Shown here piece by piece: positions 1 through 64,000 of a DNA stretch of 64,000 nucleotides. The notes under the pieces were generated by a model, which was not told where the DNA came from, searched no databases, and saw nothing but the letters and a program-made list of their open reading frames with translations. This DNA is from Patescibacteria group bacterium (GTDB taxonomy: Bacteria; Patescibacteriota; Microgenomatia; UBA1406; GWC2-37-13), in the NCBI GenBank assembly GCA_026415975.1, contig JAOAFZ010000002.1, positions 113,390 to 177,389 on the forward strand, read 5' to 3'. The position numbers and the translations under genes are program-made. Every line of letters begins with the position of its first letter. Position 1 is the first letter of the stretch.

Positions 1-705
1 TAGCCAGAACCCGATTGCGCCGAAGAAATGGAGAGGTCGTTCAGCAAACCGGTATAAAAAATATGCGGTTATGGTATCGATCAGCCCGATAAACAGCTTG
101 CCGCTACCGAACTTGGACACGCCGTGCACGCGCCTGGTGTGGCGAACCGGAATCTCGCTTACGCGGAATCCCTCGTAAAACGCCGCCAGCGGAAAAAAAC
201 GGAAATTGTTGCCGTAGAGGGGAATCTCTTTAAGAACCACGCGCCGCATGCATTTGTAGCCGCAGTTGATATCCGTAAACGGCGAGTGGAGCGCGTGGTG
301 AATAAAACGGTTGGCAAGCGCGGAGTAGATGCGTATAATGCCGCTGTGTTTCCGCCCCGTTCGGACACCGTTTACCAGATCATTTCCTTCCTCGAGTTTT
401 TCCAGAAATCGCGGGATTTCCCGGGGATCATCTTCTAGATCGCCGTCCATGAAAAAAACGATATCACCCCTCGATTCCGCAACCCCGGCCGCAAGCGCAC
501 GTCCCTTTCCCATCTGCCGATTGAGGCGGATTAGGCGGGTATGCTCGTCATGTGGTACCCGACCAGCGCTATTGTCTTGCGACCCGTCGTCAACGAATAG
601 AATCTCGTAGGGGTGACCGGTGCGGTGTAGCACCTCCGTAAGGCGCTGATGCAGTATCGGGATATTCTCTTCTTCGTTATGAAATGGGATAATTACGGAT
701 AACAT
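1..705 (-). CDS. Family 2 glycosyltransferase, dolichol-phosphate-mannose synthase/GtrB-like (partial)
   Basis: The gene runs off the left edge, leaving the first 235 codons. The GT2 fold is clear: an N-terminal beta strand MLSVIIPFHNEEENI, the nucleotide-binding VDDGSQ at residues 38-43, and the metal-binding DGD at 87-89. A later RRVHGVSKFGSGK segment matches the RxxGxSKxG motif of the DPM1/GtrB group, whose members load a sugar onto a polyprenyl-phosphate at the inner membrane face. The C-terminal membrane helices expected for GtrB would begin near the cut. The start at 705 is favoured because TACAAT (minus strand, 712-717) ends 6 nt upstream, the leaderless arrangement seen throughout the window. 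The sugar and acceptor cannot be told from sequence. Confidence 0.88.
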   Translation of the reverse strand, partial: MLSVIIPFHNEEENIPILHQRLTEVLHRTGHPYEILFVDDGSQDNSAGRVPHDEHTRLIRLNRQMGKGRALAAGVAESRGDIVFFMDGDLEDDPREIPRFLEKLEEGNDLVNGVRTGRKHSGIIRIYSALANRFIHHALHSPFTDINCGYKCMRRVVLKEIPLYGNNFRFFPLAAFYEGFRVSEIPVRHTRRVHGVSKFGSGKLFIGLIDTITAYFLYRFAERPLHFFGAIGFWL

Positions 706-736
706 AGGATTATTGTATCAGATAGCGCATTCGGCC

Positions 737-1348
737 TTACTGGAATGTAATAGATCCGCCTATTTCGGACATAATGCTGTCTGCAGCTTGACTGCCGCCA
801 CGGAAGGTACCGGTAAAGACATAGGCAGTTCCTTGGTGAAGAGTAGAGTAGACTCGGAACGCCAACCCGGTATTCAGCGTTCCCGATTCGATGCGGAAGG
901 GGCGGTTGTTGAGAATAATATCCCGGCACGATTCGGCTTTCGGTCCGCACGCGGGCAACGAAGAACGCTTCGAGATTTCGATCCGGATTGCCGCAGACTC
1001 GGTCGCCGCCGTATCGGATACGAGCCAGGTACCGGACGGCCCTGCAGAAAGCGTCCATCCGGCAGGGTAATCGAAGACGAGCGCCTCATCGGGACGGGAA
1101 AAGGTTGCCAGCGGTTCGGTGCGTGTGTCGGCTGCGGATTTGGTAACAGCGTCGTCCCCGGGATCTCCCGTAGGAAGAATGTTCGGCTGACGGGGGGCCT
1201 GTGTTGGCCCGGACTTGTATTCGCGGACTCCGGTATCGGACGGGTATGTCGCGAAAAACCGGATGAAAAGAAACAGGACAATGACAAACACGAGAAACAG
1301 AACGATCCGTACTTTGGGGAGATGAGAATGTCGGGAATGCCGGGGCAT
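737..1348 (-). CDS. Membrane-anchored extracytoplasmic protein of unknown function
   Basis: This 203-aa protein has a basic N-terminus followed by one hydrophobic helix (residues about 13-33), then a Pro/Thr/Gly linker and a globular part from about residue 88. The globular part begins LVFDYPAGWT, a phrase typical of PsbP-like or other small beta-rich extracellular domains. Two cysteines (in PACGPKAESC) could form a disulfide outside the cell. TATAAT (minus strand, 1355-1360) ends 6 nt before the ATG at 1348. It sits between the GT2 and the DUF2079 membrane protein, all transcribed leftward but each with its own -10 box. I do not recognise the family with confidence; an envelope role is inferred from topology only. 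Confidence 0.75.
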   Translation of the reverse strand: MPRHSRHSHLPKVRIVLFLVFVIVLFLFIRFFATYPSDTGVREYKSGPTQAPRQPNILPTGDPGDDAVTKSAADTRTEPLATFSRPDEALVFDYPAGWTLSAGPSGTWLVSDTAATESAAIRIEISKRSSLPACGPKAESCRDIILNNRPFRIESGTLNTGLAFRVYSTLHQGTAYVFTGTFRGGSQAADSIMSEIGGSITFQ

Positions 1349-1453
1349 ACTTCGATTATACGCGACCTTCGGGAGAAGAAATACCCCCTGTATTGAAGTA
1401 TTTCAGTCTACCTATGGTTGTTTTCGGTACCGGCATTCGGCTCAGTTATCTTG

Positions 1454-3031
1454 TTAGTAGGTTAGCCGCTTGAAAACCTGCAGCCCGGGGCGGTTCTCCA
1501 CCATGTAGTAGCGCGGATCCTGTCGCAGTGCTTCGTACCCGGGGATTGCCCATTCACTGCCATAAGATTCGTACACTTCCTGCGGGTTCACGATCACGTA
1601 GTCGGCTTTTTCGTATCGGTCTGACATCAGGTAGAAATAGCGACGCGAGGTAAAATACGGAGCAAACTTGCCGGTGGCGGCAACACTGATTTCATCCGAT
1701 TCCAGTTTTTGTGCCCACTCGATAAGTGCGTCCCGAGTCGCAGGGCGGTTGCCGAACATATGTACCGCTTCAGTTTTGGAGCCGGGAAGCGGACCAAAGC
1801 TCACTGCGGCGATTCCAGTGAACGCAAGCAGTACTGCAACCAGGATTCCTGCGACTGCTCCTGTATGCGCCGGTCTGTGGCGTTCCGCAAACCCAAGCAG
1901 GAAGCGCATCCCGTATAAAGTGGCGATAAAAATGAAGGGAATCAGCACTGCAGTATAGTGATAAATTATCATTCGCATATTTCCGTTACTGGAAAGGATA
2001 TTTATCCCGAATTCTGGCGCCGCAGCTGCAAGGGCAGGAAGTCCCAAAAGCGGCAGGTACGCCACCGGCTGTAAGAGCGTACGGAGGTACTCGATCACGC
2101 CGGCATGGGTCAGGTACTCTGCAGCCTGAACCGGATTCAGCAGAAGATTCACCACCACCGCGGCAGAGCTTGAACCGAACTTACCATAGTACTCTAGGGC
2201 GAAGTGGGTACCATCCGGCCGGGAGATTGGGATAATCACCTTCATCACCAGGAAAAACCAGGCGATCGAGATGAGAAAGAGCGTTCCAGGAAACACGTAG
2301 GCGCGGGCATTCCGCTTTTTTGCGTGGAAAAATGCTGTATAGGCGGCAAACAAGCCAAAGAAACCAACCGTAAGCGCCACCTGTTCTTTGGTAAGCATCG
2401 CAAGCACGGCAAACAGAAAACTCAGCCGGTACTTCCCGCAGAGCCAGTAATATACCATAAACGGCAAAAACGCCATGGAAAGCGCTACGCCGTGAAAATC
2501 AAAGAGATTGACATAAGCTGTCATAGGGTACAACAGATATGCCGCCGCAACGGCCAGCGATAGCCAGCGGGCGTACTGCTTTCTAGAAAAGAGTCGCGTC
2601 CCTACAAGGTAAAGGCTCAAAGCACCAAGCCCTATCGCCACCGTCTGCACCACAAGAAGCGTCTCCGGGCCGTCCCATATAAAGTACAGCGGCGCAATGA
2701 GCGCAAGAATCATGTCGTTGTGGATTGCCATACGCTTGATCTGGTAAGGCTCAAATGGATCGGTAAGTTCCAGGAATCGCGACCAGTCGAAAGTGGAGAG
2801 GGCTTTGTAGGTATTATACGTCGTCTGGTGCATTATACCAAGATCAAAGTAGTGGGCTACGTACACGTGAATCCGGTAAATAGAGGCAACGGAAAAATAA
2901 ATAACATAGGCGAGAATCGCGATTCCCAGCAGTACTTCCGGCAGGTGGCTGAGGATCCGGTTGCGCAGGCTGAGGATCCATTCAAGAACCCGGGGAAGTG
3001 GTGAACCGGAAGGAGGGAAATGGGTCGACAT
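1454..3031 (-). CDS. DUF2079 family multi-pass membrane protein
   Basis: A 525-aa polytopic protein with roughly ten or more hydrophobic helices. The first extracytoplasmic segment contains AHYFDLGIMHQTTYN, and a second contains a HNDM motif followed by PLYFIWDGPETLL. This D-x-G...H-N/G-D pattern is characteristic of DUF2079, a GT-C-like family thought to include polyprenyl-phosphate-sugar-dependent glycosyltransferases. The extracytoplasmic C-terminal part holds a Tyr-rich VNPQEVYESYG-like region, also usual. A longer frame is open upstream to 3085, but TATAAT (minus strand, 3038-3043) ends exactly 6 nt before the ATG at 3031, so I chose that start. Next to a lipid-sugar-type GT2, a shared role in surface glycosylation is a reasonable inference. 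Confidence 0.85.
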   Translation of the reverse strand: MSTHFPPSGSPLPRVLEWILSLRNRILSHLPEVLLGIAILAYVIYFSVASIYRIHVYVAHYFDLGIMHQTTYNTYKALSTFDWSRFLELTDPFEPYQIKRMAIHNDMILALIAPLYFIWDGPETLLVVQTVAIGLGALSLYLVGTRLFSRKQYARWLSLAVAAAYLLYPMTAYVNLFDFHGVALSMAFLPFMVYYWLCGKYRLSFLFAVLAMLTKEQVALTVGFFGLFAAYTAFFHAKKRNARAYVFPGTLFLISIAWFFLVMKVIIPISRPDGTHFALEYYGKFGSSSAAVVVNLLLNPVQAAEYLTHAGVIEYLRTLLQPVAYLPLLGLPALAAAAPEFGINILSSNGNMRMIIYHYTAVLIPFIFIATLYGMRFLLGFAERHRPAHTGAVAGILVAVLLAFTGIAAVSFGPLPGSKTEAVHMFGNRPATRDALIEWAQKLESDEISVAATGKFAPYFTSRRYFYLMSDRYEKADYVIVNPQEVYESYGSEWAIPGYEALRQDPRYYMVENRPGLQVFKRLTY

Positions 3032-3099
3032 CCGATAATTATACCGTACCGTATTGCCGAGCCCCGGTATGGCATTCGGTCCCAACCGGCAGTTTGCGA

Positions 3100-4050
3100 T
3101 TACCCCTCGCGGTTGCCGGAATGGAACTTCTTATGTACATCGCGGAGCTGCTTACTGGTGACGTGCGTATAAATCTGGGTAGTGGAGATATTCTTATGCC
3201 CCAGCATCTCTTGTACCGACCGGATATCGGCTCCGTGAGACAGGAGATCCGTAGCGTACGAGTGCCGGAGGACATGCGGTCCGATCCGGAACGGGATACC
3301 GGCCTTAAGGCGATACTTTTCGATCATCCGCTCCACGGAGCGTGCCGAGAGACGGAACTTTTCGTCGGTGATGCCTTCCTCTTTTTCCCTGGGGCCGGAA
3401 TAACGCAGAAACAGCGGCCGATACGGGTCTTTTCGCTTTTCCAGATACTTTTGCAACCAGTTGCGGGCATTCTTCGAGATGAAAACCACGCGGGCTTTTC
3501 CGCCCTTTCCGATTACCCCAAACTCGCCGGTCTTCAGATTGATCTGGTCTTTATTCAGATTTACCAGCTCTGAGACCCGTAAACCAGTCGAAAAGAGCAC
3601 CTCCATAATCGTCCTGTCCCGCAGCCCGCGGACCCCCACGGCGGGAACAGCATCGAAGAGACGCTTGAGATCTTCCGGAGTGAGGAACTTGATGTTCCGA
3701 TCCCGTCGCTTACCCAGTTCGATGGTCTCGGGAGAGAGGACGTTCAGCTTGTGTTTTTTTATGAGGAACCGGAAAAGCGACCGCAGAGCTACTAGGAAGT
3801 AATTCTGTGTCTGTCGTTTCAGATCCCCCTTATGCGGGTTTTTATAGTGATGTGAGATATAGAGGCGGAACTGGCGTATATCCTCATCGGTAATTTCCAG
3901 CACGGAGTAGTCGTCCCGGCCTTTCTGCTTCAATAGCCAGTCGCGGAAGAAGCGAATGTAATAGCTGTACATCCGCACCGTGCGGAGGGTAAGGTTTTTG
4001 TCGAGCTCGCAATATTCCAAAAACCGCACACAAGCCTCCTTGATACCCAT
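3100..4050 (-). CDS. Tyrosine recombinase (XerC/XerD-like integrase)
   Basis: At 316 aa this has the usual XerC/D length, with an N-terminal SAM-like core-binding domain (1-110) and a C-terminal catalytic domain. All catalytic residues are visible: R158 (TGLR), K182/K185 (GKGGKAR), H259 and R262 (HVLRH), H285 (LGHKN) and nucleophile Y294 (QIYTHV). It should therefore be an active DNA-breaking and rejoining enzyme. A longer open frame reaches 4119, but the ATG at 4050 matches the family start, and TAATAT (minus strand, 4058-4063) lies 7 nt upstream. Codons 1-68 are repeated almost exactly at 5536-5738. Lying beside a secreted passenger gene suggests a site-specific integration module rather than the housekeeping dif recombinase, but the housekeeping role cannot be excluded. 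Confidence 0.93.
   Translation of the reverse strand: MGIKEACVRFLEYCELDKNLTLRTVRMYSYYIRFFRDWLLKQKGRDDYSVLEITDEDIRQFRLYISHHYKNPHKGDLKRQTQNYFLVALRSLFRFLIKKHKLNVLSPETIELGKRRDRNIKFLTPEDLKRLFDAVPAVGVRGLRDRTIMEVLFSTGLRVSELVNLNKDQINLKTGEFGVIGKGGKARVVFISKNARNWLQKYLEKRKDPYRPLFLRYSGPREKEEGITDEKFRLSARSVERMIEKYRLKAGIPFRIGPHVLRHSYATDLLSHGADIRSVQEMLGHKNISTTQIYTHVTSKQLRDVHKKFHSGNREG
3848..4050 (-). repeat. 203-bp direct repeat, copy 1 (5' end of intact recombinase gene)
   Basis: This segment, codons 1-68 of the recombinase, recurs in the same orientation at 5536-5738 with only two mismatches, both synonymous. The match stops exactly at the A of the start codon on one side and within codon 68 on the other; the sequences beyond are unrelated. 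The repeats bracket about 1.5 kb that holds the Tat-exported passenger gene. Confidence 0.95.
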
Positions 4051-4129
4051 GCATCTGATATTAAACGACGTGAGGGTAGGGATGCAAGGGGAATACAGGG
4101 GTGCCGACCATCTTGGCATGTACCCTGAA

Positions 4130-4163
4130 CCGGGTGGATATCAATGCAGTAATATCCACCCGG
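4130..4163. repeat. Perfect 12-bp inverted repeat with 10-nt loop
   Basis: CCGGGTGGATAT (4130-4141) and its exact complement ATATCCACCCGG (4152-4163) flank a 10-nt loop. It lies just past the stop of the Tat passenger gene and upstream of the recombinase. No T-run follows on either strand, so it is a poor intrinsic terminator. A protein-binding or recombination site is an alternative. Confidence 0.6.
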
Positions 4164-4173
4164 TAGCGGGCAA

Positions 4174-5289
4174 TTAGACTCGGATTAAAGGTAGGAAGAT
4201 CTTTTCGAGTTCGACCGGATCTGGTGGTGGGGGTAATACAACTTCTGCCGGAGCGTGGGTACTGTAGGCAATAACCTTACCATTACCAAACCATGCCCCA
4301 TTTACATTTCCGGGAGTCTGAAATTGTACCTTTAATCCCCGGGTATATGCTGTCATAGTTTCACCAGTCGTAACCACTGAACCCCTATTATTCGACGAAA
4401 TTATTACATTATCAGGAATCGTGCCCACGAGTTGAAGAGAGATATCACGCAGATTAACTGCAAACACTTGATTAACCATTCGATTAAACTGAGAAGTACT
4501 CCTGACGAAGTGCACTATATCCGGATTATCCGTACCAAATACACCTAGAGGCATTCCGATAAGTGGCTCTTGCAACAGTAGGGAACGTATAAATTGACCA
4601 TTTATCCCCTGATACATCTCCAGGGAGAATATATGCCCGTACCGTTCGGCGTCATATTGTGAGCTACCAATAATCAGCATACCCGGACCGTTAAAACTGT
4701 CGGGAACATGTGATACAAATTGCACACTGCGTTGATTACCGGGCTCGGAAAGAGAAATGATCTGACCGGGATCTTCTGTTGAATTTCCCCGAAATTGAGA
4801 TGTAAGGTCATATACCCCCGAATACAGTCCTCTTGTTCCATAAACCAGCACTGAATCGCCGTACAGTATAGGAGGTTCAACGATGCTAAAGTCCTGCGGC
4901 ACCGAAACATTAATCGGCTCCATTCCGAATCCTTCTCCGTTTAATGGGAAGAATCGTAGTCCGCCCCCGGGGATAGGACTTCCCTCAAACACCCCGGAAA
5001 TGCCCTGTCCGGACATGCCCTCTACGGTACCAAAAGTAGCAATATCCGGATTGATAGCAAGGTTGCCTCCGTCTCTCAAGTTACTGGCATATGATTCCTC
5101 AGGTGTCATACTGATAATTCCGCGGAGTGGGCCATTTGGACCATTACCCCGCTCAACGAGATTATAGCCTTGCGACGTTGCTTCGACACGACAGGTTATA
5201 TCGAGACCAACCCAGATTGCCGCTACTCCTGCTAATTTTAAAAAATCTCTTCGGGAGCTCCTATTACCACCAAGTTTTTCTAGGCTCAT
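4174..5289 (-). CDS. Tat-exported protein with Pro linker and C-terminal FLPLI tail (recombinase-associated passenger 1)
   Basis: The 371-aa product starts with a twin-arginine signal: SSRRDFLKLAG at residues 11-21 followed by a hydrophobic stretch, implying export in a folded state. The body is beta-rich, with repeated short strands and Gly/Asn turns such as PDIATFGTVEG, ILYGDSVLVYGTRG and IIGSSQYDAERYG, suggesting a beta-propeller-like fold; no catalytic motif is visible. It ends in a run of four prolines and KIFLPLIRV. The neighbouring passenger at 5823-6530 ends similarly. The -10 box is weak (GATAGA ending 6 nt before ATG). The gene lies between the two copies of the recombinase 5' end, which suggests it was acquired with that element. 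Function unknown. Confidence 0.7.
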   Translation of the reverse strand: MSLEKLGGNRSSRRDFLKLAGVAAIWVGLDITCRVEATSQGYNLVERGNGPNGPLRGIISMTPEESYASNLRDGGNLAINPDIATFGTVEGMSGQGISGVFEGSPIPGGGLRFFPLNGEGFGMEPINVSVPQDFSIVEPPILYGDSVLVYGTRGLYSGVYDLTSQFRGNSTEDPGQIISLSEPGNQRSVQFVSHVPDSFNGPGMLIIGSSQYDAERYGHIFSLEMYQGINGQFIRSLLLQEPLIGMPLGVFGTDNPDIVHFVRSTSQFNRMVNQVFAVNLRDISLQLVGTIPDNVIISSNNRGSVVTTGETMTAYTRGLKVQFQTPGNVNGAWFGNGKVIAYSTHAPAEVVLPPPPDPVELEKIFLPLIRV

Positions 5290-5391
5290 AGTCTTTCTAT
5301 CGGAGGGAATTGTAATGTTTTTCCGATGAATAAATCCGATAGTATAGTAACCGATAAGTAGAGAATTGTAAATAGCGATTATATCTTTTTT

Positions 5392-5442
5392 GATCTATTT
5401 GATCTATTTATATACATTAAATATGTATAAAAATGTATAAAA
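5392..5442. repeat. AT-rich tandem and inverted repeats between passenger 1 and the recombinase fragment
   Basis: The sequence holds two tandem copies of GATCTATTT (5392-5400, 5401-5409) and two tandem copies of ATGTATAAAA (5423-5432, 5433-5442). TATACAT (5412-5418) forms an inverted repeat with ATGTATA (5423-5429). Such AT-rich dyads resemble binding arms of tyrosine recombinases or a regulated promoter, but neither role is shown. Confidence 0.5.
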
Positions 5443-5443
5443 C

Positions 5444-5491
5444 CACCCTGTTAGCAGGGGTACCACGGGGTAAATACCTCCCCACAGGGTG
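5444..5491 (-). terminator. Possible intrinsic terminator after the recombinase fragment
   Basis: CACCCTGT (5444-5451) pairs with ACAGGGTG (5484-5491), and an inner GGGGTA/TACC-CCCC pairing extends the stem. On the minus strand the hairpin is followed by GGTTTTATACATTTTTATAC, a broken T-run. It would end leftward transcripts from the truncated recombinase copy. Confidence 0.4.
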
Positions 5492-5738
5492 TAAAGCCTG
5501 TTTTCAGCTTGTAAATATGTCCGGCTCGTAAAAAATGATGTGAGATATAGAGGCGGAACTGGCGTATATCCTCATCGGTAATTTCCAGCACGGAGTAGTC
5601 GTCCCGGCCTTTCTGCTTCAATAGCCAGTCGCGGAAGAAGCGAATGTAATAGCTATACATCCGCACCGTGCGGAGGGTAAGGTTTTTGTCGAGCTCGCAA
5701 TACTCCAAAAACCGCACACAAGCCTCCTTGATACCCAT
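5451..5738 (-). pseudogene. Truncated recombinase: 5' fragment of the tyrosine recombinase gene
   Basis: The open frame encodes 95 aa. Residues 1-68 are identical to the intact recombinase at 3100-4050, and the remaining 27 (beginning FLRAGHIYK) are unrelated. The fragment keeps only part of the core-binding domain and none of the catalytic residues, so it cannot recombine DNA. The two nucleotide differences from the intact copy are both silent, so the duplication is either recent or the coding sense has been preserved. A short DNA-binding or dominant-negative product is possible but unproven. It lies downstream of the second secreted passenger gene, mirroring how the intact recombinase lies downstream of passenger 1. 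Confidence 0.85.
5536..5738 (-). repeat. 203-bp direct repeat, copy 2 (truncated recombinase)
   Basis: Same orientation as 3848-4050, with 201 of 203 bases identical. Start-to-start distance is 1,688 bp, which defines a repeat-bounded unit carrying passenger 1. Confidence 0.95.
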
Positions 5739-5822
5739 ACCCCCAATAGCACACGACTAACAAGACGCGGCGCAAGGGGGGGAAGGGACATTCGCCGACT
5801 GAAACATGCCAGCAGGCAATGT

Positions 5823-6530
5823 TTACCTTCCTATGAATGGCAGATAGGTCTTACTTTGTTCTACGCCGCCACCAGGAGTTGGAGTAGGAGGAGGGGGAGG
5901 AGGGAGAGGAGGGAGGCCAATGGTAGGTCCAGGGCTCGGAACAACATAGTCATTTCCCTCAATTTCAACCCTGGCCGTTGAAAGTGGTCCAGGGATCGCC
6001 CTCCCATCTTGACTTGGTAAAATTCTCACATTGAAGTCTTCGCTATTGACCGGAGCTCCAACTATAAGAGACAGAGAAGCATTCCTATCACGTCCCACAT
6101 ACCATTCCCAATAAAAAGTAACTCTACCCAGTGGTTCTATGGGTTGGCCATCTGGACCAAGCTTCCAGATTTCCACAGTAATAGGCTGTTCGCCCTCGGA
6201 CATCTCTTCACCAAGAACTACGCGAAGCTCACCCCAAGCATGAGTCGCATTCGGGTGGTTCACCCCGAGCCGGAACACAGGCCATAAAAAAGATACCTCA
6301 TAAGGAGCTCCGAGAATTTCGCCATTTTCTTGCATGGCAGAAACTGCTCCTGACCCCGTCAAATCAGGAACCCAACCGCTTCGCAATTCTTCTAATTTTT
6401 TACGGGGCATATTCTGCACATAAGGGGCCGGCTGGGTATCCCTGATCTCGCCTGAGGGGGAGCTTGGACTAGTAGTAAGAGCAACCGCTGCGGCTAGAAC
6501 GAAACGAGCACTTCTTTCGATACTTGACAT
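5823..6530 (-). CDS. Secreted protein with Pro/Thr linker and C-terminal YLPFI tail (recombinase-associated passenger 2)
   Basis: The 235-aa product has a plausible Sec signal (RSARFVLAAAVALTTSPSS, residues 7-25) and a beta-rich middle with no recognised motif. A long Pro-rich linker follows (residues about 202-223, including PPPPPPTPTPGGG), and the protein ends EQSKTYLPFIGR. The tail resembles that of passenger 1 (KIFLPLIRV) although the bodies share no obvious similarity. In Chloroflexota many secreted proteins end in a PTP linker plus a YLPL-type tail, possibly a sorting or surface-anchoring signal; that comparison is from general knowledge. TATAAA lies only 2 nt before the ATG, so promoter and start fit less well than elsewhere. 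Function unknown. Confidence 0.65.
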   Translation of the reverse strand: MSSIERSARFVLAAAVALTTSPSSPSGEIRDTQPAPYVQNMPRKKLEELRSGWVPDLTGSGAVSAMQENGEILGAPYEVSFLWPVFRLGVNHPNATHAWGELRVVLGEEMSEGEQPITVEIWKLGPDGQPIEPLGRVTFYWEWYVGRDRNASLSLIVGAPVNSEDFNVRILPSQDGRAIPGPLSTARVEIEGNDYVVPSPGPTIGLPPLPPPPPPTPTPGGGVEQSKTYLPFIGR

Positions 6531-6686
6531 TATTTATACGCTGTAAATTTTAATACAATCGGGCTAAGGCAGTTTCTACTGCAACAAAGCCAATTCAACT
6601 GACACGATTGTAGCATTACACGGTGAATCTGTAAAGATTACTTTGATATGTTATTACTTACTTAGTGTGTATTTTTTTACTTTAAA

Positions 6687-6742
6687 ACTCCATCATTCTA
6701 TCGTATTGTATTCCTTATGCACATCCTCACGAAAGATGGAGT
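6687..6742 (-). terminator. Possible terminator downstream of the six-hairpin glycosidase-like gene
   Basis: ACTCCATC (6687-6694) and GATGGAGT (6735-6742) are inverted with a 40-nt loop. Leftward of the stem the minus strand reads TTTAAAGTAAAAAAAT, a poor T-run. The rest of 6531-6791 is AT-rich with no ORF I can support. Confidence 0.3.
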
Positions 6743-6791
6743 ACGGTAAACTCTGCCTGATTAATTGTGACTTTGGATCGCTTTGAAGCTT

Positions 6792-8339
6792 TCAAGTCCG
6801 AAGAGGCTTTTCTAAAAAGCGATGAACCTTCCCTTGCATAGAGACTGCATAGGCATCATACAGCGCCATGGAATGCTCGAAGTCCACAACCCAGCTAGTC
6901 TGGCGGATGCTCCGGTAAAAACGGTTCTGGAGCATATTCCCGTGACAGTCGTAAACCTCAGGGTAACCGCGGTACCGGAGCATATTCCGGCGGTAGGCGG
7001 CAATCGCAGTACCCGCATCATGCAGGTAAGCCCCGTTTCCCGTGGCGGCATAAAGGAGTGTGAGAATCTTGATGTACTGCTGGCCCAGGTTGCTCCAGAT
7101 CGCGGAGTCCTGGTAATTCGATACGAAGGTGCGTACCCAGAAGTGATCCTTCTGCTTGACCGGTGAACCAAGCACTTTGAGGGGGAACGGCTCGTCGAGG
7201 CGCATCTTCCTAACGTAAGCAACCGTGCGCTCGAAGTATGCCGTTTCCGCTTTCCGGAGCGGGTTCAGGAATCCGGTGGTGAGTATGATCACCCAGTCAG
7301 AAGCGTATCGCCTGTCCCGGAGGGTTTCTTCCGAGAGATCATCCAGGAAGTAACCGCCTTCTTCGAACCAAAACGTGTCCACGATCCGTTTCTTGAGTTC
7401 CCGGAGCCAGGCGGCATCCAGCTCCACAATTCCGAGTTTGTTCGCCAGCCAGGAGGTGCGCCAAAACACCACGTTATCGTAAAACGCGCTGGAGCGTATC
7501 TTGGTGTCCAGGTGGGATGAGAGTTTTAAGCCGGTTCGGATCAGACCGGTCTTTTTGTCATATACCGTGCGTCGGTACCTGGCATAGAGCTGCTTGAGCG
7601 AAATGCTGTAGGTTTGCAGCATGTCCTCAGATGCATCCGATGTGTGCAGTGGGTAGTGTTTTTGCGCCTCAAATGGATAGTTTTTGAAAAAAAACTCCGG
7701 CGTCTTCATGGTATAGAGCGCATGCAGGATGCCGTAGAGCGTGTCAGATGGATACGCAAAGACGTTGATCATGGTTACCTGATGTCGCCCCGTGGGCACG
7801 ATCGTAGTAGAGCAATCGCCGGCCTGGGAGAAAGTCTCCAGCGCGTATGCCACACTCTGAAGACACTTCTTTTCGCGGATAACCCAGTCTTCATAATCGA
7901 GCGCAGTACGAGGATCCAGGAGACAGAAATAGAAAATCCCCAGATTGCGAGGATAGAACATGCTGAAATGGTCGCCGGAAATCAGGTATGGCTTGTCCGG
8001 ATCGAAACGGAGCGTGTGAATACTCCGGATAATCTCTTGTACGGTTTTTCCGTTTGCGCCCGGCGCGGGAAAGAGCGCATTCTTAAGAATATGACCGCCT
8101 GCTTTTACCCAGCTAAATCCCCGCCAGAGCGGACCATTGTTGACATGTATTCGTCCGTTTTTAAAGAGAAACAAGGTATTGCCGATAAGAGCAGAGGAGA
8201 ATACGGAACGGACTATGGTGAGCTTCCGGAATGGGTTGCTCAGGTAAATATAAAGAACGGTAATGAAAAGCAACACCAAGAAGATATACAGAAGAATAGT
8301 GAAATACAGATTAAAGACAACCGGAAATAATGAGTCCAT
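6792..8339 (-). CDS. Membrane-anchored six-hairpin glycosidase-like protein
   Basis: The 515-aa product starts with one hydrophobic anchor (residues about 6-28). The long alpha-helical body has repeated aromatic-rich helical hairpins, for example DNVVFWRTSWLANKLG and NYQDSAIWSNLGQQYIKI, as expected for the (alpha/alpha)6 barrel of glucoamylase, debranching enzyme and related families. I cannot assign a CAZy family or name the catalytic acids. TATACT (minus strand, 8346-8351) abuts an ATG at 8345 but lies 6 nt before the ATG at 8339, so 8339 is preferred. With the alpha-glucan phosphorylase and TIM-barrel protein elsewhere in the window, a role in polysaccharide turnover is plausible. Confidence 0.65.
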   Translation of the reverse strand: MDSLFPVVFNLYFTILLYIFLVLLFITVLYIYLSNPFRKLTIVRSVFSSALIGNTLFLFKNGRIHVNNGPLWRGFSWVKAGGHILKNALFPAPGANGKTVQEIIRSIHTLRFDPDKPYLISGDHFSMFYPRNLGIFYFCLLDPRTALDYEDWVIREKKCLQSVAYALETFSQAGDCSTTIVPTGRHQVTMINVFAYPSDTLYGILHALYTMKTPEFFFKNYPFEAQKHYPLHTSDASEDMLQTYSISLKQLYARYRRTVYDKKTGLIRTGLKLSSHLDTKIRSSAFYDNVVFWRTSWLANKLGIVELDAAWLRELKKRIVDTFWFEEGGYFLDDLSEETLRDRRYASDWVIILTTGFLNPLRKAETAYFERTVAYVRKMRLDEPFPLKVLGSPVKQKDHFWVRTFVSNYQDSAIWSNLGQQYIKILTLLYAATGNGAYLHDAGTAIAAYRRNMLRYRGYPEVYDCHGNMLQNRFYRSIRQTSWVVDFEHSMALYDAYAVSMQGKVHRFLEKPLRT

Positions 8340-8432
8340 CGGCATAGTATAGCGGATAGAGCTTACGTAAAAAGCCGGGAATTTGAGGATACCGAATAAA
8401 TAGCATCATTTTCGTACCCGTTCAAGTATGGG

Positions 8433-8514
8433 TGCCGGAGAGAGGACTTGAACCCCCACACCTTTCGGTATACGGTCCTAAGCCGTACGCGTCTACCAAT
8501 TCCGCCACTCCGGC
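8433..8514 (-). tRNA. tRNA-Leu (UAG anticodon)
   Basis: The minus strand reads GCCGGAG at the 5' end and CTCCGGC plus discriminator A at the 3' end, a perfect 7-bp acceptor stem. It has a D-arm GGCGGAATTGGTAGACGC, an anticodon stem-loop TACGG-CTTAGGA-CCGTA (anticodon TAG), a long variable arm and a TPsiC arm containing GGTTCAAGTCC. The variable arm and D-loop are class II leucine features. CCA is not encoded; CCC follows. Confidence 0.97.
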
Positions 8515-8546
8515 AGTAAGAGAGGGAATACTGGGTTAGAACTGTA

Positions 8547-9329
8547 TTATACCGCCCGATGCGCCTTCCGGGGTAGGGATTTTATCGCTTCGGTATGATT
8601 AGCTGTTTTATGGTTGGCGGGAGGAGCTTCACTTGTGGCGGTATCCGATGTGGGCTTAGGAGTTTCCGTGCGTTCCTCACGCGTGATCGCACGAAACATG
8701 AGGCCCATTCCCACGCCGAATAAGAGTCCTCCGGCATGGGTATACCAGGCGGTTCCCCCGATATTGTAATCAACGACGCCTAACTTTCCTGCGTGTACCA
8801 CAAACTGAGTTGCAAACCATAGCAGTATCGCGATCCACGAAGGCGCCAGGTAGGTATTACGGAAGCGCCCCGGAACCGGCAGCCAGATGGCAAGGCGTGA
8901 GCGGAACTGGTAGATCAGGTAGGTACCCGCCAGCGCGGTAATCGCCCCGGAGGCGCCGATCAACGGCAGATTGGTGAACCGCACGAGCATCATCTGAAGC
9001 ATCAGCGCCATAAAACCGGCCATCAGGAAGTACAACAGGAACGCAAGGTGCCCCAGACGATCTTCCACATGGACACCGAACAGCCAGAGGAAATATACAC
9101 TCGAGAGCACCTGAAATACATTGGCATGCAGGAATAGGGTGGTCACCGTAAGCACGAGCTCACGACCCTCCGGATTGAACAGGAGGGGAATGAGACCCCA
9201 GCGGTGAATAAAGTAGTCAAAGTCGGGCTGCGCGAGCTGGATACCGAAGACGACGAGCACAATAAAGATGATGAGCACCGTTACGTACGGAATTCTGCGG
9301 ATCGGGGTAGTATCGAATAGGGGAAGCAT
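8547..9329 (-). CDS. Rhomboid family intramembrane serine protease
   Basis: A 260-aa protein with six or more membrane helices. The rhomboid catalytic dyad is visible: S127 in [11 protein letters not shown] (GxSG) and H198 in [29 protein letters not shown] segment corresponds to the conserved helix 2 region. The enzyme would cleave single-pass membrane proteins within or near the bilayer. An open frame reaches 9362, but TATAAT (minus strand, 9339-9344) points to the ATG at 9329, 9 nt downstream. The C-terminal tail (about 45 residues) is charged and probably cytoplasmic. tRNA-Leu follows about 30 bp downstream. Confidence 0.93.
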
Positions 9330-9507
9330 GTGTGGGGTATTATAGCGGAAAAAAGCCTCCAAATAGCGATCAAAACGCAGACTTCCGGAAATCCAACGGG
9401 AGATATCCCCGGCAATTTTGCGTTACTCCTGACCAAAGTAAACACCCCTTGCATCCGAGCCGTCTGCCCCGTATCATAGTGGCACTACAAATTATCCTCA
9501 AATATTC

Positions 9508-10332
9508 ATGGATAAAGACACTATTCCCGTACTCGCGCTCGTCATTATCGTATTTGCCGTCGGCTTCTTTTTTTTTACCAACGGCCTGAATAAAGCCCGC
9601 ACGCCGGAGATTCCCGGCGAGGCAGCTTCCGTAGACGGTACCGAACCGACAATTGCGCTGAATCTGGGCGGGAGCGGATCAGCGGGTGCAGCCGGCAGGG
9701 GATCCGCGGGGCAAGCACAGGAAGGAGAGGCCGGAGCTGACAACAACGGCGCGGGTCGCCCGGCAGACTCCGCCGATGGCAGCGCATTAGGGGCTGCGGA
9801 TGGTACAATGCAAGCTATGGCCGACAAGACTAACCGCAAACCAAACTTTACGATCGATACGTCCAAGTCGTATACCGCTGTCCTGAAAACGTCCAAGGGA
9901 ACAATTCGGATCGCCCTTAATGACGACCAGACCCCCAAGACGGTAGGGAACTTTGTGAACCTGGCAAAAGACAAGTTTTACGACGGAACGATCTTTCACC
10001 GCACTATTAAGGGCTTCATGATCCAGGGCGGTGATCCGCTGGGTACCGGCGCAGGCGGTCCAGGCTACAAATTCGAGGACGAGAAGTTCGAGGGGAAGTA
10101 CGAACGGGGAATCGTTGCCATGGCCAACGCCGGACCGAATACCAACGGCAGCCAGTTCTTTATTATGCATGCCGATTATCCGCTGCCTCCCAACTACACC
10201 ATTTTCGGCAAGGTGATCGAGGGTTTGGACGTCGTGGATGCGATTGCCACCGCTCCAACGCAACCGGGTGGCGAGGGCTCCAAGCCGGTGAATCCAGTTA
10301 AGATAGAGACAGTAGAGATTATCGAGGAGTAA
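9508..10332 (+). CDS. Membrane-anchored cyclophilin-type peptidyl-prolyl isomerase
   Basis: The 274-aa form has an N-terminal membrane helix (residues about 6-25), a low-complexity Ala/Gly/Asp linker (about 40-103), and a cyclophilin domain (about 118-272). The domain carries FHRTIKGFMIQGGDP, containing the catalytic Arg, and GSQFFIMHADYPLPPNYTIFGKV. It would catalyse proline isomerisation, anchored and facing outward. The ATG at 9508 lacks a well-placed -10 box. In contrast, TACAAT (9804-9809) lies 7 nt before an in-frame ATG at 9817, which would yield a soluble 171-aa cyclophilin lacking helix and linker. Both forms may be made. Confidence 0.93.
   Translation: MDKDTIPVLALVIIVFAVGFFFFTNGLNKARTPEIPGEAASVDGTEPTIALNLGGSGSAGAAGRGSAGQAQEGEAGADNNGAGRPADSADGSALGAADGTMQAMADKTNRKPNFTIDTSKSYTAVLKTSKGTIRIALNDDQTPKTVGNFVNLAKDKFYDGTIFHRTIKGFMIQGGDPLGTGAGGPGYKFEDEKFEGKYERGIVAMANAGPNTNGSQFFIMHADYPLPPNYTIFGKVIEGLDVVDAIATAPTQPGGEGSKPVNPVKIETVEIIEE
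9804..9809 (+). promoter_or_regulatory. Candidate internal -10 element for a short cyclophilin form
   Basis: TACAAT ends 7 nt before the in-frame ATG at 9817. This is the same geometry as the leaderless genes of the window, and it lies just where the linker ends and the enzyme domain begins. No good -35 box is visible. Confidence 0.4.
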
Positions 10333-10411
10333 TTAATACAGAAAGATAGAGTCCGCAGTCCGGAATGTACATCCGGCAAATGCAGTCTTTTCGCGGCTTT
10401 TTCTTCCGTCG

Positions 10412-11944
10412 TTACTCTTCTAAAGTAGCAGAACCCACTCGATTACCCGAACCGGTACCATTCGATCTCTGTGACGGTTTTCCGGTCACCGGCGGCGTAG
10501 CGGACGGGGTTGGCGTAGGTGAGATTCCTTTAATTACATTGTTCGTAATCTGTCGGGTGATACTCCATTTATCCGGACCATCACGGGAAACTACAATTGA
10601 CTGGCCATCTTTTGAACTTGAAATTTCCAGCGCCTCTTCGGTACTAAAGACGTAGCGGGAGATCACGTAATCATTAGCGTTGGCTGCTTCAGCGATTAAA
10701 GCCTGCATCTCGGAGAACGGGATGTCGGTGCGGAAGTTATTAGAGATTGTATCAAGAAAGGGGAGGAGTCTGGTAACGAACCCAACAGACAGGATTTTAT
10801 CTTTCACTGCTTCTATGACCAATTGCTGACGAGCTGCACGGGCAAAATCGCCACCATCTTGGAATGATTTACGAGAGCGGGCGAACTTAAGAGCGGTAGC
10901 ACCATCCATAGTTTGCATGCCTGCCTCGAACCGCAGGTGTTCGTAACGGCATGGGTATGCCTTTAGTGGGTCCTCTTCGGCGAGCTTCTGAAACTCTTCC
11001 TCGGTGTAGTCTTCTACAGGTCGGCTTTCGTATTCCTTTTTTTCTTCTTCGTTCATGGCATCAAGTTTTTCCTGATAGGATTTGAGCTCGTCAGGGGTCA
11101 TGGTAGGCTTGGGCTTGCGGCCGCAGAGGTTATCTTCTTCGCCGGCGATGGGGTAGTAATAGTCATCAAAAGCGCGTTGTACATTCACCTCGATTCCACC
11201 GAGAGTGTCTATAATCTCGGTAAAGCCATCAAAATCCACCCCGACGAAATAATCAGGGCGAATTCCGGTGATATCCTGCACTTTATCTTTTAGGAGTTCC
11301 TGTGCCCGGTCTTTTCCCTGATATTTTTTGGGAAGACTCGGGTAGTTGTTCGGATAGAGGCCTATTTGGTATAGTGCATTGATTTTTGTGAAGTACGTTT
11401 CATCGTTGTCCTGGAGCGGCACCCGGACCCAAAGATCGCGGGGAATAGAGAACAGGATTACCTTTTTCTCCTTTTTGTTGATATGCGCCATGATTATAGT
11501 ATCCGTCAGATATGCACCGTCGTGGCTTGCGCCTCCGTAGCCGGTTATGAGTACATTCAGGGTGTGACGTTCTTCGGGATTTTTTGTATTCAGGACGACG
11601 GGGCTTTGTGCATTGGTATCTATTTTGACTTTTTTATAGATAGAAAACAGTTTGATTCCAAAAAAAATTATGCCTACTGCAATGAAAGTTGCTCCAAGGA
11701 GTAAAATAAGATTGCGATACGGAAGCCCAAGAAACCGGAAATTTCCGCCACGACCAAAGCTCCCCACACCAGAACGGCCTCCTCCACTGTCTCTACCCCT
11801 TCCCGACTCGCCGCCACTAAGGTACCGTAAACGTTTCTGAACCCTACGGGAACTTCGTACAGGCTGATCGTTACGAGTGGTCGCTTTCCGGACGTGGAAG
11901 CGAGAAGACCGGACTGGGATTTTCTTGATCGTAAAAGAGTCCAT
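10412..11944 (-). CDS. LytR-CpsA-Psr (LCP) family cell-wall polymer ligase
   Basis: The 510-aa product has a basic, Gly-rich cytoplasmic N-terminus (1-80), one membrane helix (about 80-105) and an extracytoplasmic LCP domain. LCP landmarks are LNVLITGYGGASHDGAYLTDTIIMAHI, VILFSIPRDLWVRVP with the phosphate-binding Arg, GIRPDYFVGVDFDGFTEIIDTLGGIEV, and LKFARSRKSFQDGGDFARAARQQ. LCP enzymes transfer polyprenyl-linked glycopolymers to peptidoglycan. The domain carries an acidic Lys/Glu-rich insert of about 50 residues before CRYEHLRFEAG, longer than usual. The C-terminus is a Pro/Thr tail. The -10 box is weaker than most (AATTAT 5 nt before ATG). Confidence 0.94.
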   Translation of the reverse strand: MDSFTIKKIPVRSSRFHVRKATTRNDQPVRSSRRVQKRLRYLSGGESGRGRDSGGGRSGVGSFGRGGNFRFLGLPYRNLILLLGATFIAVGIIFFGIKLFSIYKKVKIDTNAQSPVVLNTKNPEERHTLNVLITGYGGASHDGAYLTDTIIMAHINKKEKKVILFSIPRDLWVRVPLQDNDETYFTKINALYQIGLYPNNYPSLPKKYQGKDRAQELLKDKVQDITGIRPDYFVGVDFDGFTEIIDTLGGIEVNVQRAFDDYYYPIAGEEDNLCGRKPKPTMTPDELKSYQEKLDAMNEEEKKEYESRPVEDYTEEEFQKLAEEDPLKAYPCRYEHLRFEAGMQTMDGATALKFARSRKSFQDGGDFARAARQQLVIEAVKDKILSVGFVTRLLPFLDTISNNFRTDIPFSEMQALIAEAANANDYVISRYVFSTEEALEISSSKDGQSIVVSRDGPDKWSITRQITNNVIKGISPTPTPSATPPVTGKPSQRSNGTGSGNRVGSATLEE

Positions 11945-12097
11945 AGCGGATAATTCCCTTGTTGATATGCTACATAATACACACTAAGCTCCATACAATG
12001 ACAGTCAGATATCCCCGTAGATTATATGGTGCGAGTGTTTATTATACCCGGCGGGACGATGCGTGTGTGATACAATTGAAATTCTGGAAATCAAATA

Positions 12098-12185
12098 GGA
12101 AGTGTGCGAGAGTGGTTGAATCGGCACGCCTGGAAAGCGTGTATATGCCAAAAGCGTATCGAGGGTTCGAATCCCTCCACTTCCG
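12098..12185 (+). tRNA. tRNA-Ser (GGA anticodon)
   Basis: GGAAGTG pairs with CACTTCC across an 88-nt class II tRNA. The anticodon stem-loop is CACGC-CTGGAAA-GCGTG (anticodon GGA), followed by a long variable arm and a TPsiC arm GAGGGTTCGAATCCCTC. CCA is not encoded. An ORF reads straight through it, but that frame is meaningful only from 12220. Confidence 0.97.
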
Positions 12186-12219
12186 CCCACGCAACCTAGT
12201 CAGTGATATACTACATCAT

Positions 12220-12804
12220 ATGACCCGCAAATCCACCGTTTCTCCGGTACTGCGCATATTTGCCGCCGGTATTGATCTAGCTCTGATCGTGCTCGCATCG
12301 GGTTTAGTATCTTTTGCTGTCATTCTGCAAACCGGGTATAGCACAGATACTGTCCGGTTTTCCGTGTGCCAAGAAGAACGTTCCCGTAGCTTCGTGGGAT
12401 GCGATGAATACCGTCGCCAGTTTGAATCGGCCAATGCTTATTCCGCGCTGGCTACACTCACTATTGCTTTGCTGTATCTGACCGGTCTTCCGCTCATCTG
12501 GGGAAAGACCCTTGGACAGGCTGTAATGGGAATAAGACTACAACCTATACATGGCAAACTTACTTTTTCCCATATGTTGCTGCGGGAAGTACCCCTTATC
12601 ATATACCTATCGCTTCAGGCACTCCTGGTTCTGCTCTGGATCGAGAGCGATCGAACAATTCGCGAACCGCCTTTTGCCTCAGCATTTCTTCTTTTGGGAT
12701 ATGCTATTGCCGGAACAATATACGCCCTCCGGACTCCTGAGGGGAGTTTTCCGCATGATATCCTGAGCGGTGTAAGGACTGTTAGGATTTCGTCGGCGCA
12801 GTAA
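12220..12804 (+). CDS. RDD family membrane protein
   Basis: A 194-aa protein with four hydrophobic segments. RDD features are the first-helix Asp (AAGIDLALIVLASG), the GKTLGQAVMGIRL motif after the second helix pair, and the terminal PHDILSGVRTV. The frame is open upstream through tRNA-Ser, but TATACT (12207-12212) lies 7 nt before the ATG at 12220, which also matches the family start. The loop between helices 1 and 2 contains two cysteines (VCQEERSRSFVGCDE) that may form a disulfide. Function of the family is poorly known; transport or membrane assembly roles have been proposed. Confidence 0.85.
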   Translation: MTRKSTVSPVLRIFAAGIDLALIVLASGLVSFAVILQTGYSTDTVRFSVCQEERSRSFVGCDEYRRQFESANAYSALATLTIALLYLTGLPLIWGKTLGQAVMGIRLQPIHGKLTFSHMLLREVPLIIYLSLQALLVLLWIESDRTIREPPFASAFLLLGYAIAGTIYALRTPEGSFPHDILSGVRTVRISSAQ

Positions 12805-12877
12805 CCCGCAAACCTCACATTATTGTTTAGGACTAATACCTAGTGAGTTCGGTGGCATTGGTTTTGTGAATACTATT

Positions 12878-12906
12878 TTGATTAATACATATCTTTTATG
12901 TATAAT
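12878..12906 (+). promoter_or_regulatory. Sigma70-type promoter of the LAGLIDADG gene
   Basis: TTGATT (12878-12883), a 17-bp spacer and a consensus TATAAT (12901-12906) end 8 nt before the ATG at 12915, predicting a transcript with almost no 5' leader. Confidence 0.75.
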
Positions 12907-12914
12907 TATGTCCT

Positions 12915-14687
12915 ATGTCGGAAGTTCTAAAGATTTATACAGGACACGAACGGTACGAACAGCAGGTGATCCCGTACTGGCTCTATCGGTCAAAACCGAA
13001 AAAACCACCGTCGACATCTTTCCCTTACGAAAATCCGGCGGAACCTCCTGACAACGGAATTGTTACTCAACCCTACGGGTTCGAGGCATATCAGAGACGA
13101 TTTAATCAGGAACTCTCATCTGAACATGCAACGGTTTATAGAGGCTATCTTGCCGAGATGACACAGAATGAAATTGCCGAAAATTACGGATTGCGCCAGG
13201 AAAGAGTTGCTGAAATATCTGAAATTCTCAAAGAAAAGGGCTACCTGCCCGATGAAATTGATAATGATTTGACCTTTCTTGATGCCATACGCGCATCGGC
13301 TCTCCAGGGCAAAACTCCGATAGAAATTGCAAATGAAATACGACAGCGTCCCGAAACCGTACTTACGGTCCTCTGTAAGCTAGTAAGAACCTGTGCGCTT
13401 CGGCGTTCACGCAGTGTAACCGACGAAACGATCATCTGGCTTCGTGCTATCGGCTCAAAAAATGGAGAGATCGAAAATATCCTGAATTTATCAGAATATC
13501 AAGTCCACCGATATATCAAACGGTTGCGGAAAGAAGGAAAGCTCCCAAGCGCACGGATTAAGCACGAACCCGACCCTGAATTCTGGAATATGTCCCGTCT
13601 GTCCCCCGATAGTGCTTACGTGCTGGGATTATTTATTGCAGATGGTCACCTGTCGATACGGGGGGATGAGATTAATATATGGGGCAGATTAAACGACGAT
13701 AACCTAAACCTTTTTCGGTATCTAGCTTTTGTATCGGGTGCCGTACTACGGGAGTATAAAGAAAAGAATCCTGTTGTGGGTATATGTGTCTCACGCACTG
13801 ATGTAGTAAAACGGTTTCGCGAGATGGGATTCGAACATAATAAAGACTTTACTGCCAAGATCCCAGATTGTGTATTCACGGAGGCACCCGAAATGCTGCC
13901 GCATGTCATTCGCGGTATTTTTGACGGTGACGGGAGTGTATTTATTCCCAGCCAATATAACAATCTGCGGGCGACGTTTGCGACATGTTCGCCGTCATTG
14001 ATAAGGCAACTCACATTCCTTCTTAAAGCAATGGGGATAGAATGTAGACTTAGAAAGTCACCCGAGGAAATGGAGGAGGCACTTAAAGCATACCAGATCT
14101 TCGGGAAAAAAGAGGCAAAAGCAGCCAGATGGAATGTTCAAAACGCTGTTAGTATCCAATGGTCGTACCTACTTGCATTATACCGTCTTATGTACCAACA
14201 TCCACGAAGTAGAGTTACATGTTTGCACAGGAAAAGAGCTCTATTTGAGGCAGAATTATTATATGAAGGTGACATTCGCGATATGCGATACACCCGCGGC
14301 TTTGAATCACACCTCCACGGGTATATCCGACAAGGTTTTCCGCCGAGTGCAGCGGAAGAACTTCTTAAAATCCGTGCTGCTGTAGGGGAAAGAACACGGT
14401 CATCGCGCAGAATAATACAGCTTTCTCTGTGGCCCGATCAGGATCCTCCCAAAAAAAAGGTTCGACGATCTACGCGTAAATACACAGAGCAACCTCTATC
14501 TCCTGACCAGGATCGAACGGACTCAGGGAGTCCGGAATTTTCAGCCGAGGTAGGTATCAGAAATAGCGATACGGGGAAAAAGCCGGTGCAAAAAAAATGG
14601 GAGCCGGGAACAATACCCGAAGATGTAGATGGCTGGCGTTCCTTGGCAAAATATTATTTGGAATGGAAGGAAACAATAGGTCTTTAA
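12915..14687 (+). CDS. LAGLIDADG homing-endonuclease-like protein with three N-terminal HTH segments
   Basis: A 590-aa free-standing protein. Residues about 75-205 hold three helix-turn-helix-like segments: EMTQNEIAENYGLRQERVAE, GKTPIEIANEIRQRPETVL, and KNGEIENILNLSEYQVHRYI. Residues 225-390 form a two-repeat LAGLIDADG domain, VLGLFIADG (236-244) and IRGIFDGDG (332-340), with the metal-binding Asp kept at 243 and 339, so nuclease activity is plausible. The 200-residue C-terminus is basic, ends EWKETIGL, and is unassigned. Intein splice junction residues are absent and no host gene is interrupted, so it is neither an intein nor obviously intron-borne. It may be a domesticated DNA-binding regulator (compare WhiA) or a solo homing nuclease. 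Confidence 0.85.
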   Translation: MSEVLKIYTGHERYEQQVIPYWLYRSKPKKPPSTSFPYENPAEPPDNGIVTQPYGFEAYQRRFNQELSSEHATVYRGYLAEMTQNEIAENYGLRQERVAEISEILKEKGYLPDEIDNDLTFLDAIRASALQGKTPIEIANEIRQRPETVLTVLCKLVRTCALRRSRSVTDETIIWLRAIGSKNGEIENILNLSEYQVHRYIKRLRKEGKLPSARIKHEPDPEFWNMSRLSPDSAYVLGLFIADGHLSIRGDEINIWGRLNDDNLNLFRYLAFVSGAVLREYKEKNPVVGICVSRTDVVKRFREMGFEHNKDFTAKIPDCVFTEAPEMLPHVIRGIFDGDGSVFIPSQYNNLRATFATCSPSLIRQLTFLLKAMGIECRLRKSPEEMEEALKAYQIFGKKEAKAARWNVQNAVSIQWSYLLALYRLMYQHPRSRVTCLHRKRALFEAELLYEGDIRDMRYTRGFESHLHGYIRQGFPPSAAEELLKIRAAVGERTRSSRRIIQLSLWPDQDPPKKKVRRSTRKYTEQPLSPDQDRTDSGSPEFSAEVGIRNSDTGKKPVQKKWEPGTIPEDVDGWRSLAKYYLEWKETIGL

Positions 14688-14822
14688 AAAAGGGCGGATT
14701 CCGGGAAAGCTATGTGATTGATTTTTCACGCAATGAGTCATGCAAGGGATAGCCGACAGGGAAACACATCCCATATCGAATCGTACAGGCAGAACGTATA
14801 TAATGATGAAAAACATTGCAGT

Positions 14823-15746
14823 ATGGATTTTGACGTAACTCCTGAAACCAACACTTATCCTTCGTATCCGCGCATGACGGGTTCTTCCGATTTGTCTGGA
14901 GGCATGAATTCCGGTTCACTTGATCCAACGGTATATGCCGGTGCCGAAACCGGAACTGATGGCGAAAAAAAGAAAGGGCCAAACCTCTTTTTATTCGGTG
15001 CAATCGCAGTGATTGCACTGACGACCATCATCACTATCGGGTTTTTTATGTACCTGAATTCGCAAGGAGCACATGCTGACACCAATGAACAGGACATTAC
15101 TCTGGGGGAAGAACTGGCAGAATCACGTCCCCGTATACGGGCCACACAGGGACCCTCTCCTACGCTGGTTCTTCCTACAATTCCCCGTTCCCCGACACCA
15201 ACTCCGATCGGTGTTACAAATATTCCTACCCCGACTATTCATCGCTCAGATCTGAATAACGCTCTTATTGCAATGAGCGGAACCCCCGTGCAGGCACGAA
15301 ATAAATGGGAAATTATCTTCACAAAAGGAACATACTCCTCACGGGACTTTTCAGGATCTGCCGTGAAGAAAGTTACCGGCACCTTGTTTACCCCTATTGC
15401 AAAAGGCAAAATGGTTTGCATTGCAGCTGATCAGACTTTTTTTAACCGCAAGGTAAGCGAAACAACAATTGCACGGCTTTGCGACGAAAACACTCCCACT
15501 CCGGTAACACGACGGCTTAATTGTACACCCTATAATCCTGCTACCGGCATCCAGGTTTCTGCCGAACTGTTTCCCGGTGATTCCTGCGATGATCCCAATG
15601 CAACAGTTGCCGTAGGAGAAACGTATGTAATGGCGGTCCGGGTTTGGTACAACTGCAAGGGAAATCAGCAGGCATCTACCGTACCTGAATCGTGGTGTGA
15701 AGATTCCCGGGAAGTTTTTTCGTATGACCTAACATACACGAATTAA
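14823..15746 (+). CDS. Membrane-anchored Cys-containing extracytoplasmic protein (paralogue A)
   Basis: The 307-aa product has an N-terminal cytoplasmic segment, one membrane helix (about 59-82), a Pro/Thr linker (about 105-140) and a C-terminal domain with seven cysteines. The C-terminal layout (KGKMVCIA..., IARLCDENT, LNCTPYNPATGIQV, ELFPGDSCDDP, VRVWYNC, SWCEDSREV) is shared with the next gene, marking tandem paralogues. The longer open frame starts at 14718; TATAAT near 14801 fits the ATG at 14823 with a short leader of about 10 nt. The domain is unrecognised; disulfides outside the cell are likely given the DsbA gene in the window. Confidence 0.7.
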   Translation: MDFDVTPETNTYPSYPRMTGSSDLSGGMNSGSLDPTVYAGAETGTDGEKKKGPNLFLFGAIAVIALTTIITIGFFMYLNSQGAHADTNEQDITLGEELAESRPRIRATQGPSPTLVLPTIPRSPTPTPIGVTNIPTPTIHRSDLNNALIAMSGTPVQARNKWEIIFTKGTYSSRDFSGSAVKKVTGTLFTPIAKGKMVCIAADQTFFNRKVSETTIARLCDENTPTPVTRRLNCTPYNPATGIQVSAELFPGDSCDDPNATVAVGETYVMAVRVWYNCKGNQQASTVPESWCEDSREVFSYDLTYTN

Positions 15747-15747
15747 T

Positions 15748-16713
15748 ATGGATTTCGACAGCTTAACAGAAATAGAGTCTCAAAAACCGATAGGAACATC
15801 TCCCCATGCCCCTGCAGTACTAACCGAGCGGATTTCGGCTCCTAAGAAACCGGAACAACCGGAAAACTCTGAAAATTCCATTTCAGGTCATGCTCCAGCT
15901 CTCGCCTCAATAGCAGAATTTACACCACCTCCCGTGCCTATCGACGACTCCAAAACCGTCAAGACATCGAGCCGAATCAGTACTTCGCAGTTTATAGTTA
16001 CTGTAATTATCTCTGTTGTTGCCACCATAGTGCTGGTAGGCGGGGGAGCATTCGGCATAATTTCCTACCTGAGGCTGGCAAGCCCCGCAAACTCCCAGGA
16101 TCCATATTCGCGATACCGTAATCTCGCAGTACCCACCGTGGCGCCAGTGCGTCCCGATCGTGTAGCACCGATAGGAGAAACTGCTTCGGAAGAAGCAAAA
16201 ACTGATGTAGATGAACCGACCTTGGAAGCAAGCCCAGAGGCTGCGATCACACAGCCACCCGTTGACGCACCTGCCTGGAGTCTGGTATTTGAGACCCCCG
16301 GTCTGTCCTTATCTGAACTGGAGAGCAACTCGGTGGCAACCATCGCAGCTAGGGTTACCGGCCCGGTGCGAAAGGGAGATATCGTGTGTTACGAAAAAGG
16401 CGGAAACACCTATCAGTACTTTTCCAGGAGTATGCCAGGTGCACCGGCAGCGCGTATTTGTAATGAAGTATTATCGCAAGGTATGTTGCCCCTTACCTGT
16501 CTTCCCTATGAATCAGGGGGGATTCGGATTCTCGAACCACTGCTACCAGCTACCTCCTGCACCAGTCCTGCATCTGTTATCCAGACCGGTACATATATTC
16601 TTACAACACGGATATACACCAGCTGTACCATTGATCCGAACAGTAACTCTGCTTTTCCCAGTGAATGTGAACAGAGTACCGAGGTTGTCTCCACTCCATT
16701 TCGGGTAGAATAA
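15748..16713 (+). CDS. Membrane-anchored Cys-containing extracytoplasmic protein (paralogue B)
   Basis: The 321-aa paralogue begins one base after the stop of paralogue A and, like it, starts MDFD. It has a Pro-rich cytoplasmic segment, one membrane helix (about 83-105), a linker, and a C-terminal domain with cysteines in the same order: KGDIVCYEKG, AARICNEV, LTCLPYESGGIRI, LLPATSCTSP, YTSCTIDP, PSECEQSTEV. The pair is translationally close and probably cotranscribed, and the two products could form a heteromeric surface complex (inference). TAGAAT of the following GNAT gene overlaps its stop codon. No function can be assigned. Confidence 0.7.
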   Translation: MDFDSLTEIESQKPIGTSPHAPAVLTERISAPKKPEQPENSENSISGHAPALASIAEFTPPPVPIDDSKTVKTSSRISTSQFIVTVIISVVATIVLVGGGAFGIISYLRLASPANSQDPYSRYRNLAVPTVAPVRPDRVAPIGETASEEAKTDVDEPTLEASPEAAITQPPVDAPAWSLVFETPGLSLSELESNSVATIAARVTGPVRKGDIVCYEKGGNTYQYFSRSMPGAPAARICNEVLSQGMLPLTCLPYESGGIRILEPLLPATSCTSPASVIQTGTYILTTRIYTSCTIDPNSNSAFPSECEQSTEVVSTPFRVE

Positions 16714-16717
16714 CGGT

Positions 16718-17290
16718 ATGAACACAATAATGTCCGGTCGTGTAGCCGGAAGAATTTCGGGTACTCAGCACGGAGATATAATCTTCCGCTATTCACGATG
16801 GGAAGATCTGGACGAGACACTTCGCTATGCCAATGAACTTTCACGGGAGGATACCTTTGTAACATTATCCGGAGAGACAATCAGCAGAGATGAACAAATG
16901 GAGTATCTTGGAAGCTACCTGAAGCTTATAGAAAAAGGCCATGCAGTACAGCTATTTGCTTTTTCCGGTACCCGGATGATCGGGAGCAGTGACATTACAA
17001 GACAGTTTACCTCTCGTATGCGCGGTCATCATGTGGGAAAATTTGGCATCTCGATTGCTGCAGATTATCGGGGACTGGGGATCGGGTACTCTCTTGCACG
17101 GTGCGTATTGTCCGAAGCCAGAGCTCATATTACAGGTCTCAGGCTCGTCATACTTGACCTTATAGACGGAAATGACAGAGCGTATAATCTGTATAAACGG
17201 CTCGGATTTCAGGAATCAGGACGAATTCCCGGTGCTTTCCGCTATCATGATGAATACCGGGATAAAATTATCATGCACCTCGCGGTATGA
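16718..17290 (+). CDS. GNAT family N-acetyltransferase
   Basis: 190 aa with a GNAT core. The beta4-alpha3 acetyl-CoA motif is visible as ISIAADYRGLGIGYSLARCVLSEA (residues about 108-131), with R/Q-x-x-G-x-G/A replaced by RGLGIG. The final DGNDRAYNLYKRLGFQESG is the typical N-x-x-A-x-x-L-Y-x-K-x-G-F signature. TAGAAT (16706-16711) ends 6 nt before the ATG and overlaps the stop of the preceding gene. It overlaps the SemiSWEET gene by 4 bp, so the two are translationally coupled. The substrate (a protein N-terminus, amino sugar or small amine) is not evident. Confidence 0.9.
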   Translation: MNTIMSGRVAGRISGTQHGDIIFRYSRWEDLDETLRYANELSREDTFVTLSGETISRDEQMEYLGSYLKLIEKGHAVQLFAFSGTRMIGSSDITRQFTSRMRGHHVGKFGISIAADYRGLGIGYSLARCVLSEARAHITGLRLVILDLIDGNDRAYNLYKRLGFQESGRIPGAFRYHDEYRDKIIMHLAV

Positions 17291-17574
17291 TCGAAACCTC
17301 TGTAGCCATTGTTGCCTCTGTTCTTACTGCATTTCAGCTTATTCCCCAAACAATTAAAATAGTGCGAGAAAAAAACAGTAAAGGGATTTCCAGGACAACA
17401 TTCAGGATGATTACGCTATCATCTTCTCTCTGGCTTATTCACGGAGTAAACCGTCTTGATTTTGCAATAATTTTTGCGAATAGTATAACGTTCATCTGTG
17501 CCGTAACTGTCCTCAGTTTGCATTCTAAAAATAAAAAAAAGCCGTCAGGTAATGCCGCAAGGCACTCGAATTGA
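17287..17574 (+). CDS. SemiSWEET-type (PQ-loop) sugar transporter
   Basis: A 95-aa protein with three membrane helices. The first helix carries the PQ-loop motif LTAFQLIPQTIKIVREKNSKGIS, and the second has SSSLWLIHGVNRLDFAIIFAN, with the W and N positions that line the sugar pocket in SemiSWEETs. These proteins dimerise to form an alternating-access mono- or disaccharide channel. The start overlaps the GNAT stop (ATGA). Immediate proximity to the alpha-glucan phosphorylase suggests movement of glucose or maltose-type sugars, but this is context only. Confidence 0.88.
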   Translation: MIETSVAIVASVLTAFQLIPQTIKIVREKNSKGISRTTFRMITLSSSLWLIHGVNRLDFAIIFANSITFICAVTVLSLHSKNKKKPSGNAARHSN

Positions 17575-17605
17575 CATGAAACTTCGTACCATCTAAAGTT
17601 AATAC

Positions 17606-19333
17606 ATGACGGATTTGCCGCCGGTTCGTGAACGCCAAAAACCTATAAAGCTTGCGTATTTCTCCCTCGAGATTATGCTTCGCACACACATCCCCACCTA
17701 TGCCGGTGGTCTGGGAATCCTAGCTGGAGATCTTCTACGCTCCTGTGCCGACATGCGGATTCCGGCAGTGGGAGTAACACTTGTGTATAACGGACGAAAT
17801 TTCAACCAGGTGTTTCAACCGGACGGAACACAGACCTATGAAGAAGTCGAGTGGCGCAAAAACGACCAGTTTATCCGCCTTCCGGAAACCATAACCCTGA
17901 AGATAGACAATCAGGATGTGAAGGTTGGTGTGTGGCGTTATGATATCGTCGGTTACGATGAGTTTGTTGTGCCGGTTTTTCTGCTGGATACCGATCATAT
18001 TGACAATGAACCATGGAAAAAACACATCACTGATAATCTTTATGGAGGGGAACACTATGCACGCGTATGCCAGGAGATAGTACTCGGAATTGGCGGTGTA
18101 AAAATGTTGCGCGAACTGGGTTACTTCGAAATTGAACAGTACCACATGAATGAAGGGCATGCCTGTTTTGTGCCATTAGGTCTGCTCCCTGAGCATAATT
18201 ATAATGACGATGAAGTCCGCCGGAAGTGTGTTTTTACCACTCATACTCCAATTCCGGAAGGACACGATATATTTAGCTACGAACATGTTCAGAAGTATGC
18301 CCAGGAGTATCTGCCATGGCATATCAAAAAGCTTGCTACCGAAGAGGCTTTTCATACAACACACCTGGCAATGAACATGTCTCATTACACGTTTGGAGTT
18401 TCACAAAAACATGGTGAAGTAACGAGACATCTTTTTCCGGGTAAGGATATCCATGCGATAACGAACGGAGTGCATCATCGCACCTGGACCTGTTCGAACA
18501 TGCAGGATCTCTACAACAAATACATGGAAGAGTGGAACCAGGATCCCAGCCTCTTTACGGAGGTAGTGCATCGGATTCCCGGCGATGAACTGTGGCGGGC
18601 TCATCAGGAGGCAAAGAAAATACTGGTAAATTACGTAAATAAACATCTGACCTCGAGTCAGGATGAAGAAGGAAAAGAGCATCCCGTTCCTGAAGAATTG
18701 TTTGATACTGATACGTTAACTATTGCACTCGCCCGGAGACCGGTGCCATATAAACGTCCGCTACTGGTATATAGCGATCTAAACCGTCTTATCCGCCTGG
18801 GAGCGGGACGATTACAGATAATTCAGTCCGGCAAGTCGCATCCCGACGATAAGAACAGTCAGGCGATTGTGAGCGAAATTCTTAAGATCTCGAAAAAACT
18901 TAAGGGAATCCTGCGAATAGTCTATCTTGAAAATTATTCACCGAAGATAGCCCGTCTTCTGACATCGGGGTGTGATGTCTGGCTTAATACACCACGTCGT
19001 CCTCTCGAGGCATCGGGGACGAGCGGCATGAAAGCGGCTATGAACGGGGTACTTAATTTCTCGGTACTGGACGGCTGGTGGATTGAGGGTTTTCACATGG
19101 CCCCCCAGGCTGGGTGGAGCATAGGACCGCTTGACGATAAACTGCAACCCTCAAACGATGATCAAGTGGATAGTGACGATCTGTACCGGAAACTTGAAAA
19201 TGAGATTTTGCCTTTATACTACAACAACCGAACTGAATGGATAACCCGGATGAAGCATGCTATTACCCTTGGTGCGTACTTTAATACCCACCGCTGCATG
19301 AAGGAATACCAAGAAAAGGCATATAGGCTATAA
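17606..19333 (+). CDS. glgP: Alpha-glucan phosphorylase (GT35)
   Basis: At 575 aa this belongs to the short bacterial/archaeal glucan phosphorylase group, shorter than the 800-aa glycogen phosphorylases. Motifs include the N-terminal YFSLEIMLRTHIPTYAGGLGILAGD, HMNEGHACFVPL, FTTHTPIPEGHD, ITNGVHHRTW, and the active-site and PLP region EASGTSGMKAAMNGVLN, whose Lys should carry PLP. It would release glucose-1-phosphate from alpha-1,4-glucan. TAAAGT (17594-17599) ends 6 nt before ATG, a weaker -10 match. It is preceded by a SemiSWEET gene and followed by membrane proteins of unknown role. Confidence 0.95.
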   Translation: MTDLPPVRERQKPIKLAYFSLEIMLRTHIPTYAGGLGILAGDLLRSCADMRIPAVGVTLVYNGRNFNQVFQPDGTQTYEEVEWRKNDQFIRLPETITLKIDNQDVKVGVWRYDIVGYDEFVVPVFLLDTDHIDNEPWKKHITDNLYGGEHYARVCQEIVLGIGGVKMLRELGYFEIEQYHMNEGHACFVPLGLLPEHNYNDDEVRRKCVFTTHTPIPEGHDIFSYEHVQKYAQEYLPWHIKKLATEEAFHTTHLAMNMSHYTFGVSQKHGEVTRHLFPGKDIHAITNGVHHRTWTCSNMQDLYNKYMEEWNQDPSLFTEVVHRIPGDELWRAHQEAKKILVNYVNKHLTSSQDEEGKEHPVPEELFDTDTLTIALARRPVPYKRPLLVYSDLNRLIRLGAGRLQIIQSGKSHPDDKNSQAIVSEILKISKKLKGILRIVYLENYSPKIARLLTSGCDVWLNTPRRPLEASGTSGMKAAMNGVLNFSVLDGWWIEGFHMAPQAGWSIGPLDDKLQPSNDDQVDSDDLYRKLENEILPLYYNNRTEWITRMKHAITLGAYFNTHRCMKEYQEKAYRL

Positions 19334-19372
19334 TCACTCGCCTAATTACCACCAATGCAGTAGTATAAGAGT

Positions 19373-20584
19373 ATGTCTAAAAAGACAGTCCTCCCGGGGT
19401 TCTTCGCTCTCTGTTTTCTTTTCTCTGCATTATTCTTCTGGTACACCGTTTTTCGTCTGTACCAAAAGCCCTTCTCGTGGACGGACTTTAACTCGGTTTT
19501 TAATTCCTCACTCTTATTGACCGGCATGAGCTGGGTCTGTATGCTTACCTGTGCAGCGGTGCTTGCTGTTCTGAAACCGGATCCGGCGCTCACCAAGGTC
19601 CTCTTTATTGTCTCAGCCGCTTCGCAATGGACTATGATCCCTTTTTCCGTGTTGGGAGTTATAGCTGCAATTATCTTTTTTGTTGCCTTTGCGGCAGGCG
19701 AGCGGAATGCCCGCTGCCTCTTTCACAATAGTATAAAAATAAATTTCTGGGAGCCATTTTCGCGTTCAATCCCTTTGGTGGTATCCCTGCTTTCATGTAC
19801 AGTTGCATTTGTGGTATATGACGGTTCCCGAAGAAATATTGACAGCTTCCGAATCAGTATCCCGCGCGGTGTTATTGAAAACGCAGTAAATACTGTGCTT
19901 TCACCACAGGTAAAAGGACAAATGACAGCCCTGCCGGTAGATGAAATCGCTGAAGAGACTCTGGCTATGGCACGGATCCGGGAACCCGAAACGCCACGGG
20001 AACCGGGAGTTTCACTATCTCCAACCCCACTGGCTGTATTGCCGGATGATGAAATATATGCAAGCGGCTTTGACGTTGACCGGTTCATTGCTAATCAGCT
20101 GCAACGATTCGGAGTAACCGATCCGGCCCAGCAAGAGTTTGTAAAAGAGATGGTAAAACAGCGAATTGCCGCCACGATCAGGAGCGCATCTGGAGATGTA
20201 GTTTCCGAATCACTTCCACAACTGCAAACCACAGGAAACCCTGCTTTACCGATACAACCGCCCTTGGAGAGCATGCTCCCCGGGGATAGCTTAATGGGTA
20301 CTATTCAATCATTTGATGAAGGTCTGAACGACAGCTATCGGCAATATATGTTCGAGCAGGCACAAACAGTTTTGGAATCACAGTTAAACGGAATGGTACG
20401 GCAATATAAACCTGTGATACCGGTCCTCAATACTCTCTCGATTTTTTTCCTTCTCAGTGTGCTGCACTTTCCGGTTCTCTATGGATCACTTTTTTTCCTT
20501 ACCGGTATTCTCAATTTACTAAGGACATTAAAAGTTTTTACTGTCGTGACAGTTAAAATGGATGTGGAACGACTGGCCTGGTAG
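19373..20584 (+). CDS. Multi-pass membrane protein of unknown function
   Basis: A 403-aa protein with four hydrophobic helices in the first 170 residues (starting GFFALCFLFSALFFWY), a soluble middle of about 200 residues rich in Pro, Gln and Ala, and a final hydrophobic pair (LSIFFLLSVLHFPVLYGSLFFLTGILNLL). The middle segment, including FDVDRFIANQLQRFGVTDPAQQ, has an amphipathic helical look, probably extracytoplasmic. It is followed after 3 bp by another anchored protein and then an ICMT-like enzyme, likely one transcript. TAGTAT ends 6 nt before ATG (weak). I do not recognise the family. Confidence 0.65.
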   Translation: MSKKTVLPGFFALCFLFSALFFWYTVFRLYQKPFSWTDFNSVFNSSLLLTGMSWVCMLTCAAVLAVLKPDPALTKVLFIVSAASQWTMIPFSVLGVIAAIIFFVAFAAGERNARCLFHNSIKINFWEPFSRSIPLVVSLLSCTVAFVVYDGSRRNIDSFRISIPRGVIENAVNTVLSPQVKGQMTALPVDEIAEETLAMARIREPETPREPGVSLSPTPLAVLPDDEIYASGFDVDRFIANQLQRFGVTDPAQQEFVKEMVKQRIAATIRSASGDVVSESLPQLQTTGNPALPIQPPLESMLPGDSLMGTIQSFDEGLNDSYRQYMFEQAQTVLESQLNGMVRQYKPVIPVLNTLSIFFLLSVLHFPVLYGSLFFLTGILNLLRTLKVFTVVTVKMDVERLAW

Positions 20585-20587
20585 CTA

Positions 20588-21106
20588 ATGTCACCAAAAA
20601 CTGGAATACTGCTGGGTACCATTTTTATTGCAATAGCACTCGCGGGATTTGCGTTCCGGTACCGAGAGGAAACCCGGCGTGTGCCGGTGCCGGTGGTATC
20701 GCCGGAGCCACCGACCGCTATTCCTGATCCTGATACGGTTCAGCAGTTTTCAACAGAAGAAGTCCTGCTGGAAGCACTTAACAACGGCACCCCGGGAATT
20801 GTGATCGATCGAATGACCGATACAATCACATTTACATTGTACGGAAAAAACTGTTGTGGAACAATCAGGCGAAATCAAGCAGTTCCACATTTCGCAGAAC
20901 TCACCGGGGCGGAGGGGCCGTGGTCCCGCGCAGAAAACCAGACTATCTACACAATACTTGCAACTGATCCTGATTTTGGAGAGAATAGAGAAGTGTTTGG
21001 GTCTGTAAATGACTATGCAGTGGCAATCCGGCTGAATACCTCGGATCGGATAGAGGAGTTTGTTATTTTCACCCCAGAAATTTTTCAGAGACAGCCACAA
21101 CAATGA
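20588..21106 (+). CDS. Membrane-anchored hypothetical protein
   Basis: 172 aa with one N-terminal hydrophobic helix (residues 5-23), a Pro-rich stretch, then a small domain of about 110 residues containing KNCCGTIRRNQAVPHFAEL. The Cys pair and beta-rich ending suggest an extracytoplasmic domain. It starts 3 bp after the previous gene and overlaps the next by 4 bp (ATGA), so it is part of a translationally coupled set 19373-21534. No family recognised. Confidence 0.65.
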   Translation: MSPKTGILLGTIFIAIALAGFAFRYREETRRVPVPVVSPEPPTAIPDPDTVQQFSTEEVLLEALNNGTPGIVIDRMTDTITFTLYGKNCCGTIRRNQAVPHFAELTGAEGPWSRAENQTIYTILATDPDFGENREVFGSVNDYAVAIRLNTSDRIEEFVIFTPEIFQRQPQQ

Positions 21107-21534
21107 AATCAATTCAACTCGTTACTTGGCAGATAGTGGCCATAATTTGCATCCTAATTACCGGACCTTTAGTTCCTTCACGACCAGGTTCGATAGTATT
21201 AATAGTCTTTGGAATTCTGATCGGCTCTTGGGGAATAATCGAGATACACCGGCGGTCACGGTTTTCGGTGCTCCCCGAAGTACACCCCGAGGGGAAGCTG
21301 GTAACCTCTGGTCCCTTCCGAATTGTGCGGAACCCGATGTACCTGGCGTTACTGGTTGCCGCCGCAGGATACGTACTTGACGAGCTGAATCTGTACCGGA
21401 TCGGGTTCTTTATCTTTCTGACTGTAATTCTGGTACGAAAAATAGAAATCGAGGAACGGCAGCTTCTGCGTCGCTTCCCGGAATATAAAGACTATGCGAA
21501 ACGTACCTCGCGACTACTTCCGTTCATCTGGTAA
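21103..21534 (+). CDS. Isoprenylcysteine carboxyl methyltransferase/PEMT-like membrane methyltransferase
   Basis: A 143-aa integral membrane protein with about four helices. The C-terminal half carries the ICMT/NnrU/PEMT SAM-binding signature: LVTSGPFRIVRNPMYLALLV, followed by KIEIEERQLLRRFPEYKDYAKRTSRLLPF. The RNPMY, E-E-x-x-L and Y-x-x-Y-x-x-x-T-x-R-L-x-P-F elements are diagnostic. In bacteria such enzymes methylate lipids or small hydrophobic acceptors; no prenylated protein is implied. It overlaps the previous ORF by 4 bp. Confidence 0.9.
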   Translation: MKSIQLVTWQIVAIICILITGPLVPSRPGSIVLIVFGILIGSWGIIEIHRRSRFSVLPEVHPEGKLVTSGPFRIVRNPMYLALLVAAAGYVLDELNLYRIGFFIFLTVILVRKIEIEERQLLRRFPEYKDYAKRTSRLLPFIW

Positions 21535-21569
21535 CACAGTGCCTGAAACCGGTTGTGGTAGAATACTCT

Positions 21570-22247
21570 ATGGCTAAATCCCATCCAAAACCCAACAACA
21601 ACACGAACTCAACAAAAAATCAGATACCGGTTGAAGCAACGCAGTCGGATAGATTATTTTCAAGCATTTTCCGTAAGTATGTAGTTGCGGTAGTCCTGGG
21701 TATTGGTCTCGCCGCGGTCAGCGCATACTTCTTTAACCGCTGGATGACTGTTGCGACTGTGAATGGTACTGCCATCACTCGGTCCGAGTACACCCGGGAA
21801 CTCGAGAAGATGTCCGGAAAGCAGGTGCTGGACGGTCTGATCACGAAGAATATCATCCTGCAGGAAGCGGAGGCACGGAACATTTCGGTGAGCAAAGAGG
21901 AAGTGGAAACCGAGCTCAAAAAACTTGAAGAACAGTTAAAGTCACAGGGACAGTCGCTGGATCAGATTCTTGCCCTCCAGGGTGGCACGCGCGAAAACAT
22001 CCGCGAGCAGATTTCCCTCTCGAAGACTCTCGAAAAACTCGTAGGGAATGATGTGCCCGTCTCCACCGAAGAGGTAGCTACATTTATCGAGCAGAACCCC
22101 ACGCTTGCCGCCGACAAAAACGCCAACCTTGACCAGCTCCGTGCTCAGGCGACCGAGCAGCTGAAAAAGCAGAAAATAGATCAGAAGATCCAGCAACTTA
22201 TCCAGGATCTGCGACAAAAAGCGAATATCCGGTATTTTAACGAATGA
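21570..22247 (+). CDS. SurA N-terminal-domain chaperone, membrane anchored, without PPIase domain
   Basis: 225 aa: a cytoplasmic Asn/Lys-rich start, one membrane helix (about 31-50), then a SurA_N/PrsA-type chaperone domain (TVNGTAITRSEYTRELEK... GLITKNIILQEAEARNISVSKEEVETELKKLEEQL) and a helical tail. The parvulin isomerase domain that normally follows is absent, so it should act only as an extracytoplasmic holdase. TAGAAT (21559-21564) lies 5 nt before the ATG at 21570, preferred over an upstream GTG/ATG-type start. It converges with the gene at 22251-23087, leaving only 3 bp between stops. The cyclophilin at 9508 could supply isomerase activity in the same compartment. Confidence 0.85.
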   Translation: MAKSHPKPNNNTNSTKNQIPVEATQSDRLFSSIFRKYVVAVVLGIGLAAVSAYFFNRWMTVATVNGTAITRSEYTRELEKMSGKQVLDGLITKNIILQEAEARNISVSKEEVETELKKLEEQLKSQGQSLDQILALQGGTRENIREQISLSKTLEKLVGNDVPVSTEEVATFIEQNPTLAADKNANLDQLRAQATEQLKKQKIDQKIQQLIQDLRQKANIRYFNE

Positions 22248-22250
22248 AGG

Positions 22251-23087
22251 TTACTGTCGTAGTCGTAGCTGATATATAATCTCCTCAATCTGTCCACATC
22301 TAGCTGGGTCACCATTGGAGGTGTTTAAGTTATAAAACAGCTCAACAAGTTGAGATGGAAGATAATCTTGATTGTTATATTGGTGGGGCGGGACATTCAA
22401 ATCGGTGTTTACCCCCTCTTCTTTTAGTTTTTTAAACAGATCACGAACCGCGCAAATCATTTGATACGTGCGACGAATATTTCTTCGCAAAAATCCTGCA
22501 AACTCTTCGTTTCTAGTACCATTTAGACGAGCGAGAAGATTGTGAACAGGTGACAGATTTCTCACCTCTTGAATAAAACAGTCGAGAATTTCATTCACTA
22601 TTTCAGGCTTTTCACTACTGAGAGCTTTAAGCATATTGACCAGAGCTTGGCCATTGACAATTACAGCAGTTTCCGGTTCGTTAGTCTCCGAGTCTTGTAT
22701 CAAAATGCGTTGAAAGTTTTTAGGATTAGAAAAAAAAACTGATCTTATAGCTTGATCAACTTGATCAAGTAAGTCCTCAAGCGCTTTCGTATGTCCGGGA
22801 TTGAGTGAAAGCTGACCGGGTTCCAAGTCTATATATTCGAATGACTCATATTTTTTTAGTTCTTCACCTTCAATCAATCCGGCATTCCCTCCGTCATCCT
22901 CTAATTCACCAGACTCAGGCTCAAGCGAGGCGCCTCTTGAGCCATGTTTCGGAATAGGAGAATCGGGCTCAAACGATTCTGTTGCATCTATGGTACGCTC
23001 GGGAGGGGTTGCTAATCCGCCTACTTTCTGAGCTTGTTCTGCATGAGGCTGACCGTTATCAGGGCCGCCTTGCGCTATTTCCGCCAT
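22251..23087 (-). CDS. Cytoplasmic hypothetical protein, acidic N-terminus
   Basis: 278 aa with no signal or membrane helix. The first 95 residues are acidic and probably disordered (PESGELEDDGGN...); the remainder is helical, for example TKALEDLLDQVDQAIRSVFF and LRRNIRRTYQMICAVRDLFKKLKEEG. TATAAT (minus strand, 23093-23098) ends 5 nt before ATG, giving a clear leaderless start. It directly follows the ABC exporter on the same strand but with its own promoter. I recognise no domain. Confidence 0.7.
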   Translation of the reverse strand: MAEIAQGGPDNGQPHAEQAQKVGGLATPPERTIDATESFEPDSPIPKHGSRGASLEPESGELEDDGGNAGLIEGEELKKYESFEYIDLEPGQLSLNPGHTKALEDLLDQVDQAIRSVFFSNPKNFQRILIQDSETNEPETAVIVNGQALVNMLKALSSEKPEIVNEILDCFIQEVRNLSPVHNLLARLNGTRNEEFAGFLRRNIRRTYQMICAVRDLFKKLKEEGVNTDLNVPPHQYNNQDYLPSQLVELFYNLNTSNGDPARCGQIEEIIYQLRLRQ

Positions 23088-23098
23088 GTCTTATTATA

Positions 23099-24868
23099 TC
23101 AGTAAATCTCATATTGGGCAAGGAGCTTTTTCTTCCCCTCTACCTGGTATTTGAGCAGGTCAGAGTAAATACCAGGGCGTTCCGCCAGCTCCTGTGGAGA
23201 ACCGACGTCAACGATAGTTCCCTTGTCGAGTACGATAATCTTATGTACGTTCTGAATAGTGGAGAAGCGGTGTGCAATGATCAGGGTCATGCGGTCTTTC
23301 ATGAGCGCTTCCAGACCTTTCTGGACAGCTAGTTCGGACTTGGCGTCGAGGGAGCTGGTGGCTTCGTCAAGGATTAGTATTGGCGCGTCTTTCATTATTG
23401 CACGGGCTATCTGGATACGCTGTTTTTGGCCCCCGGAAAGGCGGACGCCGCGCTCGCCGATTTCGGTATCGATTCCGTGTTTCATTTTACTCACGAAGTC
23501 GTATGCATTGGCAAGTTTGAGCGCCCGGACGACCTGTTCATCGGTATATTCTTTCTGGCCGTATGCCACGTTTTCCTTGATGGTGGTGGAGAATAGCTCG
23601 TTTTCCTGGAACACCAGTGCGATCTGGTGCCGGATGTATTGATGGGGAAGCTCGGCATAGGACTTGCCGTTTAGGATGATCTGCCCACCGGTTGGTTCGT
23701 AGAACTTCATGAGCAGGTTGATGATCGTCGATTTCCCAGCGCCGCTATGTCCCACCAGGGCAATCGATTCGTTGGGATAGAGGGTAAAGTTGATCCCCTT
23801 GAGCACCTCTTCGGACTCTTCGTATTTGAAAGTGACGTTCTTGAATTCGATGGTGGGGTGCTCTTCGCGTTCGCATGTATACTCTTGGTCGAAAAACTCC
23901 TTCGATTCAAGAGCCATGACCTCGAAGTACTCGCGGGATCCCTGTTCGGCTTCCTGCGTGCGCTCCAGAATAAAGGACATGGCAAAAAGGGGAGCACGTG
24001 CCATGTTTATAAGCTGAATCAAGAGCACCATCTCACCAACCGAGAGCTGACCGGTAAACGTGTTATAAAAGGCCACTGCGTAGACGATAGCGATAATGAT
24101 TTGGAGACTAAGACTCCGCGCCGCATCGTATAGATGGAAAGTCCGGCTCTGACGGGCGTAGATCCTGTTTATTTTGGTAAGGAGCTTCGAGATGAACGCG
24201 AATTCCTGTTTTTCGGTGGTAAAGCCCTTCACGAGCTTGATATTACCGATTACCTCGGAAATGCGACCGCGGACAATGTCTTCCAACTTGTTCTTTTTCG
24301 CTTCTTCTTTGCCCCACTGCATTGAGGAGTAGTGCGATATCCAGTAGTAAATAGGAAACAGCGCCGCAGTGGCCAGCCCGATCCAAACGTTAAAGAACAG
24401 CATGAGCCCGATCGTCAGGAACACCTGGAGAAAGTTCGGCAGGATGAAGTTCGTGGCCATCTGCACAAAGTTATTGATCGTCATAATACCCCGGTTCAGC
24501 TGGTTTACGATCTTTCCGGAAATCTGCGAATCGTAATACGATTGCGGAAGTGTGAGTACTTTGTGGTAAAACCGCTCGGTAAGGAACTGTCGCAGACGAC
24601 CGCCGAGATGATCGCCGATCCGCTCGGAGATCGAGGCTACCAGCACCATGAGAACGTTTACGACGAACAACCCTGCAACTAGCATCCAAAGGCGGTTCAG
24701 ATTGCCACCGGTACCGCTTAGCTTGGCGGTAATTTCGTCCACAATAAATTTTGAGAACAGGGGAGTGGCCAGGCCAAGGATCGAGACGACAAGAACCAAA
24801 ACTGCCGCCAGGGCCATTGTTCCATAGAGCGGCTTTGCAAGACGGATAATCTTGAAGATGTTCTTCAT
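23099..24868 (-). CDS. ABC exporter, fused permease-ATPase (MsbA/multidrug type)
   Basis: 589 aa, a typical half-transporter: six membrane helices (1-310) and a nucleotide-binding domain (337-589). ATPase motifs are complete: Walker A GHSGAGKST (373-381), Q-loop Q421, signature LSGGQ (477-481), Walker B ILILDE (497-502) and the H-loop in AHRFSTI. It would form a homodimer exporting lipids, peptides or drugs. TACAAT (minus strand, 24874-24879) ends 5 nt before ATG. No dedicated substrate gene lies next to it, so the cargo is unknown. Confidence 0.95.
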   Translation of the reverse strand: MKNIFKIIRLAKPLYGTMALAAVLVLVVSILGLATPLFSKFIVDEITAKLSGTGGNLNRLWMLVAGLFVVNVLMVLVASISERIGDHLGGRLRQFLTERFYHKVLTLPQSYYDSQISGKIVNQLNRGIMTINNFVQMATNFILPNFLQVFLTIGLMLFFNVWIGLATAALFPIYYWISHYSSMQWGKEEAKKNKLEDIVRGRISEVIGNIKLVKGFTTEKQEFAFISKLLTKINRIYARQSRTFHLYDAARSLSLQIIIAIVYAVAFYNTFTGQLSVGEMVLLIQLINMARAPLFAMSFILERTQEAEQGSREYFEVMALESKEFFDQEYTCEREEHPTIEFKNVTFKYEESEEVLKGINFTLYPNESIALVGHSGAGKSTIINLLMKFYEPTGGQIILNGKSYAELPHQYIRHQIALVFQENELFSTTIKENVAYGQKEYTDEQVVRALKLANAYDFVSKMKHGIDTEIGERGVRLSGGQKQRIQIARAIMKDAPILILDEATSSLDAKSELAVQKGLEALMKDRMTLIIAHRFSTIQNVHKIIVLDKGTIVDVGSPQELAERPGIYSDLLKYQVEGKKKLLAQYEIY

Positions 24869-24959
24869 AAATTATTGTACCACTCAATCAGGCCGGCGAG
24901 GGGCTTGCGAGGAGAATATCCCGGCGCTTGGTGCAATTACGCGGATTACTTCCCGAAGA

Positions 24960-25910
24960 TCAGAAACGCCCCAGAACTGTTTTTAGTGCCTGGATAGCGT
25001 CGTAATCGTAGATTGAAACCGTGTGGACAGCAGGATTCTTCTTCTTCATTTTTGTACAGATTTTCTTTAGGGTTGCAGCGTCCGTAAGGTCGGTTTTTGT
25101 AACGAGAATGACTTCCGGTTTCCGGGTTAATTCACCGTTGTAGTTTTCCATCTCGGCCCGGATCGTATTGTAATCGGTAACGGGGTCAGTTGACTCCGCG
25201 CTAATACAGTGCACGAGCACCTTTACCTTTTCGACATGCTTGAGAAACCGCGAACCTAGGCCTTTTCCAGTCGAGGCGCCCTCGATAAGACCGGGGATAT
25301 CTGCAACCACGTTCCCAGTTTCAGCAATAACGCCAAGGTTGGGTTCCAGGGTGGTGAAGGGGTAATTTGCCGTTTTAGCGCGGGCTGAGGTAAGTTTGTT
25401 TAAGAGGCTGCTTTTTCCGGCGTTGGGGAGTCCGATCAGACCGATATCGGCAATATACCGCATAATCAGCTTGAGCCGCCGTTCCTGCCCTCTTAAGCCG
25501 GGCTGGGCCTGGCAGGGTGCCTGGTTTGTGGACGACTTAAAGAAATCGTTGCCTTTACCGCCTTTGCCACCCTCGCAGAGCTTAATCTCCTGACCGTCGC
25601 GGAGCAGTTCGAATTCCTCTCCGGATTCGATGTCCCGTAAAAGTGTTCCCACCGGCATGGAAAGGTACAACGGTTCCCCGTCGCGCCCTTTGCGGCGATT
25701 GCTGGCTCCGGGAGCACCGTGTTCGGCAACGTACTTCGTCTTGCGGGTATAGGCTTCCAGCGAAGTGTATTGCCGGTTTGCGCGCACAAAGAGATCGCCC
25801 CCGCGTCCGCCATCACCGCCATCGGGACCACCACGCATAGGGAAGAAAGAAACTTTACCTGGACCGCCGTTACCGGCGCGAACGGTTATGAAGGCCTCAT
25901 CGATAAGCAT
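24960..25910 (-). CDS. obg: Obg family GTPase (ribosome assembly)
   Basis: 316 aa. The Gly-rich Obg fold occupies 1-155 (GGPDGGDGGRGGDLFV, GKDGEP-like and GGKGGKGN loops), followed by the GTPase domain with G1 GLPNAGKSS (160-168), switch YPFTTLEPNLG, G3 DIPG (204-207) and G4 TKTD (271-274). GLIEGASTGKGLGSRFL has Thr and Ser where most Obgs have Glu and His. The variable C-terminal OCT domain is missing, as in many small genomes. Obg couples GTP levels to late 50S assembly. TATAAT (minus strand, 25916-25921) ends 5 nt before ATG. It lies downstream of the TIM-barrel gene (16 bp gap), with an independent promoter. Confidence 0.97.
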   Translation of the reverse strand: MLIDEAFITVRAGNGGPGKVSFFPMRGGPDGGDGGRGGDLFVRANRQYTSLEAYTRKTKYVAEHGAPGASNRRKGRDGEPLYLSMPVGTLLRDIESGEEFELLRDGQEIKLCEGGKGGKGNDFFKSSTNQAPCQAQPGLRGQERRLKLIMRYIADIGLIGLPNAGKSSLLNKLTSARAKTANYPFTTLEPNLGVIAETGNVVADIPGLIEGASTGKGLGSRFLKHVEKVKVLVHCISAESTDPVTDYNTIRAEMENYNGELTRKPEVILVTKTDLTDAATLKKICTKMKKKNPAVHTVSIYDYDAIQALKTVLGRF

Positions 25911-25926
25911 AGGGTATTATACACCG

Positions 25927-27150
25927 TTACGATGCGTCCCGTTCGCCCGTTTGCAGATCTCCACCGGGAACCGGGTTCTCTGGAATACCGGAACCGGTTT
26001 TCGGGGACGGTTCCGCACCAGTCAGTTGCCGTTCCAACCACCAGACGATCGGCTCCACATCGAAAGATGACCAATAACTATCACCGATCTGAAACAGTGT
26101 TGCGCCTACCACGTAGGGATCTTCCCGAAGCCGGGCATCAAACCACGCCAGCCATTGAATAAACTGCGACTCGGTTCCCCTCGCTTGCCAGCCGTCCCGC
26201 ACAGGATCTCCACCCCGGTCTACTCCTGCCTCGGAGAGAATAACCGGAAGCATTTCCAGCGTTGGATCGGCTTTTGTATATGCCATGTGCAGGATCCGAT
26301 GCCGCAGCGACCACCAGTTTTCGATACCGACATCGGTACCATACTCCGATGTATACGCATGGTAACAGAGCGCCCCTCCGTTATCTCGGGCCGCCTGTAA
26401 CGCCGGCAGAAACGCCCTCATTTTCTGCTCAATTTCTTCCATTGAGCCACCGGGATTGCCTACCGGAATGCTCCCCACGCAGGTTTTGTAGCCCGCATCC
26501 CGGTACAGTTCCACCAGACGCTCCCAGAATCGCCCGTTCCATGTCACCTCTTCTATAGATTCCCAACCTGGCGTATTTTCAACCTCATTCGGACTTTCGA
26601 TATGCGTAAAGAACCGTTTATACGCTTTCAGATCGTTCAGAGCAGGCTCTATCCGCTCTTTGTAGTACCGTTCTGCCGAACGTTCTGGATCATCCTGAAT
26701 GGTAAAAGCCGGAGTTCTGCCCGAAATGCGCAAAACAACAGTACCATCCGGTACCGTACTCCGATACTTTACCACTGCATCCAGAAGTGACTGACTGATA
26801 TGTGGATCCATGACCTTGATTACCCGCGGCTTGTAAGTTGCGAGCCGACGGGCGCCATCGCTAAAGCTTGAAAGGAGAAATATTCCGAGTTTACTCTCCG
26901 AGGATGCTACTGCAACACCGGAGTTATCTGTAGGAATTGACGCACCAGGGAGTGAGGTTCCCGGGAGGTGTCCACCCTCCGAGTTGACGGATTGCACCAC
27001 GATTACACCATCCTTATCCACTGCCGGGAGAGTTGCAATCCTGAGGAGAAAATACGCTGTTATCAAAACCGAACTAAGGCATAGTGCCATGAGTGCAATT
27101 AAAACCGGTCGAGGGGGTATGCGTACCGAAAATAGATGGTTTGCTTGCAT
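25927..27150 (-). CDS. Membrane-anchored TIM-barrel glycosidase-like protein
   Basis: 407 aa with one N-terminal hydrophobic helix (about 14-36), a Ser/Gly linker, and a (beta/alpha)8-type domain. HIESPNEVEN looks like the acid/base N-E motif of clan A glycoside hydrolases, and VILSEAGVDRGG could carry the nucleophile Glu at the end of strand 7. Aromatic patches such as NWWSLRHRIL and DSYWSSFDVEP are also typical. I cannot name a CAZy family. The frame is open to 27279, but TATACT (minus strand, 27157-27162) ends 6 nt before the ATG at 27150, which also places the membrane anchor correctly. Probable role: surface polysaccharide cleavage. Confidence 0.7.
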   Translation of the reverse strand: MQANHLFSVRIPPRPVLIALMALCLSSVLITAYFLLRIATLPAVDKDGVIVVQSVNSEGGHLPGTSLPGASIPTDNSGVAVASSESKLGIFLLSSFSDGARRLATYKPRVIKVMDPHISQSLLDAVVKYRSTVPDGTVVLRISGRTPAFTIQDDPERSAERYYKERIEPALNDLKAYKRFFTHIESPNEVENTPGWESIEEVTWNGRFWERLVELYRDAGYKTCVGSIPVGNPGGSMEEIEQKMRAFLPALQAARDNGGALCYHAYTSEYGTDVGIENWWSLRHRILHMAYTKADPTLEMLPVILSEAGVDRGGDPVRDGWQARGTESQFIQWLAWFDARLREDPYVVGATLFQIGDSYWSSFDVEPIVWWLERQLTGAEPSPKTGSGIPENPVPGGDLQTGERDAS

Positions 27151-27190
27151 AGTATCAGTATACACAGTAGAACACTCCAGAATAGAATTT

Positions 27191-28798
27191 TTACCGTCTC
27201 GCGGAAGCAGGTTGCACCTTGACTGACGACCGAAGAAATGTAAATCCCCCTGCTCGGAATAGCCTAAACAATTCCCCATGCCCGCCGGGGATATCTATCT
27301 CAGGCAGAGGCGGTACCTCGCTTCCTGCGGGTACCGTACCCCAGGGGACAGACTGCGTTCCGGTTTCTATTGCTCTTTGCATTATTGCTCGCATTGAGAG
27401 GGCTGCTAAATCTCTAGGAGTGATCTTATCATTTTTCGCGTACACGACCATCCCACGGTAGTTGCGCAAGGCGTAGAGGGCAGTCGCCGGATCTACTCCT
27501 TGATCCTTTCGTAGGGTGTTGCGCTGTAACTTGACTTCCGGGCCATGCAGTAACGATCCTGCATGCGCCTGCGCCGCCGCGGCTTCGCCGCCCATGAGGT
27601 GTCCGGCGATCCAGTTTACCAGAGAGGCTATTCCAGGAAGACGATCTAAGCCGCCGCGACCGATTACCATCGTTGTGCGAACAAGGGTGTCACATACCCT
27701 TCCCTGAACATGGAAATGAGGGGTTGCACCTCTCGGCACTGCATTTACAAGCGGCGTTGCATCATTTGGTGCAGGTGTCCAATAAAAACAAAAAGATCTT
27801 TTTTCTGTTTTGAGCGGCGCACTCGGCGGCAGCAAGCGCGGATCGCCCAGTCTTCTTAGTTCATTTTCTGTATTTTTTGCATTTGCATATAATAACGCAA
27901 TAGCTCCCATTGACCAGCCAATCTCAGCTATAAACTGATCCGGTTCGGTTGCCGCACGTTCCCGGGCATCTTGTTCATCTGGTGTTAAACCCAGCATTCC
28001 CGTCATAGCCCGAACTGCATTTATTGTATTCCCTGTCATCGAATAGGGAATCACTGTTGGATCATGTCCGAATAATATGCGAAGATCGTCTGGAGCAAGG
28101 GTATTTCCGGAACCCATCGTTCCAATAGTCCAGCCTACCATAACCCGCCCCTCACGCAGAGCTTGGTACTGCAAAGCCTGAAGAACCGGAACAAACGTGT
28201 CCGCCGTGTTTGCAAACCCGGGATACATAAAGATTATATCCGGAGCCGGTTGTGACCGGTCCGGCTGAATGGAGGTGATCTTGGAAAGGTCTGCACCTTC
28301 CGGCACAACAGCACGGACCTCTGTACCAAGAGTACCGGTCTGTGCCACATGCCAGAAGCGCATAAGCTCTCTCATATCAGGATCGGCGGACAGGTTCCAG
28401 AAATTCGACAGATTGAACTCTACCGTTGCGACTATTCCATCGGATCTGACTTTTTGTGCAACTGCCTTAAGATCAAGCGGCGGGATATCCGACTTTTGTG
28501 GTAGTCCCTCAGTATAATTCCTGTTCATAAGATCAATAGCTCCTTTTGCGATCGTTGCGTCATCACCAGTAGCGTCGATACCAAACTGTCTTAAAGCGCG
28601 AACTGCTGCTGAAGCCTCCTCCCCGTACTTGGTTCCCTGAAGGTTCCGGAGACAAATGGCAAAATGGGCAAGTTCATCCGGATTCATCCGCAACAAATAT
28701 TCCAGATACCTGTCTGCGGCACACTTCACACGCTCCGGGCTGTGGAGATGTTCTGTTGCGCTGAGTTTGGCGTAATCTGTTATCGCTTCGATGGACAT
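27191..28798 (-). CDS. Large alpha/beta-hydrolase-fold protein of unknown specificity
   Basis: 535 aa, cytoplasmic. An N-terminal helical part (1-120) precedes an alpha/beta hydrolase core: FMYPGFANTADTF as oxyanion region, nucleophile elbow IGWSMGA (S296), a candidate acid in VVYAKNDKITP and histidine in IPGGHGELFRLF. Together these form a credible Ser-Asp-His triad. The 120-residue N-terminal extension and the insert between elbow and acid are unusually long for a lipase/esterase, so the substrate is unclear. AATAAT-type -10 sequences lie just upstream of the ATG at 28798. It does not resemble its neighbours, and I do not recognise a named family. Confidence 0.7.
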   Translation of the reverse strand: MSIEAITDYAKLSATEHLHSPERVKCAADRYLEYLLRMNPDELAHFAICLRNLQGTKYGEEASAAVRALRQFGIDATGDDATIAKGAIDLMNRNYTEGLPQKSDIPPLDLKAVAQKVRSDGIVATVEFNLSNFWNLSADPDMRELMRFWHVAQTGTLGTEVRAVVPEGADLSKITSIQPDRSQPAPDIIFMYPGFANTADTFVPVLQALQYQALREGRVMVGWTIGTMGSGNTLAPDDLRILFGHDPTVIPYSMTGNTINAVRAMTGMLGLTPDEQDARERAATEPDQFIAEIGWSMGAIALLYANAKNTENELRRLGDPRLLPPSAPLKTEKRSFCFYWTPAPNDATPLVNAVPRGATPHFHVQGRVCDTLVRTTMVIGRGGLDRLPGIASLVNWIAGHLMGGEAAAAQAHAGSLLHGPEVKLQRNTLRKDQGVDPATALYALRNYRGMVVYAKNDKITPRDLAALSMRAIMQRAIETGTQSVPWGTVPAGSEVPPLPEIDIPGGHGELFRLFRAGGFTFLRSSVKVQPASARR

Positions 28799-29021
28799 AT
28801 TTATTATTATTTACTATGGGTTTTTATCTTTATTATTATGACTGGATCAATCCTGCGCATGCATTAACAATCTAATACCTACCAAGCCCAGTATTACCCA
28901 CCATGATTGAATAAGGGTAAGAACTATATGAAGGAGTGGTGAGAAATCCTATATAATACTGCCTTGTAACATATATTGCAACCGGATACATTCCAGCCCG
29001 GATTGCGTATACTTAAGCAGT

Positions 29022-29450
29022 ATGCGGCGTATTTTTAACGTGTTTTTAATCGCACTGGCGTTCGGGTTTACGATTATGGCTCCGCTTTTCGGGCTTTTTT
29101 CGTTCATTGTAGTTCTTATGCTGGTAACGGCCAGTGGCGGTGTTCTGGCAACGGTTACGGGTATAGCAATAGTTGGAGGTTCATCAATAGTATTTCTTAT
29201 GCTCTTTGTCCTGGGAGCGATAGCAAAACTGGGAAAACAGATACTGACAGTGCTGATTATTTGGATCGCTGTCTGGGGAATCCTGGCAGGTAGTATTGCC
29301 TATCTCCTGGCAAAACCGGGTCTGGAAGAACACAGCAAGAGGATGCGAAGTTCTAACTCAGCGGGTATGCAGACTGTCCCTTCTCCTCATCAACCATCGA
29401 CCGAAACTAAACCACTACTAAAGCAGCAACCGAATGTATTCACTGGGTAA
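29022..29450 (+). CDS. Small multi-pass membrane protein, hypothetical
   Basis: 142 aa with three strongly hydrophobic segments between residues 5 and 105 (IALAFGFTIMAPLFGLFSFIVVLMLV, then a Gly-rich GIAIVGGSS helix and VLIIWIAVWGILAGSIAYLL) and a polar Ser/Gln tail. TATACT (29008-29013) ends 8 nt before ATG. Its last 11 bp overlap the end of the convergent gene at 29440-30018. No family recognised. Confidence 0.65.
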   Translation: MRRIFNVFLIALAFGFTIMAPLFGLFSFIVVLMLVTASGGVLATVTGIAIVGGSSIVFLMLFVLGAIAKLGKQILTVLIIWIAVWGILAGSIAYLLAKPGLEEHSKRMRSSNSAGMQTVPSPHQPSTETKPLLKQQPNVFTG

Positions 29451-30018
29451 CTACCTGACCAAACTGGAAGGTAAGTTCAGAGACAACCGGACCATTTTTG
29501 GTCATTGTGGTCTTATACGCTGAGCAATATACATCATTTATTTCATAGAACCCTGCATTCTGCCCAGCAGTGAGCTGAATATTCCAGCGCCTTCTGTAAG
29601 CCGGAATGTTCGGTCTGTTACAGTTCGACTCGAGGTAAAACGAGGTGAGTTTCGGGACAAGATCACTTGTATAAACAGAGGGGAGAGTAATATTCGCCTG
29701 ATCCATGACATTAGCAAGAAGCCTCCATTTGGGAGTAAAATCAATTTTGTAGCAGGGAAGACCCCGGAAGCATTCGGCGAACGCAAATGCAGGATACATA
29801 TCTTCATGACTGGTGGCATCATAGACTATTGCAAACCACCAGGGCATGGGTCTTGCCTGTGGCTCTACTTCGGTTACCGTAATTTTTACACCATCAATAA
29901 GTTTAAGATAGGACGCAAACTCAAGCTCCTTAACCTGTGCGATAGTCTTGAAAGGTACAAACACTGCTATAAGGAGGAGTGCAACCCCGGAGAGTATTAC
30001 TGAAAGTTTACTTTTCAT
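29440..30018 (-). CDS. Secreted hypothetical protein
   Basis: 192 aa with a Sec signal (MKSKLSVILSGVALLLIAVFVPFKTIAQ) and a mature domain holding four cysteines (AECFRGLPCYK, ESNCNRP, VYCSAY), consistent with disulfides. The frame stays open to 30204, but only the ATG at 30018 places the signal peptide at the N-terminus, and TACAAA (minus strand, 30025-30030) ends 6 nt upstream. Aromatic residues are frequent (MPWWFAIVYDAT). Function unknown. Confidence 0.65.
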   Translation of the reverse strand: MKSKLSVILSGVALLLIAVFVPFKTIAQVKELEFASYLKLIDGVKITVTEVEPQARPMPWWFAIVYDATSHEDMYPAFAFAECFRGLPCYKIDFTPKWRLLANVMDQANITLPSVYTSDLVPKLTSFYLESNCNRPNIPAYRRRWNIQLTAGQNAGFYEINDVYCSAYKTTMTKNGPVVSELTFQFGQVVTQ

Positions 30019-30276
30019 ACCATATTTGTACATGAAAGTTCTGTAAATTTCAAGTGGCATCTCGGGTAAAATTCGGGTAAATTTTTTTACAAATGACAGC
30101 AACGCAAAGATAGATTGCGGTAGAGATTGTCTTAAAAAGCTCCTTTTAAAGAAGTGTCCATAGTAGATATTGCAATACACTATATGATTATCATACATAA
30201 ACATTATGTATTTTTAGAACTTCATAAAAATCAGGAAGTGTAGCACAAAAAACCGATGTCTGAGATAATTCGAGCT

Positions 30277-31839
30277 ATGGCACGGAATACTAAAAGCGAT
30301 CAGCCAGCATTCGGCTTTCTGGATTTACTTGACGGATCGTCTGACGCATCATCCGCTTCCTATGGCGATAGACCGAATATCTTACCCCCTGCTCAAAAAC
30401 CAGCGGGTAAGGTCATTCCTGCAATCCGGAGCGGGAAATCACTTCTGGGTGCCGAAGAAGAAAAGGTGACTTCGCATTCGCGTCCTGTCAGCCCGCTCCC
30501 GGATATAGAACGCGTTTACCGCGTTGGTGAGTTTCTAGATCTGATAAATGAAGTAATCAAGCCAATTCAGGTACGAATCCGGGGCGAGATTAGCAGTGTG
30601 TCGGAACGCGGGAACGCATTCTATCTCAATCTCAGTGACAACACGGAACAAGCGGTGCTCAATTGTGTACTATGGCGCAATAATGGAGCCTTCTATCGGG
30701 AAATTCTGAAGGAAGGCGCAGAAGTTGAGGTCACTGGCAGTACAAATATCTACAAGCCGTACGGGAAATTTTCGCTCATGATCAAGAACCTGACTCCGGT
30801 GGGGGAGGGGGCACTAAGGCAGGCATTCGAGGCGCTCAAACGCCAGCTGGAAGAAGAGGGTTACTTTTCCCCGGAACGAAAGCGGAGCATCCCTCCGTTC
30901 GTACATACGATCGGACTCATCACCTCCGAGTTCGGGGACGCACGCAAGGACTTTATGACCCATCTTGGGGCGAACGGGCTGCGAGTCCTTTTCTATGATG
31001 TACGAGTAGAGGGTGTGAACGCAGTCGATTCGATCGTTGAAGCCATTGAGTGGTTCAATATCCACTCACCGGATACCCAGGTACTGGTACTGACCCGAGG
31101 CGGAGGTAGTCTGGAAAGCTTACAGGCATTTAACTCGCTGGAAGTTGCCCAAGCGATTTTTTCGTCGCGGATTCCGGTGATATCAGCGGTAGGGCATGAG
31201 AACGATGTGAGTATCTCGGACCTGGTGGCCGATCTGCGAGCTTCTACACCGACTCATGCGGGGAAGATTCTCTCGGAACCGTGGAACCGGGCACGGGAGC
31301 AGATCGAGTTTTATGAGACAACCATGACCCGGAGTTTCTGGATGACCGCAGAGAAGATACGGGAGACCCTTGAACACAGCTACGAACGTACGCTTTCCGC
31401 TTTCTCCAACGCCCTGCAGCGGCATAAAAACACGCTGGCACTCTATGGGACGGGAATGCTTGGGCACTTCCGCGGAGTCTTTCAGTCGTTCGAGCGGATG
31501 GAGCGGAAACTTGCGAAAGCAGAGTATGCATTCTCAAACCGTATGCAGGCGAGCACCGCAATTGTGGAAAAACAACAGCAACTGCTGGGCTCCCTGGCAC
31601 TGGCATTCCTAGAGCGGATCGGACAAAAGCTTCAGTCGGCTGAACAGGTATTGTTGATGTCGGACCCGAAACAAAAGCTTAAGCAGGGCTACTCGATCAC
31701 GTATAATAGGGACGGACTTGTTGTGAAGTCGGTTGCGGACCTGGCACCCGGTGATACTCTGAAAACCGAGACAGCCAGTGGCTCTATTAACAGTTCTGTT
31801 ACCGAAGTACATTGCAATGGCAAAACAGAAAAACTTTGA
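30277..31839 (+). CDS. xseA: Exodeoxyribonuclease VII large subunit
   Basis: 520 aa from this start. After a disordered N-terminal extension of about 75 residues come the OB-fold (PIQVRIRGEISSVSERGNAFYLNL...), the catalytic domain with VLTRGGGSLESLQAFNSLEVAQAI and PVISAVGHENDVSISDLVADLRASTPTHA, and a long coiled coil. These are the XseA hallmarks, including the conserved D-x-x-x-D and H residues. ExoVII degrades single-stranded DNA from both ends. GATAAT (30264-30269) ends 7 nt before the ATG at 30277; an upstream ATG at 30256 is the alternative. xseB starts inside its 3' end. Confidence 0.96.
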   Translation: MARNTKSDQPAFGFLDLLDGSSDASSASYGDRPNILPPAQKPAGKVIPAIRSGKSLLGAEEEKVTSHSRPVSPLPDIERVYRVGEFLDLINEVIKPIQVRIRGEISSVSERGNAFYLNLSDNTEQAVLNCVLWRNNGAFYREILKEGAEVEVTGSTNIYKPYGKFSLMIKNLTPVGEGALRQAFEALKRQLEEEGYFSPERKRSIPPFVHTIGLITSEFGDARKDFMTHLGANGLRVLFYDVRVEGVNAVDSIVEAIEWFNIHSPDTQVLVLTRGGGSLESLQAFNSLEVAQAIFSSRIPVISAVGHENDVSISDLVADLRASTPTHAGKILSEPWNRAREQIEFYETTMTRSFWMTAEKIRETLEHSYERTLSAFSNALQRHKNTLALYGTGMLGHFRGVFQSFERMERKLAKAEYAFSNRMQASTAIVEKQQQLLGSLALAFLERIGQKLQSAEQVLLMSDPKQKLKQGYSITYNRDGLVVKSVADLAPGDTLKTETASGSINSSVTEVHCNGKTEKL

Positions 31840-32170
31840 TTTCGCTGCAGCAATGCGAGAGCTGGAGGAAATAAACCGCTGGTTTCAGGAGGCGGATATA
31901 GACCTCGATCAGGGACTGGAAAAGCTTAAAAAAGGAAAAGAACTGATCGCCGCCTGCCGGGACAGGCTGAAGTCTGTTGAAAACGAGTTCATAAAGATCC
32001 GTGAAGACTTTGCCGCGCCTGTGACAGACACCGCAATAACCGGATTCGGCAAAGAGGAGGAACCGGTTGGGGTTGGCACTCCTGTTTCTTTCGAGGTGGA
32101 TGAACCGACAAGACCACCTGAGAAGTCCCGTATCGCGGCGGCCCGTCCAGACGACGATCTGCCGTTTTAA
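31817..32170 (+). CDS. xseB: Exodeoxyribonuclease VII small subunit
   Basis: 117 aa. The N-terminal 60 residues form the XseB helical hairpin (FAAAMRELEEINRWFQEADIDLDQGLEKLKKGKELIAACRDRL), followed by an acidic Pro-rich tail ending DDDLPF. That ending resembles the C-terminal acidic tip of SSB proteins, which recruits repair partners; this is an observation only. The start at 31817 overlaps xseA by 23 bp, coupling the subunits. Further upstream starts would overlap more and lack family similarity. Confidence 0.93.
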   Translation: MAKQKNFDFAAAMRELEEINRWFQEADIDLDQGLEKLKKGKELIAACRDRLKSVENEFIKIREDFAAPVTDTAITGFGKEEEPVGVGTPVSFEVDEPTRPPEKSRIAAARPDDDLPF

Positions 32171-32189
32171 GTCGGATATACTTGAGCAT

Positions 32190-32393
32190 ATGAGCGAAGA
32201 GAAGAAATGGTATCAGTCAGATTTAGCCCGAAATTCTGTCGAGACGGTGAAAAGGCTAAGCGACCTGGTGGATGCGGGTGTGGGGCTGGTGGGGATCGTG
32301 CTGGGAAGTCCGGCACTGATTGCTCTGGCAGCAGGCACGTTTGCGCTCACTACCGCCGCAAAGAAGTCGTGGGATAGTTATGCAAAAAAATAA
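32190..32393 (+). CDS. Small protein with hydrophobic Gly/Ala-rich segment
   Basis: 67 aa: a charged start (MSEEKKWYQSDLARNSVETVKRLSDL) followed by about 30 hydrophobic residues and a basic end. TATACT (32177-32182) ends 7 nt before ATG, giving good start support. It follows xseB by 19 bp and overlaps the DUF218 gene by 14 bp. It could be a tail-anchored or peripheral membrane protein; no family recognised. Confidence 0.6.
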   Translation: MSEEKKWYQSDLARNSVETVKRLSDLVDAGVGLVGIVLGSPALIALAAGTFALTTAAKKSWDSYAKK

Positions 32394-33027
32394 GCTGGTA
32401 CGGCGGTTTCACCTACCGAGAAAACTCTTGCTTATATTCGCTCTTCCGTTTCTGTGGTACCTCGGCACACTTCTGTTTATTATAATCACCGGTCCAGCCG
32501 ATACCGCAAACCGCGCAGACGTTGCCCTGGTACTGGGAACCGGTATCCTAGCAAACGGTGAACCGAATCCGTGCCTTGCCGCGCGGGTGGAAAAGGGCGT
32601 TGAACTATTCAGGAACGGTGCAGTACAGGCTGTGATCCTGAGCGGCGGCAGCGGGGAGCAGAGGAACGCTCGCAAGCGGGGGAACAGCATGAGACAGTCG
32701 CAGGCCGATGCAATGCGGGAGATCGCGCTGGCCGCCGGAATGGACGACCGCTACCTGTTTACCGAGCCAAACTCAACCTCTACCTACGAAAACATACTTT
32801 TTTCACGAGAAGGACTTGAATATTTCCAGGCTTCATCGGTGATTGTCGTTACCGAGCCCTACCATAGCCCCCGTGCCCGGATGACAGCAGAGCGGCATCT
32901 AGAGCAGGACGTTCAGATGGCGCCCGCCTCGGAGAGCCCTTGCTGGAGGGGTGGCGCCTTCGGCGGCTGGTATTTGCTTCGCGAGCCGTTCGCCCTCTGG
33001 TACTATGTGATTACCGGCAAGCTCTGA
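32380..33027 (+). CDS. DUF218/YdcF-SanA family membrane protein
   Basis: 215 aa with one N-terminal membrane helix (about 14-35) and a DUF218 domain: ADVALVLGTGI at its start, AVILSGGSGEQ, RQSQADAMREIALAAGMDDRYLFTEPNSTSTYENILFS, and VIVVTEPYHSPRARMTAERH. The S-T-x-E-N and Y-H-x-x-R elements are diagnostic of YdcF/SanA proteins, linked to envelope integrity and vancomycin tolerance in other bacteria. The ATG at 32380 is chosen because it places the basic residues just before the helix. Confidence 0.88.
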   Translation: MQKNKLVRRFHLPRKLLLIFALPFLWYLGTLLFIIITGPADTANRADVALVLGTGILANGEPNPCLAARVEKGVELFRNGAVQAVILSGGSGEQRNARKRGNSMRQSQADAMREIALAAGMDDRYLFTEPNSTSTYENILFSREGLEYFQASSVIVVTEPYHSPRARMTAERHLEQDVQMAPASESPCWRGGAFGGWYLLREPFALWYYVITGKL

Positions 33028-33057
33028 TTTTCGGCTGGAAGGTGTTGATTTCTTGGG

Positions 33058-33086
33058 TTGACATGTCCTTTCCTGAGTAGTATTGT
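33058..33086 (+). promoter_or_regulatory. Consensus -35/-10 promoter driving a leaderless GTG start
   Basis: TTGACA (33058-33063), a 17-bp spacer and TATTGT (33081-33086) end 6 nt before GTG at 33093. The predicted transcription start coincides with the start codon. Confidence 0.75.
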
Positions 33087-33092
33087 AAGGTT

Positions 33093-33953
33093 GTGAGCAG
33101 TATCACTCTTTCCCGGTCGAGCTTTGTTCTGGTTCTGGTGGTTGTTTGTATGCTCTTGGTTGTCGCGCCTGTCGCTGCTCAGGTTCGCCGGCCTGTGCAG
33201 GTAATCCCGACAGCAACGGTACCACCGGTTCCGAACGTCGGAACTACTCAGGCAACCGAGTCCGCGAGGCGTCAACTTACAGCATCTCCCACTCCCACTC
33301 CGCCCGTTGCGGCGACCTGGGAATTTATCCACAATCCTGCAAAAAACACCTTTACCCTTAACTTTGACTGGCTTTCCATTCCCGGAACGGCCGGGTATGC
33401 AGTTGCAATCACCCAGAACGAAGATGACTGGCATCCGGAGAAGGTCGTTACGATCCGGAGCGGCCGGATATTTCCGAATCTGCGTTCCGGAGTGTACTAT
33501 GTTCACGTGGCGGCTCTTCTAAAGACCGGTGAATGGTCGCCGATCTATACCTGGCACACTGTTACCCCGATCGTCCTGACCCCGTCCCCAACACCGGTGG
33601 TCTCGCCGGACCCGGATCCAGCTGAGGTGCTGGGAATCCGCTCACGGGTAGAGGAGATCATCAACGCTCTCCAGAGTGGGAATATTTCCGCATTTACCGC
33701 CGGACCGGGACCGGAGGATGAGCCGTTTGCCGTGCCGGACATTCCGGCCATTCCCGGCATGGGCGGGAGCCGAACCGAGCCAAACCGGACTGAGCTAAAC
33801 CGCAAACAGCGTTTTACCTGTAACTGCGATAAAACCTGCAAGACGATTTACAGCTGTTCCGAAGCCTACTTCCAGCTGAATGCCTGCAATTGCGCCCATC
33901 TGGACGCGGATCAGGACGGCGTTCCCTGCGAGAACAAGTGCGGCGACGAGTAA
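33093..33953 (+). CDS. Secreted protein with FN3-like region and C-terminal excalibur Ca-binding domain
   Basis: 286 aa from a GTG start. A Sec signal (SSFVLVLVVVCMLLVVAPVAA) is followed by a Thr/Pro linker, a fibronectin-III-like domain of about 85 residues (TFTLNFDWLSIPGTAGYAVAI ... YYVHVAALLKTGEWSPIYTW), another Pro-rich linker, and a Cys-rich end. The end reads CNCDKTCKTIYSCSEAYFQL then HLDADQDGVPCENKC, the D-x-D-x-D-G-x-x-C-E excalibur motif that binds calcium, found in wall-associated proteins and nucleases. The GTG choice rests on the consensus promoter 6 nt upstream and on the signal peptide. Likely role: surface adhesion or wall association. Confidence 0.85.
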   Translation: MSSITLSRSSFVLVLVVVCMLLVVAPVAAQVRRPVQVIPTATVPPVPNVGTTQATESARRQLTASPTPTPPVAATWEFIHNPAKNTFTLNFDWLSIPGTAGYAVAITQNEDDWHPEKVVTIRSGRIFPNLRSGVYYVHVAALLKTGEWSPIYTWHTVTPIVLTPSPTPVVSPDPDPAEVLGIRSRVEEIINALQSGNISAFTAGPGPEDEPFAVPDIPAIPGMGGSRTEPNRTELNRKQRFTCNCDKTCKTIYSCSEAYFQLNACNCAHLDADQDGVPCENKCGDE

Positions 33954-33972
33954 GCTGTGGTATCATGCCGGT

Positions 33973-34842
33973 ATGGCCGGCGACAAATTTTCCGCATTAT
34001 GGGTTTCCCACTCTTCTATTTCGGACTTTCTGGAATGTCCGCGAGCGTACTATTTGAAGCACGTCTACCGTGATCCGAAAACCGGTCACAAGATCAAGCT
34101 GATGAGCCCGCCACTGGCACTCGGTTCTGCGGTACACGAAGTAATCGAAGCGCTCTCGGTGCTCCCGACCGCTACACGCTTCTCTGAGCCGCTTGCAGTA
34201 CGCTTCGAGGAAGTCTGGCAACGTGTATCTGGAAAAAAGGGAGGATTTTTTAATGCAGAGGTCGAGGCGTTGTACAAGAACCGGGGACTGGATATGCTTT
34301 CGCGGGTAAAGCGCAACCCGGGTCCGCTAACAAATCAGGCAGTCAAGATCCGCGAGCCACTGCCCTGGTACTGGCTCTCGGAAGATAAAAACATCATCCT
34401 CTGCGGCAAAGTAGACTGGCTGGAATACCTGCCTGCCACAGACAGTGTACATATTATCGACTTCAAGACCAGTAAGCAGGAAGACCGGGAAGATTCACTT
34501 CAGTTACCGATCTACCATCTGCTGGTACACAACACCCAGCGCCGGCCGGTAACCAGAGCAAGTTACTGGTACATTGCCTTCCGGGATGAACTGACACCGA
34601 AAGTACTTCCGGACCTCAAGGCAGCGGAACAGCAGATTCTCGAGATTGCAATTCAGATGAAAACCGCCCGTCAGCTGAATATCTTCAAATGCCCGGAAGG
34701 GGATGGGTGCCGTGCCTGCAAACCATTCGAGGCAATTCTCCGGGGTGAAGCGGAATATATTGGTTGCGATGCACATAACACTGATGTTTACGTGCTCCGA
34801 AACGGACAAGCGGAAGATGAGGATGAGAGCTTTATTTTGTAA
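33973..34842 (+). CDS. PD-(D/E)XK superfamily nuclease (RecB/Cas4-like), possible Fe-S protein
   Basis: 289 aa. RecB-family nuclease motifs in order: SSISDFLECPRAYYLKHV with C22, GSAVHEVIEAL (H55), GKVDWLEY (D148), VHIIDFKTSK (D163, K165) and QLPIYHLLV (Q177 to Y181). C-terminal cysteines C240, C246, C249 and C265 plus N-terminal C22 could ligate a 4Fe-4S cluster as in Cas4 and AddB, although the spacing is not the canonical one. TATCAT (33961-33966) ends 6 nt before ATG. No cas genes or CRISPR lie nearby, so a recombination or repair role is more likely than CRISPR adaptation. Confidence 0.88.
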   Translation: MAGDKFSALWVSHSSISDFLECPRAYYLKHVYRDPKTGHKIKLMSPPLALGSAVHEVIEALSVLPTATRFSEPLAVRFEEVWQRVSGKKGGFFNAEVEALYKNRGLDMLSRVKRNPGPLTNQAVKIREPLPWYWLSEDKNIILCGKVDWLEYLPATDSVHIIDFKTSKQEDREDSLQLPIYHLLVHNTQRRPVTRASYWYIAFRDELTPKVLPDLKAAEQQILEIAIQMKTARQLNIFKCPEGDGCRACKPFEAILRGEAEYIGCDAHNTDVYVLRNGQAEDEDESFIL

Positions 34843-34856
34843 TGCTATAATACCGT

Positions 34857-36065
34857 ATGAATAGTTCTTTACGCATACGATCCATGCCGGTTTCGGCGGT
34901 CCGCAAACTCGCACCGTACGCCACGGCGGCTAAACAGGCCGGCGCGACGGTATTTCACCTGAACATCGGGGACCCGGATGTGAAAACGCCGGAGGCGATG
35001 CTGGCGGTTCTGCGGAACTGGGACCGCAATCCGATCGGATACGCGCCGTCGCCGGGGGAGCCGGCTTTTCTGCGCGCGCTGGAGTCCTATTACCACGGGT
35101 TGGGCTTCGGGTTCCTTACCGAATCAGACATCGTGGCAACAGTGGGCGGCTCGGAGGCGATTATCATGGCGCTCTTCAGCGTCTGCGAACCGGGCGATGA
35201 GGTGCTGGTATTCGAGCCATTCTACAGTAACTATGCCTCGCTGGCGGCAATGGCGGATGTGCGCTTTGTGGCGGTGCCGACTACACTACAAACCGGGTTT
35301 CACCTGCCGGAGCGAACGCAGATAGAACAGCGTATTACCGGGAGAACGAAGGCGATCTTGTTCTGCACACCCGGTAATCCCACGGGGACAGTATTTACCC
35401 GCACCGAGATGGAAATGCTGGTGACGATCGCAAAGGAACGGAACCTGTTTCTGATATCAGACGAAGTCTACCGGGAATATATCTTTACCGGAGCCCCGAA
35501 GCATACTTCGATCCTGCACTTTATGGAATCGCTACCGGACCGGACGATCATGCTGGATAGTCTGTCCAAGCGGTACAGCCTATGCGGTGCACGGCTTGGG
35601 GTGTTCGTGTCCAGAAACCCGGAGCTGGTACAGGGTGCGGTTAAGATTGCCCAGAGTCGGCTGTCGGGGGGATTAATCGATCAGCTCGTGGGCGCGGCAC
35701 TCACAGAAGTTCCACAATCGTTTATTGCGGAGGTGCAACGGGAATACGAATCCCGCCGCGATATACTCTACACTGGCTTGACAGCAATTCCGGGTGTAAC
35801 AATGACCCGTCCTGAGGGGGCGTTTTACAGTATGGTAGGTCTGCCGGTTCCCGATGCGGAACAGTTCTGCATCTGGCTTTTAGAAAAGTACCGCTCCGAA
35901 GGCAACGCGACAGTAATGCTGGCACCCGGTACCGGTTTCTACCTGACCCCCGGGAAAGGAAAAAGCGAGGTGCGGATTGCCTATGTACTCAATACCTCCG
36001 ATCTGAAAACCTGCATTACGATGCTTGCAGACGCGCTGGAGCAGTATCCGGAAAGGATACGGTAA
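34857..36065 (+). CDS. Class I/II PLP-dependent aminotransferase (aspartate aminotransferase-like)
   Basis: 402 aa, full length for the family. Motifs: HLNIGDPDVKTP near the N-terminus, VGGSEAIIMAL, CTPGNPTGTVFT with the PLP-contacting Asn, ISDEVYREYIF with the Asp, SLSKRYSLCGARLGVFVS with the Schiff-base Lys, and a late Arg in VRIAYVLN for substrate carboxylate. It likely transaminates aspartate or aromatic amino acids with 2-oxoglutarate. TATAAT (34846-34851) ends 5 nt before ATG. Confidence 0.94.
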   Translation: MNSSLRIRSMPVSAVRKLAPYATAAKQAGATVFHLNIGDPDVKTPEAMLAVLRNWDRNPIGYAPSPGEPAFLRALESYYHGLGFGFLTESDIVATVGGSEAIIMALFSVCEPGDEVLVFEPFYSNYASLAAMADVRFVAVPTTLQTGFHLPERTQIEQRITGRTKAILFCTPGNPTGTVFTRTEMEMLVTIAKERNLFLISDEVYREYIFTGAPKHTSILHFMESLPDRTIMLDSLSKRYSLCGARLGVFVSRNPELVQGAVKIAQSRLSGGLIDQLVGAALTEVPQSFIAEVQREYESRRDILYTGLTAIPGVTMTRPEGAFYSMVGLPVPDAEQFCIWLLEKYRSEGNATVMLAPGTGFYLTPGKGKSEVRIAYVLNTSDLKTCITMLADALEQYPERIR

Positions 36066-36234
36066 AAGAGGCTTCTGTATTATTTCCCGGTTCAGGCAGC
36101 ACGCGTTCGTGGGGCACTCACAACCAACCGTAGTTGCAATCAGTTTCGGCTCGCCCCGAAAACAATCACACGAATTCTGAAAGGGGAATGGCCGGGAAAG
36201 ACAACGTTCGATCCGCAGGATATATAGTGCACGA

Positions 36235-37260
36235 TCAATGCAAGGTGGCTCGGTAGGTGATAAGCCGGTCAGCCGCCGCGGTGAGATCGGGGACGTACGG
36301 ATTATGCTGATCGTACCTGACAACCAGATTAACGCGATTTATCAGATTGTCTATCATAGAGCGATGTGTTCCCTGCTTCCCCTCCCGATCCATGTGCTGA
36401 CCTTCCCGGCCTGCCGCAACATTCCACTCGACTTCCCGCACGATCGAAAGAATGTCTGCGGCTTTAATGAGTTTGCAGTAGAAACTATACGGGGTATTCC
36501 TGACGTATTCTGTCGGAAGGCGCTTACGGATATTTCCTCTAGATCCGAATATGCGGAGTACTTCCAGTTCCTTATACTCCAGGTACTTCTCTTCGTATCT
36601 TTGCACCAGCTTTTGTAACTCAGGGGGATAGGGAGGCTCGGGAGCATGCTGGAGCGCTGACATCACCTTTTCATGTAAGTTTAGCAGACTTGTCGGTTTC
36701 GGATGCGGCATGAGGAACCTGCTGATCTTTGCTACCCGTTGTGCTGCTTTTGGTCTTACGCCGCATGCAATCATACTGCTATAAAACTTTTCGACACTCA
36801 TAAGCGGTTTTATTTGAGAACGTAATTCGACGACATCGTGCGCGAGGGCTCCTTCAACGGCCCGAACCGCGATACTTGTGATGTGTTCTTCCGATTGCGC
36901 AATAATCCCGTTAAACCGCATGTATTGGCCCATACGTTCCGCTAATCCGCCTTCGGGCAGAAGCCGTCCACAATGCAACCCTACCGCAATCGTGTGAAGT
37001 TCATACGGGAGACAGGTAGCCTTGCGGGTATCAGTGCCGTGAGCTTCTCCGCAGGCATTCGCGACTGCTTTGATTCGCGGGTCAGTGAAAAAGCGGTCAG
37101 GAACCTCACCGATCAGATCGGGAGCCAGGAGAAACTCCTTTACCATCTCTAGTTGATCTTCGGTGAGTGCGCGAAAGCCGTACCGCTCCCGAAGCCAGGT
37201 ACTTTGCAGGTGAAGACGCTCTGAACTGCCATCGCCGAAACGTGAAATACGCTCTCGCAT
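36235..37260 (-). CDS. Cytoplasmic hypothetical protein
   Basis: 341 aa, soluble and mainly helical, with conserved-looking pieces KATCLPYELHTIAVGLHCGRLLP and RIFGSRGNIRKRLPTEYVRNTPYSFYCKLIKAADIL. Several Cys/His residues are present but no known metal site is apparent. GATAAT (minus strand, 37267-37272) ends 6 nt before ATG, supporting a real gene. It is transcribed leftward after the TrmA/RumA gene but has its own promoter. No family recognised. Confidence 0.7.
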   Translation of the reverse strand: MRERISRFGDGSSERLHLQSTWLRERYGFRALTEDQLEMVKEFLLAPDLIGEVPDRFFTDPRIKAVANACGEAHGTDTRKATCLPYELHTIAVGLHCGRLLPEGGLAERMGQYMRFNGIIAQSEEHITSIAVRAVEGALAHDVVELRSQIKPLMSVEKFYSSMIACGVRPKAAQRVAKISRFLMPHPKPTSLLNLHEKVMSALQHAPEPPYPPELQKLVQRYEEKYLEYKELEVLRIFGSRGNIRKRLPTEYVRNTPYSFYCKLIKAADILSIVREVEWNVAAGREGQHMDREGKQGTHRSMIDNLINRVNLVVRYDQHNPYVPDLTAAADRLITYRATLH

Positions 37261-37295
37261 CGTTTGATTATCTTATAGAAACCGAAAGTATACTT

Positions 37296-38660
37296 TTATT
37301 TGATTAAAATCACAAGCGATTCCAGGTGCATAGTGCCGGGATAGAAATCGAACCCCGTTAGTGACTTTATTGCATATACATCCTGTAGGAGAGCACAGTC
37401 GCGAGCCTGGGTAATCGGGTTGCAGGAAAGATAGGCGATCTGCCGGGGTTTGATAGTACGCAACAATTCGATGACCGTTGGATGCAGTCCGGCGCGGGGC
37501 GGATCCAGAAGTACGGTGTCCGTTGGCGAAAGCGCATACGCGGAAGTATCTTCAGCGGGAGCTGCCACAACAGTGTAGTTTGTAATACCGTTTACCGCGG
37601 CATTCCTGCGTGCATATTCGACGTTCGGCGCGGCAAGCTCCACCCCGATGATCTCCTTCGCCCGGTCATGCAATGCCATGCCGATCGTGCCGACACCCGA
37701 ATAGAGTTCTACCAGACGCTCCGGGGTACCGATTGCGTCTGCTATGGCATCCAGCGCCTGCGTAAAGACCGGCACATTATTCTGAAAGAACCCGTCAATT
37801 GGATACCGGATTGCTACACCGCGAAGTTCTTCCTCAAGATCGCCGTCTCCTTCTGCCAGCAATACGGTGTCGATCCGTGAGGTAGGGGAGCGAGGGTCGG
37901 AGTAAGCTATGATTAGCCCCGCACATCGCGGGATATCCGCAAGCCGGAACGGTGGTGAAAACTCCTCTTCCTGGACACAGAGGAGCGCAATCCGGGTGTT
38001 CCGAGTTTTGGATTCGCGGATGGTGAGTGTTTTCAGACTTCGCTTTGGTATACCGTGTTTCCGGAGCTGGTCCCGGATTGCCAACGCGACGGCATTCATT
38101 GCCGGGCTCGCCAGTATGCAGCCCTCGGGGACAGGGGTGCAGACGAACGGCTTCCCGCGTACATGGAACGCCAGGTGCAGGTCACTGGTGTACCAGAAGC
38201 TGTATTCGATCTTGGTGCGGTAGCCGGTGCGTTCTTTAGAATCAACAAAACCGGTTACGGGAATATCCCGGCCGAACGCCTCGCGGAATGCTGCCGCCAG
38301 CATCCCTGCTTTCAGTTTCGGATGGAGATCACGCCGTATCCGCTGCCAAGGAGAACAGCTGACGTAGTGGTCTTCTAGCGGCTGCACGATTCGGGGATCC
38401 GGAGGCTGGGATAAATCAGGTGCTTCAGATTCCGTGCAGAGGTGCCCCGGAGCGTCCTGATGTGGAGTGTGAGGGCTAGGCGGCTCGGGATCGACTTCGC
38501 ACCAGAGTCTGCCTTTCCGTTTCTTGAGTACCCGCACACGGACGGTTTCTCCGGGAAGAGCACCATAAATGTATACGGATTTTTGATTACGATATGCAAG
38601 ACCGAAACCCTCAGGACTCAGAGATTCGACCGTTACGGTGAAGGGGGCGGTCGTAGCCAT
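37296..38660 (-). CDS. TrmA/RumA family RNA (uracil-5-)-methyltransferase
   Basis: 454 aa. A TRAM domain starts the protein (VTVESLSPEGFGLAYRNQKSVYIYGALPGETVRVRV), then the SAM methyltransferase domain: GFFQNNVPVFTQAL, VELYSGVGTIGMAL, LDPPRAGLHPTVIE, and YLSCNPITQARD with the catalytic Cys of SCNP. It should methylate a uridine in 23S rRNA (RlmD/RlmC type) or tRNA; which one is not decidable here. TATACT (minus strand, 38669-38674) ends 8 nt before the ATG at 38660, chosen over an open frame to 38750. It is divergent from the YgjP gene. Confidence 0.92.
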   Translation of the reverse strand: MATTAPFTVTVESLSPEGFGLAYRNQKSVYIYGALPGETVRVRVLKKRKGRLWCEVDPEPPSPHTPHQDAPGHLCTESEAPDLSQPPDPRIVQPLEDHYVSCSPWQRIRRDLHPKLKAGMLAAAFREAFGRDIPVTGFVDSKERTGYRTKIEYSFWYTSDLHLAFHVRGKPFVCTPVPEGCILASPAMNAVALAIRDQLRKHGIPKRSLKTLTIRESKTRNTRIALLCVQEEEFSPPFRLADIPRCAGLIIAYSDPRSPTSRIDTVLLAEGDGDLEEELRGVAIRYPIDGFFQNNVPVFTQALDAIADAIGTPERLVELYSGVGTIGMALHDRAKEIIGVELAAPNVEYARRNAAVNGITNYTVVAAPAEDTSAYALSPTDTVLLDPPRAGLHPTVIELLRTIKPRQIAYLSCNPITQARDCALLQDVYAIKSLTGFDFYPGTMHLESLVILIK

Positions 38661-38713
38661 GTGCCCCCAGTATACCATGCAGTCAGAGCATTCCTGTATA
38701 ATATTCTGAACGC

Positions 38714-39436
38714 ATGTCCACAGTCCATCTGGACGGAAACGCCGTTCCATACACCATTCAACGTAGCCGCCGCCGGACTATCGCGGCGACTATTAGCGCC
38801 GATCTCTCGGTATTGGTAAAAGCACCCTATTTTATCCCGGAGTTTGTTATACGGCGGTTTCTTGAGGAAAAGAAAGACTGGATTGTAAAAAAGCTCCAGG
38901 AACGCCAGACCCATGCCGGCCGCACCATGTTCGGTGGCTGGGAAACAGGGGATACTATTCACTTCTTCGACAGACTGTTGACTGTGCAGATTTCCGCCTC
39001 GGAACAAGCAACCGCCGCACGATTGTATCAGGTAAACGATACTTTTCAGGTGATTCTTCCGATAGACACCTCTCCCGAAGCCCGGCGCCATGAGGTGAAG
39101 CGCCTGATACACGACTGGTACCGTAAGCGGACACTTCCCGAGCTGAAACGCCGGGTGAGCGCTTACGCGAAGATGATGGGGCTAGACTTCGAAACAATCC
39201 GGGTCAAGGACGTGAGTTCCCACTGGGGAAGTTGCTCAGTGCGCCGTAACCTGAACTTTAACTACCGCATCGCCATGGTACCTCCAGATCTGGCAGACTA
39301 TGTTATTATCCACGAACTCTGCCATCTGAAGGAAATGAATCACTCGGCCCGCTTTTGGGCTCTGGTGGCGCAGTATTGTCCGGACTATCGCGAGAAGCGT
39401 CGCCGCCTGAAAGTAGATTACGCGATTATGGAGTAG
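38714..39436 (+). CDS. YgjP/DUF45-type zinc metallopeptidase
   Basis: 240 aa. The DUF45 core (SprT-like) is visible: an N-terminal RSRRRTIAATISADLSVLVKAP, VKDVSSHWGSCSVRRNLNFNYRI, and the active site YVIIHELCHLKEMNHSARFW, where H200, E201 and H204 form HExxH and a later His/Glu completes the zinc site. In bacteria this family (YgjP/M48-like) has been associated with protein or UTP turnover. TATAAT (38697-38702) lies 11 nt before ATG, a slightly longer spacing than most. Divergent partner of the RNA methyltransferase; SppA follows 13 bp after. Confidence 0.9.
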   Translation: MSTVHLDGNAVPYTIQRSRRRTIAATISADLSVLVKAPYFIPEFVIRRFLEEKKDWIVKKLQERQTHAGRTMFGGWETGDTIHFFDRLLTVQISASEQATAARLYQVNDTFQVILPIDTSPEARRHEVKRLIHDWYRKRTLPELKRRVSAYAKMMGLDFETIRVKDVSSHWGSCSVRRNLNFNYRIAMVPPDLADYVIIHELCHLKEMNHSARFWALVAQYCPDYREKRRRLKVDYAIME

Positions 39437-39449
39437 TGTACAATTGGCT

Positions 39450-40532
39450 ATGGAACAGTCGAGACCGCAAAGACCACCCCTGTTGACTTTCCCGGGGTTT
39501 CTGATCAGTTTCCTGATTATTCTTGCAGTATATCTGTTCTTTACCTCGATCACGGGAGATCAGCCCCGATCGTCCGCGCCGGTCCGTGCCGGGGTTGACG
39601 ATTCATACGAGTACGATGTTATCGAGGGTAAGTCAGACGCTGCAGACTCGATCCTGTCTGTACCGGTACAGGGAATTATTCTGACGGAGCCGACCACCGA
39701 TGCCGGCATCTTCGATTTCCTGAATGAAGAGGGAGTAACCTACGGCTATTCCATAAAAAAGAAGCTGATACGTGCAGCGGAAGATCCGAGGATTAAGGCA
39801 GTGATGATGGAGATCAACTCGCCGGGGGGTACTATTCCCGGAGCAATCGCCATTTCCGACGGGATCCGCTACTATCAGGAGACCACTGGCAACCCCGTGT
39901 ACTCGCACATCACCGATTTGGGCGCGTCCGGAGCCTACTGGGCAGCTGCGGAAACTGATTTCATCTCGGCGGATCCCGGGAGTACTACAGGTAGTATCGG
40001 AGTAATCTATGGTCCGTTCCGATACTTCGATGGCGTGATCGCTGAATCAGACTTTCTGAGCGGGATCGAGACAGAAAATGGTATAAGCTACCGCTACTTT
40101 ACCGCCGGCCAGTACAAAGATTCCGGCTCACCATACCGCCAGCTCAGTGAAGAAGAACAGCGCCACTGGCAGACCTCGGTAAACAACGAATACGAACGCT
40201 TCGTTGCGCACGTCAGCAAAGCCCGGAACTTACCCCGCGATCGCATAGTACGCACCATTAAAGCGCTGGCCTACGAAAACACCCGGGCCTTGGAGCTAGG
40301 GTTGATCGATGCGGAGGCCAGTCGCGAAGATGCGTATAAACGCTTGGCGGAGAAAGCCGGACTGGTGGAGTATAACGTGTTACAGGAAACCCAGCGCTTC
40401 GGGTTCTTCGAGAAGATCTTTGGGCAAGTGCGGCTGCTGGTACCGCAGCCGGCAGTGCAACAGCAAAAGGCGTGCTCGTGGTGCAATGCGCCGCTGTACC
40501 TGTATGACCGGACGTTTTCCGTGGGGAAGTAA
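39450..40532 (+). CDS. sppA: Signal peptide peptidase SppA-type serine protease (S49)
   Basis: 360 aa with an N-terminal membrane helix (about 17-34) and an S49 domain: AVMMEINSPGGTIPGAIAI, the nucleophile in DLGASGAYWAAA (S160) and the general-base Lys in GQYKDSGSPYR (K223), matching the Ser-Lys dyad of Bacillus SppA. It should degrade cleaved signal peptides in the membrane. After the protease domain the tail carries CSWCNAPLYLYDRTFSVGK, a CxxC pair not usual in SppA. TACAAT (39439-39444) ends 5 nt before ATG. Confidence 0.94.
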   Translation: MEQSRPQRPPLLTFPGFLISFLIILAVYLFFTSITGDQPRSSAPVRAGVDDSYEYDVIEGKSDAADSILSVPVQGIILTEPTTDAGIFDFLNEEGVTYGYSIKKKLIRAAEDPRIKAVMMEINSPGGTIPGAIAISDGIRYYQETTGNPVYSHITDLGASGAYWAAAETDFISADPGSTTGSIGVIYGPFRYFDGVIAESDFLSGIETENGISYRYFTAGQYKDSGSPYRQLSEEEQRHWQTSVNNEYERFVAHVSKARNLPRDRIVRTIKALAYENTRALELGLIDAEASREDAYKRLAEKAGLVEYNVLQETQRFGFFEKIFGQVRLLVPQPAVQQQKACSWCNAPLYLYDRTFSVGK

Positions 40533-40605
40533 TATATTCTTCATATAAATAGCCTATAATAGATTTTTGTGTTAAAATACTCCTGTTATCCCAATTGTTT
40601 TCTTT

Positions 40606-42204
40606 ATGAGCCTTGAAACAGTTGCCACATCGATGCAGGCATACACCGACTATCATCGGTTGCCTAACACTAAAGGGCCAACGCTCCTTTCCCGGAGCGT
40701 GCCTGCGTATCTTCCCCGGAGCGATTATGATAAACATGATACCATTATCGCTGAAGGCTTGGCATGTAGCGGTGATCTGGGTACTGGTGAGGTTTGCGCA
40801 GTAGTACTTCCGGCCGCTTCACCCCATGCTAATTTTTTCCTGCCGACCGAGGTAATGCGTCAACTGTTCGCCGACCTGCGTCGTGATGGAAACAATGTTG
40901 TCTTACCCCACGAAACTCGGAAAATACTCTGTGACAAAGTGCCTCTCCACATGAATCTCTTTTTCCAGGTCGGAACCGGAGAAAATGATCGGGGCGAGGT
41001 TATTGACTTTACCCGTATCGCGTTTCTGCCGGAAAAAGAACGCCGTGCATTTGAGAGGGCACTTCATGGTGCAACCGTAGCTGTTAATAGGTTTTTTTAT
41101 GCTGTTTATTCAAATCCGAAGCTTCGTGAACTGGCAGGACTGCCGAGTATGGATGAGCTAAGCACACAGGCACTCATGCAGAGTACGCCTCAATTTTTTC
41201 TCACTGGGTATGTCCCGGAGGACCAGATGCTGCGAGAGGGAGGCGACCGAGGTCCGCAAAGTAACAGAAGACCTCATGCCAACCGGGTTCCACTGTTGCC
41301 CAGACATGTCTCGGCGAGTGAAGTACCGGCCACTCCCCGGGATGTATATAAATTGACGTCACCACTCGAGGCCGTGACCTTTCCGTTAACGCGCGCGCTT
41401 CTGGAACGGACCGTTGCACGCAACGGAGTAAACTATCGCGGACACGCAGTAATTGATCGCGGAGATTTTCCCCGTGATCCGAACCGGAAGCCCAATTTCT
41501 ACGGCATCTGGTTTGAACCGGAAAGACCCGTTTCCCACGCCGATGCTATGGAACTGGTATTTGAACTCCTGCGCATTGGAGAACAGATAATGGAGTTCGG
41601 TCGCGAGGCAATGGGGCAATGGTACAAGTATGGGGGAAGCTCAACTCTTGATTTGTTTCGTAAGCACTGGCAGGAAAGGCTTCAGTCTATTACCGGAGAG
41701 TGGTATTCGCCGTATGCCGCTCATCTATTTGAAGAACTTATTATCAAAGAACTCAAGCCAACCTACCGGATGCTTTATAGGTGGCAGGAGGAATTTATAC
41801 AAGCGCATGGTAAACGTTCAGATAGACTGAATTCTCTGCTTGAGCGGTACTCCCGTGCAAGAAAAAATATTACTGACCCCAATTTTGTAAAAAAATTCCG
41901 CAGACTAATGGCAATGAAGCAAAATCTTGATCCGGTCCTTGCCGATACGTTGTTGCTCATGCTGGAAGATACCTACAAGGATACCCTTAATGAGGGTGCC
42001 CGACCTAACGGGGAGGGACTACTTATTATGCCGCTCCGGTTTGGTGCATCGGTGCATCTTGGGTTAGAAGACGATACAAATGGCATTGCTCTCCGCGGTA
42101 ACGAAATCCTTGTAAAGAGTATCTGGCTCAACGTCGGAAACTCCCGTCGGGGCTTTTACGAAAGCTGGATGGGATCGGAGGTACGACGCGAGATGGGGAA
42201 GTAA
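40606..42204 (+). CDS. Large cytoplasmic hypothetical protein
   Basis: 532 aa with no signal or membrane helix. The first third is mixed alpha/beta; the last 250 residues are helical and rich in charged and aromatic residues (KHWQERLQSITGEWYSPYAAHLFEELIIKELKPTYRMLYRWQEEF). No catalytic motif is obvious. Unlike most neighbours, the nearest -10-like sequences (TATAAT near 40552, TAAAAT near 40573) leave a 5' leader of 25-45 nt, so this mRNA may not be leaderless. Unrecognised family. Confidence 0.7.
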   Translation: MSLETVATSMQAYTDYHRLPNTKGPTLLSRSVPAYLPRSDYDKHDTIIAEGLACSGDLGTGEVCAVVLPAASPHANFFLPTEVMRQLFADLRRDGNNVVLPHETRKILCDKVPLHMNLFFQVGTGENDRGEVIDFTRIAFLPEKERRAFERALHGATVAVNRFFYAVYSNPKLRELAGLPSMDELSTQALMQSTPQFFLTGYVPEDQMLREGGDRGPQSNRRPHANRVPLLPRHVSASEVPATPRDVYKLTSPLEAVTFPLTRALLERTVARNGVNYRGHAVIDRGDFPRDPNRKPNFYGIWFEPERPVSHADAMELVFELLRIGEQIMEFGREAMGQWYKYGGSSTLDLFRKHWQERLQSITGEWYSPYAAHLFEELIIKELKPTYRMLYRWQEEFIQAHGKRSDRLNSLLERYSRARKNITDPNFVKKFRRLMAMKQNLDPVLADTLLLMLEDTYKDTLNEGARPNGEGLLIMPLRFGASVHLGLEDDTNGIALRGNEILVKSIWLNVGNSRRGFYESWMGSEVRREMGK

Positions 42205-42401
42205 CTGGCTTTGGCTATACTCAGCCCCGAAAACAGAATCTTTCCGGTGAGGACTGCGCCCGCGAGCTGATCGCCACCAAGGCCATCTAGGATATCTGGC
42301 GAAAGTACCTAAGCGTTGAAACAGCGATCTGACCGGGATTTCTTCCCGCCACCCCTTCTTAACCAGACCTTAATACTCCCTGAGGTATTCTTGGTATCGA
42401 A

Positions 42402-42806
42402 ATGATTGATAAATCGATGTTCAATCACATTATCGGGCTAAACTCTCCGCACCGGCGGCTGGCTCGAAACCTGGTATTCGGCTTCGCGATCTTCGCGACC
42501 GTCTCTTTCGCGTTTATTGCCATAGCAGCCGTAGCTATCTCCGGGCTTTTCTTCCAGCCCCTGCTCGCACTCGCGAGCCAGCTGCCGAACCTTCTTTCCG
42601 GATCATCTTCTCAGGTTTGGCTTCCGGTGTCCGCACTAGAGGCTTTGAACAACGCCGCTATTCTTACCAACCTGAACAGTGCTATTGACCTTTTTCAACA
42701 GCAGTACCTGAGCGGCGAAGCCGGTGAGGGAGAACCCGGTGGGCAAGACGCCACGGAAGCCGCAGAATCCGGTGAGGTTGCCGGGGAATCCGTCCAGGAA
42801 CTATAA
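42402..42806 (+). CDS. Small membrane-anchored hypothetical protein
   Basis: 134 aa: one or two hydrophobic helices (FGFAIFATVSFAFIAIAAVAISGLFF, about residues 26-51), an amphipathic middle, and a Gly/Glu-rich acidic tail (GEAGEGEPGGQDATEAAESGE). TATTCT ends 10 nt before ATG. The stop codon TAA lies within the TATAAT of the next gene. The 197 bp upstream (42205-42401) show no gene I can support. Function unknown. Confidence 0.6.
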   Translation: MIDKSMFNHIIGLNSPHRRLARNLVFGFAIFATVSFAFIAIAAVAISGLFFQPLLALASQLPNLLSGSSSQVWLPVSALEALNNAAILTNLNSAIDLFQQQYLSGEAGEGEPGGQDATEAAESGEVAGESVQEL

Positions 42807-42815
42807 TGAATCGGC

Positions 42816-43574
42816 ATGAACATCTTCAACCACGGGAAAGACCTACTGCGTGATATCTTTTATTCCGATATCCGGCGCTTTGAAACATTCAGTTACCTGA
42901 AGTCCGTCTTTACCGAAAAGTGGTATAACCTAATCGAGCCGACCGTGCCGCCGAATAATCTTGACTGGTACACCGTGTATTCTATCCTGGATCGCGAAAC
43001 CCGGGCGCGTGTAGGGGTGTCGTATTATGTTCCGCACCATTTATATGCCGCATACAAGCCTTTTCTCCAGCGGAAAGGTTACACTCTGGCCTGGGACGAT
43101 ACCTACTTGCGTAAAACGCTCCTGAAAACCGAACACCTACCTGACGGGGTATTCCGGGACATCGACGAAAGGACTCTAGAAGAATACCTCCGTATCTCGG
43201 GAGTGTGTTTTCCGGATTTTTCCAATAACGCCGAATATGGCGGGATGTGTGTGGAGTTCGCCCGGCGCGGGAGGCCGGAGGACGATAAAGTGATGCGGAA
43301 TATCATGCTCTTCGATGCCGGACAACCGGTTGCATTCGGATCGGTCCTGTATTCGCGCTCTCTCAGGTTAGCCTACATACACAATGTGGGAACCCATCCG
43401 GAGCACCGGCGGAAAGGGCACTTTGCCCGGCTCATACAGTTCCTGTGTCACGAGGCCGCGCTTGATGACGTTAGCGAGATCTACGCGAACGCCAAGACGG
43501 ACGGACCGTCCTATCATGGGTTTCTGAGCTGCGGTTTTCAGGAGAATATCCGGTATCATCTGTTTACAAGCTAA
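42816..43574 (+). CDS. GNAT family N-acetyltransferase with N-terminal extension
   Basis: 252 aa. The C-terminal 120 residues form a GNAT domain: SLRLAYIHNVGTHPEHRRKGHFARLIQFL contains the acetyl-CoA motif R-R-K-G-x-x, and the end NAKTDGPSYHGFLSCGFQEN is the usual final strand region. The first 120 residues look like a degenerate second GNAT repeat (YTVYSILDRETRARVGVSYYV). TATAAT (42802-42807) ends 8 nt before ATG and contains the stop codon of the upstream gene. Substrate unknown. Confidence 0.85.
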   Translation: MNIFNHGKDLLRDIFYSDIRRFETFSYLKSVFTEKWYNLIEPTVPPNNLDWYTVYSILDRETRARVGVSYYVPHHLYAAYKPFLQRKGYTLAWDDTYLRKTLLKTEHLPDGVFRDIDERTLEEYLRISGVCFPDFSNNAEYGGMCVEFARRGRPEDDKVMRNIMLFDAGQPVAFGSVLYSRSLRLAYIHNVGTHPEHRRKGHFARLIQFLCHEAALDDVSEIYANAKTDGPSYHGFLSCGFQENIRYHLFTS

Positions 43575-43683
43575 CTCGGCAAACGCAACCTCGCAATTTG
43601 ACGCGATCATTTCGGCTTAAACCTGATCATACACTGGTAAACGTTACACCTTGATTGCTGGTATACTTGGAATGAGAAACAAT

Positions 43684-44487
43684 ATGTCCACCTACCAAAC
43701 ACCACCGATACCCATTCACGTTCCTACAGACCCCCGGACTATACTGGCTCAGGCGCTGGAGCGGGTAAATAAAAATGTCGAGTTACAGACGCTCTGGCGT
43801 ATTCTGAACGTACACGCTATGGACCGGCTAGGAATGAGCGATCATGGCCCGGTACATTTTCAGATTGTAGCTAATATTGGAATAAAGCTTCTTCGTATGC
43901 TACATAAGCATAAGGTTTCGACCGCTGCGGAAACTGATTTCGGGCTTACCTTTCGTCACGCAGAACTGATTGTTCTGCTAGGCAGCCTACTGCACGACCT
44001 GGGAATGTCGGTTGACCGTGAGGATCATGAGCTGCATAGTATTTTTCTTGCTCACGAAGTAATGAAGGATATTCTTGCATTTCTGCCTGTTGATGAACAG
44101 GTTATTGTCCGCTCCGAGACACTTCATGCTATTTATGCACATCGCAAGGGGGGAACCCCGTTAACTACAGAAGCAGGAGTGGTCCGTGTTGCAGACGCTC
44201 TCGATATGAGTCAAGGCCGTTCACGGATACCCTATGAGAACGGGAAAATAAATATTCACTCCCTTTCCGCCTATGCCATTGATGGAGTCGAGATCCGGGA
44301 AGGGGAGAGTAAGCCCATCCGGATAGAGATTGTAATGAATAACTCATCGGGGATTTTCCAAGTCGATGAACTCCTGAAGAAAAAACTGAAAAACTCGGGG
44401 ATCGAGCAGTACATCGAGGTGAAGGCCTACATAAAAGATGAGCGGGAGAAACTGCTCCTAAAGGAATTCGTACTGGAACATATTTGA
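43684..44487 (+). CDS. HD-domain metal-dependent phosphohydrolase
   Basis: 267 aa. HD signature residues are present: H in DHGPVHFQIVANIG, the HD doublet in VLLGSLLHDLGMSVDREDHELHS, and a late Asp in VVRVADALDMSQGRSRI. These ligate divalent metal in phosphohydrolases acting on nucleotides or cyclic dinucleotides. About 80 residues of C-terminal domain follow (IRIEIVMNNSSGIFQVDELLKKKL), resembling HD proteins with a small regulatory tail. TATACT (43662-43667) lies 4 nt before an ATG at 43672 and 16 nt before this one, so the start is uncertain. Confidence 0.86.
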   Translation: MSTYQTPPIPIHVPTDPRTILAQALERVNKNVELQTLWRILNVHAMDRLGMSDHGPVHFQIVANIGIKLLRMLHKHKVSTAAETDFGLTFRHAELIVLLGSLLHDLGMSVDREDHELHSIFLAHEVMKDILAFLPVDEQVIVRSETLHAIYAHRKGGTPLTTEAGVVRVADALDMSQGRSRIPYENGKINIHSLSAYAIDGVEIREGESKPIRIEIVMNNSSGIFQVDELLKKKLKNSGIEQYIEVKAYIKDEREKLLLKEFVLEHI

Positions 44488-44614
44488 GCCGGATCGAAGG
44501 AATAAGCCGAATTGCTCTCAGCAGACCCCTTGCGTGTGCACTATCGCCTGAACGGGCCTACCTGTTTGCGGTCATGGCTTGCAAACGGAAGAATAACCGG
44601 GTACCATGTACCGC

Positions 44615-45268
44615 ATGGATAAAAATAAGATTTTCATAACTATTGCTTCCGTTGCAGGCCTCTTTGTATTTATGGTCGCCGCATATTTAATGACAAGCCG
44701 TTCACAACAACCTGAAGAGGCTGTTGCCCTTCTTCAGACTATTCCGGCTGGTGCTCAGACCAAGTGGGCAAAAGACGGAAAACACACCCTGATTAAGTTC
44801 AGTGACTACCAATGCCCGGCCTGCGCGTTTGCCCACGATTTTGTTAAGGGTCTGGACTCCGATCCAGATATTACCGGAAATATTAAATTTGTGTATATGC
44901 ACTTTCCACTCATTGGCATTCACCCATTTGCGAATGATGCCGCTTTTGCAGCAGAAGCCGCTGGAAAGCAGGGGAAGTTTTTTGAGATGTCCGATATGAT
45001 TTTCGAAAACCAGCAAACCTGGAGCAGTGGAGGTGACGCGAAGGGAACCTTCCGAAAGTACGCCGAAGACCTGGGCTTAAATATGGAACAGTACGATACC
45101 GATGTCGCCTCGAATGAAATTAAAACGAAGGTCGCCGAAGATGCCGCAAGGGGTGCCCAGGCCGGTGTAAACGGAACGCCGACATTTTTTCTTGATGGCC
45201 GTCGCGTGAACGTCAGATCATATGACGCCTTCCGTAAGCTCCTAAAAGAAACAGCTGCACAGAAATAA
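44615..45268 (+). CDS. DsbA-family thiol:disulfide oxidoreductase, membrane anchored
   Basis: 217 aa with one N-terminal helix (about 7-26) and a thioredoxin-like DsbA domain: TLIKFSDYQCPACAFAHDFV with the CPAC active site, VYMHFPLIGIHPFANDAA, and the cis-Pro loop GVNGTPTFFLDGRRV. It resembles BdbD/DsbA enzymes that oxidise cysteines in exported proteins; the Cys-rich secreted proteins in this window are natural clients. TACCAT (44602-44607) ends 7 nt before this ATG; an ATG 9 nt upstream overlaps the -10 box and is less likely. Confidence 0.93.
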   Translation: MDKNKIFITIASVAGLFVFMVAAYLMTSRSQQPEEAVALLQTIPAGAQTKWAKDGKHTLIKFSDYQCPACAFAHDFVKGLDSDPDITGNIKFVYMHFPLIGIHPFANDAAFAAEAAGKQGKFFEMSDMIFENQQTWSSGGDAKGTFRKYAEDLGLNMEQYDTDVASNEIKTKVAEDAARGAQAGVNGTPTFFLDGRRVNVRSYDAFRKLLKETAAQK

Positions 45269-45291
45269 CTTTTGCCGGCAAAGCCGGAGGG

Positions 45292-45939
45292 TTATAGCAA
45301 CGGCTGAATCTCTGCTATTCGTTCTACCACATGATCCGGCCCGGAGGCTTCCATCTGTTCGGGGTGGAGCCCAGTTCGCACCCCGATCGTTTTTACCTGA
45401 GCTGCCTTCCCGGCAAGGATATCGAATTCCGAATCGCCGATCATAACAACCTCACCCGGTTCCAGGCCGAAATAGAGGAGTGCTTTCAGGATTCCTTCCG
45501 GGTGGGGTTTCGGGTTTTTCACATCTTCAAATCCTATAATCAGATCAATTTCTTCATGAATACCCGATTCGGTCAAAATCGCAATTGTTGAGGGTCTGGC
45601 CCGGTTGGTTACTGTTGCAACCTTGAGCCCGTTTTTCTTGAGAGATTGTACTGTTTCGGCAACGGTAGGAAATGCCCCCACCATGTGCAGGTTTTCTGCC
45701 TGCCACTGGTTGTGAATGGCAGAGAGACGGGCAACATCATGATCGGGAGCAAGTATTCGGTAGCAGTCCAGAAGTGGCATACCGAAAAGCTCTTTCATTT
45801 TTTTCCGGACCCCGGGAACGTGTATATTCTCAGAATCAAGAGTGTATTCGTATGCCTGGAGTATAAACTCGGTGGTATCGATGAGGGTGCCATCTACATC
45901 GAAGAGTACCGCCTTGACCGGCTTGTCGCAGTGCTGCAT
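45292..45939 (-). CDS. HAD-superfamily phosphatase (Gph/PpaX-like)
   Basis: 215 aa. HAD motifs: AVLFDVDGTLID (motif I), VATVTNRARPST (motif II), a Lys in VKNPKPHPEGI (motif III) and VMIGDSEFDILAGKAA (motif IV). The alpha-helical cap between motifs I and II is the C1 type of phosphoglycolate phosphatase and PpaX. TATAAT (minus strand, 45946-45951) ends 6 nt before the ATG at 45939. It converges with dsbA, leaving a 23-bp gap containing the short hairpin CCGGCAAAGCCGG. Confidence 0.9.
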   Translation of the reverse strand: MQHCDKPVKAVLFDVDGTLIDTTEFILQAYEYTLDSENIHVPGVRKKMKELFGMPLLDCYRILAPDHDVARLSAIHNQWQAENLHMVGAFPTVAETVQSLKKNGLKVATVTNRARPSTIAILTESGIHEEIDLIIGFEDVKNPKPHPEGILKALLYFGLEPGEVVMIGDSEFDILAGKAAQVKTIGVRTGLHPEQMEASGPDHVVERIAEIQPLL

Positions 45940-46089
45940 AGGGCGATTATACCAAGGTTCATGCTGATACTCATCATTGCATTTATCGTTTGGTATACAC
46001 ACCTTTATGCGTGAATACGAATCAATGCCAGGCCAGTCAGCTCCTCTGAAATAACAAATTACACGGTACCGGTATGCTATACTATCCCG

Positions 46090-47265
46090 ATGCCGGAAAC
46101 TGCCCTATTGCAACAATCTGAAAAGTATGAGTACCCTCTCGAAGATATAAACCGTGATGGCAAACCGTATTTCTCGCGGCTGTATCTTCCGGATCAGAGT
46201 ATCCTGGACCAGTTTGGCGAGGATTTCCTGCAAATGTGCGAAAAGGAAGAAAGTCTGCGTGGAAGGTCGATCCTGAAAATTCGTCAACTCCTGCTCGATT
46301 CAAACGGTCCGATATGCGTGTATGTTGCAGGACACCATCTGGGCGACCGACTGCTGGGACTTCCATACAAGCTCCACCTGGCCCGCAGGCTGGCAGGGCG
46401 GGAAGTGCTTATCGGAAATGACCGCCACGAAGAACTCACCCTTCCCTACCTCGACCTGCCGCCAAACGCCCAGATAGCGACTAAGCCTGAAGATAGACTT
46501 AAAGATAATGAATATCATCAGATAGATATGATTGCCTCTGGTCTGCATACCATTGATGTCTTACCAGTTGTACAAGCTAGACGGTATCGGGAGCCGGATC
46601 TTCGCATGGCCATTCAAATGGCCGTTTTGGGTTTCCCTATGTCAGAAGCGGACCTGCGGCGACCGGGGTTTCGGATCCCTGAAGAGATACTGGAACAGTT
46701 TCCGCAGGATACGGATCTTCTGATCGTTCCGGATGCAATGACATATCCGTATCTTAATGGTAGGTTTTATCAATCAATGAAATCACTTACGGCCCAACAG
46801 TGGAAAGAAGTTTTTGTTGCATTACCTGCTGGTATCAGAATCGGCATGATCCATGGAGTGAGTCATCCGGAATACTGTAATGCTGTTTTTCATGCGGCAT
46901 GGCAGACGGGGAAAAAGGTAGAACATCGCCAGACCCCGCGTTTAATTGACTTCTTTCACGAGGTCTTGCGTGCCCGGGTATTTTTTGGAATGGATACCGG
47001 CACCACACATATGGCAAGCATGATTAGTCGCGATCTTGCTGTCGAAGGACGTAGAGAAATCGCTATTCGATCGCTGTTCAACGCCCGTCTTGTTAAACTC
47101 TACCAATTCGGGCTTGTGGGGCATCCTGATCCTGATACTACTTTGGTATTTCCGCACGCACCAGGGGAGGCTGGTTATCCAATGGAGAGACTGATGGACG
47201 ATGCGAACCCCGGGCAGATTGCGTCCTGGCTTACCCGGGCGGTGCAAAAGCAGCAAGGTCTGTAG
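46090..47265 (+). CDS. GT9-like (heptosyltransferase-fold) glycosyltransferase
   Basis: 391 aa. The Rossmann-like start PICVYVAGHHLGDRLLGLPYKLHLARR resembles the G-D-x-L-L-x-x-P opening of GT9 enzymes, and VFFGMDTGTTHMASMI matches the GT9 nucleotide-sugar site G-x-D-T-G-x-x-H-x-A. The N-terminal 70 residues are extra. No LPS genes occur nearby, so the acceptor is probably another envelope glycan. TATACT (46078-46083) ends 6 nt before ATG. Family assignment is moderate because similarity is confined to the two motifs. Confidence 0.62.
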   Translation: MPETALLQQSEKYEYPLEDINRDGKPYFSRLYLPDQSILDQFGEDFLQMCEKEESLRGRSILKIRQLLLDSNGPICVYVAGHHLGDRLLGLPYKLHLARRLAGREVLIGNDRHEELTLPYLDLPPNAQIATKPEDRLKDNEYHQIDMIASGLHTIDVLPVVQARRYREPDLRMAIQMAVLGFPMSEADLRRPGFRIPEEILEQFPQDTDLLIVPDAMTYPYLNGRFYQSMKSLTAQQWKEVFVALPAGIRIGMIHGVSHPEYCNAVFHAAWQTGKKVEHRQTPRLIDFFHEVLRARVFFGMDTGTTHMASMISRDLAVEGRREIAIRSLFNARLVKLYQFGLVGHPDPDTTLVFPHAPGEAGYPMERLMDDANPGQIASWLTRAVQKQQGL

Positions 47266-47423
47266 AAGCTTCTCCTATCCCGCGGATGCACCAGCAGGTG
47301 CTGTTAGCTAAGAAAGTACCGTTCAATAGCAATCCTCTTGCCATCTTGCTCCACTGGCGGGAGGACTGCATTATCCCTGCCAGTCACCACAAAAATTACC
47401 ATAGTCTGCTACAATTGGGAGGC

Positions 47424-48173
47424 ATGTTTACCACCGCCCGCGGAAAACGCATCTATTATGAATGCTACGGCAAAGGGCCGAAAACGATTCTCTTTGTACA
47501 CGGCTGGGGCGGGACGCATAAAAGTCTGAAAAGACTGGCGATAAAGCCGGTAAAAAAATTCCGGACCGTGGTGATCGACTTGCCGGGCTTCGGTAAAAGT
47601 CAAAATCCGGATCCATCGTGGGGGGTAGAGGAGTATGCAGAGTGTGTGGTTGATTTTTTAAAAAAACAGGAGATCCAGAATCCGGTCTACTTCGGCCATT
47701 CGTTCGGCGGAAGTCTGGGTATTTATATTGCCGCAAAGGGGCTCTATCCACTGGCAAAGCTAGTATTGTGTGCGAGTGCTTTTAAGCGAACGGGTAAGAA
47801 ATCCCGGCTGGCAAGCGGAGTGAATTCTGTGGTAAATTCCTACGTGCCATTTTTACGAAGCATTGTCTCCCGGGTCAAGCCGTTTTTTTATAAAATTTTC
47901 TTCCCCGATTCTGACCTCGCCAGATTTCCTCATCTGGAAAGCAACTTCCGGAAGATTATTACCCGGGATCTCTCGGATTTACCCGAAAAAATCACTATTC
48001 CAACGCTCATTTTATGGGGCGGACGGGACACCTATACACCGCCGGCTCTTGCTGACGAGCTGGAAGAAAAGATCCCCGGCTCGTGCAAGATTCTTTTTCC
48101 GTACAAGAGCCATAATCTGCCGATCCGGTACCCGGATGAGGTGTGGAACAAGATGCGGGGGTTTATTGCCTGA
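47424..48173 (+). CDS. Alpha/beta hydrolase
   Basis: 249 aa, standard size. Oxyanion motif FVHGWGGTH, nucleophile elbow YFGHSFGGSLG (GxSxG), acid in LILWGGRDTYTP and His in YKSHNLP give a full catalytic triad. It is an esterase-, lipase- or proline-iminopeptidase-like enzyme of unknown substrate. TACAAT (47410-47415) ends 8 nt before ATG. The 158 bp upstream contain small hairpins (GCACC-AGCA-GGTGC at 47288-47301) but no gene. Confidence 0.9.
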   Translation: MFTTARGKRIYYECYGKGPKTILFVHGWGGTHKSLKRLAIKPVKKFRTVVIDLPGFGKSQNPDPSWGVEEYAECVVDFLKKQEIQNPVYFGHSFGGSLGIYIAAKGLYPLAKLVLCASAFKRTGKKSRLASGVNSVVNSYVPFLRSIVSRVKPFFYKIFFPDSDLARFPHLESNFRKIITRDLSDLPEKITIPTLILWGGRDTYTPPALADELEEKIPGSCKILFPYKSHNLPIRYPDEVWNKMRGFIA

Positions 48174-48231
48174 GCTCCATTGGTTTCCTTTTTATCGTCG
48201 GGTATAATGAATCGTAGTAAACCCGCATCCG

Positions 48232-49668
48232 ATGATCGCGCTCAAGTTTATTCTTATCGTTCTCGGACTTTTTATCTACCTGTCCAAGGTTGCCGAGTTT
48301 TTGTACCGGTTTCAGATTAAGGAGTATCGCTTCGATCGCTTTCGCTCCGGAGTACGCGACTGGGGGTGGGGAAGTCTGCTTTTTGCGCCACGTCTTGTAC
48401 TTCCGGCCGCCTCGGTGCGGAATCTGGGGATTGGAGGGTTCCTGGGATTCTTTGGAGTTGTTTTTACCTGCTTCCTTTACTACTATTCTCTCCCGGTCCT
48501 AATCGGCTTCGTCTTGCTTGCGCCGGTGGTAGCGCTCCTAGATGTTGCAGTGCTGGTTGCACTTACCGGTATTCCGGTAGCCTGGCATCGGGAACGCATG
48601 ATCAAACGGGCGGAACGCAAACTGGCAGGAAGCCAGGCACAAGTGATCGCCGTAACAGGCTCGTTTGGAAAGACAAGCGTAAAGGAGTTTCTGTACACGC
48701 TGCTTATTGCAGACCGGAAAGTGGCAAAAACCGACAAGAACCGGAATACGGATGTGGGAGTGGCACTCTCGATTCTAAAAAACCTGAAACCCTACACTGA
48801 ATACTTTATTGCCGAGATGGGTGCATACCGGATCGGGGAGATCGCGAAAATATGCCGGAGTTTTCCGCCGCGGATGGTGGTTGTAACCGCATTCGGCAAT
48901 CAGCACCTTGATTTATATGGCTCGAAGGAAAATCTGGTAGCTGCGGAATCCGAGCCGCTGGCGTTTCTGGGAAAGGGGGATACCGCCTATCTGAATGCGG
49001 ATATTCCGGAATACCGTGACCTGACAAAGTTGGGTCCGTACCGGGTGGTATCGTATTCGATGAAAGACTCCCGGGCGGATATATGGGCCGAGGATTTAAC
49101 GACGTCTTATAGAGGAACAACGGCAACAATACATACGCCGAAGGGGAGCATCCATCTAAAAACAAAACTCCTGGGCAGACATACTGTACAAAATCTTTTG
49201 CCCGCTATTGCGGTTGCATTGGATACCGGACTGGGGGTAGAGGAGATCCGGGAGGGGATTGGGCAACTGGTGGCTATTCCGGATAAAGGCTCACTTCACG
49301 TAAACGCTCAAAAAACCACGATTTACAGTGATGCCAGCAACTCAAATGTAGATGGCTTTATCGAGCTGCTGCGGATCGCCGGAACATTTCCTCAGAAAAA
49401 CAGACTTGTAGTGAGCAAAGGGATTATCGAACTTGGGAATGAAAAACTGCCATCGTATAGGCGCATTCTAAAGGAGCTTGCCGGTTCGGGCTGTTCGCTC
49501 TTGACCACGGACCGTGATTTCGAGCGAGCGGGAATGCGGCGACATGATGTTACGGTATTCCCTGATGAAGAGGCAATTCGTACCGCTTTGGAGCCAATGC
49601 AAGGAAAGGATACACTTATTTGCATTGAAGGCAGGTTTACTCCGGGGTTTATACGTTCTCTCCACTAA
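48232..49668 (+). CDS. murF: MurF-like Mur ligase fused to an N-terminal membrane domain
   Basis: 478 aa. Residues 1-118 contain three or four membrane helices (IALKFILIVLGLFIYLSKVAEFL; GFLGFFGVVFTCFLYYYSLPVLIGFVLLAPVVALLDVAVLVA). The Mur ligase core follows: P-loop VIAVTGSFGKTSVKEF (142-149 GSFGKTS), EMGAYRIGEIAKIC, VVVTAFGNQHLDLYGS, LLGRHTVQNLLPAIAVA, and a short C-terminal domain. The central motifs match MurF, which adds D-Ala-D-Ala to the UDP-MurNAc-tripeptide. The usual MurF N-terminal UDP-binding domain is replaced by the membrane segment, so a lipid-linked or variant substrate is possible. TATAAT lies about 23 nt before ATG. Confidence 0.82.
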   Translation: MIALKFILIVLGLFIYLSKVAEFLYRFQIKEYRFDRFRSGVRDWGWGSLLFAPRLVLPAASVRNLGIGGFLGFFGVVFTCFLYYYSLPVLIGFVLLAPVVALLDVAVLVALTGIPVAWHRERMIKRAERKLAGSQAQVIAVTGSFGKTSVKEFLYTLLIADRKVAKTDKNRNTDVGVALSILKNLKPYTEYFIAEMGAYRIGEIAKICRSFPPRMVVVTAFGNQHLDLYGSKENLVAAESEPLAFLGKGDTAYLNADIPEYRDLTKLGPYRVVSYSMKDSRADIWAEDLTTSYRGTTATIHTPKGSIHLKTKLLGRHTVQNLLPAIAVALDTGLGVEEIREGIGQLVAIPDKGSLHVNAQKTTIYSDASNSNVDGFIELLRIAGTFPQKNRLVVSKGIIELGNEKLPSYRRILKELAGSGCSLLTTDRDFERAGMRRHDVTVFPDEEAIRTALEPMQGKDTLICIEGRFTPGFIRSLH

Positions 49669-49673
49669 AAAAT

Positions 49674-50591
49674 ATGAAAGCGGTTATCTTTGCCGGTGCC
49701 ATTCTTGCCGGCTTTGCTATTCCCCAGGCTGCGGAGTTCCTGTGGCTCCTCAAACCGCTCCTAATGGGGCTGCTGTTTTATGCTTTCCTGGATATTCACC
49801 TTGACCGGTCACTCTTTCATAAACAGATACCCCTGGTGTTTGCGGGAAACGTCGGATTATCTCTTGTGTTATATTTTGCGGTAGCTCCATTCGATAGGAC
49901 GCTTGCCCTGGCGCTGTTTTCCATAGCCTTTGCCCCGACTGCCACTGCAGCGCCGGCGATCATGTTCTTTCTTAGGGGGAAAGTTGAGTTTGTAATAGCC
50001 TCGGTGGTGTTTACCAACTTTGCGGCTGCGTTGTTACTACCGTTCGTGTTTACCGGAATCCTGGTACCGGGAGCAAGTATATCTACACTCAGTATTCTGC
50101 GGGATACCGCGATTGTGATCCTGGTGCCGTTTGTACTCGTGCAAGTGACTAAACTTAGTTTACCTCCGGTATACCGGTTCTTTGACAAGCACAAAGAGAT
50201 TGCCCTCTGGATACTGGCTGCTATTATCTTCCTTGCGGTTTCCAATGCCGGAGCGTTTTTGCACAAAGAGGAAGGGGTATCATTCGCATATGTTTTCCAG
50301 ATCGGGTTTGCCTGTATGGCATTGTGTCTGGGCTTATTTACCCTGGGACGCCGGTTTGGAGGAGGGGAGTTCCGTCGCGAGGTGGCGCAGAGTCTGGCAC
50401 ACAAGAACACGATGTTCATGGCCTGGTTTGCTACCACCTATCTGTCCCCGGCGGTTGCCATGGGTCCGATCTTTTATCTGATCTGCGATACGCTCTACAA
50501 TACCTGGCAGATCTCTCGAACCGGTGAATGGAGCAGCAAAGCCGCCGCGCCGCGAAAAAAACCGGCCCGTTCCCGTCGAAAAACACGGTAG
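49674..50591 (+). CDS. Bile acid:sodium symporter/arsenite-type (BASS/SBF) transporter
   Basis: 305 aa with nine or ten membrane helices. Landmarks are IAFAPTATAAPAIMFFLRGKVEFVIASVVFTNFAAALLLPF, the crossover-helix region of SBF-like carriers, and a late QSLAHKNTMFMAWFATTYL. BASS proteins cotransport organic anions with sodium. It follows the MurF-like gene by 5 bp and is probably cotranscribed. The C-terminus is very basic (KKPARSRRKTR). Substrate unknown. Confidence 0.85.
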   Translation: MKAVIFAGAILAGFAIPQAAEFLWLLKPLLMGLLFYAFLDIHLDRSLFHKQIPLVFAGNVGLSLVLYFAVAPFDRTLALALFSIAFAPTATAAPAIMFFLRGKVEFVIASVVFTNFAAALLLPFVFTGILVPGASISTLSILRDTAIVILVPFVLVQVTKLSLPPVYRFFDKHKEIALWILAAIIFLAVSNAGAFLHKEEGVSFAYVFQIGFACMALCLGLFTLGRRFGGGEFRREVAQSLAHKNTMFMAWFATTYLSPAVAMGPIFYLICDTLYNTWQISRTGEWSSKAAAPRKKPARSRRKTR

Positions 50592-50612
50592 CCTGGGAGA
50601 ACACATTTACCC

Positions 50613-51410
50613 TTATCCTGCCAGCTCTTGAGCCCGTTCTTTTGCTTTCTGGATGGCGTTGGCGAAAATATGATCGAACTGGCGCTCGCGGAGGTGCTTG
50701 AGTGCTGCCTCGGTGGTACCGCCTTTCGAGGTAACCGCCTGTTTCCACTCTTTGGCCGTCTTCGTCTTGGAGGCAAGCACTGCAGCAGCTCCCTGTATCG
50801 TCTGCTGCGCAATCGTTTCTGCGTCTGCGGGGGAGAACCCCATGGCACGGGCTTTTTCTTCGAGAAGCTGGGTCAGATAAAAATAATACGCCGGTCCAGA
50901 ACCGGAGAGGGCGGTGATACTGTTGATGTCCGCTTCTGTAGCAAGCTCGACTTCGATCCCGAAGGAGCGGAAGAGCGAACGGGCAGCTGCTTTATCTGCC
51001 GCAGTAGCTGCCGGGCTGGCTATCCAGCCGGTAAGACTTTTTCCTACTATCGCTGCCAGGTTGGGCATAGAACGGATAATCCGCTCCGAACGGGTTTCCC
51101 GGGAGAGCCTCTCTATAGGAATTCCCGCCATGATCGAGATGACAAGCGTATTCGTGAGGCCGGCATCGATCGCGGCTGCCAGTTGTTCGAACGACTGCGG
51201 TTTTACTGCAAGCAGAACAGCATTCGGCCGCAATTCGGAAAAGAGGTCGTTCACCCGCGAAAACCTCCGGTTACTGGGAACCTTGAGGGCTGTTAATTTA
51301 CCGGTTTCCGGATCACAGACCGCGACATCGAGATCGGGGAGTGCGGTCCGAACTGCAGTGTAAATGGCACCGCCCATGTTGCCGGCACCGATGATTGCTA
51401 GTGATTTCAT
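50613..51410 (-). CDS. proC: Pyrroline-5-carboxylate reductase
   Basis: 265 aa. NADPH-binding SLAIIGAGNMGGAIYTAV at the N-terminus (GAGNMG, 8-13), VLLAVKPQSFEQLAAAI, SIMAGIPIERL, RSMPNLAAIVGKSLTG, and the ProC signature ALSGSGPAYYFYLTQLLEEKARAMG with SKGGTTEAAL near the end. It makes proline from P5C. TACAAT (minus strand, 51417-51422) ends 6 nt before the ATG at 51410; the frame is open to 51482. The ornithine aminotransferase just upstream provides its substrate. Confidence 0.97.
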   Translation of the reverse strand: MKSLAIIGAGNMGGAIYTAVRTALPDLDVAVCDPETGKLTALKVPSNRRFSRVNDLFSELRPNAVLLAVKPQSFEQLAAAIDAGLTNTLVISIMAGIPIERLSRETRSERIIRSMPNLAAIVGKSLTGWIASPAATAADKAAARSLFRSFGIEVELATEADINSITALSGSGPAYYFYLTQLLEEKARAMGFSPADAETIAQQTIQGAAAVLASKTKTAKEWKQAVTSKGGTTEAALKHLRERQFDHIFANAIQKAKERAQELAG

Positions 51411-51558
51411 GCCCCTATTGTATCCTAGATTCCACTGGAAGTCCGGGGAAGTGTCTGTACGTTCAAAAACAAAGTATCCCACCTATTTACACTTACACCC
51501 CTTAACAGGAGCAAGTGGTGTACTTCTGCTTTGAACTCAGCCTTAGATCAAGTTAAAA

Positions 51559-52758
51559 TCAAGTTAGGACTTTTGCGATGCGTTCCAGTGCCCAGTCAAG
51601 CTCGTCCTTTGTTATTGTGAGAGGCGGGGAAAATCGCATTGTGGATTTCCGCGTATCTTTGCAGAGAATGCCCTGTTTCATAAGCTTCTTGCAAAAATCC
51701 ATCGCCACCCCGGATTCTGGTTTTATATCTACCCCTATCAGAAGGCCTTTCCCACGGACTTCTGCAACGTGCGGCGAGTTCAAATTCCGCAAGGCATTTA
51801 TAAAGTAAATACCCATACGTTCTGCATTTTCCGCGAGGTGCTCCTCGATGATGACATCCAGCGCAGTACTTCCGATTGCCGCTGCAAGCGGGTTGCCTCC
51901 AAAAGTCGAGCCATGATCTCCAGGTGTTATCACCTGCATGATATCGTCGTCTGCTGCAACCGCACTAATGGGATAGAAACCGCCGGAGAGCGCCTTGCCC
52001 AGAACATACATATCAGGCTCGACATCTTCATAATCACACGCGAACATGCGCCCGGTCCGCGCCAGACCAGTCTGGACCTCATCGGCAATCATCAGAATCT
52101 GTTTCTTTGTGCAGAGTCTGCGCATCTGTCTCAGGTAGCCATCGGGAGGAATAATAACACCTCCTTCTCCCTGGACGGGTTCCACGAGGACGGCTACAGT
52201 ACGCGATGTGATAGCTTGTTCCAGTGCATCGATATTACCAAAGGGTACCCGAACGAAGCCCGGGGTAAACGGGCCGAAGCCGCGCCGGTACTGGACTTCG
52301 GTGGAGAAGGAGATTACCGAAATCGTGCGTCCATGGAAATTATTCTCGAAGGTAATAATTTCTGCAGTATTTTCCAGAACACCTTTTACCGTATGTCCCC
52401 ATTTCCGGGCGATTTTTAACGACGTCTCGACAGCTTCGGTCCCGGTGTTCATGGGGAGGATTTTATCTTTCCGGGTTATTGTACAAAGCTTTTCCGCAAA
52501 CTCACCGAGCCTGTCATTGTAGAATGCCCGGGAGGTTAGGGGAACACGACCAAGCTGGTCTATTGCAGCAGCACGGATCCGCGGGTGGTTGTGCCCCTGG
52601 TTTACGGCACTGTACGAACTGAGCATATCCAGGTATCGGTGGCCTTCCGGATTCCAGACCCAGACACCCTCAGCTTTCGAGACCACAACAGGGAGAGGGT
52701 GGTAATTGTGAGCACAATAAGTCTCGGTTCGGGAGATCGCAATTTTGGATTGTTGCAT
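51559..52758 (-). CDS. rocD: Ornithine--oxo-acid aminotransferase (class III)
   Basis: 399 aa, full length. Class III markers: MLSSYSAVNQGHNHPRI typical of ornithine aminotransferases, PMNTGTEAVETSLKIARKWG, NFHGRTISVISFS, VAVLVEPVQGEGG, LMIADEVQTGLARTG, and LGKALSGGFYPISAV with the PLP-binding Lys. It converts ornithine to glutamate semialdehyde, which cyclises to P5C for ProC; acetylornithine aminotransferase is the main alternative. TAGAAT (minus strand, 52767-52772) ends 8 nt before ATG. Confidence 0.93.
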   Translation of the reverse strand: MQQSKIAISRTETYCAHNYHPLPVVVSKAEGVWVWNPEGHRYLDMLSSYSAVNQGHNHPRIRAAAIDQLGRVPLTSRAFYNDRLGEFAEKLCTITRKDKILPMNTGTEAVETSLKIARKWGHTVKGVLENTAEIITFENNFHGRTISVISFSTEVQYRRGFGPFTPGFVRVPFGNIDALEQAITSRTVAVLVEPVQGEGGVIIPPDGYLRQMRRLCTKKQILMIADEVQTGLARTGRMFACDYEDVEPDMYVLGKALSGGFYPISAVAADDDIMQVITPGDHGSTFGGNPLAAAIGSTALDVIIEEHLAENAERMGIYFINALRNLNSPHVAEVRGKGLLIGVDIKPESGVAMDFCKKLMKQGILCKDTRKSTMRFSPPLTITKDELDWALERIAKVLT

Positions 52759-52841
52759 CTTGACGGATTCTAATGCAAAGTAGAAAAAATGTCAACGTTC
52801 TGCTTAGAACTTCCCGTTTGACGGTAGAGTATAATGGGAGC

Positions 52842-54056
52842 ATGCTTTCGGTTGAGTTTGCTCCCAATGAAGGAATCGATGACGCACTATTGTCTTTATC
52901 TCTTTTAATGCAGCCCTGGCGCTGGTACAAAGGTGAAGAAAAAGAAACTCTCCGGAAAAAAATCGGATTGATGCTGCAAGCTAAAAAGGAGGACGTCCAT
53001 TTTTTCCTGTCAGGACGAGCGGGTTTATTTCATTTACTGAAATGTCTGGATGTGCCGGAGGGATCTGAGGTTATTGTGACAGGCTATACCTGTGAGGCGG
53101 TTGTTCTTCCCGTTCTTGCCCTAGGACTGATTCCGATTTATAACGACGTGTCGTTTTTGGATTGTTCCAGCAATCCAGAAAAAACACCCTCTTTAATTAG
53201 CAAACGAACACGTGTTCTGATAATACAGCATACGTACGGGATCCCCCCCAGGAGGACTGCGCTCCTGAAAATAGCGGCGGAACATGGTTTAGTAGTAATT
53301 GAAGATCTTGCTCATGGCTTCGAAAAAGATGTCTTTCTGAAGGATTCTGTAAAAACATATAAGCTGCTATCGTTCGGCAGGTCTAAAAGTATGTCCTCAG
53401 TTTTCGGAGGGGCTGTCATTACCCATGGTGGTCCAGTACGGGACGGAATGGCAACCGCCGAGAGGGGAGTGAAGCAGGTCGCAGCAGGCGAATTGGTAAA
53501 GCTACTGAACTATAAACCATTTAGTTTACTTATCAAATACACTTATTCAATTCTAGGAACCGGAAAACTTCTACATAAGGCTTTAACGACGTCTGGAGTG
53601 CTGGTGCCGGAGATAAGCAGCCGTGAGAAGCGGGGTGAATATGACCCTTATTTCGATAAAGATTATCCCAACGCACTTGCAATACTTTTATCGCACCAGT
53701 TGGAGAAATATGAATCAACACGACGGAGAAGGGGAGAGGTAGTTCGTGAATATCGGAAGGCCTTAAAAGGCGTTTTAACCGATGATTTTAGTTTGGCGCG
53801 TTATCCCGTGCTGGTTAAGGATAGAGAAAAATTTCTCCGCGAGGCAAAAGGGTACGGATTTTATCCGGGAACGTGGTACACTCAACCGGTTGCACCCGAA
53901 GGTCTTGAACTCGGGAAAGTAGGATATCGCAAAGGAGATTGTCCGGAAGCTGAGTTTATAAGTAAGCACATTGTAAACCTGCCGACAAATATTCACCTGG
54001 AAACGGCACGTGATATCGTAGAGCTGGTTAAGCCGCATCTCCTGATCAGATCATGA
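52842..54056 (+). CDS. DegT/DnrJ/EryC1/StrS-family PLP aminotransferase
   Basis: 404 aa. The fold type I region is visible: FFLSGRAGLFHLLKCL, VIVTGYTCEAVVLPVLALGLIPIYNDV, IIQHTYGIPPR, VVIEDLAHGFEKD with the PLP Asp, and LLSFGRSKSMSSVFGGAVI with the Schiff-base Lys. The family makes amino sugars for surface glycans, or acts as dehydratase. TATAAT (52830-52835) ends 6 nt before the ATG at 52842. The adjoining FemAB-like gene suggests a surface-polymer context. Divergent from rocD, with the promoter region shared. Confidence 0.9.
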   Translation: MLSVEFAPNEGIDDALLSLSLLMQPWRWYKGEEKETLRKKIGLMLQAKKEDVHFFLSGRAGLFHLLKCLDVPEGSEVIVTGYTCEAVVLPVLALGLIPIYNDVSFLDCSSNPEKTPSLISKRTRVLIIQHTYGIPPRRTALLKIAAEHGLVVIEDLAHGFEKDVFLKDSVKTYKLLSFGRSKSMSSVFGGAVITHGGPVRDGMATAERGVKQVAAGELVKLLNYKPFSLLIKYTYSILGTGKLLHKALTTSGVLVPEISSREKRGEYDPYFDKDYPNALAILLSHQLEKYESTRRRRGEVVREYRKALKGVLTDDFSLARYPVLVKDREKFLREAKGYGFYPGTWYTQPVAPEGLELGKVGYRKGDCPEAEFISKHIVNLPTNIHLETARDIVELVKPHLLIRS

Positions 54057-54090
54057 GACTACGATGGGGGAGGGTGTGCTACAATGCGAT

Positions 54091-55110
54091 ATGATCCGGG
54101 AAATAACCGACCGCAGTGAATGGGTTTCGTTTCAGAATGCAACTGGCTCACCATCTTTTTTGCAATCATGGGAATGGGGTGATCTGAACGCCCGAAACAG
54201 CAACTATGGTGTTCTTCGTCTGGGTTGTTATAACGCCTCGGGTGACCTTTCAGCTACTGCACAGGTTCTCAAGATTTCCGCGAAGAGAGGATCGTTTCTC
54301 TTTGTTCCCCATGGACCGACATTTGGCGATTTAGAAAATTGGAACAGCCTTCTTAGTGAATTTCGAGATTACCTGACTGATATCGCCCGGAAAGAAGGCT
54401 ACGCATTCATACGGATTTCTCCGGTACAGGAGTATCAGAAGGCAACGATCGACTGCTACCGGGATCTAGGATTCCGGAAAGCGCCGATTTATATGCACGC
54501 CGAGCGGATTTGGGTGTTGCCCCTCGATAAAACCGAGGATGAATTACTTGCAAACATGCGAAAAACGACCCGGTATCTGATTAGGAGAGCGCCAAGGGAC
54601 GGTGTGAAAATAGAGCGTCGTAACGATCCTGAATCTATTGAAGTCTTCTGGGAACTTTACTCTCACACTGCTGAACGTGAGAGCTTTACTCCGTTCTCGA
54701 AGACCTTCGTTGACAATGAGTTCAAGACCTTTCACGAATCCGGTAATGCAGACTACTTCTTCGGCAAAGTCGGTGAAGATTACCTCGCCGGTGCGCTTAT
54801 AGTTTATACTGAATCCACTGCTTTTTATCACCAGGGAGCTTCAAGACACACCAAATATCCGGTACCCTACGCCTTACAATGGGAGGCGATAAAGTCTGCA
54901 AAGGCTCGAGGATGCAAGTACTACAACTTCTGGGGGATCCTTCAGGAAGGTAGAACTCCGAAAGCATGGGCCGGTCTGACACTCTTTAAGAAGGGTTTTG
55001 GAGGAAAACAGATTGACTATGTACCGACTATGGATTACGTGGTAGAGCCGTTTGCGTATGCAGTTTCGTGGCTTTTGGAATCACTCCTGCAATGGAAACG
55101 GGGGGTATAG
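54091..55110 (+). CDS. FemAB/FemX-family peptidyltransferase
   Basis: 339 aa with two GNAT-like halves as in FemX: FQNATGSPSFLQSWEWGDL near the start, LANMRKTTRYLIRRAPRDGVKIE, ESFTPFSKTFVDNEFKTF, and YALQWEAIKSAKARGCKYYNFWGI with GLTLFKKGFGGKQIDY. These enzymes add amino acids from aminoacyl-tRNA to the peptidoglycan stem to build the interpeptide bridge. TACAAT (54080-54085) ends 5 nt before the ATG at 54091. The Fem coiled-coil arm is absent. Last gene before the 1.6 kb non-coding island. Confidence 0.93.
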   Translation: MIREITDRSEWVSFQNATGSPSFLQSWEWGDLNARNSNYGVLRLGCYNASGDLSATAQVLKISAKRGSFLFVPHGPTFGDLENWNSLLSEFRDYLTDIARKEGYAFIRISPVQEYQKATIDCYRDLGFRKAPIYMHAERIWVLPLDKTEDELLANMRKTTRYLIRRAPRDGVKIERRNDPESIEVFWELYSHTAERESFTPFSKTFVDNEFKTFHESGNADYFFGKVGEDYLAGALIVYTESTAFYHQGASRHTKYPVPYALQWEAIKSAKARGCKYYNFWGILQEGRTPKAWAGLTLFKKGFGGKQIDYVPTMDYVVEPFAYAVSWLLESLLQWKRGV

Positions 55111-55307
55111 CCTCAATATACGGATTGTTCTAAAGGTCCCCTTTTGCGTTAGCAGCGACGGGGGATAAGCGCCAGCACGGGCTGAGTAGTGTTTAGTTTG
55201 TCAGACAGCCATTTTAACACGTGAATCTGTTAGTGTTTCTTCATGTTTGCCAACATTAGCCTCAAGTTCAACTGAGTTGTCTCCTGCATTATTACATTAA
55301 ACGACGT

Positions 55308-55335
55308 TCACTCCCCCCGCGGGGTTTGCCAGTGA
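55308..55335. repeat. GC-rich nested hairpin
   Basis: TCACT (55308-55312) pairs with AGTGA (55331-55335) around the perfect palindrome CCCCGCGGGG (55315-55324). It directly follows the ATTAAACGACGT motif. Confidence 0.5.
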
Positions 55336-56033
55336 GAGAACCGGAAAATATATTATTTCCAAAAATCACATATCAAATACACATGGCTTCCGGAAGGCCC
55401 GGGCAGGTTTCGGGTGTGTATGTCTTTTATAGTCACTTTTAAACTGTCTGATTTTAAGCTTGTTATCCTGTTTACGCACTCTGTGTTACGAGTATGAGCG
55501 AATGCACACCTTCACCTATTGTGCATACTATCGACTTGCGACTCGCGACGCGCTCGGTGTCACGGGTATGTTTAAACGAGAGAGTCGGAAATGTGAAAGG
55601 CTCAAAGACTTCGTAGGCTGTTACTACCCGTTGACCCATGTTTAGGATGACTAAAGTACACATTAATAAATTTAGAAACCCCTTAAATCGCATTTTATTG
55701 GATGTAATAGGTTTTTGTGCTTTCTAACGCTCTTATGAAACGTTTTTTTGCTATTTTGCTTATTGCCGGCAGCTTTTTTTATTTTTACTGTTTATAAAGT
55801 GGCAGATCGAAAGTGGCACTAGCGCATTACCAGGTCGACTTCTCCAGTTTTTTTACCGGCGGGGGAGAGGGAGAGCTTTCTGAGGCTCTGTAGTAATTAT
55901 AACCCAGTTACATGTAAGAAGAGCAACAAAAGGGAAGAAGAGCTATAGAACAGGATAAAATAACGAAAAACGGTAAAATTGTCAGAAAAAAATAATGGGA
56001 AAAATGCCACTTCCCTGCTGATTTTCTGCCTTT

Positions 56034-56061
56034 ACGTCGTAAAAGATATAATTTACGACGT
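56034..56061. promoter_or_regulatory. Operator-like 10-bp inverted repeat containing a TATAAT
   Basis: ACGTCGTAAA (56034-56043) and TTTACGACGT (56052-56061) are exact inverses with an 8-nt spacer, and TATAAT (56047-56052) sits between and within the arms. A dimeric regulator bound here would mask the -10 box. An ATG 10 nt downstream (56063) opens only 13 codons. Confidence 0.5.
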
Positions 56062-56111
56062 TATGGTAGTTCTATTCTCCGGGTGTATTCTACGGTTTTT
56101 TTAATAATTTC

Positions 56112-56303
56112 ATGGGACATGCCATCTTGGGAATAAGGAGGCACTGTTTAGATTTTTTTAGAGTTCGTATTTTTCTTTTTTTTACGATAAAGATCGGCAT
56201 TATTTTCCACCACATTGCACCTCCTTCTATGATTCCTATCCCGACTTCGCAGCCATTCGCCCGGCAACCATTGTCCGAATTGCTAGTCTTGTACTGGAAC
56301 TGA
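56112..56303 (+). CDS. Doubtful 63-aa ORF in the non-coding island
   Basis: TTTAAT (56100-56105) ends 6 nt before ATG, the geometry of true genes here, and the ORF has a hydrophobic stretch (FFRVRIFLFFTIKIGIIFHH). Its composition follows local T-runs, and no other evidence supports translation, so I list it only as a candidate. Confidence 0.2.
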   Translation: MGHAILGIRRHCLDFFRVRIFLFFTIKIGIIFHHIAPPSMIPIPTSQPFARQPLSELLVLYWN

Positions 56304-56368
56304 TAAAAATCTGATTTTTTGTGATTATTATCGTAATTTAGCCTCAAAAATCACTAAAACTGTAAAAG

Positions 56369-56398
56369 TTATCCACATTTTGATATAGTTTGATATAA
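56369..56398. other. Consensus DnaA box followed by TTTGATATA tandem repeats
   Basis: TTATCCACA (56369-56377) is an exact bacterial DnaA box. Starting one base later, TTTGATATAG and TTTGATATAA (56379-56398) repeat in tandem, an AT-rich segment that could unwind easily. Only one perfect box is present, so an origin is not established. Confidence 0.4.
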
Positions 56399-56417
56399 AT
56401 AACAGGCAAGGAAGGTG

Positions 56418-56442
56418 TACTCCTCTCTTCTCCGGAGGAGTA
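56418..56442. repeat. 8-bp hairpin TACTCCTC/GAGGAGTA
   Basis: The arms at 56418-56425 and 56435-56442 are perfectly complementary with a 9-nt loop. On the plus strand it is followed after about 14 nt by TTTTT, a weak terminator at best. Confidence 0.4.
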
Positions 56443-56531
56443 AAGGTATTAGCAGGTTTTTAGCCTCAAATTGAGCGTGTTTTTTTATTGCAAGGCAACC
56501 CCAAAACAGGGAGTGTTTATTTATAAAATAC

Positions 56532-56658
56532 ACGGACGTACGTTTTATGTACATTTGAAGTTTAATGTCCTATAGTAATAAAGCCTGCTCAATTATTTAC
56601 TAAAGGTCACTAATTACTATAGGTTATTTTTACTATAGGACTATTTTTACACGTCCGT
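56532..56658. repeat. Nested inverted repeats with iterated CCTATAGTA motif
   Basis: The outer arms ACGGACGT (56532-56539) and ACGTCCGT (56651-56658) enclose the inner arms GTCCTATAGTAA (56567-56578) and TTACTATAGGAC (56630-56641), a perfect 12-bp pair. A third copy, TTACTATAGG, lies at 56614-56623. The iterated element looks like a protein-binding array. Confidence 0.55.
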
Positions 56659-56730
56659 TTCTGATTGCCTCTCCCCTCTCCTCCACACCGGGATCTGGTT
56701 TTTTTATCAGTCACTATGTATGAAAGATAA

Positions 56731-57558
56731 CTACCAGGGTATTGTCAAAAGGATAATTACGAAAACAAATACCATCACAAAAACATATTCGCGTATGGTT
56801 TGCTTAAAGAGCTTGTTATCAAGGGCGTGGTAGAGTAGCCCACCCAAGCAATAATAGCTTGCTGTGACAAGCAAACTAAACATTGTTGTGCGTAAAGGTA
56901 GAAACATGTACGGAATACTGATCTGAACCACCAAAATTGCCAGAATAAACGCCCTGAACAACACTGTTTTCTCTAGGTGCGGCTGCGGCCGGACACTCCA
57001 GAGTAACTGAAGCGCCAGCGGATACAATATAAAAAATATGCTAAGGGCCATGAGGTAAAACGGTAGTCGAAACGACATAAGGACTTCGGTGCCGAGAAAA
57101 ACTACAAAAGTCTGGTATAGGTAATTTACCGAAAATGCAGCCCGATAGAGTTGAATGTTCTTCTCTACTCCGACGTTAAAGATGTTTGAAGTCAGTAGTA
57201 TCGCGTAAATCGATGAGCCGTAGATTACAATGAGTGGTAAACGCGTAAGCCAGCGTACCGGAAATAAAAAGTAAAAAAAGTATGCAAAAAGCGTAAAAAA
57301 AATCGGCATGATAAAGAGGACGAGGAGTTCAGTCTTGTTTATCCCCTCGAGAATTGCAAACCAGGTAAAGAAATACACTGCGATTAGCAATGCCGGAAGA
57401 ACATACCCGACCTGAGCAAAGTCAATAAAGGTTGCCAGGATAAGTAAAATTGTGAGTGATACCGAGCTGATCACAAATCTGAAACGACGAGGCATCCGAA
57501 GCGCCAGATTGTACATAAATGTTGGTCGGATGGCGAGTTTCATAAAAACGAGTTTCAT
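56731..57558 (-). CDS. Multi-pass membrane protein of unknown function
   Basis: 275 aa, about eight hydrophobic helices spread over the whole length, with short charged loops (for example FPVRWLTRLP and SVRPQPHLEKTV). The start overlaps the yebC stop by 4 bp (ATGA), so it is translationally coupled to yebC and has no own promoter. Very Phe/Leu/Ile-rich. I recognise no family; it might be a transporter or an enzyme acting in the membrane. Confidence 0.7.
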   Translation of the reverse strand: MKLVFMKLAIRPTFMYNLALRMPRRFRFVISSVSLTILLILATFIDFAQVGYVLPALLIAVYFFTWFAILEGINKTELLVLFIMPIFFTLFAYFFYFLFPVRWLTRLPLIVIYGSSIYAILLTSNIFNVGVEKNIQLYRAAFSVNYLYQTFVVFLGTEVLMSFRLPFYLMALSIFFILYPLALQLLWSVRPQPHLEKTVLFRAFILAILVVQISIPYMFLPLRTTMFSLLVTASYYCLGGLLYHALDNKLFKQTIREYVFVMVFVFVIILLTIPW

Positions 57559-58271
57559 AAAAAGCGGAACGACACATTGGTAAACACTGCTTGAACATCC
57601 TCATGTTCTTCCAGCCGCTCGATTACACGAGCGAGCTCTTGCTCTGCAGCACTGTCAGGAAGCACTATACTAAGGTGAGGACGATACGTTTCCTCGACGG
57701 GATACTCCTTCATTATTGTACCCATTCGTTCGAAAGGAAAGTAGAGCGAAATCGAGCTGTCATCCTGTTCATACTCCTCTGCTCCGGTACGTTCGAGCAG
57801 TTCCAGAATACTATCTTCGCTTTGCTCAGTTTGCTCAGGTAGATCAACCACTACCAGTGCCATGTGGCGAAACTGATGAGATACCGCACCAGGAACAGCT
57901 AGCTTGCCGCCATTCCGGTCCAGAATCAGTCGTACGTCTGCATAGGTACGGTTGGGATTATCAGTAGCGACTTTAATAAGCATAAGCGTTCCTGATGGGC
58001 CAAAAGCCTCATATACGATGCTACTTATCACCGTTGCATCGGATCCACTCCCCTTCTCTATTGCACGCCGTATGTTTTCTTTGGGCATATTTTCACTTCG
58101 TGCGCGTTCGATTGCAATCCGCAGCATGGGATTGAACTCGGGGTTCGCACCTCCTCCCCGCTGAACGGCCATGGTAATGGCTCTTGAGAGTTTAGTAAAC
58201 AACGATGCACGAGCGGCGTCATTTAACCCTTTTTTTCGCTTTATATTAGCCCATTTCGAATGTCCCGCCAT
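57555..58271 (-). CDS. yebC: YebC/PmpR (TACO1) family regulator/translation factor
   Basis: 238 aa, standard length. The diagnostic start MAGHSKWANIKRKKGLNDAARASLFTKLSRAI is followed by AVQRGGGANPEFNPMLRIAIERARSENMPKENIRRAIEKG and GTLMLIKVATDNPNRTYADVRLILDRNGGKL. YebC proteins bind DNA as regulators, and recent work links them to relief of ribosome stalling at proline runs. TACAAT (minus strand, 58287-58292) lies 15 nt before ATG, predicting a leader of about 9 nt. It is divergent from the TPR gene at 58337. Confidence 0.97.
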   Translation of the reverse strand: MAGHSKWANIKRKKGLNDAARASLFTKLSRAITMAVQRGGGANPEFNPMLRIAIERARSENMPKENIRRAIEKGSGSDATVISSIVYEAFGPSGTLMLIKVATDNPNRTYADVRLILDRNGGKLAVPGAVSHQFRHMALVVVDLPEQTEQSEDSILELLERTGAEEYEQDDSSISLYFPFERMGTIMKEYPVEETYRPHLSIVLPDSAAEQELARVIERLEEHEDVQAVFTNVSFRFL

Positions 58272-58298
58272 AGGTTTGAATCACCAATTGTAACATAC

Positions 58299-58326
58299 TT
58301 GACAATGTCCGAAAATAACATATACT
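58299..58326 (+). promoter_or_regulatory. Promoter of the TPR-protein gene
   Basis: TTGACA (58299-58304), a 16-bp spacer and TATACT (58321-58326) lie 10 nt before ATG at 58337. The -35 region sits just outside the divergent yebC -10 box (58287-58292). Confidence 0.65.
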
Positions 58327-58336
58327 GATTGAATTT

Positions 58337-59155
58337 ATGGATCAGCTTTCCGTATTGGAGACGCGTGCTATTGATGCCGCAATCGCCAACGACTGGCAAA
58401 ATGCTATCGAACTTAATCGGGCAATTCTCGAGCTGGAGAGCACGAATATCGGAGCACTACTTCGTCTTGGCTTCGCCTATATGCAGATAAACCGCAACGA
58501 CGATGCTGCAAATTTCTACCGTGCCGCTCTCAAGATACAGCCAAAAAACCAGCTTGCACTGGATAATCTTGAGAAAATTGAGATCCTCGAAAAAACAAAC
58601 GGAAACGGCAAACGGTCTGAGAGAAAAAAACTTGACCCAAACCTTTTTCTTGACGTTCCGGGAAAGACCAGAGCAGTTCAGCTTACAAACCTCGGACAGA
58701 AACAGCACCTTGCGGATTTGTATGTGGGCCAGGAACTTGAATTAAGGAATAAAAAACGACGGCTTGAGGTGCGTACTATTGAGGGTAATTATGTTGGAAC
58801 GCTTCCGGACGATATTTCGAAACGGCTCGGCTTTTTCCTTGAACATAACAGCGTGTATAATGTGTATATAAAAGAGGCTTCCCTAAGCCGTGTTCTCGTG
58901 TTTATCAAGGAAGTATCCAAGGGTCAGGCAGTTGATGGATATGTTTCATTTCCGAACAGCAATACACTAATGCACCATCCACTCCATAACCCGGACAGTG
59001 AAGGTGCAGAAGACTTGGAAGACGATGACCCCAAGCATGAAGAGCATGACGACGTCTGGGAAGATGACTCCGGTATGAGTTCTGATGATGATGACGAGAA
59101 GACAGAACTACTCCATATTCGCCCTGTTCATGACGATGATGATTCAGATGAGTAG
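58337..59155 (+). CDS. TPR-repeat protein with acidic C-terminal tail
   Basis: 272 aa. The first 80 residues contain at least two TPR-like helix pairs (AIANDWQNAIELNRAILELE; LLRLGFAYMQINRNDDAANFYRAALKIQPKN). A middle domain (about 105-200) with QELELRNKKRRLEVRTIEGNYVGTLPDDISKRL looks like a small beta barrel, and the last 60 residues are almost entirely Asp/Glu/His. Probably a cytoplasmic scaffold; the acidic tail may bind basic proteins or mimic nucleic acid. Convergent with the 61-aa membrane protein, overlapping by 28 bp. Confidence 0.8.
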   Translation: MDQLSVLETRAIDAAIANDWQNAIELNRAILELESTNIGALLRLGFAYMQINRNDDAANFYRAALKIQPKNQLALDNLEKIEILEKTNGNGKRSERKKLDPNLFLDVPGKTRAVQLTNLGQKQHLADLYVGQELELRNKKRRLEVRTIEGNYVGTLPDDISKRLGFFLEHNSVYNVYIKEASLSRVLVFIKEVSKGQAVDGYVSFPNSNTLMHHPLHNPDSEGAEDLEDDDPKHEEHDDVWEDDSGMSSDDDDEKTELLHIRPVHDDDDSDE

Positions 59156-59313
59156 TGAATAGATTTCTTCCCGAAAAGCACAATTGTACCACGTTTCCCT
59201 CTCCCCTTTTCTGAATGACTTAATGAATGTTTTTTGCGATAGTCCCGCATTGAATGCAGGGCTACGAGAAGCGATACAATAAATAAGCCGACAAAGATGA
59301 TGACTGTTTGCAT
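59128..59313 (-). CDS. Small single-pass membrane protein (61 aa)
   Basis: One N-terminal helix (TVIIFVGLFIVSLLVALHSM, residues 3-22) followed by a basic and then Ser-rich tail. It begins 5 bp after the stop of the LytR_C-like gene, so it is probably the last gene of that operon. Its 3' end overlaps the convergent TPR gene by 28 bp. No homologue recognised; reality rests on operon position and the clean topology. Confidence 0.5.
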   Translation of the reverse strand: MQTVIIFVGLFIVSLLVALHSMRDYRKKHSLSHSEKGRGKRGTIVLFGKKSIHYSSESSSS

Positions 59314-59318
59314 AAGAC

Positions 59319-60254
59319 TTATTGCCGAATACTCCAGCGATCTTCAAGATCTCCCATAATAAGCAGTATATCGTAAATGTCGGTATCTCCGGAAGTATGT
59401 TCACAATCAAAGAAAGTAGCTAGTTTTTCGCCAGTAATGGTGCGTGTACCTTCGGGTTCTACAACCTTGCAGCGCCCGGCATTCATTTCAGTTCTCGAGA
59501 TGTCTCCGACTACGATTCCGTTCCCGTTAAGTATGTTTGAAAGGGTTTCTGCAGTAATATAACTCGATTTATCCGTGTATAATATTTGTACATTGCTATT
59601 TTCTCTTCTATAGGTTTTATTATAGAATAATCCGATGTACCGCTTAAGAAAATTATCCTTTTGGAGAATGGTGTCATCTTTCAATCGTTCAAAAGGCAGA
59701 TTCTTAATGTCATGGATAGTACTGGGTTGTATCCGGTTAAAAAGGAGTGCGAGATACACTCTATCAAAGAAACTGGCATTTCCTTCGAGAGTGAATAACT
59801 GGATTGTTTTTGGCTTTGAGATGCTACTTACCTCCTGCGGACCCCCATAAAAAACGCCGACGCCTTTTTGATAAAAATAATAGTCTGTAAATGTCGAGGT
59901 GATTGCCGAAAAGGCCCGAAGATATATTTCAGGATCCTTTTCAAGCTCGGCAAGTCTTCCAAGCGCTCCAATACGGTAATAACCGTATCCTCCAGGCACA
60001 TTCGTTTTCAGATCCGGATAAAAGGTGATCGCATAGTTTCCAGCTTCTGTTGCTCCAAGCGAGTAGAATACGGGACGAGAATCATAGAAAACAAGGTTAA
60101 TACGGTCCACATTTCTGAAAAAGAGAGACCGGGAGAGATCTATCCCAAGCATTATCAGGCTACAAACCAAAATGAAGGCAAAAGCAACAACTGTGAGCAC
60201 TTGGCTCCGTGTGAAGTGCGTACCCGCCTTGGGAGCGCCCTTCTTGCGGCTCAT
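59319..60254 (-). CDS. Membrane-anchored protein with LytR_C-like domain
   Basis: 311 aa: a basic cytoplasmic N-terminus, one membrane helix (about 19-41), an extracytoplasmic region of about 180 residues, and a C-terminal domain starting NVQILYTDKSSYITAETLSNILNGNGIVVGDI. That phrase resembles the LytR C-terminal domain often found after LCP enzymes, in which an oligomeric N-x-T/G-x-x-x-G-x-A pattern recurs. No LCP catalytic domain is present here. Starts inside the dksA-like stop (ATGA overlap), so it is translationally coupled. Function probably in wall assembly, by inference. Confidence 0.65.
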   Translation of the reverse strand: MSRKKGAPKAGTHFTRSQVLTVVAFAFILVCSLIMLGIDLSRSLFFRNVDRINLVFYDSRPVFYSLGATEAGNYAITFYPDLKTNVPGGYGYYRIGALGRLAELEKDPEIYLRAFSAITSTFTDYYFYQKGVGVFYGGPQEVSSISKPKTIQLFTLEGNASFFDRVYLALLFNRIQPSTIHDIKNLPFERLKDDTILQKDNFLKRYIGLFYNKTYRRENSNVQILYTDKSSYITAETLSNILNGNGIVVGDISRTEMNAGRCKVVEPEGTRTITGEKLATFFDCEHTSGDTDIYDILLIMGDLEDRWSIRQ

Positions 60255-60601
60255 GACGTTGATACATTAAAACGCGCCTCCGGCACAAGCTCGAGGCGGG
60301 ATTGCGGTATCGGTTCGTTTGTCTTTTCGTCAAACCCGTATGTGCCCTTTTCAATTTTTTGCAGGGCAATTGTTATGTCCTTCAGGCGGGACTCAAGTTG
60401 TTTTATTTCTGATTCTATGGTGAGGTGGCCGGTCTGCTCGCGGACGTCGTTATCCACCGCAGCGTTGTCGTCTGCATATCCCGGATCGGAAAACGGATCG
60501 TCTTCACGGAGCATCTCAATACTTTTTTTTGTCTTAATATATTCGCTCTCGAGACGTTCTTTTTGTTTCTGAATAAATTCAGGACTGAGATGGCTTGCCA
60601 T
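60251..60601 (-). CDS. DksA/TraR-like protein lacking zinc-finger cysteines
   Basis: 116 aa. The coiled-coil N-terminus (LSPEFIQKQKERLESEYIKTKKSIEML) and the end ALQKIEKGTYGFDEKTNEPIPQSRLELVPEARF align with DksA/TraR, whose usual ending is ALxRIxxGtYGxCxxCGxxIpxxRLxAxPxAxxC. Every cysteine of that finger is replaced (Phe-Asp-Glu-Lys-Thr), so no zinc can bind by the canonical site. DksA homologues tune RNA polymerase with ppGpp; cysteine-free forms exist in other bacteria. It lies 5 bp after the lgt-like stop. Confidence 0.88.
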   Translation of the reverse strand: MASHLSPEFIQKQKERLESEYIKTKKSIEMLREDDPFSDPGYADDNAAVDNDVREQTGHLTIESEIKQLESRLKDITIALQKIEKGTYGFDEKTNEPIPQSRLELVPEARFNVSTS

Positions 60602-60606
60602 TTGTT

Positions 60607-61395
60607 TTATTTTGATTTTTTTTGGAACTTTCCAATCGTATTCTGAAGGATCGGACCTCTGAAATAATAGATCATGTATAGTGTTAAAGTCAAGAGAATC
60701 ATACCTGAAAGCACACCGTACACACTGTAGCCCATGAGAATTGTCCGCTCCCCCCGAATCCAGTCTAATGACAGATACACAAGCGAGACAGACCAGAAAA
60801 AGAAGAGTAGGAGGAATCCGCGGGAAAGCACATCACGCCGAATCGCAAAGAGAATCCGGTGAGCAAAAAATACTGCCAGAAAGAGCATCAAGGATTCGTA
60901 GAGGGGGGTTAAGTGCCGGGTACCTTCCGCTACGGCAAAGGTTAGAGCGAGTGGAAAGGATGTTTGGCTTCCTACCTCTACACCGGCAAAAAAAGCCCCC
61001 AGTTTTCCGATCGCCATGCCCAGCAAAACGGGCGGGATAAAGTAATCAACAATCTCTGCGTATTCTATCTTCCTGCTTTTTGCAAAGAAAAACAGGAAAA
61101 TGAAAAATCCTATGATTCCACCCCATAGCGAAAAACCGGGGAATCCATTTATCAAAATGATCTTTAGAAAGCTAAAACCGAAATCTTGAAAATGAAAAAA
61201 AACATGAAAAAGCCGTCCGACTATAATCGCTCCGATCAATGCGATAAATAATCCGTCGAATACTTCCTCCTCTTTGAATGCGGTAAGCTGGATATTACGC
61301 CAAAGGTAATACATTGCCCAGAAGAATGCCAGTACCAGGAATACCCCAAATGTATATATTTTCAAAAAACCGAATTCAAGCAGTATCGGTAGCAT
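60607..61395 (-). CDS. Lgt-like (prolipoprotein diacylglyceryl transferase family) membrane protein, divergent
   Basis: 262 aa with about seven membrane helices. Overall length, topology and blocks such as FLKIYTFGVFLVLAFFWAMYYLWRN, IVGRLFHVFFHF, GFSLWGGIIGFF and LTPLYESLMLF match Lgt. The catalytic signature is altered: where Lgt has G-R-x-G-N-F-x-N-x-E this protein has GKLGAFFAGVEVG, losing the Arg and both Asn, and the H-P-x-x-L-Y-E motif reads LTPLYE. It may be inactive or have changed specificity. TATAAT (minus strand, 61402-61407) ends 6 nt before ATG and should drive the four-gene set down to 59128. Confidence 0.78.
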   Translation of the reverse strand: MLPILLEFGFLKIYTFGVFLVLAFFWAMYYLWRNIQLTAFKEEEVFDGLFIALIGAIIVGRLFHVFFHFQDFGFSFLKIILINGFPGFSLWGGIIGFFIFLFFFAKSRKIEYAEIVDYFIPPVLLGMAIGKLGAFFAGVEVGSQTSFPLALTFAVAEGTRHLTPLYESLMLFLAVFFAHRILFAIRRDVLSRGFLLLFFFWSVSLVYLSLDWIRGERTILMGYSVYGVLSGMILLTLTLYMIYYFRGPILQNTIGKFQKKSK

Positions 61396-61442
61396 TTTTG
61401 TATTATAGCTGATTTTCCGGACATCAGTGTATAATGAGGAGA

Positions 61443-62021
61443 ATGAAACAAGCTCCTTTACGCGTCGGTTTTGATCTTGATGGCGTAATACTTTATAATC
61501 CGGCGCGAATTATTCGTCCAATCGTCGCTGCAGTCAAACGAAAACTTCTCAAAAAAAAGAAGTTGAAATTTTATGTTCCACAATCACCACAGGAGCGATT
61601 CATCTGGCGTCTGTTTCATAAGTCCTCGCTGTTTATCGCTCCCGGATTTTCCGAAATCCGGCCGCTTGTTGACTCCCGAAAGATCGAAGCGTATATCGTG
61701 ACTGCCCGATATGACTTTTTAAAAGAAGATTTTCATTCATGGCTACGCAAAAGTGGCTGTCAGGAATATTTTCACGGCTGGTTTCATAACAAGGACGATG
61801 AACAGCCGCACCTGTATAAGGAGGCAATGGTACGTAAACTGGGTCTGGATATATTTATCGAGGATAATCTTGATATCGTACGGCACCTTGCCAAATCATT
61901 TCCAGACAAACATATTATCTGGATCTATAACCTTCTCGATAGTGCTGTGGATTATCCACATCGTTTTCCACACTTAAGGCGTGCAATGGAGTTTGTAAAA
62001 AAGATAGCTAATGAGCGCTAA
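61443..62021 (+). CDS. HAD-like hydrolase, possible 5'-nucleotidase type
   Basis: 192 aa. Motif I VGFDLDGVILYNP and a later EDNLDIVRHLAKSFPD (motif IV) mark the HAD fold, with IVTARYDF as motif II. The D-L-D-G-V form and short cap resemble deoxyribonucleotidase-type HADs. TATAAT (61430-61435) lies 7 nt before the ATG at 61443; the first ATG at 61434 overlaps the -10 box and is unlikely. It overlaps the GT4 gene by 11 bp, so a role in sugar-phosphate or nucleotide-sugar handling is possible. Confidence 0.8.
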   Translation: MKQAPLRVGFDLDGVILYNPARIIRPIVAAVKRKLLKKKKLKFYVPQSPQERFIWRLFHKSSLFIAPGFSEIRPLVDSRKIEAYIVTARYDFLKEDFHSWLRKSGCQEYFHGWFHNKDDEQPHLYKEAMVRKLGLDIFIEDNLDIVRHLAKSFPDKHIIWIYNLLDSAVDYPHRFPHLRRAMEFVKKIANER

Positions 62022-63144
62022 AAAGAAGATTGTACTTGCCACTGATTTTTTTTATCCACACTGGACCGGCATATCAAAGGCGATCTGGAATATGACCCGT
62101 GTACTTGCGGATCGGTTCGACTTTACTGTGCTGACTGTGCGGTATGACCGCAGCCTGAAACCTTATGAAGAATACGGATCGGTGCGTGTATTCCGTGATG
62201 AGCCTCTTTTTACTCTAAGCCGGGCTTACTACTCTGCTTCCCTGGTTCACCGTGCCATCAGCGAGATTGCCAGAGCAGATACTGTCTTCATCAATTGTCC
62301 CAATACTAATATACTCCCTCTTGCCATCGCCGCCAAGATTTCAGGGAAACGGCTCCTCTGTTTTCACCAGGGTGATCTAATACTACCTTCGGGGCTTTCC
62401 AATGCCTTAATACAATCATTATACGACGGTATGAACTATATCGGATTCTCTCTAGCCGATGCGGTTGCTTCATACACTAGGGATTATGCCGAGCATTCTC
62501 GAGTACTTAAACCGCACCTTCATAAATTTCAATCTTTCCTTATGCCGGTTTTAACCGGCAAACCGCATGCACACGCTTCCGCTGCTATTGAAGCCTTACG
62601 AGAACTCCGGAAAAAAGGTGTTACCATATTTGGTATAGCCGGGCGGTTTGTACAGGAGAAGGGATTCGATGTGCTGTTTCGTGCTATTCCTCGTATGAAG
62701 ACACGGAAGTCTTTTATTTTTGCGTTCGCAGGCGCGATCCGTATGTCTTACGAAAACACCTTCGATGAGATTCGCAACTTAAGCGCCCCTATCGAGGACA
62801 AGATCCGCTATCTGGGGCTATTAAACGATGAAGAGTTGCCTGATTTCTACTCTTCGATCGACTACTTTGTACTTCCCTCGCGGTCAGAATGCTTTGGACT
62901 GGTGCAAGCTGAAGCAGCTCTCGCAGGCATACCAGTGCTCGCAGCTGACATTCCCGGGGCACGTATGCTCGTAAAAACTACCGGGTTTGGAGCATTATTT
63001 GAGTCGGAAAATCCGGATGAACTTGCCCGTGTACTTGATTCTGTAATGGAATCCGGTGATCGATTCTCTGAAAAGTACAGCAATGTGTTACAAATGCTTG
63101 ATCCCACCACCAATGCTGAAAAAATTGCAACCTTTCTTGGATAG
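62011..63144 (+). CDS. Family 4 glycosyltransferase
   Basis: 377 aa GT-B enzyme. The N-terminal acceptor side starts IVLATDFFYPHWTGISKAIWNMTRVL; the donor side has TIFGIAGRFVQEKGFDVLFRAIP and the GT4 nucleotide-sugar motif E-x7-E in PSRSECFGLVQAEAALAGIPVLAAD. It likely adds a hexose to a membrane lipid or polysaccharide. Overlaps the HAD gene by 11 bp and the methyltransferase start by 32 bp, forming a tight string that continues off the window. Confidence 0.93.
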   Translation: MSAKKKIVLATDFFYPHWTGISKAIWNMTRVLADRFDFTVLTVRYDRSLKPYEEYGSVRVFRDEPLFTLSRAYYSASLVHRAISEIARADTVFINCPNTNILPLAIAAKISGKRLLCFHQGDLILPSGLSNALIQSLYDGMNYIGFSLADAVASYTRDYAEHSRVLKPHLHKFQSFLMPVLTGKPHAHASAAIEALRELRKKGVTIFGIAGRFVQEKGFDVLFRAIPRMKTRKSFIFAFAGAIRMSYENTFDEIRNLSAPIEDKIRYLGLLNDEELPDFYSSIDYFVLPSRSECFGLVQAEAALAGIPVLAADIPGARMLVKTTGFGALFESENPDELARVLDSVMESGDRFSEKYSNVLQMLDPTTNAEKIATFLG

Positions 63145-63913
63145 TGAAGTAGACCCAGCATTTCGCCTGCGGGCTATGCATATTTTCCGAGAAATCAGTG
63201 AAAAAAAACCAAAACGTGTTCTGGAAGCAGGATGTGGCCGCGGTTTTTACATGCACGCTCTCACGTTTTTTGATGATATCCAGGAGATCCACGGTATTGA
63301 TGTAATAGACGAGTATCTAGAGGTTGCACGCTCTCACATTAGTGACACGCGGGTGCATTTGCAGAACGCGAACATTTATTCGCTCCCCTTCCCCGACGGT
63401 CACTTTGATGCAGTCATCTGCAGCGAGGTTCTCGAGCATCTGGAAGACGATCTTAAAGCGCTGAAGGAACTAAAACGCGTGCTTGCGAAAGATGGGACAC
63501 TGCTGGTTTCGGTACCTTGTAAAGACTACCCGTTTCTCTGGGATCCGTTGAACTGGATCCTGGAACGTTTATTTGGCACGCATGTGCCTAAAGATATCTG
63601 GTGGCTAGCAGGAATCTGGGCAGATCATGAGCGGCTGTATACCAGGTCTCAGCTCGAGGAACTGGCCAGGAAAGCGGAACTAAAACCGGCCCGTACGGAA
63701 ATGCTCGTATCAAGCAGCTGGCCGTTTTCTCACTTTCTGCTCTACGGCATTGGCAAGAACATCGTAACCAGACTCGGGGTAAAACAGTTCGACCGTTTTC
63801 ACTTTGAACCGAAACCGGTATCTGCCGCGCTTGCCTGGTTGATGCGACTTCCCACAACCTGGCGACGCAGTGAAAAGGTGGCGGTGGATATCTTTATGAA
63901 GCTGATCAGGTGA
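63113..63913 (+). CDS. Class I SAM-dependent methyltransferase
   Basis: 266 aa. SAM-binding motif I VLEAGCGRGFYMHAL, an acidic residue after strand 2 (IHGIDVIDEYLEVA), SLPFPDGHFDAVICSEVLEHLEDD (motif II/post II) and GTLLVSVPC place it among Methyltransf_11-type enzymes. The C-terminal half has WWLAGIWADHERLYTRSQLEELA and a hydrophobic stretch that may touch the membrane. The ATG at 63113 lies inside the GT4 gene; a frame is open further upstream but loses similarity. Substrate is probably a glycan or lipid of the same pathway. Confidence 0.88.
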   Translation: MLKKLQPFLDSEVDPAFRLRAMHIFREISEKKPKRVLEAGCGRGFYMHALTFFDDIQEIHGIDVIDEYLEVARSHISDTRVHLQNANIYSLPFPDGHFDAVICSEVLEHLEDDLKALKELKRVLAKDGTLLVSVPCKDYPFLWDPLNWILERLFGTHVPKDIWWLAGIWADHERLYTRSQLEELARKAELKPARTEMLVSSSWPFSHFLLYGIGKNIVTRLGVKQFDRFHFEPKPVSAALAWLMRLPTTWRRSEKVAVDIFMKLIR

Positions 63914-64000
63914 AGACCCAGAAGATTGTCGCCGTAAAGAATATCTATTATTGCGACAATGGGCTAAAAGCCGGCTTCTTGCGACGCATCTATGCCAGGG
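63910..64000 (+). CDS. Start of a gene running off the right edge
   Basis: GTG at 63910 overlaps the stop of the methyltransferase gene (GTGA) and opens 30 codons (VKTQKIVAVKNIYYCDNGLK...) without a stop to the window end. The overlap and position suggest another member of the glycan string. Too short to classify. Confidence 0.5.
   Translation, partial: MKTQKIVAVKNIYYCDNGLKAGFLRRIYAR

Follow-up and report, generated by a model that had tools for sequence, protein, structure and literature searches.

Within the window (the whole 64,000-nucleotide stretch analyzed here), positions 55111 to 56730 form a gap of 1,620 bp without any open reading frame (ORF) of 100 amino acids. The gap lies between two convergent genes, a femX-like gene of the FemAB family on the forward strand (54064-55110) and, on the reverse strand, a conserved gene coding for a 275-amino-acid multi-helix membrane protein (56731-57558), which has yebC as its upstream neighbor. 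The first-pass annotation had described this region as a 1.6-kb gene-free island, and it is indeed the longest of the 153 ORF-free gaps (median, 56) of the 284,887-bp contig. It had also described an AT-rich second half, a palindrome, duplicated repeats, and a DnaA box, all of which are present. The GC content goes from 0.44 to 0.47 in the first third to 0.34 to 0.39 in the remainder, and we confirmed the palindrome at 56034-56061, the duplicated TTTAGCCTCAAA, the inverted CCTATAGTA repeats, and the TTATCCACA box. Most of the other short repeats in the gap are two-copy, low-complexity matches like those given by chance.

Neither the small ORFs of the gap nor the six frames of its left half contain a Pfam domain, so no decayed gene was recognized there, and searches for a second copy of the gap sequence in its own genome and for similarity to plasmids found none. 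The left part of the gap (ca. 55111-55780) exceeds the matching flank in relatives (ca. 250 bp), and nothing in the relatives corresponds to these ca. 670 bp, in which no content was recognized. The 275-amino-acid membrane protein was present in 33 of 37 related genomes, the related contigs carrying the names of "Candidatus Roizmanbacteria" and other Microgenomates, and nearly all relatives also lack a long ORF in the ca. 0.9 to 1.2 kb downstream of its gene. The protein matches no Pfam or NCBIfam family and has a confident AlphaFold model (pLDDT, 89), yet this model retrieved no PDB match at an E value of ≤0.001 and thus gives no clue to its role.

A single-copy dyad and its one-sided repeats

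Comparison of the stretches downstream of the 275-amino-acid gene exposed a dyad shared by relatives, ACGTCGTAAAT-TGTATC-TTTTACGACGT. In the window, it is found on the reverse strand at 56034-56061 as ACGTCGTAAAT-TATATC-TTTTACGACGT, that is, 28 bp with two 11-bp arms that differ at one position and a 6-bp center. Allowing up to three mismatches, the dyad occurs exactly once per genome and at the same locus in 69 of the 83 genomes of the order, with no matches in the reversed control; the other 14 genomes, some of them incomplete, have no match within this limit. The core pattern matched 79 contigs in GTDB genomes, all of them ORF-free at the site (no ORF of ≥100 amino acids), and of 281 genomes sampled from the wider class, 76 had a match to a looser core, with one site each. 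This conservation of the locus across the whole order contradicts the earlier idea of a mobile-element remnant. The length, the arrangement of arms and center, the single copy per chromosome, and the intergenic position are those of a dif site, even though the core differs from the dif arms of Escherichia coli and Bacillus subtilis. The 275-amino-acid membrane protein adjoins the candidate dif in nearly all the genomes of the order that were examined.

Two further observations concern the core and its flank. Two contigs of Thermotogaceae metagenome-assembled genomes (L164 and L201) have the same 24-bp dif core, GTCGTAAAATGTATCTTTTACGAC, in ORF-free DNA, which could be either a shared ancestral dif or the result of misbinned contigs. 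In relatives, a conserved GnnAGAGnAGTG lies to the right of the dyad, on its other side, at +15 to +25, at a fixed distance and pointing away from it.

The region from the stop codon of the membrane-protein gene to the dyad, which in 65 relatives has a median length of 689 bp, contains four motifs that, compared with dinucleotide shuffles, are enriched roughly 65- to 170-fold in those relatives, with few or no copies on the other flank of the dyad. TTTAGCCTCAAA, with two elements on the forward strand of the window (56337-56348 and 56459-56470), has 88 copies versus 0.8 expected. The TATCCTATAGTA motif of the CCTATAGTA repeats, inverted in the window (56566-56639), has 92 copies in 58 of the 65 relatives versus 0.9 expected. 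The DnaA-box-like site TGTGGATAACT (56367-56377, reverse strand), which includes the TTATCCACA box at 56369-56377, has 40 copies versus 0.6 expected and a strand ratio of 39:1. Last, the AACGGACGTG element (56650-56659, reverse strand), the family consensus of which is CACGGACGTG, corresponds to 52 copies in 42 of the 65 relatives versus 0.3 expected. Conservation of the named motifs far above the shuffled expectation agrees with the earlier suggestion that such a density of structure implies a function. In many relatives, we also found a fixed 44-bp unit, composed of TTTAGCCTCRAA, 8 nucleotides of any sequence, and the 24-bp dyad TTTAGANYRNTATNAYRNTCTAAA, mostly with a spacing of 77 to 78 or 94 to 95 bp. 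The window retains the TTTAGCCTCAAA elements without the 24-bp dyads, and both the 24-bp dyad and its head also adjoin dif in a genome of another family, G180.

A long, conserved, ORF-free region with several palindromes could also be a structured RNA gene, the dyads being its hairpins, and a large structured RNA had been proposed for the gap. Nothing credible was retrieved by Rfam searches of the window at gathering and permissive E values, or of 20 relatives; the permissive search gave plant snoRNA and similar matches below the gathering score, so the covariance-model check put forward in the first-pass annotation found no family. In 77 aligned 24-bp dyads, the half-sites vary nearly independently, with pairing near the shuffled expectation and no clear compensatory excess, which argues for the site of a dimeric protein and against an RNA hairpin. 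The number, order, and orientation of the units also differ between genomes. With no known family and no covariation (pairs were tested in the repeated 24-bp dyads only), we rejected RNA hairpins and regard an RNA gene as very improbable; the conservation in relatives anticipated for the gap holds for its position and not for a covarying secondary structure in the 24-bp dyads.

The accessory repeats look like protein-binding sites, as their half-sites do not covary, and two ideas for their role are control of recombination, as at cer, or anchoring of the terminus. A centromere-like partition or terminus-anchoring site (parS- or matS-like) beside dif would be consistent with the phased units, spaced ca. 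77 or ca. 95 bp apart, and with the recurrence of these elements next to dif in a second family. Such a site, which we consider unlikely, would not compete with dif, being a role that the accessory repeats might play.

Strand polarity of AGGGGAG and GC skew

We scanned all the words of the contig for a change of strand at the dyad and obtained AGGGGAG, which has 47 copies oriented as expected and a single one in the opposite sense. Forward copies stop at contig position 167,119 and reverse copies begin at 170,060, leaving a flip interval of 2.9 kb; the lone exception is a forward copy at 206,411. The z score of AGGGGAG was 6.64, versus a maximum of 5.01 for any 7-mer in 60 block shuffles of the contig, and the polarity persists whichever strand the genes are on. 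Extending the words to 8-mers did not strengthen the polar signal over that of 7-mers, and GGGGGAG and GGGAGAG are also polar on this contig. The word was then fixed as a prediction and tested in other genomes, giving ratios of 26:3 in G019, 18:1 in G010, and 21:2 in G180 (a different family of the class), with the dyad inside the flip interval in each of the three; the overall count in G007 was 65:20.

On the contig, AGGGGAG is densest near the dyad, at 4.5 per 10 kb, and thins out to 0.5 per 10 kb farther away; the density of KOPS likewise rises toward dif (PMC5357621). Inside the gap, one copy on the accessory side (56671-56677, reverse strand) points at the candidate dif from the right, and in the equivalent flank of the 65 relatives the word was found 30 times forward and never in reverse. 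A purine tract that appears related to KOPS, GGGGGAGAGGGAGAG (55860-55876, forward strand), is aimed at it from the left. This leading-strand polarity, which flips at the dyad and gains density toward it, makes AGGGGAG a candidate KOPS-like word that would be read by FtsK. Leading-strand bias is also typical of Chi-type sites, so the word could be a Chi-like recombination hotspot, in which case the dyad would still be at the terminus and FtsK would not be guided by AGGGGAG. However, the sharp climb in density toward the dyad, the copy in the gap pointing at dif, and a GGG-rich composition like that of known KOPS all argue against such a hotspot, to which we assign a small probability.

As to base composition, the first-pass annotation had asked for an inflection of the cumulative GC skew at the gap, and there is one: G-C on the contig climbs to a maximum at 165 to 180 kb and then declines, with the dyad at 169.4 kb. 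This bears on the possibility that the gap is the replication origin, with DnaA binding the TTATCCACA box and the iterons and AT-rich DNA opening the duplex. The AT-rich second half of the gap, its repeats, and the conservation of the DnaA-box-like site in 39 of 65 loci would fit an oriC, but there is usually one DnaA box per locus and the skew at the gap is at a maximum. Besides, in the single-contig genome G007, dnaA, the skew minimum, and a cluster of DnaA-box-like sites are found together at 1.035 to 1.05 Mb, 360 kb from the dyad, which is on the terminus side. With the skew maximum at the gap, dnaA elsewhere, and the DnaA-box cluster of a skew minimum absent from the gap, we rejected an oriC, which is hardly credible at this locus. 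The earlier proposal of an origin or partition locus was thus near the mark in the class of the element and opposite in sign, as the evidence points to a locus of termination and dimer resolution, not to an origin.

In relatives, GC skew alone is unreliable as a locator of the terminus. The skew plateau of G007 begins ca. 140 kb before the dyad, the agreement there being approximate, and the skew maximum of G044 (ca. 650 kb) is far from its dyad at 904 kb. Along the contigs G019:C2 (L217-L235) and G010:C4 (L236-L248), the sign of the skew stays constant through the dyad, without a flip, while AGGGGAG polarity does flip, which indicates that the flip of the word is not a by-product of skew. This constant sign resembles the monotonic skew of other Microgenomates (PMC7143001), and Kono et al. 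reported a correlation, though not a strict coincidence, between dif and the skew shift (PMC3025954).

Xer recombinases and FtsK

FtsK and Xer-type recombinases are encoded in all 14 genomes tested, and the FtsK of this genome has the alpha, motor, and gamma domains, all above Pfam cutoffs. The Xer tyrosine recombinase of the window (3100-4119, reverse strand) has the complete catalytic set and lies 52 kb from the dyad, this distance being 14 to 55 kb in the relatives in which both coordinates were read and ca. 4.5 kb in G180. Its match to the XerA model (216.6) is just under the curated cutoff of 220. The catalytic R, HxLRH, H, and Y are kept in 13 of 13 copies of this terminus-linked Xer, unlike in a dnaA-linked paralogue that reads TGIKIGEL, NDLRNT, and STERFLN in place of the catalytic residues and has lost the arginine and the histidine in six of six cases and the tyrosine in five of six. 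This degenerate paralogue (L250:6396-7295, reverse strand) is located beside dnaA and dnaN and is kept in the relatives aligned. Only one catalytically complete Xer was found in the genomes aligned, some of which carry a further, unrelated integrase. The symmetric arms of the dyad, with a single difference, together with the degeneration of the second Xer suggest that one active recombinase probably serves both arms.

An apparent LAGLIDADG-type intein lies within the catalytic box of the Xer of G044 (CP066689.1; L251:1518-3719, reverse strand), with the junctions HVLRH / intein C...HN / SYATDLL.

The proposed terminus locus and known systems

Taken together, these data lead us to identify the gap, with high confidence, as the terminus locus of the chromosome of an uncultured, Roizmanbacteria-type patescibacterium, with its dif site and KOPS-like words that would orient FtsK. 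The 28-bp dyad would be dif, at which a Xer tyrosine recombinase would resolve chromosome dimers, a single recombinase acting on both near-symmetric arms. AGGGGAG sites converging on the gap from both replichores would orient FtsK, which would pump the DNA until dif reaches the septum, and at the site itself an accessory nucleoprotein complex probably forms on the repeats that occupy the ca. 690 bp from dif to the membrane-protein gene. More tentatively, the Microgenomates may possess one active Xer and a symmetric dif under a large one-sided accessory array (44-bp units, CCTATAGTA repeats, and the DnaA-box-like site), which would serve either as the chromosomal equivalent of the topological filter of cer/psi or as a dedicated terminus-anchoring complex, a possibility that we do not yet favor.

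Our search of the open-access literature, with subscription papers and preprints outside its coverage, found no report of such a site under dif, Xer, chromosome dimer resolution, or KOPS in Patescibacteria, CPR, Roizmanbacteria, or Microgenomates, so the terminus, dif, FtsK signposts, and accessory array of Patescibacteria appear to be undescribed in it. For some Microgenomates with a GC skew that never turns, unidirectional replication or an adjacent origin and terminus have been proposed (PMC7143001). As dif and AGGGGAG polarity locate the terminus independently of skew, the question of unidirectional replication becomes testable. Known terminus positions would also help in checking growth-rate estimates from metagenomes, and at least two families of the class share the unexplained array of conserved repeats that adjoins dif.

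Compared to the dif-XerCD-FtsK systems of E. coli and B. subtilis, the locus has the same 28-bp 11-6-11 single-copy terminus site, an FtsK gamma domain, and polar GGG-rich words converging on the site, and it differs in its almost perfectly symmetric arms, in a second Xer without catalytic residues, and in the long one-sided conserved repeat region adjoining the core. One catalytically complete Xer and a symmetric site are also found in XerS/difSL, XerH/difH, and archaeal XerA/dif, but the center is 6 bp here and 11 bp in difSL (PMC5357621), and the recombinase gene, unlike xerS, is not adjacent to the site but 4 to 55 kb from it. With KOPS, SRS, and AIMS, the AGGGGAG word shares the leading-strand bias, the flip at dif, and the rising density toward it, while being a heptamer and a candidate FtsK site. 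Last, the one-sided accessory DNA beside the Xer core is like that of plasmid cer and psi, with the difference that here it is chromosomal, much longer, and made of other motifs.
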